A stretch of 36,361 nt of DNA from Sphingobacteriia bacterium. Lineage in GTDB: Bacteria; Bacteroidota; Bacteroidia; Bacteroidales; TTA-H9. Within the stretch, counting starts at the first letter, position 1; every line of letters starts with the position of its first letter. Under the pieces are notes generated by a model. It saw only the letters and a list, made by a program, of their open reading frames with translations, had not been told where the DNA came from and ran no database searches. Shown here piece after piece: positions 1 to 36,361 of this stretch. The position numbers and the translations under genes were made by a program. The stretch spans positions 1-36,361 of the forward strand of contig JAJTBW010000016.1 of NCBI GenBank assembly GCA_021286705.1, given 5' to 3'.

Positions 1-170
1 GTGGTTAAATGTAATCTGCGATTCAAAATTCAACGATTGGCTACTGGCTATTAGCCGCTGGCTTGCCGGCTTGTGGACTAAATTCAAAATTCAAGAATTC
101 AAAAATTTGCAAGCACTGAACAGCTACTGACAACAGGCCGCTGGCAGCCAGATGCTAGAATCAAAATGCC
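1..170. repeat. Degenerate intergenic repeat tract (copy A)
   Basis: Noncoding: no frame stays open from the left edge. The tract alternates ATTCAAA-type units (near 21-32, 81-103) with GCTGGC/AGCCGC-rich stretches (near 40-72, 136-150). A related mix occurs at 7508-7615, also intergenic. The two copies share word content and order rather than exact sequence. This suggests a dispersed, decayed intergenic repeat, not a gene. Whether it is genome-wide cannot be told from one window. Confidence 0.45.
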
Positions 171-267
171 CATTTTCCCATTGCAAAACAATCAATTAGA
201 CCACAGTATCTAACCTTTCAAGATGAAGTTAAATAATGTTAAGAGATTCTTCAATTGAGTCAATAAG

Positions 268-297
268 TTGCATTATCATATGAATTAACTAACTTTG
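268..297 (+). promoter_or_regulatory. Bacteroidota-type promoter of the OmpH/Skp-like gene
   Basis: TTG at 268-270 and TAACTTTG at 290-297 are separated by 19 nt. This matches the known Bacteroidota -33 (TTTG) and -7 (TAnnTTTG) arrangement. Transcription would start near 304, about 34 nt before the ATG at 338. It is the best-formed promoter in the window because both elements are present. Confidence 0.6.
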
Positions 298-337
298 CCC
301 AAAACTATATCTATTTACCAAATTGAACCGTTTATTT

Positions 338-847
338 ATGAAAACTGCTTCAAAATTTCTCTTCGTTATTGCGCTAGTGCTTTTCTCATTTGGAGCTCAG
401 GCTCAGAAGTTTGGTCATCTTGACTTTGCAAAGCTATACAGTGAAATGCCAGGATTAGATTCTGCGCAAGCAAAATACAAAGATTATGCTGAACAACTTC
501 GTAAACAGTTAGGTGTAATGCAAACTGAGTTGGAGTCGAAGTATGCAGATTATCAAGCTAACGCAGCTACCATGTCAGCTATCATTAAGCAGACTAAAGA
601 AAAAGAGATGAGCGATCTTAATGAACGCATTCAAGCTTTTAATGGTCAGGCTCAACAAGATCTTGCCGCAAAGGAAACTGAACTTACCGCTCCAATAATT
701 GAAAAAGCACGTACTGCTGTTCGTGAAGTAGCAAAAGCCAACGGCTATACCTACATCTTTAACAGTGCAGAGGGTCTTCTTCTCTATTCTCAGGATAGCG
801 ACGATATTCTGCCTTTAGTTAAAAAGAAATTAGGAATAACGAAATAA
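338..847 (+). CDS. OmpH/Skp-family periplasmic chaperone
   Basis: A 169-residue protein. Residues 1-22 form a signal peptide (basic MKTASK start, hydrophobic core, AQAQ cleavage region). A mature alpha/beta start (KFGHLDFAKLYSEMPG) follows, then a long charged, helix-rich middle (about 40-130) and a C-terminal beta segment (YTYIFNSAEGLLLYS). This is the layout of OmpH/Skp proteins, trimeric chaperones that hold unfolded outer-membrane proteins in the periplasm. Length fits the family (about 160-180). The frame is open back to a TTG at 323, but the ATG at 338 gives a normal signal peptide and follows a good promoter (268-297), so I use the ATG. It is monocistronic, ending at the terminator at 861-894. 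In many Bacteroidota ompH-like genes lie beside bamA; here that partner is absent. Confidence 0.88.
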   Translation: MKTASKFLFVIALVLFSFGAQAQKFGHLDFAKLYSEMPGLDSAQAKYKDYAEQLRKQLGVMQTELESKYADYQANAATMSAIIKQTKEKEMSDLNERIQAFNGQAQQDLAAKETELTAPIIEKARTAVREVAKANGYTYIFNSAEGLLLYSQDSDDILPLVKKKLGITK

Positions 848-860
848 TATTCCCCTTCCA

Positions 861-894
861 AAAAAAAGAGCGATTTAAGTCGCTCTTTTTTTTT
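861..894. terminator. Bidirectional rho-independent terminator
   Basis: Stem GAGCGA (868-873) / TCGCTC (880-885) with a 6-nt loop, flanked by an A-run on the left (861-867) and a T-run on the right (886-894). The A-run extends the stem and serves as a U-tract on the other strand. It can therefore end both the OmpH-like gene (+) and dprA (-), which converge here. Confidence 0.85.
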
Positions 895-951
895 GTCTTA
901 CCACCACTATCACCTAATTGGTATAAAAATGACAACCGGAAATCTCACTAC

Positions 952-2055
952 TTATCCTTTGCCTATTCTATGATATATGTTTCCAGGCAGCTTTGTAATT
1001 ACACCCTCAATCTCTAATCCTAAGAGTAGTGTGGCTAATTGACTCAACGGAAATGCTGACATTGATTCTAATTGATCAATGCTCAGATCACCTTGCTGAC
1101 TAAGCAGATGTACGAGTTTTAGTTCTTCTTCGGTAAGATCCCTGAACAAAGTAGGTTGAATCTCTTTTGCTGACTTAGATTGTTCCCCCCAACCAAGATG
1201 GTAAAACAGATCATCTGCATTCTCCGTTAAAGCGGCTTTATTTCTTTTTATTAAATCATTACACCCTTTAGACCGTTCATCATTAACTCGTCCCGGAACG
1301 GCTAACACATCGCGATTATATGATAGAGCTATATCTGCAGTAATGAGTGAGCCTCCGGAAACACCCGATTCAATAACCAGGGTTGCATCTGCCATCCCTG
1401 CAATAATACGATTACGCTGTGGAAAATTCTCACGATCAGGCATGGTGCGACTCACAAATTCTGTCAATACACCCCCATTAAGGATCATTCGCTCAGCTAA
1501 CCCACGATTGATTGAAGGATAAATATGATCTAAACCGTGACCTAATACTCCTACGGTAGATATCCCCGTATCAGCGGAGGCACGATGTGCTACGGTGTCC
1601 ACCCCATGAGCCAAGCCACTTACAACCAAAATATCCTCTTCAGCCAATCGCTGAATCATGGCTCTACAAATCTCCTTCCCATACTCTGTAACTCGTCTTG
1701 TCCCGACTATCGCCAGAACCCGCTTTCGATTCAATGAACCATTGCCCTTGAAATACAACACTATCGGACTATCATTGCAATTTAAGAGCCGCTGAGGATA
1801 ATCCGGATCAGTAAACATTAAGGCTTGAATCTTGAACTTATCAAGAAATAAAAGCTCCTCCTCTGCCCTATTCAAAACCTTATGACTTACAATACTTTTA
1901 GCTGTGACTGAGCCTATGCCAGGTATCTTTAATAATCGATGGTATTTTTCACGTAAGACAGCCTCGGCACTGCCACAATGTTTAATTAAACTGCGTGCAT
2001 TGACATCGCCTATACCCGGTATCATTGTCAGTGCAATTTGATAGAGTAACTCCAT
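952..2055 (-). CDS. dprA: DNA-processing protein DprA/Smf
   Basis: A 367-residue DprA, which binds incoming single-stranded DNA and loads RecA during natural transformation. The N-terminus carries two helix-hairpin-helix turns (IPGIGDVNA, 12-20, and IPGIGSVTA, 44-52). The Rossmann core shows GTRRVTEYG (118-126), SGLAHGVDTVAHRA (146-159), LGHGLDHIYP (171-180), the family hallmark FPQRNRIIAG (211-220) and ESGVSGGSLITA (229-240). The last 55 residues look like the winged-helix domain found in longer DprA proteins. Length is typical. It faces the glycosyltransferase gene head-to-head and ends toward the shared terminator at 861-894. No other competence gene lies nearby, so it is probably a stand-alone gene. 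Confidence 0.95.
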   Translation of the reverse strand: MELLYQIALTMIPGIGDVNARSLIKHCGSAEAVLREKYHRLLKIPGIGSVTAKSIVSHKVLNRAEEELLFLDKFKIQALMFTDPDYPQRLLNCNDSPIVLYFKGNGSLNRKRVLAIVGTRRVTEYGKEICRAMIQRLAEEDILVVSGLAHGVDTVAHRASADTGISTVGVLGHGLDHIYPSINRGLAERMILNGGVLTEFVSRTMPDRENFPQRNRIIAGMADATLVIESGVSGGSLITADIALSYNRDVLAVPGRVNDERSKGCNDLIKRNKAALTENADDLFYHLGWGEQSKSAKEIQPTLFRDLTEEELKLVHLLSQQGDLSIDQLESMSAFPLSQLATLLLGLEIEGVITKLPGNIYHRIGKG

Positions 2056-2093
2056 CTTAACAATAATTTAGCAATTAGTGAATAGAGAAAAGG

Positions 2094-2101
2094 TACTTTT
2101 G
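2094..2101 (+). promoter_or_regulatory. -7 box (TACTTTTG) upstream of the glycosyltransferase gene
   Basis: TACTTTTG matches TAnnTTTG. Expected transcription start is near 2108, 18 nt before ATG 2126. No clear -33 TTG is present. If real, it rules out the alternative GTG start at 2078, which would lie upstream of the transcript. Confidence 0.4.
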
Positions 2102-2125
2102 AGGACTAAATTAGCTCAATTTTTA

Positions 2126-3331
2126 ATGAAGACTGTTCTAATAGGCATTCTAAACTGGGGACTGGGTCATGCTACCCGTTGTATCCCAATTATTAAACTA
2201 CTTGAAAAAAAGGGAGTTAACATTATTATAGCTTCTGATGGTATTGCGTTAGCCTTGATTCAAACCAATTTCCCTCATCTAAAAACCATTGAATTACCAA
2301 GCTATAGTGTTCAATATCAATCAAAAGGTAGCTTTGTATTTCAGATTGCCAAGCAGATCCCAAAACTACTAAAAGCCATAAATGAGGAAAACCGTTTTAC
2401 GGCAACTCTTGTTGCTCAATATAAACCCGACCTAATAATCAGTGATAATCGTTTTGGCTTTTATCATACCTCTATTCCGTCTTGTTTCATTACTCATCAG
2501 CTATTTTTAAAACCAAAAGGAGTTCTATCATTGCTGGCTCCTTCACTGAACAAATGGAATCACCGCTTTATTTCTAAGTTCTCGGAAGTTTGGGTTCCCG
2601 ATACAGAAGGAATTAATAATTTATCAGGAGAACTCTCGCATCAAAGGTTCAACTCTACAAAGCGGTATTATATTGGTTGGTTATCCCAATTCCAGGTTTC
2701 TAAATCCGAGACCGAGTTATCCTTGAGAAATAAAAATAGCGAGAGTCATGCCGCAATCAGACAAGAAACACAGAATGATCTTAGTATAGAAGTTGCAGCA
2801 ATCCTTTCTGGACCAGAACCTCAACGGACTATTCTAGAAAACATCCTAATTCCTCAGTTAACTGATCTCGGAAAAAGAGTATTAGTCATTAGAGGATTAC
2901 CTAAGGGCTTCACCCAGGATTTACAAATAGAAGAGATGGATTATACAAGGATTATTGGCGTAAAAGAGATCTCTGAAGTAGCACAGAATGAATCAACCAG
3001 TGTAATCTTCTTAAAAGACTATGCCAACCGAGAAGAACTAACCAGTATTCTTATGCAGACTAAATTAGTGATAGCGAGAACCGGATATACTACCCTCATG
3101 GATCTAGCAATTCTTGGAAAAAAAGCACTCCTGATTCCGACACCTGGTCAAATGGAACAGGAGTATCTTGCCGATAGACTAATGGCAAATGAGATGTTTA
3201 GCACAATGCACCAAAATAACATAGACCTAATTAAAGGGCTAGAAAAAGCAAATAACCTGTCTTTCAATTATCAAGAAGACAATAATAATCGCCTATCAGA
3301 ACGGATTGATTTCTATCTATCTCATCAATAG
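2126..3331 (+). CDS. GT-B fold glycosyltransferase, MurG-like
   Basis: A 401-residue protein from the ATG at 2126. It starts MKTVLIGILNWGLGHATRC, the glycine-rich N-terminal loop of GT-B enzymes that work from one end of a sugar-nucleotide cleft. The C-terminal half has VIARTGYTTLMDLAILGKK and IPTPGQMEQEYLADRL, equivalent to the nucleotide-sugar donor site of MurG-type N-acetylglucosaminyltransferases. It is not MurG itself, since the acceptor half differs and no cell-wall cluster surrounds it. The frame extends upstream to a GTG at 2078, but the extra 16 residues look unstructured and precede the likely promoter. It is followed 34 nt later by lgt, with a separate -7 box. Acceptor and product are unknown; a surface glycan or glycolipid is a reasonable guess. 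Confidence 0.72.
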   Translation: MKTVLIGILNWGLGHATRCIPIIKLLEKKGVNIIIASDGIALALIQTNFPHLKTIELPSYSVQYQSKGSFVFQIAKQIPKLLKAINEENRFTATLVAQYKPDLIISDNRFGFYHTSIPSCFITHQLFLKPKGVLSLLAPSLNKWNHRFISKFSEVWVPDTEGINNLSGELSHQRFNSTKRYYIGWLSQFQVSKSETELSLRNKNSESHAAIRQETQNDLSIEVAAILSGPEPQRTILENILIPQLTDLGKRVLVIRGLPKGFTQDLQIEEMDYTRIIGVKEISEVAQNESTSVIFLKDYANREELTSILMQTKLVIARTGYTTLMDLAILGKKALLIPTPGQMEQEYLADRLMANEMFSTMHQNNIDLIKGLEKANNLSFNYQEDNNNRLSERIDFYLSHQ

Positions 3332-3342
3332 ATGATAATTTA

Positions 3343-3350
3343 TACCTTTG
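3343..3350 (+). promoter_or_regulatory. -7 box (TACCTTTG) upstream of lgt
   Basis: TACCTTTG matches the TAnnTTTG consensus. The predicted start near 3357 would leave a leader of only about 9 nt before the ATG at 3366. There is no good -33 TTG, so this is suggestive only. It would exclude the TTG start at 3348. Confidence 0.35.
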
Positions 3351-3365
3351 CTGAAAATAGATATT

Positions 3366-4157
3366 ATGCTTATCTCCTTCATCCACTGGAATCCCTCACC
3401 TGAGATCTTCTCATTGAGTTTTCTAACCATCCGTTGGTATGGGTTACTATTCACATTAGGCTTCATCACCGGTTACTATATCATCGGGTGGATGATGAAA
3501 AGAGAGAAAATTGATATCAAACTTTTGGATTCGCTTACCACTTATATGGTTATATCCACTGTAATTGGAGCCCGGTTAGGTCATGTTCTATTTTATCAAC
3601 CTATGGATTACCTAGCCCATCCTCTTGACATTTTAAAAGTCTGGGAAGGGGGATTAGCCAGTCATGGAGCTGCCATTGGAATTCTAACTGGTCTTTTCCT
3701 TTACTCGAGAAAATACAAACAACCCTTTTTATCAACCGTCGATCGTATAGTAGTTGTAACTGCACTTGCAGGCTGTTTTATCAGACTTGGAAACCTGATG
3801 AACTCTGAGATATATGGCCATGAGTCTCATTTACCATGGGCGTTTATTTTTGAAAGAGATGATATGATTCCTCGCCATCCGACGCAAATTTATGAGGCAT
3901 TGGGTTACTTATCTATATTCTTCATTTTGCTTTTCAAGTATAAATCTGGTGAGATACTCAAGCCCGGTAAATTACTCGGCTGGTTCCTAATCCTTGTGTT
4001 TGGTCTTAGATTTTTTGTAGAGTTCCTAAAAGAGCCACAAGTAGGATTTGAGCAAAACATGTTATTAAACATGGGGCAGCTCCTAAGCATTCCATTTATT
4101 CTAATTGGAACCTGGTTCTTGTTAAGAAAACCTACCCAGCTATTTTCGTCTAAATAG
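3366..4157 (+). CDS. lgt: Prolipoprotein diacylglyceryl transferase
   Basis: A 263-residue inner-membrane enzyme that transfers diacylglycerol from phosphatidylglycerol to the lipobox cysteine of prolipoproteins, the first step of lipoprotein maturation. Visible family features are IRWYGLLFTLGF near the N-terminus, GARLGHVLFY, the signature WEGGLASHGAAIG, GCFIRLGNLMNSEIYG, and PRHPTQIYEALGY. Several hydrophobic segments (about seven) span the length. The ATG at 3366 is preferred over the in-frame TTG at 3348 because the TTG overlaps a putative promoter box. The cyclase-family gene follows after 17 nt and is probably cotranscribed. A likely client is the M3 peptidase lipoprotein encoded at 5130. 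Confidence 0.95.
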   Translation: MLISFIHWNPSPEIFSLSFLTIRWYGLLFTLGFITGYYIIGWMMKREKIDIKLLDSLTTYMVISTVIGARLGHVLFYQPMDYLAHPLDILKVWEGGLASHGAAIGILTGLFLYSRKYKQPFLSTVDRIVVVTALAGCFIRLGNLMNSEIYGHESHLPWAFIFERDDMIPRHPTQIYEALGYLSIFFILLFKYKSGEILKPGKLLGWFLILVFGLRFFVEFLKEPQVGFEQNMLLNMGQLLSIPFILIGTWFLLRKPTQLFSSK

Positions 4158-4174
4158 AAAAATCGCAACAAAAG

Positions 4175-4807
4175 ATGCCAATTATTGACCTTTCACATAA
4201 AATTACAGCCGAATTGCCTCTTTATCCCGGTACACCTGACATTGAGGTTAGAGGTATTAAAACGGTTGAAAAAGACGGTTATGCGGAAGGAAAATTAAGC
4301 TTCACCTCGCATATTGGAACACATTTAGATGCGCCTGCTCATATGATTAAAGAAGGAGCCACATTAGACTCCTTCTCCATAGAACGCTTTGTTGGTACTG
4401 CTTTAGTTATTTCAACTGACAACACGCCCTTAATTGAAAGCGAAGCTATTATTCAGGCAATTGACCTCTATGGAAAACCCGACTGGATTATTCTTAGAAC
4501 AGGTTGGTCTCAGAAGTGGGGGACAGCTGAGTATTTTTGCGATTTTCCAATATTATCTCCTTCAGCTACCGAGCAGCTTATTAAGCTAAAAATATCAGGA
4601 ATAGCGATAGATGCGAGTTCCTTTGACCCGGTAAATGGCTCCTCTTTTTATAATCACTTGCACCTCTTAGGAGCTGAGATACTACTTGGAGAGAATTTCA
4701 CCAATTTAGGCCATCTGCCAACAAATCAACTGATCAGCCTTTCTGTGTTACCACTATTCTGGGATAACGCCGATGGTGCCCCCGCTCGTGCAGTAGCTCA
4801 ATGGTAA
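4175..4807 (+). CDS. Cyclase-family (kynurenine formamidase-like) metal hydrolase
   Basis: A 210-residue protein of the putative cyclase family (PF04199 type), which includes kynurenine formamidase and isatin hydrolase. The metal-binding signature HIGTHLDAPAH sits at residues 46-56, and IDLSHKI at the N-terminus and GIAIDASSFDP in the C-terminal half also fit. There is no signal peptide, so it is cytosolic. It is 17 nt downstream of lgt and likely in the same transcript. No tryptophan-catabolism gene is nearby, so kynurenine as the substrate is not supported; amide or lactone hydrolysis is the safest description. Confidence 0.8.
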   Translation: MPIIDLSHKITAELPLYPGTPDIEVRGIKTVEKDGYAEGKLSFTSHIGTHLDAPAHMIKEGATLDSFSIERFVGTALVISTDNTPLIESEAIIQAIDLYGKPDWIILRTGWSQKWGTAEYFCDFPILSPSATEQLIKLKISGIAIDASSFDPVNGSSFYNHLHLLGAEILLGENFTNLGHLPTNQLISLSVLPLFWDNADGAPARAVAQW

Positions 4808-5129
4808 AATAATAGCCCTCATTCAATGATTTAGATCGGTTAAAACGGCTAAGTTAGACTATGTGAACCCCATCTACTTCTCCTAATTTTCAACAGAACC
4901 TAGGTCAAATTATACACTTTCCCATTTTGATCAGCTTCACAAGGTTATAACATAATCCATTTTCTGGTATCATTAAGGATATCAGGGAAAAAACATACAT
5001 TTGCGTCAAAATAACCAACTCCGGGTAATCTCATGGAATGGATATGATTGAATGCAAAAGGACAAAATAACCTATTGGTTTTCAATCAAGAAGATTTCAA
5101 GTGGCGAACAAAAAACAAATTAATCTCTC
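4808..5129 (+). promoter_or_regulatory. Intergenic region with -7 box for the M3 peptidase gene
   Basis: About 320 nt without a gene. TACATTTG at 4996-5003 matches the -7 consensus, predicting a start near 5010 and a leader of about 120 nt before ATG 5130. No -33 TTG is found at the right distance. No convincing hairpin terminator follows the cyclase gene, and no small ORF with coding character was seen. Confidence 0.35.
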
Positions 5130-7232
5130 ATGAAGACACGTATTATGATTGCATTATTGGCTATCGCAGCCTTTACCGGATGCAAAACAGACAAAAAAGC
5201 ATCTGACAATCCTTTCTTAACAGAATACACAACACCATTTGGTGTGCCTCCCTTCGACAAGATTAAAGCCGAGCATTACATTCCTGCTTTCGAAGAGGGC
5301 ATGAAACAACAAAACGAGGCGATCGAAGCCATCGTCAATAACACTGAGGCACCTACATTTGCCAATACCATCGAAGCCCTTGAAAACAGTGGTCAATTAC
5401 TCGCTAAGGTTGGTGCTGTTTTCTTTAACATGACAGAAGCTGTTTCAACCGACTCACTTCAAAATATCTCAGAAATTATATCTCCAAAGCTCACTCAACA
5501 TAGCGATGAAATCATGATGAACGCTAAGTTGTTTGAGAAAGTTAAAGCCGTCTATGCTCAAAAAGATGCTCCCGGCCTGTCTGGAGAACAAAAGATGCTT
5601 TTAGAAGACACCTACAAATCATTCGTCAGATCAGGTGCCAATCTAAATGAAGAGCAAAAAACCAAACTTAAAGAGATCAACAGCAAATTATCATCGCTGA
5701 CTATAAAGTATGGGCAAAACTTACTTGCCGACAATAACGGATATAAACTTGTTATTGATAAAGAGGCTGACCTTGCAGGTCTTCCAGAGGGTGTTAAAGC
5801 TGCCGCAGCTGAAGAGGCTAAGAATCAAAATGAATCTGGAAAATGGATTTTTACCTTAGACCGTTCAAGCATCTTCACATTCTTGACCTACTCGGAAAAG
5901 AGAGACCTACGTCAGAAGATTTATGAGGAATATGCTACCCGTTGCAATCACAACAATGGAACAGATAACAAAGGTCTGATTGACTCTATCATCAACATGC
6001 GTTTGGCTAAAGCGCAGATTTTGGGTTACCCAACCTATGCTGCATATGTTCTCGAAGAAAACATGTCAAAAAATCCTGAAAACGTATTTAATCTTCTGAA
6101 TAAACTTTGGACACCAGCGATAGCAAAAGCAAAAGCAGAACTTGCTGATATGCAGAAACTAGCTGATAAAGAGGGTGCCAATATTAAACTCGAAAACTGG
6201 GATTGGTTCTACTATGCAGAAAAGGTTCGCAAAGAAAAATATGACCTTGATGAAGAGATGCTTCGTCCCTATTTTAAACTCGAAAATGTTGTAGAGGGAA
6301 TCTTCAGCACTGCAACCAAACTGTATGGGCTCTCATTTAAAGAGAGAAACGACCTTCCTTTATATCACCCTGATGCTAAAACTTATGAAGTATTTGATAC
6401 CGACGGCAGCCATCTAGGCATTCTTTACATGGACTATCACCCAAGAGCCAGCAAAAGAGGTGGTGCATGGTGTACCAGTTTCCGTGATGCAAAAAAGGTT
6501 GATGGAAAGAGAATTGCACCAGTAGTATCTATTGTATGTAACTTCACAAAACCTGCCGGTGATTTACCTGCACTCTTAAACTTTGATGAAGTTGAAACCC
6601 TCTTCCATGAGTTTGGACATGGTTTACATGCTCTTTTAAATCAATGCACATACACTACAACGTCTAACGTCCCACGTGACTTCGTTGAGTTACCCTCTCA
6701 AATTATGGAGAACTGGGCATCTGAACCAGAAGTAATGGCTGTTTATGCTCGTCACTACAAGACAAACGAAGTGATTCCACAGGCTCTCGTTGAGAAAATC
6801 AAGAACAGTGGTACTTTCAACCAAGGCTTTGCAACCACTGAATACCTTGCTGCATCTCTACTTGATATGGATTACCACACAGTTGCTCAACCTGCTAAAA
6901 TTGATGTTGCATCATTTGAAAAAGCTGCAATGGATAAGATAGGTCTTATTCCACAGATACTTCCCAGATATCGTTCAACCTATTTCTCCCACATCTTTGA
7001 TGGAGGATACTCAGCTGGTTACTATGGATACATATGGGCTGAAGTACTCGATGCTGATGCATTTAAAGCATTCAAAGAAACCGGAAACATCTTTGACCAA
7101 ACTAAAGCTAAAGCCTTCAGAACTGAGGTGCTTGAAAAAGGGGGCAGTGAAGATGTAATGGAAATGTACAAGAAATTCCGCGGACAAGAACCTGCTATCG
7201 ATGCACTACTTGTTAAAAGAGGCTTAATCTAA
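5130..7232 (+). CDS. dcp: M3-family metallopeptidase lipoprotein (peptidyl-dipeptidase Dcp-like)
   Basis: A 700-residue zinc peptidase. The N-terminus is a lipoprotein signal with lipobox FTGC (Cys18), so the enzyme is membrane-anchored on the far side of the inner membrane. The mature protein opens with the family's NPFLTEYTTPFGVPPFDKI region. The zinc site is HEFGH (His493, Glu494, His497), and the third ligand is probably Glu520 in RDFVELPSQ, at the spacing seen in neurolysin-type enzymes. The C-terminus has HIFDGGYSAGYYGYIWAEVLDADAF, typical of M3. Length agrees with Dcp (about 680) plus the signal. It releases dipeptides from the C-terminus of oligopeptides, which fits a peptide-fermenting lifestyle. 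A hairpin terminator follows immediately. Confidence 0.93.
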   Translation: MKTRIMIALLAIAAFTGCKTDKKASDNPFLTEYTTPFGVPPFDKIKAEHYIPAFEEGMKQQNEAIEAIVNNTEAPTFANTIEALENSGQLLAKVGAVFFNMTEAVSTDSLQNISEIISPKLTQHSDEIMMNAKLFEKVKAVYAQKDAPGLSGEQKMLLEDTYKSFVRSGANLNEEQKTKLKEINSKLSSLTIKYGQNLLADNNGYKLVIDKEADLAGLPEGVKAAAAEEAKNQNESGKWIFTLDRSSIFTFLTYSEKRDLRQKIYEEYATRCNHNNGTDNKGLIDSIINMRLAKAQILGYPTYAAYVLEENMSKNPENVFNLLNKLWTPAIAKAKAELADMQKLADKEGANIKLENWDWFYYAEKVRKEKYDLDEEMLRPYFKLENVVEGIFSTATKLYGLSFKERNDLPLYHPDAKTYEVFDTDGSHLGILYMDYHPRASKRGGAWCTSFRDAKKVDGKRIAPVVSIVCNFTKPAGDLPALLNFDEVETLFHEFGHGLHALLNQCTYTTTSNVPRDFVELPSQIMENWASEPEVMAVYARHYKTNEVIPQALVEKIKNSGTFNQGFATTEYLAASLLDMDYHTVAQPAKIDVASFEKAAMDKIGLIPQILPRYRSTYFSHIFDGGYSAGYYGYIWAEVLDADAFKAFKETGNIFDQTKAKAFRTEVLEKGGSEDVMEMYKKFRGQEPAIDALLVKRGLI

Positions 7233-7246
7233 TCCTCATCCACATT

Positions 7247-7281
7247 AAAAACCGGCTTTATGATAAAGCCGGTTTTTTTTT
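7247..7281 (+). terminator. Rho-independent terminator of the M3 peptidase gene
   Basis: Ten-base-pair stem ACCGGCTTTA (7251-7260) / TAAAGCCGGT (7264-7273) with a 3-nt loop, followed by a T-run to 7281. It starts 15 nt after the stop codon. Confidence 0.9.
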
Positions 7282-7507
7282 AATCTTTCCATAATAAGAA
7301 CAATATTGAAGAAAAGTACTGTCAACTAAGTTAAAGAGCCACAAATAATAACATGTAGCAGAATTTAAAGCAGACCTTATAACAACCTCCCTTTCTTTCT
7401 GAATTTGGAATCCCGTTATCTCTTCATACAGCCATCTTCGACTTTTTTATCGAATTACAATAACCACCAAATCGCTCTAAACATTGGATTAAGTGGCCTA
7501 TATGAGT

Positions 7508-7615
7508 ATTGAATTCAAAATTCTAGAATTCAATGATTAGCTAACAACTAGCACCTGGCAACTCGTCAAGTTGTTGCCAGCAGGCAGAAGCTAGCTCCCA
7601 GAAGCATCCTTTCAT
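7508..7615. repeat. Degenerate intergenic repeat tract (copy B)
   Basis: Within the 460-nt gap 7282-7741. GAATTCAAAATTCTAGAATTC-like units are followed by an AGC/CTGGC-rich part, echoing 1-170. It contains a hairpin, CTGGCAAC (7555-7562) / GTTGCCAG (7573-7580), with a 10-nt loop. The rest of the gap (7282-7507 and 7616-7700) shows nothing recognisable apart from its AT-richness. Confidence 0.45.
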
Positions 7616-7700
7616 TCTCATATAAGAACATAAAAAAGCAACTTGTAAACTTTGAGAAAAATTTTATTTTACAAAAACCACTAATTGTTATTCTTTTTTC

Positions 7701-7708
7701 TAAATTTG
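7701..7708 (+). promoter_or_regulatory. -7 box (TAAATTTG) upstream of the secreted protein gene
   Basis: TAAATTTG matches TAnnTTTG and lies 33 nt before ATG 7742, giving a leader of about 27 nt. No TTG at the -33 distance. Confidence 0.4.
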
Positions 7709-7741
7709 AGTGACTAGATATACATATAAACATCCCAAAGG

Positions 7742-9430
7742 ATGTATAAAGCAGGCAGCAGGATTGTATTTTTTATTGGCTTCTTTGTTTTATTACTTAT
7801 CAACCAATCATTCACGAAGCCAACTTGGGGGCTGTTTCTAATTACTAGCAGCATTACCTCCTCTGGGATTTCTATGCATCAACTGGAAGACACCACAAAT
7901 CTGATCAAGAAGGATTCAATCAATTGCAAGAGTGATTTTAGTGAGCCTGAACTTAGCGACAGAGACAGAGCCCCATGTCAACCGATTATTACAACTATCG
8001 ATACATTTCAATGTATCCCGATCCCTTACTCTGATGCAAACGGATACCTATATTTCAGACAATGTCAAAATGATAGCGTCAAAATAGCCATTAAATGCCA
8101 GTATCCACAGAACAACACCAACTATACACAGCACGATACTCTAAACACCTATCACTGGCTTTTCGGGGATGGTCAGACAAGAATAACAGACGACCCCTAT
8201 ACATGGTATCCATATGACTCAGCAAAGGGTTATGAACTAAGCGTATTTGTCAAGGATAGCAATAACTGCGTCTCCTTACCTATTGTCTGTAGGGTTGTTG
8301 TCTCGGGCAATCCATTTCAACAAATCAAGAATCCGCCCCCTTTATGTGTTGGTGATACTACGGCAATCACCGTAGCCTCACTTACGAGCTATACACCCTA
8401 TTCTTACAGCCAGGTAACCAGTCAGCGATTTGATAGTACTATGTTTATTCCTGATGGATTAAATTGCAACCCTACTAACCCTTGTTACAACACGGAGGTA
8501 TTCTTTACTTCATTTCTGCCTAATCAAACGATAACCTCTGGAAACGACATTCAATCGATCTGTGTCAACATGGAACACTCATACGTGGGTGATATGGAGT
8601 TCACGTTGCAATGCCCAAACGGACAATCAACCACTCTCAAAAAGTACATCAACTGGGGTGGAGCAGACATGGGCCTACCCTGCCAAAAAGATGGAGATCC
8701 ACATAAATGCGACTCCCCTCTCTATTGCGATCCAAACACCAATACACCAGGTACTGGATGGAACTATTGCTGGTCTGAGATCTATCCAGACGATAGCACC
8801 ATTAACTATAACGCTGGTAAAGCACGACTTGACTCCACACATCTTGTTGCTAAACTACACTATTATCAACCAGATTCATCATTCGGGAAACTTATTGGTT
8901 GCCCCCTAAATGGACGTTGGAGTATACAGATCTGTGACAAATGGAAAGTAGATAACGGTTACATCTTTAACTGGTCTATGGAACTCTCCCCTTCTCTATT
9001 ACCACAAGCGTGGGGATACTCTGCAGGTATTGATTCAACATGGATTACTGGCCCAGATATAATCGCAACAAATGGACAAACGGCCTATGTAAGTCCATCT
9101 ACAACAGGCACATTTAGCTATAACTGTTATATTCTTGATGAGTTTCAGTGCATCTGGGACAGCACATTACAAGTCTCATCTTGGAACTTACCCGAAGTCG
9201 ATCTCCCCGATGACACAGCAGTTTGTGCCAACACACCACTTATACTGAATGCTGGCCCAAATACTAACAGTTACCAATGGAGTACCGGGTCTACCCTACC
9301 ATCAATATCGGTTAATACCTCTGGGCTCTATACTGTTATTGTGACCTCCCAACACGGATGTATTACTCGAAAACGTGTCATGGTTACGATTAACCCCCGC
9401 CCCGGAATTAAACTAATCAGGCATTTTTAA
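7742..9430 (+). CDS. Secreted PKD/P-domain-like adhesin, C-terminal sorting domain absent
   Basis: A 562-residue secreted protein. A hydrophobic N-terminal segment (residues 8-24, FFIGFFVLLLINQSF) can act as signal. Around 100-185 is a PKD-like module with WLFGDGQ. Around 215-425 the sequence resembles the jelly-roll P domain of proprotein convertases, ending GRWSIQICDKWKVDNGYIF then NWSMEL. The last 100 residues are an Ig-like repeat common in gliding-motility and T9SS cargo (DDTAVCANTPLILNAGPN, then SYQWSTGS). Such proteins normally end in a T9SS sorting domain. This one stops soon after the Ig-like repeat with TINPRPGIKLIRHF, so it is probably truncated or exported otherwise. It is cysteine-rich for a Bacteroidota surface protein. 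The DUF4276/ATPase module lies convergently 90 nt downstream. Function unknown. Confidence 0.65.
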   Translation: MYKAGSRIVFFIGFFVLLLINQSFTKPTWGLFLITSSITSSGISMHQLEDTTNLIKKDSINCKSDFSEPELSDRDRAPCQPIITTIDTFQCIPIPYSDANGYLYFRQCQNDSVKIAIKCQYPQNNTNYTQHDTLNTYHWLFGDGQTRITDDPYTWYPYDSAKGYELSVFVKDSNNCVSLPIVCRVVVSGNPFQQIKNPPPLCVGDTTAITVASLTSYTPYSYSQVTSQRFDSTMFIPDGLNCNPTNPCYNTEVFFTSFLPNQTITSGNDIQSICVNMEHSYVGDMEFTLQCPNGQSTTLKKYINWGGADMGLPCQKDGDPHKCDSPLYCDPNTNTPGTGWNYCWSEIYPDDSTINYNAGKARLDSTHLVAKLHYYQPDSSFGKLIGCPLNGRWSIQICDKWKVDNGYIFNWSMELSPSLLPQAWGYSAGIDSTWITGPDIIATNGQTAYVSPSTTGTFSYNCYILDEFQCIWDSTLQVSSWNLPEVDLPDDTAVCANTPLILNAGPNTNSYQWSTGSTLPSISVNTSGLYTVIVTSQHGCITRKRVMVTINPRPGIKLIRHF

Positions 9431-9520
9431 GTCAGGCCTTTACGGTACCCTCCCCTACTTAAGTCATTGAAAACTGGGAAATTATTGGATTATGGAGTAT
9501 AAGTCATCAGACAACCGGCA

Positions 9521-10084
9521 TTAAATAAAAATCTTCCGAATCCCTTTAACAAACTGGTTAAAACTCTCAGATCGATTATTATTTACATCCAAAAATCTCG
9601 ATATTTCTCTAGAAGAAGAAACTTCATGATAATCTGGAAAAATCCTTTTTAATTGGTCTTTTGCATTCAACCGATCTGGATTTCGGAATTTTGCTTTTGA
9701 TATATAGTTTATACTTCTAAACGAAGGAAAAGCTTTTTCTATTGCCAGTAAATCGCCTAAATACCATGACTCCAGTTCCGTGCAGATAATCCTAATAAGA
9801 AGCCCCTTACTAAACGAGCCACATAACGACTTGATTTGCTGCTTAAGTATCTTACAATCTGCACTATCTTGATCATGCAATATAACAACAGAGATAGGCT
9901 CATGCCAGTTATTAAACACCTGCATCTTTGCCGGTATAGATTTTCTTAAGTCGCTTTTACCTTGATGCGGGCGTATAAAATAATTCTCGTCTAGCACCCA
10001 ATGGGATGGCACAATCATAGGAAGTAAGCTTCGTAGACATTCCTCCATTGATCGCTCTTCTACCAGAATTTCTACTCGTCTCAT
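9521..10084 (-). CDS. DUF4276-family Toprim-like protein, partner of the ATPase
   Basis: A 187-residue protein that I place in the DUF4276 family. A Toprim-like pattern is visible: an N-terminal acidic motif EILVEERSMEE (Glu9, Glu14), an acidic pair HDQD (Asp71, Asp73), and the DUF4276-typical TELESWYLGD (102-111). The usual glycine of the VEG motif is Glu10 here, which is odd. It starts 2 nt after the ATPase stop codon, so the two are certainly one operon and are likely translated together. Families of this kind pair with ABC-type ATPases in OLD- and PARIS-like anti-phage systems, where the Toprim partner is a nuclease. That role is inferred from gene pairing, not shown here. Confidence 0.7.
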   Translation of the reverse strand: MRRVEILVEERSMEECLRSLLPMIVPSHWVLDENYFIRPHQGKSDLRKSIPAKMQVFNNWHEPISVVILHDQDSADCKILKQQIKSLCGSFSKGLLIRIICTELESWYLGDLLAIEKAFPSFRSINYISKAKFRNPDRLNAKDQLKRIFPDYHEVSSSREISRFLDVNNNRSESFNQFVKGIRKIFI

Positions 10085-10086
10085 TA

Positions 10087-11295
10087 CTACTTTGATTTTG
10101 GACTACTCCCAGTAAAATATCCTTGAAGCCATAGGGCTCCTGGTTTATCCCCCGCATCAACTAGAGCCTTTACCATTCTATCATCGGAAGCTCTTGTGAT
10201 TGATGAGTACCCATCAAGTTTCTTTAACCAGAAAATCTCCTCAGCATTTAATGCGTTGACAAAGTCAGGAGAATGAGTAGAAACAAAAACTTGCCCGCCC
10301 CTTTTTGCATAATCTCTAAATTCTTCAGCTAATTCAAATAAGAGTTCCGGATGCAGATAATTTTCTGGCTCTTCAACACATAATAATGGATGCGGTTTTG
10401 GATCATTTAACAACATTAGATAGGCAAACATTTTAATCGTTCCATCAGAAACATATCTTGAAATAAAAGGGTCTTTAAAACTGCCGTCCTTAAACTGAAG
10501 AACAATTCTTCCATCAGATGTCTCTTCAGCTTTTACTGAATGTATACCAGGGATCCTTTGCCTGAGTTTGTCTAAGATCTTTTTAAATTCCTCTGGATAA
10601 TTTTCAAATATAAACTTAGTATATTGGGCTAAATTATTGCCAGTCGTAGAGAGATGCTCACTAATTCCTGTATCAGAGATCGCTTGGGCTGATTGGATCT
10701 GAAAACTAGACACATACCAATTCTCAAGTAACCTTCTGAACGAATTTATAGCTTTGAATTTTTTGAATTGACCTAAGCCTTTTATCGCAAGGATATCAGG
10801 TGAATCAAGTTTTTGCGTCTCTCTTTTAACTTGAAAATTCTGTTTTTCAAATTCAAACTCCTCTTCATTGGTAATTGCAGACCCTTCTCCTTCTTTAAAA
10901 TCAAGGAAATTGAATGGTTTACCAGTTTGACCACGACGGTATTTTAGAATCTCCTTTTTAATTACAGGAATGGTAGTTCCCTCTTTTACATCGATGGATA
11001 GTTCATAAGTTACTAAAGGTTGTTTCTCTCCATTCATATCAGGATTCCTGAACTTGATAATAAACTCAATTGGACCTTTACTATTCCTAGAACGTACTTC
11101 GTTTATTCCACCACGTTTAGATATGGCAGTCTTAATATTTTCACGCAAAGAATCACTTAGAAAACCAAAAACATCAAATAAGGTTGTTTTTCCTGAACCG
11201 TTTGCACCTAAAAAAACACAAAGGCTGGACAAATCTTTGATTTCAACCTCACGGAATACCTTAAAATTGCGTATTACAACTTTCTCAATTTTCAT
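10087..11295 (-). CDS. ABC/AAA-type ATPase (COG4637-like) of a two-gene module
   Basis: A 402-residue ATPase of the RecF/SMC-like class, without a long coiled coil. Walker A is GANGSGKT (30-37); the signature-like SDGT is at 283-286; Walker B LLCVEEPE is at 304-311; and the switch histidine is in STHSP (339-343). The start MKIEKVVIRNFKVFREVEI is the usual first strand of such ATPases. The family resembles COG4637 predicted ATPases, often encoded with DUF4276 proteins. It is the first gene of a two-gene operon with a -7 box about 20 nt upstream. Likely role: nucleotide-controlled sensor or activator of the downstream Toprim-like protein, possibly in phage defence. Confidence is high for the ATPase fold and moderate for the role. 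Confidence 0.85.
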   Translation of the reverse strand: MKIEKVVIRNFKVFREVEIKDLSSLCVFLGANGSGKTTLFDVFGFLSDSLRENIKTAISKRGGINEVRSRNSKGPIEFIIKFRNPDMNGEKQPLVTYELSIDVKEGTTIPVIKKEILKYRRGQTGKPFNFLDFKEGEGSAITNEEEFEFEKQNFQVKRETQKLDSPDILAIKGLGQFKKFKAINSFRRLLENWYVSSFQIQSAQAISDTGISEHLSTTGNNLAQYTKFIFENYPEEFKKILDKLRQRIPGIHSVKAEETSDGRIVLQFKDGSFKDPFISRYVSDGTIKMFAYLMLLNDPKPHPLLCVEEPENYLHPELLFELAEEFRDYAKRGGQVFVSTHSPDFVNALNAEEIFWLKKLDGYSSITRASDDRMVKALVDAGDKPGALWLQGYFTGSSPKSK

Positions 11296-11315
11296 TTTTT
11301 GATCAGTGTGAATTA

Positions 11316-11323
11316 CAAAAATA
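11316..11323 (-). promoter_or_regulatory. -7 box (TATTTTTG, minus strand) of the ATPase/DUF4276 operon
   Basis: The plus-strand CAAAAATA at 11316-11323 reads TATTTTTG on the coding strand. Predicted transcription start is near 11309, about 14 nt before the ATG (11295). The -33 element is not obvious. Confidence 0.4.
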
Positions 11324-11412
11324 ACAACTTTTACTCCTCTAATCGAGTTATTTGGTTGATTTCTGAATTCCCAATATTACGCTAATTGAAGTTTTGATTT
11401 AGACATCAAGGC

Positions 11413-12705
11413 TTATTGTCGCCCAGCACGATCCTGATTAGCTTGAAGAACCCTCATCAGATTGCCACCCCATATTTTTCGGATATCATCAGCGGAATAA
11501 CCTCTTCTCACTAGTTCACGGGTAATTAGTCTTAACTCTGTAGCATCACGACAATCGGCTAAGCCACCTCCCCCATCGAAATCGGTACCTATTCCAACAT
11601 GATCAATACCCATAACAGAAACCATATGATCAATATGATCAACGGCATCCTTTACTGTGGCTAACTGACGAGGATAGGCTTTATCGACCCTATTCCATTC
11701 GGCTCTTGCGACCTTAAACATACTGTCCGGAAGATTCTTATAACCATTAAACCGATTCCACAAATCTCCAAACGCCTTATCACGTTCAGGATTTGCCGGC
11801 ATCTTCTTCACATAATCCGATAAGATGCAGAGTTGTACCACCCCTCCATTCCTCTTTACTTCGCGAAGCATATCATCGCTCATATTCCGAGGATTGTCAC
11901 AAACAGCACGGGAACATGAGTGTGATGCAATCACCGGCGAAGTAGATATCCTAACAATATCAAAAAAACTACTATCAGAAGCATGTGAAACATCAATCAT
12001 CACACCTAATCTATTCATCTCCTTGACCACCTTCTCCCCAAAAGGAGAAAGCCCGCCAAAGACTAACGTATCATTGGCAGAATCACAAATCTGATTGTTT
12101 AAAGAATGACATAACGTAATATATGTTGCCCCACGCTGCCGGAAATAGTTAATCAAATCAAGCTGATCCATTATAACAAAACCATTCTCAACACCTGAGA
12201 AGATTGCCTTCTTACCCTCTTTAACAGCCTGATAAGCACCAGCAGGAGTAGAAACATAAACTAATTGATCACCATATCTGGATACTACTTTATCAATCGA
12301 ATCATATAATCTGATAGCCCTATCTCTTGCTTTCACCATATTCTCAGCCGTAAGAGGCTTCTGAACAACAAAAACCCCAAAATAAACTGCATCTATGTCA
12401 CCAATCACCATCTTAGGGAGATCATAACACACATCTTTATCTGAGTGAAATTGACCAAAATCAAACCCGTCATCAACAAAATTCAATGGGGTATCCGTAT
12501 GTGAATCAACCGTGAAGACTACTTTGTGTAGAGAGTCTGCGTAACGATAATCATCAGTTATCTGCCCATGAACCTCCTCAACAAAACCAGTAACAAAAAA
12601 GAATAGCCCAAACAAGGCTATAGTCACTACTTTAGTAACTTTAACATTAAAAGAAATGATTTTTTCAGAGCAATTTAGTTGCATGTCTGCATAGTTTTTG
12701 GTCAA
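11413..12705 (-). CDS. Secreted membrane dipeptidase (peptidase family M19)
   Basis: A 430-residue zinc dipeptidase related to renal dipeptidase. After a hydrophobic N-terminal segment (about 23-40, cleavable near VHGQ) the catalytic domain opens with VDSHTDTP (His69, Asp71). Further zinc-site and family motifs are SGVENGFVI, MIDVSHASD, VIASHSCSRAVCDNPRNMS, and GIDHVGIGTDFDGGGGLAD near the C-terminus. Length is normal for bacterial M19 proteins (about 380-430). An in-frame ATG seven codons downstream (12684) would shorten the pre-signal region and is also possible. It hydrolyses dipeptides outside the cytoplasm, complementing the M3 peptidyl-dipeptidase at 5130. It stands alone, upstream of and parallel to the ATPase operon. 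Confidence 0.9.
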   Translation of the reverse strand: MTKNYADMQLNCSEKIISFNVKVTKVVTIALFGLFFFVTGFVEEVHGQITDDYRYADSLHKVVFTVDSHTDTPLNFVDDGFDFGQFHSDKDVCYDLPKMVIGDIDAVYFGVFVVQKPLTAENMVKARDRAIRLYDSIDKVVSRYGDQLVYVSTPAGAYQAVKEGKKAIFSGVENGFVIMDQLDLINYFRQRGATYITLCHSLNNQICDSANDTLVFGGLSPFGEKVVKEMNRLGVMIDVSHASDSSFFDIVRISTSPVIASHSCSRAVCDNPRNMSDDMLREVKRNGGVVQLCILSDYVKKMPANPERDKAFGDLWNRFNGYKNLPDSMFKVARAEWNRVDKAYPRQLATVKDAVDHIDHMVSVMGIDHVGIGTDFDGGGGLADCRDATELRLITRELVRRGYSADDIRKIWGGNLMRVLQANQDRAGRQ

Positions 12706-12895
12706 TAGATTTTTTCTACAAAAGACAGATTACGGGACTTTCGGCTAAAGTACATTTTAACTATCCATAAGAAAGCCCCAGTAAAGGTAGCAAATAGAGC
12801 TCAATCGATAATTAAATCAAAATATCACTCTATAAAAACCAAAAAAGGTGTAATTTTTGGTGAAGACTAGCGTCAAACTTATAAACTTTATAGCT

Positions 12896-13216
12896 ATGCT
12901 ACTGACAACAACAAATACCATTGAAGGGAAAACTATCCAATCTTACCTGGGATTGGTAAGTGGAGAGACCATTATTGGTGCAAATATTTTCAAGGACTTC
13001 TTTGCCTCGATCACCGACATCGTTGGAGGCCGCAGTGGAGCTTATGAAAAAGTTCTAAAAGAGGCTAAAGACACGGCTCTGGCAGAATTACAAGAGAAGG
13101 CTTACCAACTAGGAGCTAATGCCGTTATTGGTATCGACCTGGATTATGAAACTCTAGGCAACGGTAGTATGCTAATGGTAGTCGCTACCGGCACTGCCGT
13201 AAAGGCAATTTTATAG
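12896..13216 (+). CDS. ybjQ: YbjQ/UPF0145 family protein
   Basis: A 106-residue protein of the YbjQ family. It matches the family along its whole length: [11 protein letters not shown] at the start, [48 protein letters not shown] and [14 protein letters not shown] at the end. The frame is open up to a TTG at 12857, but family members begin with the equivalent of MLLTTT, so I take ATG 12896. YbjQ proteins form ring-like oligomers; the biochemical role is unknown. No signal peptide. It converges on the CotH-family gene, with a palindromic repeat between them. The upstream gap (12706-12895) contains TAATTTTTGG near 12851, one base off the -7 consensus. Confidence 0.9.
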
Positions 13217-13227
13217 CCCTCTATAGT

Positions 13228-13264
13228 GACGCGATAAATCGCGTCTCTTGCGATTTATCGCGTC
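13228..13264. repeat. Palindromic repeat between convergent genes
   Basis: Two perfect 15-nt inverted arms: GACGCGATAAATCGC (13228-13242) and GCGATTTATCGCGTC (13250-13264), with loop GTCTCTT. The left arm plus loop start is itself near-palindromic (GACGCGAT/ATCGCGTC). It lies 11 nt after ybjQ and 16 nt before the end of the CotH gene. There is no T-run, so it is an atypical terminator at best; its GC-rich look amid AT-rich flanks suggests a dispersed palindromic element. Confidence 0.75.
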
Positions 13265-13280
13265 TCTACATGACAGGTTC

Positions 13281-14894
13281 TCACCTAATAACTGAGATTT
13301 TCAGCCATTGAATTTCCCCTACATTATCGGTCAGTTTAACAAGGTAGAAACCTTGAGGTATGCCATCTAAAATGAGTTTAACCGTTCCGGAGTTTATCTG
13401 AGATGGAATTACTACTCTATCTCCATTTATATTAAACAGTACAGGCAAACTACTTATAAGGTGATTAGGCCATTCAACAAAACAATAATCAGAAGCCGGA
13501 TTCGGGAAGATTATTGGGTACTCAGTGGTAGGGGCTGAGACTGAAGTAGTCCAGCAATTACCCGGAATATTGGCATCGAGCCAAGCCAGTCTAAGGTCAA
13601 TCCAATGTTTGAAATCTGCAATTTCACCTTCCCATGTAGTAGGAATTGGACCTATAACTGGGGTACCAACATTTAAACCCAGAATAGGCCAACGTAAATA
13701 GTGACGTGCCTGAGCATCTTGAAGTAGTGCAACGTTATTATCTATCCAAACATGAAGTGAGTCAGTGTTTAGGACATCCTGACGGAGGTAATCCCAGCGA
13801 CATCTGGTTTCATTAGCATAAGCAGTATCTTGAAGAAGTCTAACCTGCCATCCCGGAGAATTGTTATCAGGCCAGCAATCATTCACCTTATAAGCCCAAC
13901 CACTACCATCAGTTGCAGCAAAAATCGGACATTCATCAATATTCTTCCAAGCCCAATCAAAATCCCACACAGGACCTGAGTTTATTCTTTTATCAATTCC
14001 ATCACGATCTTTGAAGAAATAGTAACTTTTCTTAAACCCATCATTGTTCCTTGCCAACTCATTAACTATAAAATAGTCGATAAATGAGTTTGTATTTACA
14101 TATGGGCGATAGCCGAGATCAGGATCATCGAATTTATCGCTGTAAAGTGCCTTTTCATATGCAGAGACGTAATCCTTTATATAGGACTTTTGCTGAGCTA
14201 CGATATCCTCAGGTTTTGGGACATAATAGACGAATCTCACATTAAAATCAGGATGATCAATAGGATGATAAGGTGATTGCCAGCTATCTGAAGTGGTCCA
14301 GTAGTCGCATTTAAAGATATATCCCCCTGTCAAAGGCTCACCTAAAATTTCATCAGGATCTAATTTAGCAATGTTAACTCGTCCTTTATCCCTCTTTATC
14401 TTCTCTCCAAAAACATAGATTCCGTTATACTGACCATTGACAACCACCTCACAGAATCTAGTCCGGGAAGCATAATGCCCCATTTCATTTGAGAGATAGA
14501 AAGCAAGGACATTACGCATAAAAACTTTGTCATTGTAATTAGCCAGAAGAACATAATCGCTCTCTTCAGGCCATCCAAAGAGAGAGACATCCAATTCATT
14601 TTGCTGTGCATCACGGGTTTCAATAGCATAAGGCTTTTGTGGAAGACTTGCCGAATATGATCCTCGAATCTCAATCCCAATACCTCCATCATAAATATTT
14701 CCGGGATCATCAGGGTGATTCAATTGCCCTTGACCATTATCTATGATCTTCATTGTGCCAGGAATCTTAGGTTCATCGGGAATAGGCACGCCCTCAGTGT
14801 TAATTACAACGATAGGCAAGTTACTTTCGGTAAAAGTCTGACAAAACAGAGATGTTGGCAGTAACAAGAGAGCCAACAGAATTCGATGGTTCAT
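13281..14894 (-). CDS. T9SS-sorted CotH-family protein
   Basis: A 537-residue exported protein. Residues 1-18 are a signal peptide ending LFCQ. The body matches CotH (spore-coat protein H kinase-like) proteins: IEIRGSYSASLPQKPYAIET, LLANYNDKVFMRNVLAFYLS, RFCEVVVNGQYNGIYVFGEK, NSFIDYFIVNELARNNDGF, and GPVWDFDWAWKN. The C-terminal 75 residues form a T9SS type A sorting domain (IIFPNPASDYCFVEW, then QGFYLVKLTD). CotH proteins in spore formers phosphorylate coat proteins with ATP; in Bacteroidota their targets are unknown and the kinase activity of this copy is unproven. Inference: outer-membrane export through the Por system and surface attachment or release. It is transcribed alone and diverges from the lysine locus across a 700-nt gap. 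Confidence 0.88.
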   Translation of the reverse strand: MNHRILLALLLLPTSLFCQTFTESNLPIVVINTEGVPIPDEPKIPGTMKIIDNGQGQLNHPDDPGNIYDGGIGIEIRGSYSASLPQKPYAIETRDAQQNELDVSLFGWPEESDYVLLANYNDKVFMRNVLAFYLSNEMGHYASRTRFCEVVVNGQYNGIYVFGEKIKRDKGRVNIAKLDPDEILGEPLTGGYIFKCDYWTTSDSWQSPYHPIDHPDFNVRFVYYVPKPEDIVAQQKSYIKDYVSAYEKALYSDKFDDPDLGYRPYVNTNSFIDYFIVNELARNNDGFKKSYYFFKDRDGIDKRINSGPVWDFDWAWKNIDECPIFAATDGSGWAYKVNDCWPDNNSPGWQVRLLQDTAYANETRCRWDYLRQDVLNTDSLHVWIDNNVALLQDAQARHYLRWPILGLNVGTPVIGPIPTTWEGEIADFKHWIDLRLAWLDANIPGNCWTTSVSAPTTEYPIIFPNPASDYCFVEWPNHLISSLPVLFNINGDRVVIPSQINSGTVKLILDGIPQGFYLVKLTDNVGEIQWLKISVIR

Positions 14895-15595
14895 AAATTG
14901 TTTATTTGTTTTTCATATACCGGATTTTTCATTCCGGCTAATAACAAAATCATTCAAAAGGTAAGATCAGGGGACGGACAAAGAAAATAGATAATCCAGA
15001 TATATTCCAGTGCCTAGACTTCAAAATCAAATTGGCCTTTTAGACTAAAACAAGAGTTAAAAAGTTGGTCAAAGAAGCGGACACGGAGTTTTTATGAAGG
15101 CAAGATATGAATTACATGGCAATGTTAAAAAAATGCAATCAAATTGTGAAATTCAAAATTACATAAGACCCTTTCAATCTTTACCGAAAACGATGGAAAT
15201 AGCGGAAAATTAACTACATTTGCGCCAGAAACGATGGCGACGTTTCCATAAAAAAGCTCTTCTTTTGAAAATCACACTCCTCATAAAGAAGACATAAATT
15301 AGTAGTTCATGTCATAAAATCACCAATCCAATGACCAGGGACTGCCATATAGTTAATACAACAAGACCGGAAGGCTACGCTTTCATGGTTTTTTCTATTT
15401 ATTTCATACTTTACAAAAACATAGTTTCTTAAACCAGGAACCTATGTTATACATGTTATATCATCAAACGAAAAATCAAAGAAATAACAAACTTTTGACC
15501 ATATAAATAGCCCACATTAGCTAACAGTCAACGCACAAATGACCGATAAGACAAGGGGTTATATCGTATGGTAAATGCAAACAAATTAATTGGAT
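14895..15595. promoter_or_regulatory. Long divergent intergenic region upstream of the lysine locus
   Basis: About 700 nt without a convincing ORF, between the CotH gene (-) and atoD (+). TACATTTG at 15215-15222 is a -7 candidate reading toward atoD; it would give a leader of about 365 nt. Just after it lies a small inverted repeat, GAAACG (15228-15233) / CGTTTC (15241-15246). A tandem direct repeat ATGTTATAC-ATGTTATAT occurs at 15444-15461. No cobalamin, lysine or SAM riboswitch core could be recognised. The spacing suggests a regulatory region for the fermentation operon; the individual sites are tentative. Confidence 0.35.
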
Positions 15596-16240
15596 ATGAA
15601 CAAACTGATCACCATTGACGAAGCTATTGCCAAGGTAAAAGATGGCATGACGCTTATGATTGGAGGCTTTCTAGCCAATGGTACTCCTAATCGGCTTATC
15701 GCAGCATTAGTTAAGAGTGGAGTAAAAGACCTTACCGTCATCTGTAATGACACCGGTTTTCCTGACAGAGGCATCGGCCTGCTGATCACCAACAAACAGG
15801 TAAAAAAGGTGATTGTTTCTCATATTGGAACCAATCCAAACACCATTGATCAAATGAATCAGGGAACCCTTGAGATTGAATTTTCACCGCAAGGAACACT
15901 AGCTGAACGAGTAAGATCAGGCGGAGCTGGATTAGGTGGATTCTTAACTCCAACCGGCTTAGGCACTATGATTGCCGAAGGAAAAGAGACAATGGTAATT
16001 AATGGCAAGGAGTATTTGCTTGAGCTTCCTGTTAGAGCTGACATTGCTTTACTATACTGCACATTAGCCGATAAAGCTGGCAACCTTGCCTATCATGGAA
16101 CTACACAAAACTTCAATCCTATAATGGCTACTGCAGCTGATTTGGTTATTGCTGAGCCGGATCAAATTATTGAAACAGGTGGTCTAAAACCTCATGAGGT
16201 AAAAACATCCTCAATTTTTGTTGATTACATCGCATATTAA
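15596..16240 (+). CDS. atoD: Butyryl-CoA:acetoacetate CoA-transferase, alpha subunit
   Basis: A 214-residue class I CoA-transferase alpha subunit, very similar in layout to AtoD: DGMTLMIGGFLANGTPNRL (17-35), VIVSHIGTNP (72-81), SGGAGLGGFLTPTGLGT (108-124) and NFNPIMATAADLVIAEPDQI near the end. With the beta subunit encoded at 25999 it moves CoA from butyryl-CoA to acetoacetate, releasing butyrate. The start is the ATG at 15596, since the TTG at 15590 adds only two residues. It heads the first half of the lysine locus, 12 nt before kal. Its separation from atoA by almost 10 kb is unusual for this normally adjacent pair. Confidence 0.92.
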   Translation: MNKLITIDEAIAKVKDGMTLMIGGFLANGTPNRLIAALVKSGVKDLTVICNDTGFPDRGIGLLITNKQVKKVIVSHIGTNPNTIDQMNQGTLEIEFSPQGTLAERVRSGGAGLGGFLTPTGLGTMIAEGKETMVINGKEYLLELPVRADIALLYCTLADKAGNLAYHGTTQNFNPIMATAADLVIAEPDQIIETGGLKPHEVKTSSIFVDYIAY

Positions 16241-16252
16241 AAAAGAGAAAAA

Positions 16253-16639
16253 ATGGAAAAGGCACTTATTCGCATACGCATGAGCTCACATGATGCTCAT
16301 TATGGTGGCAACCTAGTTGATGGAGCAAAGATGCTTCAACTATTTGGTGATGTTGCTACCGAACTATTAATCAGACTCGACGGAGATGAAGGTCTCTTTA
16401 AAGCATATGATAACGTAGAATTTATGGCACCTGTCTATGCCGGTGACTATATTGAAGCAACCGGTGAGATTGTAAACATTGGGAATACTTCTCGCAAGAT
16501 GATCTTTGAAGCTAGAAAAGTTATCATCCCTAGACAAGATATCAGCGATTCTGCTGCCGACATCTTAGATGAACCTATTGTTGTCTGTCGTGCTAGCGGA
16601 ACCTGTGTGACGCCTAAGAATTGCCAAAGAAAGAAATAA
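16253..16639 (+). CDS. kal: 3-aminobutyryl-CoA ammonia lyase
   Basis: A 128-residue hotdog-fold protein. The motif [20 protein letters not shown] (13-32) and the [19 protein letters not shown] segment (51-69) match Kal of lysine fermenters and the wider acyl-CoA thioesterase-like fold. It eliminates ammonia from L-3-aminobutyryl-CoA to give crotonyl-CoA. Position between atoD and kce, 12-13 nt from each, identifies it strongly. The C-terminal [17 protein letters not shown] tail has several cysteines but no obvious metal site. Cytosolic. Confidence 0.92.
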
Positions 16640-16651
16640 ACCCCTCATATC

Positions 16652-17479
16652 ATGGAAAAATTAATCATTACCGCAGCAATTTCAGGAGCCGAGGTTACTA
16701 AAGAGATGAACCCTGCCGTTCCTTACCGAATTGAAGAGTATGTCAGAGAAGCTGGACTAGCATATGAAGCAGGCGCTTCTATCATTCACCTTCATGTTCG
16801 TTGGGATGATGGAACTCCGACTCAGGACAAAGAACGCTTCAGAGTAGTCATGGAAGCTATTAAAGCTAAATACCCGGAGGTAATTATTCAACCTTCCACA
16901 GGTGGTGCCGTGGGCATGAGTGATGATGAGAGGTTACAACCAACTGAACTTCTTCCTGAGATGGCCACTCTTGACTGTGGTACTTTAAACTTCGGAGGAG
17001 ATGAAGTATTTATGAATACTGAAAACACCATTAAGGTCTTTGGTGAAAGAATGATCAAAAATGGCATTAAGCCCGAACTAGAAGTATTTGACAAGAGTAT
17101 GATAGATATGGCTCTTCGCCTCAACAAGAAGGGTTATATCAAGAGCCCGATGCACTTCGACTTCGTTATGGGTGTTAATGGTGGAATATCTGGAGAACTT
17201 CGCGATTTCGTATTCCTAAGAGGCAGTATCCCATCAGATGCAACATATACTGTGGCAGGTGTCGGTCGTTATGAGTTTCCGCTTGCAATGGCAGCTATCA
17301 TTGATGGTGGTCATGTACGCGTTGGAATGGAAGACAATGTCTATATTTCAAAGGGTGTTCTGGCAAAATCAAACGGAGAGCTTGTTGAAAAAGTTGTTAG
17401 AATGGCAAAAGAACTTGGCAGAGAGATTGCCACACCTGATGAAGCCCGTAAGATACTGGGACTTGCTCCAAGAAAATAA
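16652..17479 (+). CDS. kce: 3-keto-5-aminohexanoate cleavage enzyme
   Basis: A 275-residue member of the BKACE (DUF849) family. The Zn-binding pair is in HLHVR (His46, His48), a conserved Glu14 lies in SGAEVTKE, and Glu227 in RVGMEDN matches the fourth metal-site position seen in characterised Kce. The glycine-rich QPSTGGAVGMS (80-90) is also present. It condenses 5-amino-3-oxohexanoate with acetyl-CoA to give acetoacetate and 3-aminobutyryl-CoA, the substrates of AtoDA and Kal. Its residues agree with the lysine-pathway enzyme, and the neighbours confirm it. It is followed by a 136-nt gap before kdd. Confidence 0.95.
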   Translation: MEKLIITAAISGAEVTKEMNPAVPYRIEEYVREAGLAYEAGASIIHLHVRWDDGTPTQDKERFRVVMEAIKAKYPEVIIQPSTGGAVGMSDDERLQPTELLPEMATLDCGTLNFGGDEVFMNTENTIKVFGERMIKNGIKPELEVFDKSMIDMALRLNKKGYIKSPMHFDFVMGVNGGISGELRDFVFLRGSIPSDATYTVAGVGRYEFPLAMAAIIDGGHVRVGMEDNVYISKGVLAKSNGELVEKVVRMAKELGREIATPDEARKILGLAPRK

Positions 17480-17523
17480 TATCACAAACAAAAGATTAAA
17501 TCATATTCAAAACATCACCCTGC

Positions 17524-17531
17524 TACATTTG
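17524..17531 (+). promoter_or_regulatory. Possible internal -7 box (TACATTTG) upstream of the first kdd
   Basis: TACATTTG at 17524-17531, the same octamer seen at 4996 and 15215, falls inside the kce-kdd gap, the first sizeable gap of this operon. The predicted start near 17538 would leave about 78 nt before ATG 17616. No -33 TTG is visible, so it may be chance. Confidence 0.25.
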
Positions 17532-17615
17532 AAACAACAGAGGTCGCACAGACTCAAATTGTCATGGTAACCTCCAGATGATGAACTTGTGGCAAAAAAA
17601 ACTAATTACATCATT

Positions 17616-18656
17616 ATGAAGAAAGGAAACAAATACGGTTTACACCGCGTGATTGAACCTAAAGGCGTTCTTCCACAGCCAGCCAATAAGATTGACAATA
17701 ACATGGATGAGATCTATGACAACGAGATCTTAATCGATGTACAAACACTGAACATTGACTCAGCTAGTTTCACTCAGATTGAAGAGCAAGCTGGTGGTGA
17801 TGAGAAGAAGATTGCTGAAATCATGCTTGGCATTGTTGAGAAACAAGGAAAGCACAGGAATCCAGTAACCGGTTCAGGTGGTATGCTTTTAGGAACCGTT
17901 GAGAAAATAGGTGATGCTTTAAAAGGAAAGATCGACCTGAAAGAGGGAGATAAAATTGCAACCCTTGTATCATTATCACTTACCCCATTACGTATAGACA
18001 AGATCAAGGACATCAGAAAAGAGATCGACCAGGTTGATATCGACGGTAAGGCTATTCTATTCGAAAGCGGCATCTATGCTAAGATCCCGGAAGATATGCC
18101 TGCAACTCTTGCTCTTTCTGCACTCGACGTAGCTGGTGCTCCTGCTCAGACAGCAAAACTGGTTAAACCAGGTGACACTGTTTTAATCATTGGTGCAGGT
18201 GGTAAATCAGGGATGCTTTGCTGCTATGAAGCTAAGAAACGTGCCGGCATCACTGGTAAAGTAATCGGTCTATGCCACAGTGAAAAGAGCACAAAAAGGC
18301 TTATTGATTTAGGCTTCTGTGACTATGTATTTGCTGCTGATGCTACCCAACCTGTTGCAGTTCTTGAAAAGATTGAAGAGTTGACTAATGGACAAATGGC
18401 CGATGTAACTATCAATAACGTTAACATTACAGACACTGAGATGACCTCCATTCTTTGCACTAAGAATGATGGAGTTGTCTACTTCTTCTCTATGGCCACC
18501 AGCTTCACCAAAGCTGCTCTCGGTGCTGAAGGTGTAGGTAGTGATGTAACAATGATTGTTGGTAATGGCTACACACGTGGCCATGCTGAAATCACTTTAC
18601 AGTTACTTCGTGAAAGCGAAAAACTTCGTAAGGTATTCACTGAATTATACGCATAA
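17616..18656 (+). CDS. kdd: L-erythro-3,5-diaminohexanoate dehydrogenase, first copy
   Basis: A 346-residue NAD(P)-dependent dehydrogenase. It starts MKKGNKYGLHRVIEPKGVLP, the family N-terminus, and has a Rossmann glycine motif IIGAGGKSG (191-199), a TLVSLSLTPL segment (116-125) and VYFFSMATSFTKAALGAEG near the C-terminus. It deaminates 3,5-diaminohexanoate oxidatively to 5-amino-3-oxohexanoate, the substrate of Kce. The frame is open to a GTG at 17589, but the paralogue at 18801 begins at the same residue as ATG 17616, so I use that start. A perfect terminator begins 8 nt after the stop. The copy at 18801 is about 60% identical by eye. Confidence 0.9.
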   Translation: MKKGNKYGLHRVIEPKGVLPQPANKIDNNMDEIYDNEILIDVQTLNIDSASFTQIEEQAGGDEKKIAEIMLGIVEKQGKHRNPVTGSGGMLLGTVEKIGDALKGKIDLKEGDKIATLVSLSLTPLRIDKIKDIRKEIDQVDIDGKAILFESGIYAKIPEDMPATLALSALDVAGAPAQTAKLVKPGDTVLIIGAGGKSGMLCCYEAKKRAGITGKVIGLCHSEKSTKRLIDLGFCDYVFAADATQPVAVLEKIEELTNGQMADVTINNVNITDTEMTSILCTKNDGVVYFFSMATSFTKAALGAEGVGSDVTMIVGNGYTRGHAEITLQLLRESEKLRKVFTELYA

Positions 18657-18663
18657 AACGATT

Positions 18664-18698
18664 ATTGGCTGAGAGCACTTTGCTCTCAGCCAATTTTT
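18664..18698 (+). terminator. Perfect hairpin terminator between the two kdd genes
   Basis: Fourteen perfectly paired bases, ATTGGCTGAGAGCA (18664-18677) / TGCTCTCAGCCAAT (18681-18694), with a 3-nt loop and a T-run (18694-18698). It is 8 nt past the first kdd. It should end the atoD-kal-kce-kdd transcript and makes kdd2-kamA-... a separate unit. The remaining gap to 18800 has a weak promoter candidate: TTG near 18739-18741 with CAATTTAG 19 nt on. Confidence 0.92.
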
Positions 18699-18800
18699 CC
18701 GGGCAATCAATACGTATTCGGCTACTGCTAAAAGTTATTGATACCAGACAAACTCTTTTCAATTTAGGCTAAACGATCTGATTTAATTAATTTTATATAG

Positions 18801-19835
18801 ATGAAAGAAGGTTGCAGATATGGCACCCATCGTGTTCTTGAGCCAATAGGAACACTACCTCAGCCAGCACTCAGACTAGACAATACTATGGAGATCTATC
18901 ATAATGAGGCTCTCATAGATGTAACAACACTTAACATTGATTCTGCCAGTTATACCCAGATTAAGAAAGCTTGTGGTGCCGATGCCGACAAGATGAAGCA
19001 AATGATCTTATCGATCGTAGAGGAGCGGGGGAAAATGCAGAATCCGGTTACTGGCTCAGGAGGAATGCTTCTAGGAACTATACGTGAAGTTGGATCGGGT
19101 TTTCATAATAAGACTATCAAACCTGGTGACAGAATTGCTACGTTAGTATCATTATCACTAACCCCACTCAAGATTAAAGAGATAAAACATCTGGATCCAG
19201 AAAGTGATCAGGTGGATGTTATTGCAGAAGCCATCCTATTTGATAGCGGTCTCTTTGCAAAACTGCCCGATGATATCCCCGAAAAACTTGCATTGGCAGC
19301 CTTAGATGTTGCCGGAGCACCCGCTCAGGTTGACCGCCTCGTAAAAGAGGGAGATGTGGTGTGTATCATTGGTGGTGGTGGAAAATCAGGTGTACTCTGT
19401 TGCTACCAGGCTTTGAAAAACACAGGTCCTTATGGTAAAGTCATTGTCGTTGAATTTAGTGAGAGTAATGCTCAACGAATAAAAGATATGAATCTTGCAA
19501 CAGACGTCATTATTGCAGATGCCACTAACGTTATGGATGTTTATCGTAAGGTCATTGCAATCACAGGCGAACGTGGTTGCGATGTAGTCATCAATAATGT
19601 TAACGTTCCCTCAACTGAAATGACCTCTATCCTTATCACCAAAGGACAAGGTTGTGTCTACTTCTTCTCTATGGCAACCAGTTTTACAAAAGCAGCATTA
19701 GGAGCCGAAGGAGTTGGAAAAGACATCAACCTGATTGTTGGAAATGGCTATGCTAAAGGGCATGCCGACCTGACTCTTAATATCATTCGTGAATCTAAAG
19801 AGATCATAGAACTTTTCGAAAAAATATATATCTAA
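18801..19835 (+). CDS. L-erythro-3,5-diaminohexanoate dehydrogenase paralogue, second copy
   Basis: A 344-residue paralogue of the preceding kdd, collinear over its length with one main single-residue gap. All visible family motifs are kept: KEGCRYGTHRVLEP start, GSGGMLLGT, TLVSLSLTPL, IIGGGGKSG (189-197) and YFFSMATSFTKAALGAEGVG. Differences include GGGG for GAGG in the nucleotide loop and VVEFSES for GLCHSEK after the second Rossmann strand, a region that in Rossmann enzymes often sets NAD versus NADP preference. Both copies look intact. It lies 67 nt ahead of kamA, so it heads the second transcription unit. It could be an isoenzyme, a partner subunit, or act on another diamino acid; the sequence does not decide. 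Confidence 0.85.
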   Translation: MKEGCRYGTHRVLEPIGTLPQPALRLDNTMEIYHNEALIDVTTLNIDSASYTQIKKACGADADKMKQMILSIVEERGKMQNPVTGSGGMLLGTIREVGSGFHNKTIKPGDRIATLVSLSLTPLKIKEIKHLDPESDQVDVIAEAILFDSGLFAKLPDDIPEKLALAALDVAGAPAQVDRLVKEGDVVCIIGGGGKSGVLCCYQALKNTGPYGKVIVVEFSESNAQRIKDMNLATDVIIADATNVMDVYRKVIAITGERGCDVVINNVNVPSTEMTSILITKGQGCVYFFSMATSFTKAALGAEGVGKDINLIVGNGYAKGHADLTLNIIRESKEIIELFEKIYI

Positions 19836-19845
19836 AATAATCACC

Positions 19846-19887
19846 ATCTTGTCTCTTAAACAAATCACCATTGCTCAATAGAGACAA
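19846..19887 (+). promoter_or_regulatory. Inverted repeat in the kdd2-kamA gap
   Basis: TTGTCTC (19849-19855) / GAGACAA (19881-19887), a 7-bp stem with a 25-nt loop, ends 15 nt before the kamA start codon. The 10-mer ATCTTGTCTC (19846-19855) recurs exactly at 36173-36182 in another inverted repeat. It could be an RNA stem or a binding site; evidence is limited to this recurrence. Confidence 0.3.
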
Positions 19888-19902
19888 AAACAACGTATTA
19901 TC

Positions 19903-21144
19903 ATGGTTAAAAGCAGAAGAAGCGAACTTTTCCCCAATGTAACAGATGCAGAGTGGAATGACTGGAAATGGCAAGTCAGGAACCGCATTGAGACCCTTGA
20001 TCAACTCAAAAAATATATCCAGCTTACTCCTGAAGAGGAAGAGGGTATTGCAAAATCACTTGCAACCCTAAGGATGGCAATCACCCCCTATTATCTGAGT
20101 CTTATTGATCCTAACAATCCAAACTGCCCGGTTAGAAAACAATCTATTCCTACAGCTGCAGAGACTCATCAATCGCCTGCCGACCTTCTCGATCCACTTC
20201 ACGAAGACGAAGACTCTCCCGTTCCTGGATTAACCCATCGCTATCCCGATAGAGTTCTGTTTCTTGTCACTGACATGTGTTCAATGTATTGCCGCCACTG
20301 TACCCGCAGAAGATTTGCTGGTCAGAAGGATGCTGCAACTCCTGATTCAAACATTGAAAAGGGCATTGAATATATCGCTAATACGCCTCAGGTTCGTGAC
20401 GTGCTTCTCTCAGGCGGAGATGCCCTTCTTATCTCTGACAATAAGCTTGAATATATCATTCAACGACTCAGAGCCATTCCTCATGTTGAGATCATCAGAA
20501 TCGGTTCAAGAACCCCCGTCGTTCTTCCTCAGCGTATCACAGAAGACCTCGTTAACATGCTGAAGAAATATCATCCTATTTGGCTTAACACCCATTTCAA
20601 CCACTCAAATGAGATTACTCAAGAGGCTTTTGATGCATGCACTAGAATGGCAAATGCAGGTATTCCACTTGGTAACCAAAGTGTTCTTCTTAGAGGTGTA
20701 AACGACTGTGTTCATGTAATGAAAAATCTGGTTCATGACCTGGTCAAGATGAGAGTTCGCCCCTACTACATTTACCAATGTGACCTCTCTATGGGATTGG
20801 AACATTTCCGTACGACTGTTTCAAAAGGAATCGAAATAATTGAAGGATTACGCGGACATACCAGTGGCTATGCTGTCCCAACATTTGTTGTGGATGCTCC
20901 CGGTGGTGGTGGTAAGACACCTGTAATGCCTCAATATGTGATCTCACAAGCTCCCGGAAAGGTGGTTCTCAGAAACTTTGAAGGTGTTATCACAACCTAT
21001 ACTGAACCCACCGATTACAAAAACGAATGCCACTGCGAAGAGTGCAAAAAAACACCTTATGAAGGAGTTGCGTCTCTCCTCCAGGGAGATAAAATCTCTA
21101 TTGAACCAGCTGAACTCAACCGCAAGAAACGTCACAATCATTAA
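19903..21144 (+). CDS. kamA: L-lysine 2,3-aminomutase
   Basis: A 413-residue radical-SAM, PLP-dependent enzyme that converts L-lysine to L-beta-lysine. The [4Fe-4S]/SAM motif is CSMYCRHC (Cys126, Cys130, Cys133), within one residue of the clostridial enzyme's numbering. The PLP lysine is Lys338 in APGGGGKTPVMP. The C-terminal CHCEECKK contributes the extra cysteines typical of clostridial-type KamA. Length equals catabolic KamA (about 415), longer than the EpmB/YjeK type used for EF-P. It is followed by kamB after 6 nt. Confidence 0.97.
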   Translation: MVKSRRSELFPNVTDAEWNDWKWQVRNRIETLDQLKKYIQLTPEEEEGIAKSLATLRMAITPYYLSLIDPNNPNCPVRKQSIPTAAETHQSPADLLDPLHEDEDSPVPGLTHRYPDRVLFLVTDMCSMYCRHCTRRRFAGQKDAATPDSNIEKGIEYIANTPQVRDVLLSGGDALLISDNKLEYIIQRLRAIPHVEIIRIGSRTPVVLPQRITEDLVNMLKKYHPIWLNTHFNHSNEITQEAFDACTRMANAGIPLGNQSVLLRGVNDCVHVMKNLVHDLVKMRVRPYYIYQCDLSMGLEHFRTTVSKGIEIIEGLRGHTSGYAVPTFVVDAPGGGGKTPVMPQYVISQAPGKVVLRNFEGVITTYTEPTDYKNECHCEECKKTPYEGVASLLQGDKISIEPAELNRKKRHNH

Positions 21145-21150
21145 TAAGTA

Positions 21151-22164
21151 ATGCCTTTTACCGGGGATATTCTGAAATACAGAAGCCTGGCCATCATAGG
21201 CATGGAGAAAAACACAGGGAAAACAGAATGTCTGAACTATGTGATCTCCGGGCTTAAAGCAAGTGAGACCCGACTTGCCATAACTTCTATTGGCATTGAC
21301 GGTGAATCTACTGACCAGGTTACCCGTACCAGTAAACCCGAAATAACTCTTTATAAAGGAATGCTTTTCGTTACCGCTGAGAAGCATTTCAGAACAAAAA
21401 GGCTTACAGCTGAGATTCTGGACATCAGCCGTCGCAGTACTTCACTGGGACGGCTGGTTACAGCCAGAGTCATTGAGGAGGGGAAAGCCCTAATCGCCGG
21501 GCCATCCGACACAGCATGGCTGAAAGAGATCATTGAGGATTTGCCTCAATATGGAGCCGACCTTACGATTGTTGATGGAGCATTGTCACGTAAAAGCCTC
21601 GGCTCACCTACTGTAACAGATGCAATAATCCTTTCAACCGGTGCAGCTCTATCGGCAAACCTCCGCACGCTGGCTTTTCAAACAAAATACACCTACGATC
21701 TGATCTCTCTTCCTGAAACATCCACACTATTACAATCAAAACTCGCTGACTTAGATAATGGTGTATGGGCAATTTCAAAAGATAACGAGATCATTGACTT
21801 AGGCATAACCTCTCTGTTAAACATAGAGCATAGTGGGAAAAACCTCCTCAGTCATGGTTCCAGACTATTTGTCCCGGGAGCTATCACCGATAAAATGCTT
21901 AACTTTCTGAAAATACAGAAGCAAATTGAAGAAACAGAGATTATTATTAAAGACTTTACCCGAGTCTTTGCCTCGCCAGAAAGCTATTATAGCTACATCT
22001 CCCGAGGTGGGAAATTCTCGGTTCTTAAGAACACAAAGCTACTTGCCATTACGGTAAATCCTGTTTCTCCATCGGGATTTATACTAAACTCTGAAGAGAC
22101 AATACGGACAATTCAAGAAGTAGTGACTGTTCCGGTTTACGACTTACGGCAAATAAACAATTAG
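21151..22164 (+). CDS. kamB: KamB-type P-loop protein of the lysine aminomutase locus
   Basis: A 337-residue protein of unknown biochemical function. A P-loop is visible at GMEKNTGKT (17-25), preceded by a beta strand (SLAIIG) and followed by LAITSIGIDGEST, where the DGEST could act in switch or metal binding; LTIVDGAL near 130 looks like a Walker-B-like strand. This is consistent with an ATP/GTPase of the SIMIBI or DTBS-like kind. It is conserved between kamA and kamD in known lysine-fermenting loci and has been proposed, with kamC, to serve maintenance of the B12 aminomutase. No membrane segment. Symbol given by locus position; the B versus C naming is from memory. Confidence 0.7.
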   Translation: MPFTGDILKYRSLAIIGMEKNTGKTECLNYVISGLKASETRLAITSIGIDGESTDQVTRTSKPEITLYKGMLFVTAEKHFRTKRLTAEILDISRRSTSLGRLVTARVIEEGKALIAGPSDTAWLKEIIEDLPQYGADLTIVDGALSRKSLGSPTVTDAIILSTGAALSANLRTLAFQTKYTYDLISLPETSTLLQSKLADLDNGVWAISKDNEIIDLGITSLLNIEHSGKNLLSHGSRLFVPGAITDKMLNFLKIQKQIEETEIIIKDFTRVFASPESYYSYISRGGKFSVLKNTKLLAITVNPVSPSGFILNSEETIRTIQEVVTVPVYDLRQINN

Positions 22165-22168
22165 AAAG

Positions 22169-23554
22169 ATGATATTAAGAAAAGCAATAGAAGAGATACC
22201 CGGCCTCCGCTATATAACTGATCAAGTTGATCTGTTAACAGCGGCAGGTAGACGTGCTTTCTATGCCTTACCCTTTCTGGTTGAAATTAAAGCCATAAAG
22301 AGACAGCTTGAACTACTTGATCAATATATCGCTGTAATCCATCAGGAGGATGAATTATCACAGTTACTCCATCTAAAACTATCCCAAATAAAGGATATCA
22401 AAGGGACACTTGCTAATCTTGAAGCCAATAACGTTTTAGATGACATTGAACTCTTTGAATTAAAATCATTTGCCATTCTGGCCGACGAGATCTTTTCAAG
22501 TGCTTCAGGTTCAATTGAAGAGGTCTCCCATTTTCCCGATCTTAAAACGGTCATAAACCGCCTAGATCCGGAAGGAAATAGAGTCCCATCATTTTACATT
22601 TACGATCTCTATTCTCACCCCCTCGCCGAGAAAAGAAAAGAGGTTCGATTACTTCGTCACAACGGCCAGGAAAAAGAGGCATTAGAGGCATATGCAGAGG
22701 TCATAGAGATTGAGAACAAGATCAGAACAACCATTTCTGATGAGCTTAGAACCGACTATCCAGCCATTCTTGAAGCTGTAGAGTTGATCACGAGAATAGA
22801 CCTACATTTGGCTATGGCTAATCTCTGCTCTGGTCTACAATTTATCAAACCGCAGCTGAATACTGAGACACTAGATATTAAAGGACTTTTTAACCCTTTA
22901 GTAAAAGACACTTTATCAAAAAAGGGGAAAAGCTATCAACCTATAGACATTACCCTTCAACATGGAGTATGTCTTATTACCGGGGCTAACATGGCGGGTA
23001 AAACCGTTCTCCTTAAAAGTTTAGCACTATCTCAAGCACTACTTCAATTTGGCTTCTTTATTCCGGCTAAAGAGGCAAATCTCATGCCTGTCCAGAAGAT
23101 CCTAATCTCAATTGGTGATGAGCAGAGTGAATTAAGCGGGCTCTCCTCTTTTGCGGCAGAGATGCTTAAGATTGACAAGATACTTAAGAGCTTAGGAAAG
23201 ACTAAATTCAATCTTATTTTAATAGACGAGCCAGCACGAACTACCAACCCCACTGAAGGAAAAGCATTAGTTAATGCACTACTTGATGAGCTATCGACGC
23301 AACCTTCTTTTTCATTGGTAACCTCACATTACAGTGGGCTTACCGGTAATTTTAAAAGATTAAGAGTTAAAGGGTTTTGTGAAAACTCTCAAACACCCAC
23401 CATTACGGCTGAGAATATCTCTGATTTTATAGACTATTCCCTTGTAGAAGACGAAAAAGATACGGTGCCTGAGGAGGCAATCAAAATTGCTACTCTTTTA
23501 GGTATCGATAAGCATTTCTTAGCCAAAGCAAAAGAATACAGAACAGGAAAATAA
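22169..23554 (+). CDS. kamC: KamC-type MutS-related ATPase
   Basis: A 461-residue protein with the ATPase domain of the MutS family. Walker A is TGANMAGKT (271-279); Walker B is the strand LILIDEPARTTNPTEGKA; LVTSHYSGL matches the MutS switch region. The N-terminal 250 residues are helical lever/clamp-like. The mismatch-recognition domain I of true MutS is absent, so it is not a mismatch-repair enzyme. It begins 4 nt after kamB and ends 16 nt before kamD, so it is translationally tied to the 5,6-aminomutase genes. A chaperone or reactivation role for the B12 enzyme is the leading idea; this is inference from location and fold. Confidence 0.78.
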   Translation: MILRKAIEEIPGLRYITDQVDLLTAAGRRAFYALPFLVEIKAIKRQLELLDQYIAVIHQEDELSQLLHLKLSQIKDIKGTLANLEANNVLDDIELFELKSFAILADEIFSSASGSIEEVSHFPDLKTVINRLDPEGNRVPSFYIYDLYSHPLAEKRKEVRLLRHNGQEKEALEAYAEVIEIENKIRTTISDELRTDYPAILEAVELITRIDLHLAMANLCSGLQFIKPQLNTETLDIKGLFNPLVKDTLSKKGKSYQPIDITLQHGVCLITGANMAGKTVLLKSLALSQALLQFGFFIPAKEANLMPVQKILISIGDEQSELSGLSSFAAEMLKIDKILKSLGKTKFNLILIDEPARTTNPTEGKALVNALLDELSTQPSFSLVTSHYSGLTGNFKRLRVKGFCENSQTPTITAENISDFIDYSLVEDEKDTVPEEAIKIATLLGIDKHFLAKAKEYRTGK

Positions 23555-23570
23555 GAACAATCACACGAAC

Positions 23571-25127
23571 ATGCAAACGAGTAAATTAGGAATTGATTTT
23601 AAAAAGGTGGAGTATGCAAAAGGGCTTGCACGAAATATTGCAGATGAGGTGCAGCTTTTTGTTGATAAATACACCACCGTTGCAGTAGAACGTACCATTT
23701 GTCGCCTTTTAGGTATCGACGGAGTTGATGCAGATGGTGTCCCTCTGCCTAATATCGTTGTAGATAGCCTCAAAGAGAAGAGCTTACTTGGTGAAGGTGT
23801 AATCTTTTTCATCGGTAATGCGGTGATAGAGCGTAACCTCACTCCTCAGCAAATAGCAGAAGAGGTATCTGCCGGAAAACTTGATCTCTCCTCAATGAGC
23901 AGCCACTCTTCGGATGAGGCATTGAAGGCACTAAAACCTTGGATTGAGGCATCTGTTAATCGCATTAAAGAGCGCAGACAAAGAAGAGATAACTATTTAG
24001 CAACCATCGGAGAAGGGCCAAAACCCTATATTTACGTTATTGTTGCTACAGGTAATATCTATGAAGATGTGATCCAGGCTCAGGCGGCAGCTAGACAAGG
24101 TGCAGATATCATCGCAGTTATCAGAACCACCGGACAGAGTCTACTTGATTACGTTCCTTTCGGAGCAACAACCGAAGGCTTCGGCGGTACTTATGCTACT
24201 CAGGAGAACTTCCGTATAATGAGATCAGCTCTTGATGAGGTTGGTGAAGAGATTGGCCGTTACATTAGACTCTGTAACTATTGTTCAGGGTTGTGTATGC
24301 CTGAAATCGCAGTAATGGGTGCACTTGAAGGGCTTGATGTTATGTTGAATGACGCACTCTATGGCATTCTCTTCAGAGATATCAACATGCAGAGAACCTT
24401 AGTTGACCAATATTTCTCTAGAATCATCAATGGCTTTGCTGGTGTTATAATCAATACTGGTGAAGACAACTACCTCACTACCGCTGATGCTTTTGAAGAG
24501 GCTCATACTGTCCTTGCTTCAGACCTGATTAATGAGCAGTTGGCTCTACTAGCTGGATTACCCGAGGAACAGATGGGATTAGGCCATGCCTTTGAAATGA
24601 ATCCTGAACTAGAAAACGGATTCTTATATGAGTTAGCCCAGGCTCAAATGACCAGAGAAATATTCCCTAAAGCTCCTTTAAAGTATATGCCTCCTACAAA
24701 ATTTATGACAGGTAATATCTTCAGGGGACATATTCAGGATGCACTCTTCAACTCCATCGCTATATGGACTGGCCAGGGGATTCAACTATTAGGAATGCTA
24801 ACTGAGGCAATCCATACCCCATTCATGAGCGACCGTTACCTTAGTATTGAAAACGCCAAATATATCTTCTCTAACATGAAGAATATCGGCGATGAGGTTG
24901 AATTCAAAGAGAATGGAATAATCAAGAACAGAGCAAAATTCGTTATCGATAAAGCAACGGATCTTCTGGAACTGATGGAAAAGGAGGGACTATTTACGGC
25001 TTTAGAAAAAGGCATCTTTGGAGATGTAAAAAGGCCCAAAAATGGCGGGAAAGGCCTAGATGGCGTAGCTCCTAAAGGAAATAACTACTGTAATCCATTT
25101 GTTGAACTAATGAAAGGGAGAAACTAA
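23571..25127 (+). CDS. kamD: Beta-lysine 5,6-aminomutase, alpha subunit
   Basis: A 518-residue large subunit of the adenosylcobalamin- and PLP-dependent lysine 5,6-aminomutase, which converts beta-lysine to 3,5-diaminohexanoate. It has the family's full length, and characteristic stretches such as YIYVIVATGNIYEDVIQAQA, IIAVIRTTGQSLLDYVPFGA, RYIRLCNYCSGLCMPEIAVM and FMTGNIFRGHIQDALFNSI. The TIM-barrel alpha subunit houses the active site, while the beta subunit brings B12. The stop is followed by the kamE ATG after a single nucleotide, so the subunits are translated together in a 1:1 ratio. Confidence 0.96.
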   Translation: MQTSKLGIDFKKVEYAKGLARNIADEVQLFVDKYTTVAVERTICRLLGIDGVDADGVPLPNIVVDSLKEKSLLGEGVIFFIGNAVIERNLTPQQIAEEVSAGKLDLSSMSSHSSDEALKALKPWIEASVNRIKERRQRRDNYLATIGEGPKPYIYVIVATGNIYEDVIQAQAAARQGADIIAVIRTTGQSLLDYVPFGATTEGFGGTYATQENFRIMRSALDEVGEEIGRYIRLCNYCSGLCMPEIAVMGALEGLDVMLNDALYGILFRDINMQRTLVDQYFSRIINGFAGVIINTGEDNYLTTADAFEEAHTVLASDLINEQLALLAGLPEEQMGLGHAFEMNPELENGFLYELAQAQMTREIFPKAPLKYMPPTKFMTGNIFRGHIQDALFNSIAIWTGQGIQLLGMLTEAIHTPFMSDRYLSIENAKYIFSNMKNIGDEVEFKENGIIKNRAKFVIDKATDLLELMEKEGLFTALEKGIFGDVKRPKNGGKGLDGVAPKGNNYCNPFVELMKGRN

Positions 25128-25128
25128 C

Positions 25129-25917
25129 ATGAGCGGAGGACTATATTCAATGGAGTCGAGAGATTTTGATAAAACTCTAGACCTTACCAACATAAGACCA
25201 TACGGCGATACTATGAATGATGGGAAGATTCAGCTAAGCTTTACTCTTCCTGTACCGGCTGGTGACGAGGCTATAGAAGCGGCTAAACTTCTGATTAAAC
25301 AGATGGGACTGGAGAATCCTCAAGTTGTGTTCTATAAAGAGCTCACCCCCGGGTTTACCTTCTTTAACTGCTACGGTAGCTGCACCCACTCTGTAGATTA
25401 CACTGTCATTCATGTTCCAAAAGTAGAATCTACCACCTGGGATATGGAAGAGACTGACACTTTCATTAAAGAAAACATAGGCCGACAAATAAGGGTTCTT
25501 GGTGCAAGTACCGGTACCGATGCTCACACGGTAGGAATTGATGCCATCATGAACATGAAAGGCTATGCGGGTCATTATGGACTTGAGCGTTACGAAATGA
25601 TAGAGGCTCTTAACATGGGTAGTCAGGTTCCAAATGAAGAGTTTATCGCTAAGGCAATAGAATTTAAAGCTGATGTACTTCTTGTTTCTCAAACAGTGAC
25701 TCAGAAAGATGTTCACATAAAGAATCTCGTGGAATTAGTTGAGCTACTCGAAGCAGAGGGGTTGCGCGATAAAGTAATCCTTGCATGTGGTGGCCCAAGA
25801 CTTTCTCATGAATTGGCAAAAGAGCTAGGATATGACGCTGGCTTCGGAATGAATACCTATGCCAATGATGTGGCCTCTTTTATAGCTCAAGAGATGAACC
25901 GCAGAATCAATGGTTAA
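25129..25917 (+). CDS. kamE: Beta-lysine 5,6-aminomutase, beta (B12-binding) subunit
   Basis: A 262-residue subunit. The cobalamin motif DxHxxG is Asp131-Ala-His133-Thr-Val-Gly136 in GTDAHTVGIDAI, with His133 as the cobalt ligand. Lys144 in MNMKGYAGHYGLE is at exactly the position of the PLP-binding lysine of the clostridial enzyme. The C-terminal flavodoxin-like domain ends ILACGGPRLSHELAKELG then YDAGFGMN. An SD-like AAAGGGAG lies 10-17 nt before the start, inside the end of kamD. Then comes an 81-nt gap to atoA. Confidence 0.97.
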   Translation: MSGGLYSMESRDFDKTLDLTNIRPYGDTMNDGKIQLSFTLPVPAGDEAIEAAKLLIKQMGLENPQVVFYKELTPGFTFFNCYGSCTHSVDYTVIHVPKVESTTWDMEETDTFIKENIGRQIRVLGASTGTDAHTVGIDAIMNMKGYAGHYGLERYEMIEALNMGSQVPNEEFIAKAIEFKADVLLVSQTVTQKDVHIKNLVELVELLEAEGLRDKVILACGGPRLSHELAKELGYDAGFGMNTYANDVASFIAQEMNRRING

Positions 25918-25998
25918 TTAAAACAAGATAGATTACGAACCGGTTTATCCGGAGAAATCATCCAACATATAAAGTCAAAAACACCAAATACTCAAAAT

Positions 25999-26658
25999 AT
26001 GGATAAAAACCAGGTAAGAGAAGTGATTGCCCGAAGAGCAGCACTTGAACTTCATGATGGAGACGTAGTCAACCTGGGCATTGGATTGCCAACGCTAGTC
26101 CCCAATTATCTTCCCGAATCGGTACATGTCATCTTACAGAGTGAAAATGGATTACTCGGTATGGGGCCTGCACCAGAACCCGGTAAAGAAGACAAATATT
26201 TGGTTAATGCCGGAGGGATGCCTATAACGGCTATCCCCGGTGCTTCTAGTTTCGATAGTGCAACATCGTTTGGTATCATCAGAGGAGGGCACGTTGATGT
26301 AACAATTCTTGGAGCCTTACAGGTGGATAAGAAAGGTAATCTAGCCAACTGGATTATTCCTGGCAAGCTAACTCCTGGAATGGGTGGTGCAATGGATCTG
26401 ATCGTTGGGGCAAAAAGGGTTATTGTAGCCATGGAACACACTGCCAAAGGCAGCTTTAAAATCCTCAATGATTGTAATCTTCCGCTAACTGCAGCAGGCC
26501 AGGTCAACCTTATCATTACCGAGATGGGCGTTATGGAGATTACTCCCGATGGTATCCTGCTAAAAGAGATTCATCCTGAGTTTACTCCAGAACAGGTACA
26601 AGAAGCTACTGAAGCTCCTTTAATTATTGCAGCAGACCTCAAACCAATGAAACAATAA
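25999..26658 (+). CDS. atoA: Butyryl-CoA:acetoacetate CoA-transferase, beta subunit
   Basis: A 219-residue class I CoA-transferase beta subunit. The catalytic glutamate is Glu49 in LQSENGLLGMG (47-57), which forms the glutamyl-CoA intermediate. Other family features are NLGIGLPTLVPNYL (25-38), FGIIRGGHVDVTILGALQV and NLANWIIPGK. It pairs with AtoD from 15596, at the other end of the locus. No second alpha subunit is present near it. Twenty-two nucleotides separate it from thl. Confidence 0.93.
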   Translation: MDKNQVREVIARRAALELHDGDVVNLGIGLPTLVPNYLPESVHVILQSENGLLGMGPAPEPGKEDKYLVNAGGMPITAIPGASSFDSATSFGIIRGGHVDVTILGALQVDKKGNLANWIIPGKLTPGMGGAMDLIVGAKRVIVAMEHTAKGSFKILNDCNLPLTAAGQVNLIITEMGVMEITPDGILLKEIHPEFTPEQVQEATEAPLIIAADLKPMKQ

Positions 26659-26680
26659 ATCACCATTCAAAATCAAGCCA

Positions 26681-27892
26681 ATGTCAAAAGTTTATATAGT
26701 AGCGGCGAAACGCACAGCTATCGGGAAATTCCTTGGAACAATTGCCGGTGTATCAGCTGCAGATCTGGGAGCTATCGTTATTAAAGACATCCTGAAAGAG
26801 ACCTCTGTTAATCCCGCCAATATCGACGAGGTAATCGTTGGTAATATCCTTATGGCAGGTCAGAAGCAGGGTATCGCCCGTCAAGCCTCTATCAAAGCAG
26901 GGATCCCAAGTGAAGTACCAGCATGGGGTATCAACATGATCTGCGGAAGTGGAATGAAGAGCATAATGACAGCTTTTAACAATATCCGTGCAGGTGAGGC
27001 TAATCTTATTCTCGCCGGGGGAACAGAGAACATGTCTAGCGCTGGTCATATCCTTCCAGGTACTGTTAGAAATGGTGTTAAAATGGGCGACTTCTCAGCT
27101 CTTGACCACATGGTTACCGATGGGCTGACAGATGCTTTCGAAGGTTACCACATGGGAATAACCGCAGAAAACATTGCAACAAAATACAGCATCACCCGCG
27201 AACAACAGGATCAATTCTCAATATCCAGTCAACAAAAAGCAATCGCTGCTATTGACAATGGTAAATTCAAAGGAGAGATTGTCCCCGTTGAGATTAAATC
27301 TAAAAAGGATACTATTGTCTTCGATACAGATGAGTTTCCTAACAGGACAACCAACTTCGAAAAACTTGGAACACTTCGCCCTGCCTTTAAAAAAGACGGT
27401 ACTGTTACCGCCGGTAATGCATCTGGTATTAACGATGGTGCTGCTTTTGTTCTGCTGGCAAGTGAAGAGGCTATTAAACAATATAACCTTAAACCTTTAG
27501 TAGAGATTGTTGCTGTAGGACAAGGTGGCGTTGATCCTGCTATCATGGGTATGGGACCTGTTCCAGCCATAGCTAATGCTCTCAAGAAAGCTGGACTAAA
27601 ACTCACTGATATTGATGTGCTCGAGTTAAACGAGGCATTTGCTGCACAATCGTTGGGTGTTATTAAACAGCTTTGTGAAGACCACCAGGTTACAGATGAC
27701 TGGTTTAACACCTATTGCAATGTCAATGGAGGTGCTATCGCATTAGGACACCCCATTGGTGCTTCTGGAAACAGAATTACCGTAAGCCTAATACATGAAA
27801 TGAAGCGTTCAGGCAACAAGCATGGTATGGCTTCTCTCTGCATTGGAGGTGGTATGGGTACAGCAATTATTCTAAAGAACATTGCTGAATAA
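26681..27892 (+). CDS. thl: Acetyl-CoA acetyltransferase (thiolase)
   Basis: A 403-residue thiolase. The acylated cysteine is Cys88 in INMICGSGMKS, the histidine is in GGAIALGHPIGASG, and the second cysteine in SLCIGGGMGTA. Length and motifs fit the degradative/biosynthetic acetoacetyl-CoA thiolase class. In this locus it cleaves acetoacetyl-CoA, made by AtoDA, to two acetyl-CoA. One of these can return to Kce and the other yields ATP through acetate formation (genes not here). It is last in the kdd2-thl unit; a hairpin-rich region follows. Confidence 0.95.
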   Translation: MSKVYIVAAKRTAIGKFLGTIAGVSAADLGAIVIKDILKETSVNPANIDEVIVGNILMAGQKQGIARQASIKAGIPSEVPAWGINMICGSGMKSIMTAFNNIRAGEANLILAGGTENMSSAGHILPGTVRNGVKMGDFSALDHMVTDGLTDAFEGYHMGITAENIATKYSITREQQDQFSISSQQKAIAAIDNGKFKGEIVPVEIKSKKDTIVFDTDEFPNRTTNFEKLGTLRPAFKKDGTVTAGNASGINDGAAFVLLASEEAIKQYNLKPLVEIVAVGQGGVDPAIMGMGPVPAIANALKKAGLKLTDIDVLELNEAFAAQSLGVIKQLCEDHQVTDDWFNTYCNVNGGAIALGHPIGASGNRITVSLIHEMKRSGNKHGMASLCIGGGMGTAIILKNIAE

Positions 27893-27943
27893 TCGATAAT
27901 TCTTATCATTTAGAAAGATTTTTCGGTTCGCTAAGGAATAAAG

Positions 27944-28079
27944 CTCCAAACAGATCTATAATGGTGTGGTTTTTGGAGTTATATCATTGCAGTCATTAGA
28001 CTGATTTTAAAACTTTAAGGTAAACAACGGACGCTTTTCACCCTTCACAACTGAAGGGTTGATGGCGTCCTTTTTCTTT
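27944..28079 (+). promoter_or_regulatory. Structured leader with terminator-like hairpin just before bcd
   Basis: Three successive inverted repeats: CTCCAAA (27944-27950) / TTTGGAG (27972-27978); CAGTC / GACTG near 27990-28003 with loop ATTA; and a long imperfect stem from GGACGC (28029-28034) to GCGTCC (28065-28070) with an inner CCCTTC / GAAGGG stem and a T-rich tail (28071-28079). The last hairpin ends about 22 nt before the bcd ATG. It may simply terminate the thl transcript, but its position suggests attenuation of bcd. No known riboswitch class was recognised. Confidence 0.5.
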
Positions 28080-28100
28080 GATAAAAGCTATACACTTACA

Positions 28101-29240
28101 ATGGATTTTAATATTTCAAAGACACAGACTCTCTTTAGACAAATGATCAGAGAGTTTGCAGAAAAAGAGGTAAAACCTCTGGCAGCAGAGGTTGATGAAC
28201 AAGAAAGATTCCCGATTGAAACGGTTGAGAAGATGGCTAAAATTGGATTAATGGGAATTCCTATTCCAGTTAAATACGGGGGTGCAGGCGGCGATAACCT
28301 CCTCTATGCCATGGCAGTTGAAGAGCTTTCAAGAGCTTGCGGAACTACTGGTGTCATTGTATCTGCTCATACCTCTCTTTGTGCCGCTCCTATTCTTGAG
28401 TTTGGTTCAGAAGAACAGAAACAAAAGTACTTACCCGGGTTAGCATCAGGACAAGTAATTGGGGCTTTCGGCCTTACTGAACCAAATGCCGGAACCGATG
28501 CCTCTGCTCAACAAACAACCGCTATTCCTACAGAAGGTGGATACATTCTGAACGGTAGCAAGATATTCATAACCAATGCTGAATATGCAGGTGTCTACAT
28601 TATCATGGCCATGACCGATAAAAGCAAGGGTACCAAAGGTATCTCCGCCTTTATCGTAGAGAAGGAGACAAAAGGTTTTTCTATCGGGAAAAAGGAGAAA
28701 AAGATGGGAATCAGGGGGTCAGCAACCTGCGAGCTTATCTTTGAAAACTGCTTTATTCCTGCACAACAATTACTGGGCAAAATAGGAGATGGATTCTCTA
28801 TTGCTATGAAAACATTGGATGGCGGTCGTATAGGTATTGCCGCTCAGGCTCTCGGACTTGCTCAAGGTGCCTTAAGCGAAACAGTAAAGTATGTTAAGGA
28901 GAGAAAACAGTTCGGGAAACCTCTCTCAGCTTTCCAAAACACTCAATTCCAACTTGCCGATATGGAAACTAAAGTCCAGGCAGCAAGAATGTTGGTCTAT
29001 AATGCAGCATGGAAGAAATCACAGGGAATTCCCTATAGTGCTGATGCAGCTATGGCTAAGCTCTATTCCGCGGAAGTGGCTATGGAGGTTACTACTAAAG
29101 CAGTTCAACTTCATGGAGGCTATGGATATACACGCGAGTATCCCATTGAAAGAATGATGCGTGACGCAAAGATCACCGAGATATATGAGGGCACCTCTGA
29201 AGTCCAAAGAATGGTTATCTCAGCTATGCTACTCAAATAA
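28101..29240 (+). CDS. bcd: Butyryl-CoA dehydrogenase
   Basis: A 379-residue acyl-CoA dehydrogenase. It starts MDFNISKTQTLFRQMIREFA. Family motifs are AFGLTEPNAGTDAS, IFITNAEYAGVYIIMAM, KMGIRGSATCELIFENCF, RIGIAAQALGLAQGAL, and LHGGYGYTREYPIERMMRDAK followed by EIYEGTSEVQRMVI with the catalytic Glu of YEGT. It reduces crotonyl-CoA to butyryl-CoA using electrons from EtfAB. The frame opens 14 codons upstream (28059), but that stretch lies in the hairpin and lacks family similarity, so ATG 28101 is used. Length is that of clostridial Bcd. Confidence 0.94.
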   Translation: MDFNISKTQTLFRQMIREFAEKEVKPLAAEVDEQERFPIETVEKMAKIGLMGIPIPVKYGGAGGDNLLYAMAVEELSRACGTTGVIVSAHTSLCAAPILEFGSEEQKQKYLPGLASGQVIGAFGLTEPNAGTDASAQQTTAIPTEGGYILNGSKIFITNAEYAGVYIIMAMTDKSKGTKGISAFIVEKETKGFSIGKKEKKMGIRGSATCELIFENCFIPAQQLLGKIGDGFSIAMKTLDGGRIGIAAQALGLAQGALSETVKYVKERKQFGKPLSAFQNTQFQLADMETKVQAARMLVYNAAWKKSQGIPYSADAAMAKLYSAEVAMEVTTKAVQLHGGYGYTREYPIERMMRDAKITEIYEGTSEVQRMVISAMLLK

Positions 29241-29389
29241 TCATTATCGCTACTCCATTATATTTTAAAATAGTTTATCAGTAAATCGAAACGAATGAGA
29301 TAGCCCATTGATATATTCTAAACACTCTATAAGAATCTACCATCTGCGACTATTCCATTTGAGTTATACAAAAATCAAATTAATATCAC

Positions 29390-30172
29390 ATGAAAATAAT
29401 AGTGTGTATTAAGCAGGTACCAGACACAACCGAGATAAAAATAAATCCTGTAACCGGAACTTTGATTCGTGAAGGAGTTCCAAGTATTATCAACCCTGAC
29501 GATAAAGGAGGCCTTGAATTGGCGTTACGCCTTAAAGAGAGTCACAACGCTCACGTGACGGTTCTAACCATGGGACCAACCCAGGCAGATGCCGTACTCA
29601 GGGAAGCTCTCGCTATGGGGGTTGACCGTGCGATCCTATTGACCGACAAGAAATTTGCAGGGGCAGACACCTTAGCAACCTCAAATGCTTTGGCTGGGGC
29701 ACTAAGAAACCTAGACTATGATCTAATTATCACAGGAAGACAGGCTATTGATGGCGACACTGCTCAAGTTGGCCCTCAGGTTGCTGAACTTCTGGATCTT
29801 CCGCAGGTCTCTTACCTGGAGAACTTAGAAGTAAAAGAAAATAATTTGTTCCTCTTAAAAAAACAGACCGAAGAGGGCTATCAGCTCCTTGAGGCCGATG
29901 CGCCACTGCTCGTAACGGTTCTCGCTTCCTCCTTCAAGCCCAGATACATGAATGTTAAAGGAATTGTAGAGGCCTATTCAAAAGAGGTCGAGATCTGGGG
30001 ATTTGACAAAATCACTGTTGATGAAGAAAACCTAGGTCTTAAGGGCTCTCCAACTAAAGTAGATAAAGCCTTTGCTAAAGGAATAAAAGGTGCTGGCGAA
30101 ATCTATGAGATGGATCCTGAAGAAGCTGTTGGGATGATCATGAGAAAATTGAAAGAGAAATACATCATATAA
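29390..30172 (+). CDS. etfB: Electron-transfer flavoprotein, beta subunit
   Basis: A 260-residue EtfB. It shows the clostridial Bcd-partner pattern: KIIVCIKQVPDTTEIKI, the IINPDDKGGLELALRLKE segment, TMGPTQADAVLREALAMG, ITGRQAIDGDTAQVGPQ (FAD-binding loop) and a C-terminus ending RKLKEKYII. These match bifurcating EtfB proteins, in which a second FAD replaces AMP. It is preceded by a 149-nt gap after bcd with no clear terminator, and followed by etfA after 11 nt. Likely role: NADH-driven reduction of crotonyl-CoA coupled to ferredoxin reduction. Confidence 0.93.
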   Translation: MKIIVCIKQVPDTTEIKINPVTGTLIREGVPSIINPDDKGGLELALRLKESHNAHVTVLTMGPTQADAVLREALAMGVDRAILLTDKKFAGADTLATSNALAGALRNLDYDLIITGRQAIDGDTAQVGPQVAELLDLPQVSYLENLEVKENNLFLLKKQTEEGYQLLEADAPLLVTVLASSFKPRYMNVKGIVEAYSKEVEIWGFDKITVDEENLGLKGSPTKVDKAFAKGIKGAGEIYEMDPEEAVGMIMRKLKEKYII

Positions 30173-30183
30173 CGAGAATCGAA

Positions 30184-31173
30184 ATGGAACTCAATCAATA
30201 TAAAGACATTTTCGTCTTTGCTGAACAACGTGAAGGCGGTATTCAAAGTGTAACATTAGAACTCCTTGGTAAAGCAAGAACTCTTGCTGACACATTAGGA
30301 GAGAAAGTTGTTGCAGTACTGGCAGGGCATCAGATTAGCTCTAAAAGTCAAGAATTAATAAGTGCTGGTGCAGATAAAGTTATTGTCGCAGACTATCCGG
30401 AATTAAAAGACTATATCACCGAGCCATACGCGCAGACTCTGACCCATGTAATAAACAACTTTAAACCTTCCGTCTTACTAATCGGCGCAACAACCATTGG
30501 ACGTGACCTAGGCCCAAGATTGTCAGCACGTGTAAAAACCGGACTAACGGCAGACTGCACTAAACTGGAGATAGCTGAAGCCGGCCACCTTTTGATGACA
30601 AGACCCGCCTTTGGTGGAAACCTGATGGCTACAATTGTCTGCAAGGAACATAGACCGCAGATGGCGACCGTAAGACCCGGTGTGATGAAGAAATTCGACA
30701 CAGATACCACCAGAACTGGTGAAGTCATTATGCTAAAGGTAGATTTCGACAAAAGTAAATTCAAAGTTCGTTTAATCGAGACTATTAAAGAGGGCAAAGG
30801 CAAGATAGACATCACTGAAGCACGGATACTAATATCAGGAGGACGTGGTGTAGGTATGGAAGGTATGCCAAAGCTAAAAGAGTTAGCAACAACCTTAAAA
30901 GCAGAAGTCTCAGCATCGAGAGCCCTTGTTGATGCCGGTGTGGTTACCCATGAACGTCAGGTTGGCCAGACAGGAAAGACCGTAAGACCAGATCTCTACT
31001 TCGCTTGCGGCATTTCAGGAGCAATTCAACACTTGGCTGGTATGGAAGAATCAGATTATATTGTTGCTATTAACAAAGATAAAAGCGCTCCCATCTTCCA
31101 GATATCAGACTTGGGAATTGTAGGTGATGTCAACAAGATCATACCACTTCTAAACGAACGCCTAAAAAAATAA
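30184..31173 (+). CDS. etfA: Electron-transfer flavoprotein, alpha subunit
   Basis: A 329-residue EtfA. The C-terminal FAD domain has ISGGRGVGMEGMPKL, SASRALVDAGVVTHERQVGQ and LYFACGISGAIQHLAG; the N-terminal domain has the VLLIGATTIGRDLGPRLSAR segment. No N-terminal ferredoxin extension. Forms a dimer with EtfB and passes electrons to Bcd. Last gene of the lysine locus, with a strong terminator 51 nt further on. Confidence 0.95.
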   Translation: MELNQYKDIFVFAEQREGGIQSVTLELLGKARTLADTLGEKVVAVLAGHQISSKSQELISAGADKVIVADYPELKDYITEPYAQTLTHVINNFKPSVLLIGATTIGRDLGPRLSARVKTGLTADCTKLEIAEAGHLLMTRPAFGGNLMATIVCKEHRPQMATVRPGVMKKFDTDTTRTGEVIMLKVDFDKSKFKVRLIETIKEGKGKIDITEARILISGGRGVGMEGMPKLKELATTLKAEVSASRALVDAGVVTHERQVGQTGKTVRPDLYFACGISGAIQHLAGMEESDYIVAINKDKSAPIFQISDLGIVGDVNKIIPLLNERLKK

Positions 31174-31224
31174 GGTGCTATTACTCTATTAGATAATGTG
31201 CACCTACTATTGTCTAGAGGGACC

Positions 31225-31283
31225 AACCAATAAGAAATCAGCAGAGATATAAAATTACCTCTGCTGATTCTATTGGTTTTTAT
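31225..31283 (+). terminator. Terminator after etfA
   Basis: Long stem AACCAAT...AATCAGCAGAG (31225-31246) pairing with CTCTGCTGATT...ATTGGTT (31259-31278), interrupted by a small internal loop, followed by TTTATT. A further palindrome TCTGATTT / AAATCAGA at 31393-31409 sits in the gap before the next, convergent gene but has no T-run. Confidence 0.88.
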
Positions 31284-31434
31284 TAGAGTTTGCGTTGGTA
31301 TTCTGACTTGATTATTAGAGAAGATATTTCGTATTGAGTAAAAAAAGTTTTCATTTAAAGCACTTAGGTAAAACGACTTGAATCGTAGCAGTTCTGATTT
31401 TAAATCAGAGGAAGATAAGTTTGATGCAATTATT

Positions 31435-32925
31435 CTAATTTATCTTAACAAAACGAGCAGAGGAGACACTTGAGCCACTCTGAAGCCTTACCATGTATAT
31501 CCCTTTAGACAAGCCTGATATATCTACTTTAACAAGATCAGCATCCTTGATACCAGAGGCAACTACCGCACCACTAAGATCAATAATCTTATAAATACCA
31601 TATTGTTGACTTTCAATATTGACGATATCTGAAACAGGATTAGGATAGAGTGAGATCGAATTATCAGGATTAGCAAAGTGATCTATGCCAACGAATGCCT
31701 CATCGCCCCAGATAGTATTCTGCTTTTTATAATAACAGAGCGTCGATTCATAACTTACTGTTGAGTAGTTATTCAAAGGGTAGACCGTTTTAAAAATTGA
31801 ATAGAACATACCAACTCCAAGAATAGATATTGTTCGATCTGTAATTACTTGTCCCTGAGTATCGGCATTACCAAAACACATATCCAAAGCACAATACCGT
31901 TTACTCCAATCATTATCAATGATAATTGTCCAACCATCGCCGATATTAGAATAGAGTTCCCTGTATAGCTTCTTTCTGGAAAGCATATCCATATCATGTA
32001 CTGAAGATGCCTCAACCGGAAGAGATACAACAGAATCTAGTTTAGAATAGCTTTCACGAACCGTATCAAATGATTGTGCTGACGTGCCAACCGTAAACCA
32101 TGACTTTTCAATGAGATAGATAACACTATCAGCTGTTTCCTGACGCTCTAGAATCTCCCTTCGCTCATATTGTATCGCAGTAGTTGTTATAGGATTAGGA
32201 TAGATGCTCTCAAATGATTCATTTCGATATTGAAAAACATCACCAACTGCAAAATTATATACATCAGAACTTCTTATTCTATACAGCCCTTTTTGTAACT
32301 CCTCAGAGCCGGCAATTGTAAACCCTTCAGTATAATCAGGGAAAATACTCATATCAAAAGCACAAATTAGTCCATGATTCTTGGAAATCTTAAACGACAA
32401 GTCACTATTATAAATTCTATAAACCCCAAATCTATCTAAGTAAAAAATATCATACGTTTTAACCGTATCAATCACCCCAAGAAACTCTTCAGGCTGTATG
32501 GAGGTGCAGGTAACATAAAAAGTCTCATTATTAAACTCCAATATATTACGAGACTGACCTACTTCAAGAGTAGTGTTAAAAACCAAGGTATCTCCATAAT
32601 CATTAAACAGATACCAAAGAGAATCACTCTCGTTTATTATAGTCTCTCCTAATAAGCCATGCTTGGAAAAGGAGATACACTCTGCCCCACCCCAAAAACT
32701 ACAATTCTGTGAGACTTTATTCATGGAATCGCTAACAGTTAACTGAGTATAAAATCTACTCACTCCACTGTTATCACTGACCGAATCAACAACCAAGGAA
32801 AAGGTTGATTGATCAATATCTAAAACATATAGGTTTTTGGTTGAACCTGTTACCAAACTATAATTCTGAGACAGTAACGAATTGCTTAAAATCAACATTA
32901 AAGCAATAATTAAAAAGTTTCTCAT
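31435..32925 (-). CDS. T9SS-sorted secreted protein of unknown function
   Basis: A 496-residue exported protein. A signal peptide (MRNFLIIALMLILSNSLLSQ) is clear. The last 75 residues form a T9SS type A sorting domain: SLYPNPVSDIVNIE, YKIIDLSGAVV, LSKGIYMVRLQSG and a terminal KIN. A second SIYPNP-like motif occurs near residue 240, in the middle of the protein, where a sorting domain would not be expected. The rest shows no catalytic motif I know; a beta-rich, threonine/serine/tyrosine-rich composition suggests a surface or adhesive protein. It is monocistronic, convergent with etfA, with a -7 box at 33001-33008. Confidence 0.8.
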   Translation of the reverse strand: MRNFLIIALMLILSNSLLSQNYSLVTGSTKNLYVLDIDQSTFSLVVDSVSDNSGVSRFYTQLTVSDSMNKVSQNCSFWGGAECISFSKHGLLGETIINESDSLWYLFNDYGDTLVFNTTLEVGQSRNILEFNNETFYVTCTSIQPEEFLGVIDTVKTYDIFYLDRFGVYRIYNSDLSFKISKNHGLICAFDMSIFPDYTEGFTIAGSEELQKGLYRIRSSDVYNFAVGDVFQYRNESFESIYPNPITTTAIQYERREILERQETADSVIYLIEKSWFTVGTSAQSFDTVRESYSKLDSVVSLPVEASSVHDMDMLSRKKLYRELYSNIGDGWTIIIDNDWSKRYCALDMCFGNADTQGQVITDRTISILGVGMFYSIFKTVYPLNNYSTVSYESTLCYYKKQNTIWGDEAFVGIDHFANPDNSISLYPNPVSDIVNIESQQYGIYKIIDLSGAVVASGIKDADLVKVDISGLSKGIYMVRLQSGSSVSSARFVKIN

Positions 32926-33000
32926 AGCAACTTCATTTAGGTTAATATTAAGTATATCAAGAAATCAACTGTTCTAATCACAATGAAGAGAATACTCTTT

Positions 33001-33008
33001 CAAATATA
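33001..33008 (-). promoter_or_regulatory. -7 box (TATATTTG, minus strand) of the T9SS-sorted protein gene
   Basis: CAAATATA on the plus strand at 33001-33008 reads TATATTTG on the coding strand. Predicted start near 32994, about 69 nt before the ATG. The same octamer occurs on the plus strand at 33104-33111, facing the other way. Confidence 0.4.
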
Positions 33009-33103
33009 ACATAAAAAACAGCGATTACATGATCTATAGCCTTGATACCGAAATAAAACCTTATAATTTCCCCTTCTTAAAAGCACAATCAACCGTTTGT
33101 TTC

Positions 33104-33111
33104 TATATTTG
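33104..33111 (+). promoter_or_regulatory. -7 box (TATATTTG) toward the PAS/PocR gene
   Basis: TATATTTG at 33104-33111 would start transcription near 33118 and leave a leader of about 250 nt before ATG 33369. The 443-nt gap 32926-33368 holds no other recognisable feature; the long leader is unexplained. Confidence 0.35.
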
Positions 33112-33368
33112 TAACAGTAAATCTTACTAGTTAAGTAGAAAAAGACAATCTCGTTATTCCGAAAATTAAATCCTCAAAATCGAATTCGCAAGACTATAAT
33201 CAAGCCAGTATTTCCTACAAGAGATAGTTAACAAAGAAGGCATCAATAAGAACCAACCTACAACTAATAGAAAATCAAGGCGTACTTTTCTGACAAACGA
33301 CATTCAAAGGCTCATAGCAATTTGTGTAAATGAAGGAAGGTAAACAGTCTTAAAAAAGACAACATTTG

Positions 33369-36128
33369 ATGAAAATATTCAAAATACTATCATTTCTTGC
33401 TCCACTAGAAACGATCCACTACCACCTTTTTAACAATTCTATTCTGTTAACGATTGGAAACGCTGGTGAGGTATTATCGTTATTTAATAACAGATGGATT
33501 AATATTCTAATTCTAACTTTATTAGTATTATTAAATATCACATTGTTTTGGCACTATTTGAGCTATTCTAAAAAACGAAAAAAAGAACAAGCCCTTAAAG
33601 TATCAACTAACAGCAATACTACACCCGCAACTGAACCTGTAATAGAAGATCCAATTAAATCAATAACCATTAACGCATTACAAGACTCACTTCAACAAAG
33701 CCCCGTCTCGATAGTCATTACCGATATTGATGGTAAGATTCAGTATGTAAACCAAAAATTCAAAGAAATTACCGGCTACTCTGAGGAAGAAGCAATCGGA
33801 CAAAACCCGGCAGTTCTGAAAACAGGACACACCACCGAAGAAGAATACTTGAACCTTTGGGCACAAATTAAAGCGGGAAAAACATGGGAAGGTGAATTCT
33901 TGAACAAACGTAAAGATGGGTCGCACTATTGGGAATCGGCAAGTATCAGTCCTGTGACTGATGTGAAAGGAGAAATAACGCACTTTATAGGTGTTAAGGT
34001 AGACATCACTGAGCATAAATTAATGGCAGAAAAGCTCAAGTCAAGTGAAGCTACTTTTAAAGCACTTTTCAATTCCGCATCAGAAGCTGTTTACATTTTG
34101 AGTAAAGAAGGTCTCTTTATTGATATAAACGAGGCCGCTATAAAGATGTATGGGTTTTCAAAAGAACGATTTCAAAATAATAGCCCATTCTTTCTATCAG
34201 CAGGAGGCAGAAATGATTTACCAAAGGTGATGAATCTCTTAACGAAAGCTTATAACGGAGAAAAACACAGTTTCGAATTTTGGGGGCAAAAAGCAAACGG
34301 GGAAATCTTTCCCACACTGGTTTCGATTGGTCCCGGAGAGTACTTCGGGAAAAAGATAATCATTGCCATTGGGATTGACCTATCAAGACATAGGTCATAC
34401 CAAAAAGAGCAAGCTGATATCACAAAAAGAATCAATAGTAATTCATTATCAAACTCCGTTTACAGTTGGTTCTATTCCTTAAGCGATGGAGTAATTAGAA
34501 TAAAGAACCTAAATCAAGAGGGAGAAAAAGAGTATCAGGATGGATTATATTCAATTGAAGAGTTTGTAAAGAATATTGAGCCAACTGACATTATTATAGT
34601 AAATCAATACTTTAAAACATTAGCTACTGATCACCCAACCTATAGTGAAAGCGAATTTAGGCTTATAAAAACAGATGGAATCCACTGGATCGCAATCTCT
34701 GGTGAAATGGTCTCATCAGAAACGGATCATGAAATCAATTTCAAAGGGATTATTAAAGACATTACCAACGATAAAAGAAAAGAGTTAAGATTAGTTTCGA
34801 GCGAATCATATTACCATACCATATCTGAGAGTATAAACGAGATCGCATTTGTTATTGACAAAGAGGGCTCCATACGTTACATAAACACAGCGGTCACAAA
34901 ACAACTATTCTATGACACACTGGATGTCTCGGACTCAAATATCGCATCCATAATTCATAGTGATGATAAATTAATACTGAGTAGTCTAATTAAAATGATC
35001 GTTTTGGGTCAGAAGGTTCCTAACAAGCATCTTATAAGGTTCAGAAAAGCTGATGGAGATTATATTACCTTCAATATTTCAATTAATAAATCAATTGATA
35101 AAGTCAATCCTGACGATGAGTACCTAATAATTGGCTATTCATTAACCGACGCTGAAAAACGACTAGAAAATCAACAAAGGAGTGTAAATTTACTGACCAA
35201 CCAATTAAAACATGGCCAAAGCATTTCGATTGCTGATCTATTTAACATCAATGAACTACAAAAGATCCAAGATGCTTTTGCCTTTGCCACGGGAGTAGCC
35301 TCAATAATCACCTTTCCTAATGGAGTTCCATTTACTAAGCCCTCCAACTTTTGCAGACTTTGTAGCGATATTATCAGAGGAACTGCCAAAGGAAGACAAA
35401 ACTGCATGCGCTCTGATTCCTTACTCCTAAACACTATAGACTCTACCCCTAAGATCCAACCATGCGTAAGTGCAGGCCTTCTGGATTTTGGTGTTCCAAT
35501 CATTGTTGAACAGCAGATTGTAGGACATTGGATAATTGGACAGGTAAGAAACAGTTTAGTTGACGACTCAAAAGTACTGCAATATGCAACTGAGCTTGAT
35601 GTAAATCCTGTTGTATTTAGAGCAGCCCTCGAAGAGGTCCCTTTCATGTCTGAGAAACAACTGGAAAGAGTAGCAAAAGCACTGCAACTAATGGCAGGGG
35701 AATTATCTCTTCAAGCCTTTCAAAACCTACAACAGGCAAGACTAATAAAGGAGAAAGAACAGACAGTACAACTTCTTCAAAAAAGCGAGGAGAGAAATAA
35801 AGCCCTGCTTGCAACTATTCCTGATATGATATTTATCTTCAATAAAGAGGGACGTTACACCGACTTTAGCTGCTCTTCCAATAAATATGACCGGATCTCA
35901 AAAGCTCGTCTGGTTGGTAGAACCTTATGGGATGTTTTACCCAAAGACATTGCCGATAGCACATTTGCTCTGTTCCCTCAACTCCTTAATAGCAATTCAG
36001 TAGGAAGCCTTCAATATGAGCTTCCTGAGGATGGTATAAATCATTTCTACAGCGCAAGACTAACAGCAAAAGGCAATGATGAAATTCTGGCAATTGTAAG
36101 AGAGGTTATTAATCACGAAATATTATAA
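33369..36128 (+). CDS. Multi-PAS/PocR membrane sensor protein lacking an output domain
   Basis: A 919-residue protein. One membrane segment (43-65) follows a short N-terminus. PAS1 (about 104-220) shows VITDIDGKIQYVNQKFKEIT. PAS2 (222-345), a divergent PAS3 (360-475) and PAS4 (485-600) follow. A PocR-type ligand-binding domain (about 615-780) has Cys662 and Cys665 in CRLC, then CMRSD and PCVSAGLLDFGVPIIV. A short coiled coil and a final PAS5 (800-915) with IPDMIFIFNKEGRYTDFS end the protein. No histidine kinase, GGDEF, EAL or helix-turn-helix follows, although this PAS-PocR-PAS order normally leads to a histidine kinase. It stops (REVINHEIL) just where one would begin. Start ATG 33369, not the TTG at 33366. 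Ligand unknown. Confidence 0.85.
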   Translation: MKIFKILSFLAPLETIHYHLFNNSILLTIGNAGEVLSLFNNRWINILILTLLVLLNITLFWHYLSYSKKRKKEQALKVSTNSNTTPATEPVIEDPIKSITINALQDSLQQSPVSIVITDIDGKIQYVNQKFKEITGYSEEEAIGQNPAVLKTGHTTEEEYLNLWAQIKAGKTWEGEFLNKRKDGSHYWESASISPVTDVKGEITHFIGVKVDITEHKLMAEKLKSSEATFKALFNSASEAVYILSKEGLFIDINEAAIKMYGFSKERFQNNSPFFLSAGGRNDLPKVMNLLTKAYNGEKHSFEFWGQKANGEIFPTLVSIGPGEYFGKKIIIAIGIDLSRHRSYQKEQADITKRINSNSLSNSVYSWFYSLSDGVIRIKNLNQEGEKEYQDGLYSIEEFVKNIEPTDIIIVNQYFKTLATDHPTYSESEFRLIKTDGIHWIAISGEMVSSETDHEINFKGIIKDITNDKRKELRLVSSESYYHTISESINEIAFVIDKEGSIRYINTAVTKQLFYDTLDVSDSNIASIIHSDDKLILSSLIKMIVLGQKVPNKHLIRFRKADGDYITFNISINKSIDKVNPDDEYLIIGYSLTDAEKRLENQQRSVNLLTNQLKHGQSISIADLFNINELQKIQDAFAFATGVASIITFPNGVPFTKPSNFCRLCSDIIRGTAKGRQNCMRSDSLLLNTIDSTPKIQPCVSAGLLDFGVPIIVEQQIVGHWIIGQVRNSLVDDSKVLQYATELDVNPVVFRAALEEVPFMSEKQLERVAKALQLMAGELSLQAFQNLQQARLIKEKEQTVQLLQKSEERNKALLATIPDMIFIFNKEGRYTDFSCSSNKYDRISKARLVGRTLWDVLPKDIADSTFALFPQLLNSNSVGSLQYELPEDGINHFYSARLTAKGNDEILAIVREVINHEIL

Positions 36129-36361
36129 TCTATTTAGAATCGGCTTTAAAACCGAATTTATTTCAATATCTAATCTTGTCTCATTAGGTAAAATGAGACA
36201 AGATTTGCGCTCGATTTATTCCTGACTTCGACACAGGGACACCCTAAATAAAAGGCCAAAACACTTCATCAAATAATCTGGTAAAAGAAGAGATCTTTGG
36301 TACTATTCACATGACAAAGACTTAAAGATACTGATCAATGACTTGTTCTTGAAACTTCTCC
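36129..36361. other. 3' flank of the sensor gene with two hairpins
   Basis: Just after the sensor, TCGG...TTT / AAA...CCGA (36140-36155) is followed by a short T-rich stretch and may be a weak terminator. Then a perfect 13-bp inverted repeat AATCTTGTCTCAT (36172-36184) / ATGAGACAAGATT (36193-36205) with an 8-nt loop and no T-run. Nothing else recognisable to the right edge, except a minus-strand frame open from 36361 to a stop at 36322 (ending EKFQEQVIDQYL), too short to call. Confidence 0.55.

Follow-up and report, generated by a model that had tools for sequence, protein, structure and literature searches.

The question raised by this locus is what a closely spaced pair of genes, one for an ABC-type ATPase and one for a DUF4276 protein, does among the ordinary genes of a member of the Bacteroidota. 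The pair lies in a stretch of 36,361 nt (positions 1–36,361 of contig JAJTBW010000016.1, Sphingobacteriia bacterium assembly GCA_021286705.1), referred to below as the window. Because the same pair occurs elsewhere within virus-blocking gene clusters, we regard the window copy as most likely a stand-alone member of an already catalogued phage-defence candidate, HEC-01. The fuller reading, that of a stand-alone HEC-01 copy in which the ATPase restrains a putative Toprim nuclease until a phage cue releases it, is given a probability of roughly three in four. HEC-01 as a catalogued candidate was already known; what is added here is the assignment of DUF4276 to an OLD-type Toprim fold with a shifted acid, the empty site in related genomes, and the range of host systems that take the pair.

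A preliminary description, made from the letters of the DNA, had recognised a two-gene unit with its own promoter box in an otherwise unrelated stretch (Table 1). The observation of the pair is confirmed: both ORFs are exact and both are backed by Pfam. The genes are separated by a short gap, versus an overlap of 1–4 nt in many relatives. The upstream box, TATTTTTG, ends at the same nucleotide as the span first described and fits TAnnTTTG, which we take to be the Bacteroidota -7 consensus; no TTG is present at the usual spacing of a -33 element, 17–21 nt upstream of the box. In a profile scan, the flanking genes were ordinary ones (M3/Dcp-like peptidase, P-domain protein, M19 dipeptidase, YbjQ and CotH), with no defence gene among those scanned.

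Table 1. Features of the ATPase–DUF4276 locus in the window
Feature	Coordinates	Strand	Basis or remark
DUF4276 gene, 187 aa, predicted Toprim nuclease effector; PADLOC HEC-01A, PDLC04143	9521-10084	minus	ORF, Pfam, PADLOC and model
E103-L104-E105 codons, putative counterpart of OLD T506-x-E508 and P2 OLD D541-x-E543	9770-9778	minus	E103 and E105 invariant; after strand 4 of model, at helix start
D71-Q72-D73 codons, predicted Toprim DxD	9866-9874	minus	D71 and D73 invariant in 22/22; after strand 3 of model
E9 codon, predicted Toprim metal-A glutamate, followed by E10 (acidic in 22/22)	10058-10060	minus	Invariant in 22/22; likened to OLD E400 by position after strand 1
Intergenic gap of 2 nt between DUF4276 and ATPase genes	10085-10086	minus	ORF ends
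ABC-type (OLD/PtuA/RecF-like) ATPase gene, 402 aa, predicted sensor and inhibitor; PADLOC HEC-01B, PDLC04144	10087-11295	minus	ORF, Pfam, PADLOC and model
ATPase H-loop His341	10273-10275	minus	Invariant in alignment A2
ATPase Walker B glutamate pair E308-E309 (VEEPEN)	10369-10374	minus	Invariant in alignment A2
ATPase Walker A, residues 30-38	11182-11208	minus	Alignment A2
TATTTTTG, Bacteroidota -7-type box, 28 nt upstream of ATPase ATG	11316-11323	minus	Pattern match only
Variable segment with the pair, Dcp-like M3 peptidase and P-domain protein	4808-11412		Absent at the site in 5/7 same-family relatives

Both proteins match HEC-01 models of PADLOC-DB 2.0.0 over their full length, the DUF4276 protein with an E-value of 1.2e-46 (PDLC04143) and the ATPase with 4.6e-175 (PDLC04144), and the two genes that match these paired models are adjacent, 2 nt apart. 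HEC-01 reportedly stems from a 2024 preprint (doi 10.1101/2024.01.29.577857). The literature searched, to which that preprint did not belong, contained no report of HEC-01 being assayed against phage, and none of the papers in it has the word DUF4276. According to a passage in one source, HEC stands for ‘Hma-embedded candidate’ (PMC10855318). Such embedding is seen in the family, one relative (L135) lying in a real Hma operon in the order HmaA-x-HmaB-pair-HmaC, whereas the scan of the genes flanking the window copy detected no Hma gene, and this copy sits outside any defence operon, between ordinary genes. HEC-01 is listed in a Desulfovibrio piger paper (PMC12724379), and two other candidates of the series, HEC-05 and HEC-06, are described in parts of two further papers as working defence proteins (PMC12988326, PMC11411939).

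The ATPase matches Pfam AAA_21 (9.4e-30) and AAA_15 (4e-26) and carries a Walker A motif (GANGSGKT), a Walker B motif (VEEPEN), a signature-like SDGT and an H-loop (STHSP), all conserved in the 21-row alignment A2. Its predicted model (pLDDT 85.2) lacks a long coiled coil, which bears out its earlier portrayal as coiled-coil-free. The best Foldseek matches of this model are PtuA, retron ATPases, Rad50 and OLD, and the closest by VIA are SMC heads (Z 20.2) and Rad50 heads (Z 18.9); since the VIA rows are mostly SMC and Rad50 heads, the fold of the ATPase cannot tell families apart.

The partner protein matches DUF4276 in Pfam (1.5e-12, 48.6 bits, cut-off 30.2). In its predicted model (pLDDT 84.0), strands and helices alternate as they do in Toprim folds; E9 follows strand 1 (residues 3–8), D71xD73 follows strand 3 (64–70) and E103xE105 follows strand 4. 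A Toprim fold with a glutamate after strand 1 and a DxD motif after strand 3 is what characterises the Toprim superfamily, and the model displays each of these. Foldseek returned 0 matches to it at E <= 0.001, with lumazine synthases as top rows, and a sequence search of the PDB yielded no relatives, just two ribosomal proteins (E 0.13 and 0.95). The match to OLD comes from VIA re-alignment of Foldseek's own candidates: the best is the Toprim region of Burkholderia pseudomallei OLD (Z 11.7, rmsd 3.8, 166 aligned), followed by OLD of Xanthomonas campestris (Z 11.0), PH0156 (10.6), Ts OLD (8.8), GajA (8.0) and AriB (7.7), against a background in which unrelated folds reach a Z of about 8.0 and AriB is no better. 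The parallel with ATPase-plus-Toprim systems such as OLD, Gabija and PARIS that had been drawn for this pair is thereby upheld by the HEC-01 profiles and by the structural comparison, which favours the OLD Toprim region over AriB and GajA.

The predicted metal site departs from that of OLD. E9, D71, D73, E103 and E105 are the same in all 22 aligned homologues, and their likely equivalents in OLD were assigned by order and by spacing relative to the strands of the model. In OLD, metal A is held by E400, D455 and D457 and metal B by E404, T506 and E508 (PMC6755086); in P2 OLD, the last two of these ligand positions are taken by D541 and E543 (PMC7049728). The metal-B acid that OLD carries at +4 (E404 in the B. 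pseudomallei protein) is missing from the aligned DUF4276 proteins, all 22 of which have M, A or I at position 13, so catalysis could be altered or lost. Position 10, at +1 from E9, is E or D in every one of the 22, and the ‘VEE for VEG’ noticed earlier as an altered N-terminal motif is therefore a trait of the subfamily: the motif is real, but it is not peculiar to the window copy. Taken together, the ABC-type ATPase encoded at the locus is intact, and the DUF4276 protein has, in its model, a Toprim-like fold with a conserved acidic metal site.

Three further DUF4276 loci are present in the genome of the window, L106 (1285-3047 of contig C320), L107 (261-2047 of C95) and L108 (175-711 of C238). 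They represent another HEC-01 subtype; an intact ATPase gene adjoins two of them, the match on C238 has an internal stop codon, and the DUF4276-type proteins of L106 and L107 have the usual EG..TE motif.

The two genes travel together. In 37/37 non-window loci with the ATPase, many of them closely related to one another, a DUF4276 gene lies directly behind it, on the same strand and in the same order. The window protein itself matches the DUF4276 gene in 32 of these (in some over part of its length) and relatives of the window protein do so in L096; L015 and L038 reach the end of a contig, and the DUF4276 gene is damaged in L009 and L021. Loci L010 and L011, from 7 loci found, were not counted as pairs (27–29% identity to part of the ATPase), none of 14 viral loci was counted separately, and L118 is on the same contig as L116. 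The distances of the ATPases and of the DUF4276 proteins are correlated (r = 0.80, n = 20; as high in 0/2000 permutations); pair loci are not independent, many Bacteroidota copies coming from one family and genus (f19, g60). Compared with the nearest relative, pN is 0.12 for the ATPase and 0.23 for the DUF4276 gene; synonymous sites are saturated, hence no dN/dS is given, and the low pN at such saturation indicates purifying selection on both genes.

The distribution of the pair is patchy. At E <= 1e-60, the ATPase is found in 37/395 genomes of the phylum, that of the window included (45 places, a locus being assigned to all but 15, among them G166, which was fetched later), and at E <= 1e-10 the DUF4276 protein is found in 0/8 relatives of the same family, in which ATPase matches are weak and generic. 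Endozoicomonas and Kistimonas have relatives, as do records of Synechocystis, Pseudanabaena, Meiothermus, Persicobacter, Aeromonas, Rahnella and Pseudomonas. Matches in viral collections are few, namely 4 loci by DUF4276 alignment and, by ATPase, 6 phage records, each of these 6 below 35% identity. At the site itself, the counterpart of window gene 4175-4807 sits 11–48 nt from the M19 gene in five of seven same-family loci (L101–L105), versus 6.6 kb in the window, a distance that includes the pair, the peptidase and the P-domain gene. The pair is thus encoded as one closely spaced unit, co-inherited and horizontally spread.

Evidence on function comes mainly from where relatives are found. In the nearest relative found, L005 (83% identity in the ATPase), the pair is nested in the order HsdM-HsdS-pair-HsdR, and L007 is arranged alike; in L094 it lies between type III Mod and Res; on a Meiothermus plasmid it is, by annotation, within a type I operon. 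Additionally, PglX is near the pair in L096, and on Synechocystis pSYSM a cysteine desulfurase and a phosphorothioation-associated methyltransferase adjoin it. Relatives are therefore not confined to housekeeping surroundings but nest in Hma, type I and type III R-M operons, and others stand beside BREX and phosphorothioation genes. The Rahnella copy is prophage cargo, and the stretches covered in Pseudanabaena and Pseudomonas contain no modification-system genes.

The neighbourhoods were scored, as the preliminary description had proposed. R-M queries matched 12/41 pair loci and 0/20 control regions, the controls being 14-kb regions at arbitrary positions in 10 pair-carrying genomes and the pair loci being longer, at roughly 20 kb. 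Five of the 12 matching loci had themselves supplied query proteins; four were confirmed independently, and L115 only through 52% identity between its R gene and the one in L007. With L080, L096, L132 and L135 added, a modification-system gene is present in at least 16/41 pair loci, and 25/41 have no such neighbour in what was checked, several of them not being fully annotated. PADLOC families at 1e-30 numbered 149 for the neighbours (120 proteins from 20 loci) versus 49 for the controls (120 proteins). A ResIII domain is found in 7/120 neighbours and is absent from the 25 commonest control families listed; these neighbour tallies cover the 25 commonest families only and hence provide no per-locus rate.

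Other named systems resemble the pair in part. PARIS likewise has its ATPase and Toprim protein on separate genes, the window ATPase matches AriA models (7.9e-29) and the effector model resembles that of AriB at the Z given above; the effector is, however, a DUF4276 and not an AriB family protein, its PADLOC matches at E <= 1 being HEC-01 only, with no AriB model, and membership was rejected. OLD and GajA of Gabija also combine an ABC ATPase with a Toprim region, that of OLD being the one that the effector fits best, and share with the effector the E, DxD and ExE-type residues. Here, in contrast, the two parts are on two ORFs and not in one polypeptide, the +4 metal-B acid is missing and +1 is acidic, and no GajB-like helicase is among the flanking genes scanned; membership of OLD/Gabija was rejected on account of the separate ORFs. 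AbiL (AbiLi with AbiLii/RloB) is a two-gene system of ATPase and Toprim-related effector whose RloB genes are found in type I R-M operons (PMC10440598). The window ATPase matches AbiLi at 9.8e-27, and AbiL was rejected because the effector matches DUF4276 only in Pfam (E <= 0.001) and HEC-01 only in PADLOC (E <= 1), with no RloB family. Septu and retron PtuAB were rejected because the partner is DUF4276 and not the HNH protein PtuB. MADS, named among ATPase–Toprim systems (PMC12409363), is approached through MAD3, which the ATPase matches along most of its length (5.3e-33); it was rejected since the score is 114.8 bits versus a cut-off of 420 and the flanking genes scanned (peptidases, P-domain protein, YbjQ and CotH) form no multi-gene MADS cluster.

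That the pair might be an anti-phage system, as the preliminary description had it, is well supported by guilt by embedding, relatives being nested in defence operons, and is supported by the sequence matches to HEC-01. A mechanism can be proposed by analogy. In PARIS, the ATPase AriA keeps the Toprim protein AriB inactive and frees it when it senses phage proteins such as Ocr, after which AriB cuts tRNA (PMC12409363). AAA partners neutralise Toprim toxins in the toxicity assays of the NetFlax study (PMC10440598), and in a survey of BREX, the Toprim-linked OLD-ABC modules that its loci contain are described as back-up effectors (PMC12839542). As the pair has the parts and habits of these modules, we infer a restrained nuclease that would be freed during infection. 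The ATPase would form an oligomer and keep the DUF4276 protein in an inactive state until it receives a phage cue, either an inhibitor of restriction or, perhaps, a state of the DNA that infection brings about. The cue would free or activate the Toprim nuclease, which would cut nucleic acid with two metals, perhaps tRNA (as AriB) or DNA (as OLD), and so halt the infection, the host probably being disabled in the process. In the window, the pair would act in this way with no partner system nearby.

The principal alternative is a toxin–antitoxin or mobile-element maintenance module, in which the Toprim protein would be the toxin and the ATPase its antitoxin, and the pair would persist by addiction and not by phage defence. 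This would suit the copies carried by a conjugative plasmid and by a prophage, which have no R-M genes nearby. It would also suit two damaged loci in which the ATPase is intact, L009 with a truncated DUF4276 gene (11188-11388) and L021 with one that lacks its middle (1329-1501), which look as if effectors had been lost before their keeper and are expected if the toxin, unlike its keeper, can be dispensed with. The neutralisation of Toprim toxins by AAA partners in the NetFlax study points the same way (PMC10440598). Recurrent nesting in chromosomal modification systems is, however, unexpected for pure addiction, and we consider this explanation unlikely, while noting that the addiction and defence ideas overlap mechanistically.

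Two further explanations are less probable still. An accessory pair for DNA repair or recombination, consisting of a RecF/RecN/Rad50-like ATPase and a Toprim partner with no role in immunity, would account for the nearness of the ATPase model to SMC and Rad50 heads by VIA and would agree with the similarity of OLD family proteins to repair enzymes (PMC7049728). It is hard to reconcile with the patchy spread (37/395 phylum genomes and 0/8 same-family relatives), with the position of the pair in a variable segment here and among defence genes in relatives, or with the fact that the nearest sequence profiles are those of defence candidates, and we deem it improbable. The least probable is that the pair became separated from an R-M operon and survives in this genome as an orphan that is degenerating or no longer works: neither ORF is disrupted, every motif is present, the pair has its own -7-type box, and there is protein-level constraint compared with the nearest relative, though this comparison spans time before any move. 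The idea is suggested by the nesting of that nearest relative, unlike the window copy, in a type I operon and by the internal stop codon at the C238 locus.

For the preferred reading, an ATPase-restrained Toprim nuclease acting in phage defence, a back-up role to restriction is suggested by how often relatives are inserted between the genes for modification and those for cleavage; since the window copy has no host operon, this role, if right, must be exercised here in trans or directly. A more specific proposal, which we advance tentatively and with the odds against it, is that the DUF4276 proteins of this branch are Toprim nucleases with a rearranged metal site (+4 acid lost, +1 acid gained, ExE in place of T/SxE), which together with the ATPase would form a portable fail-safe cassette. 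This would plug into self-marking immune systems of differing chemistry (R-M of types I and III, Hma, and the neighbourhoods of BREX and phosphorothioation genes) and would fire when phage inhibitors disarm them; alone, as here, it might guard a restriction system encoded elsewhere or sense phage directly. Punishing restriction inhibitors is the theme of PrrC and PARIS, and if the back-up idea is true, one small cassette would extend it to many host systems. For DUF4276, a testable role emerges from the predicted fold, the invariant acidic residues and the insertion into several kinds of modification system, that of a Toprim effector checked by an ABC ATPase, and the family-specific VEE/ExE site offers clear targets for point mutants.

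The PADLOC labels HEC-01A and HEC-01B are swapped between sets, DUF4276 being ‘A’ in PDLC04143/04144 and ‘B’ in PDLC04174-04206. The record that contains L135, NZ_AP026896.1, is a 4.94-Mb Aeromonas caviae ‘plasmid’ in PLSDB with 18 listed features and, judged by its size, looks like a mislabelled chromosome.
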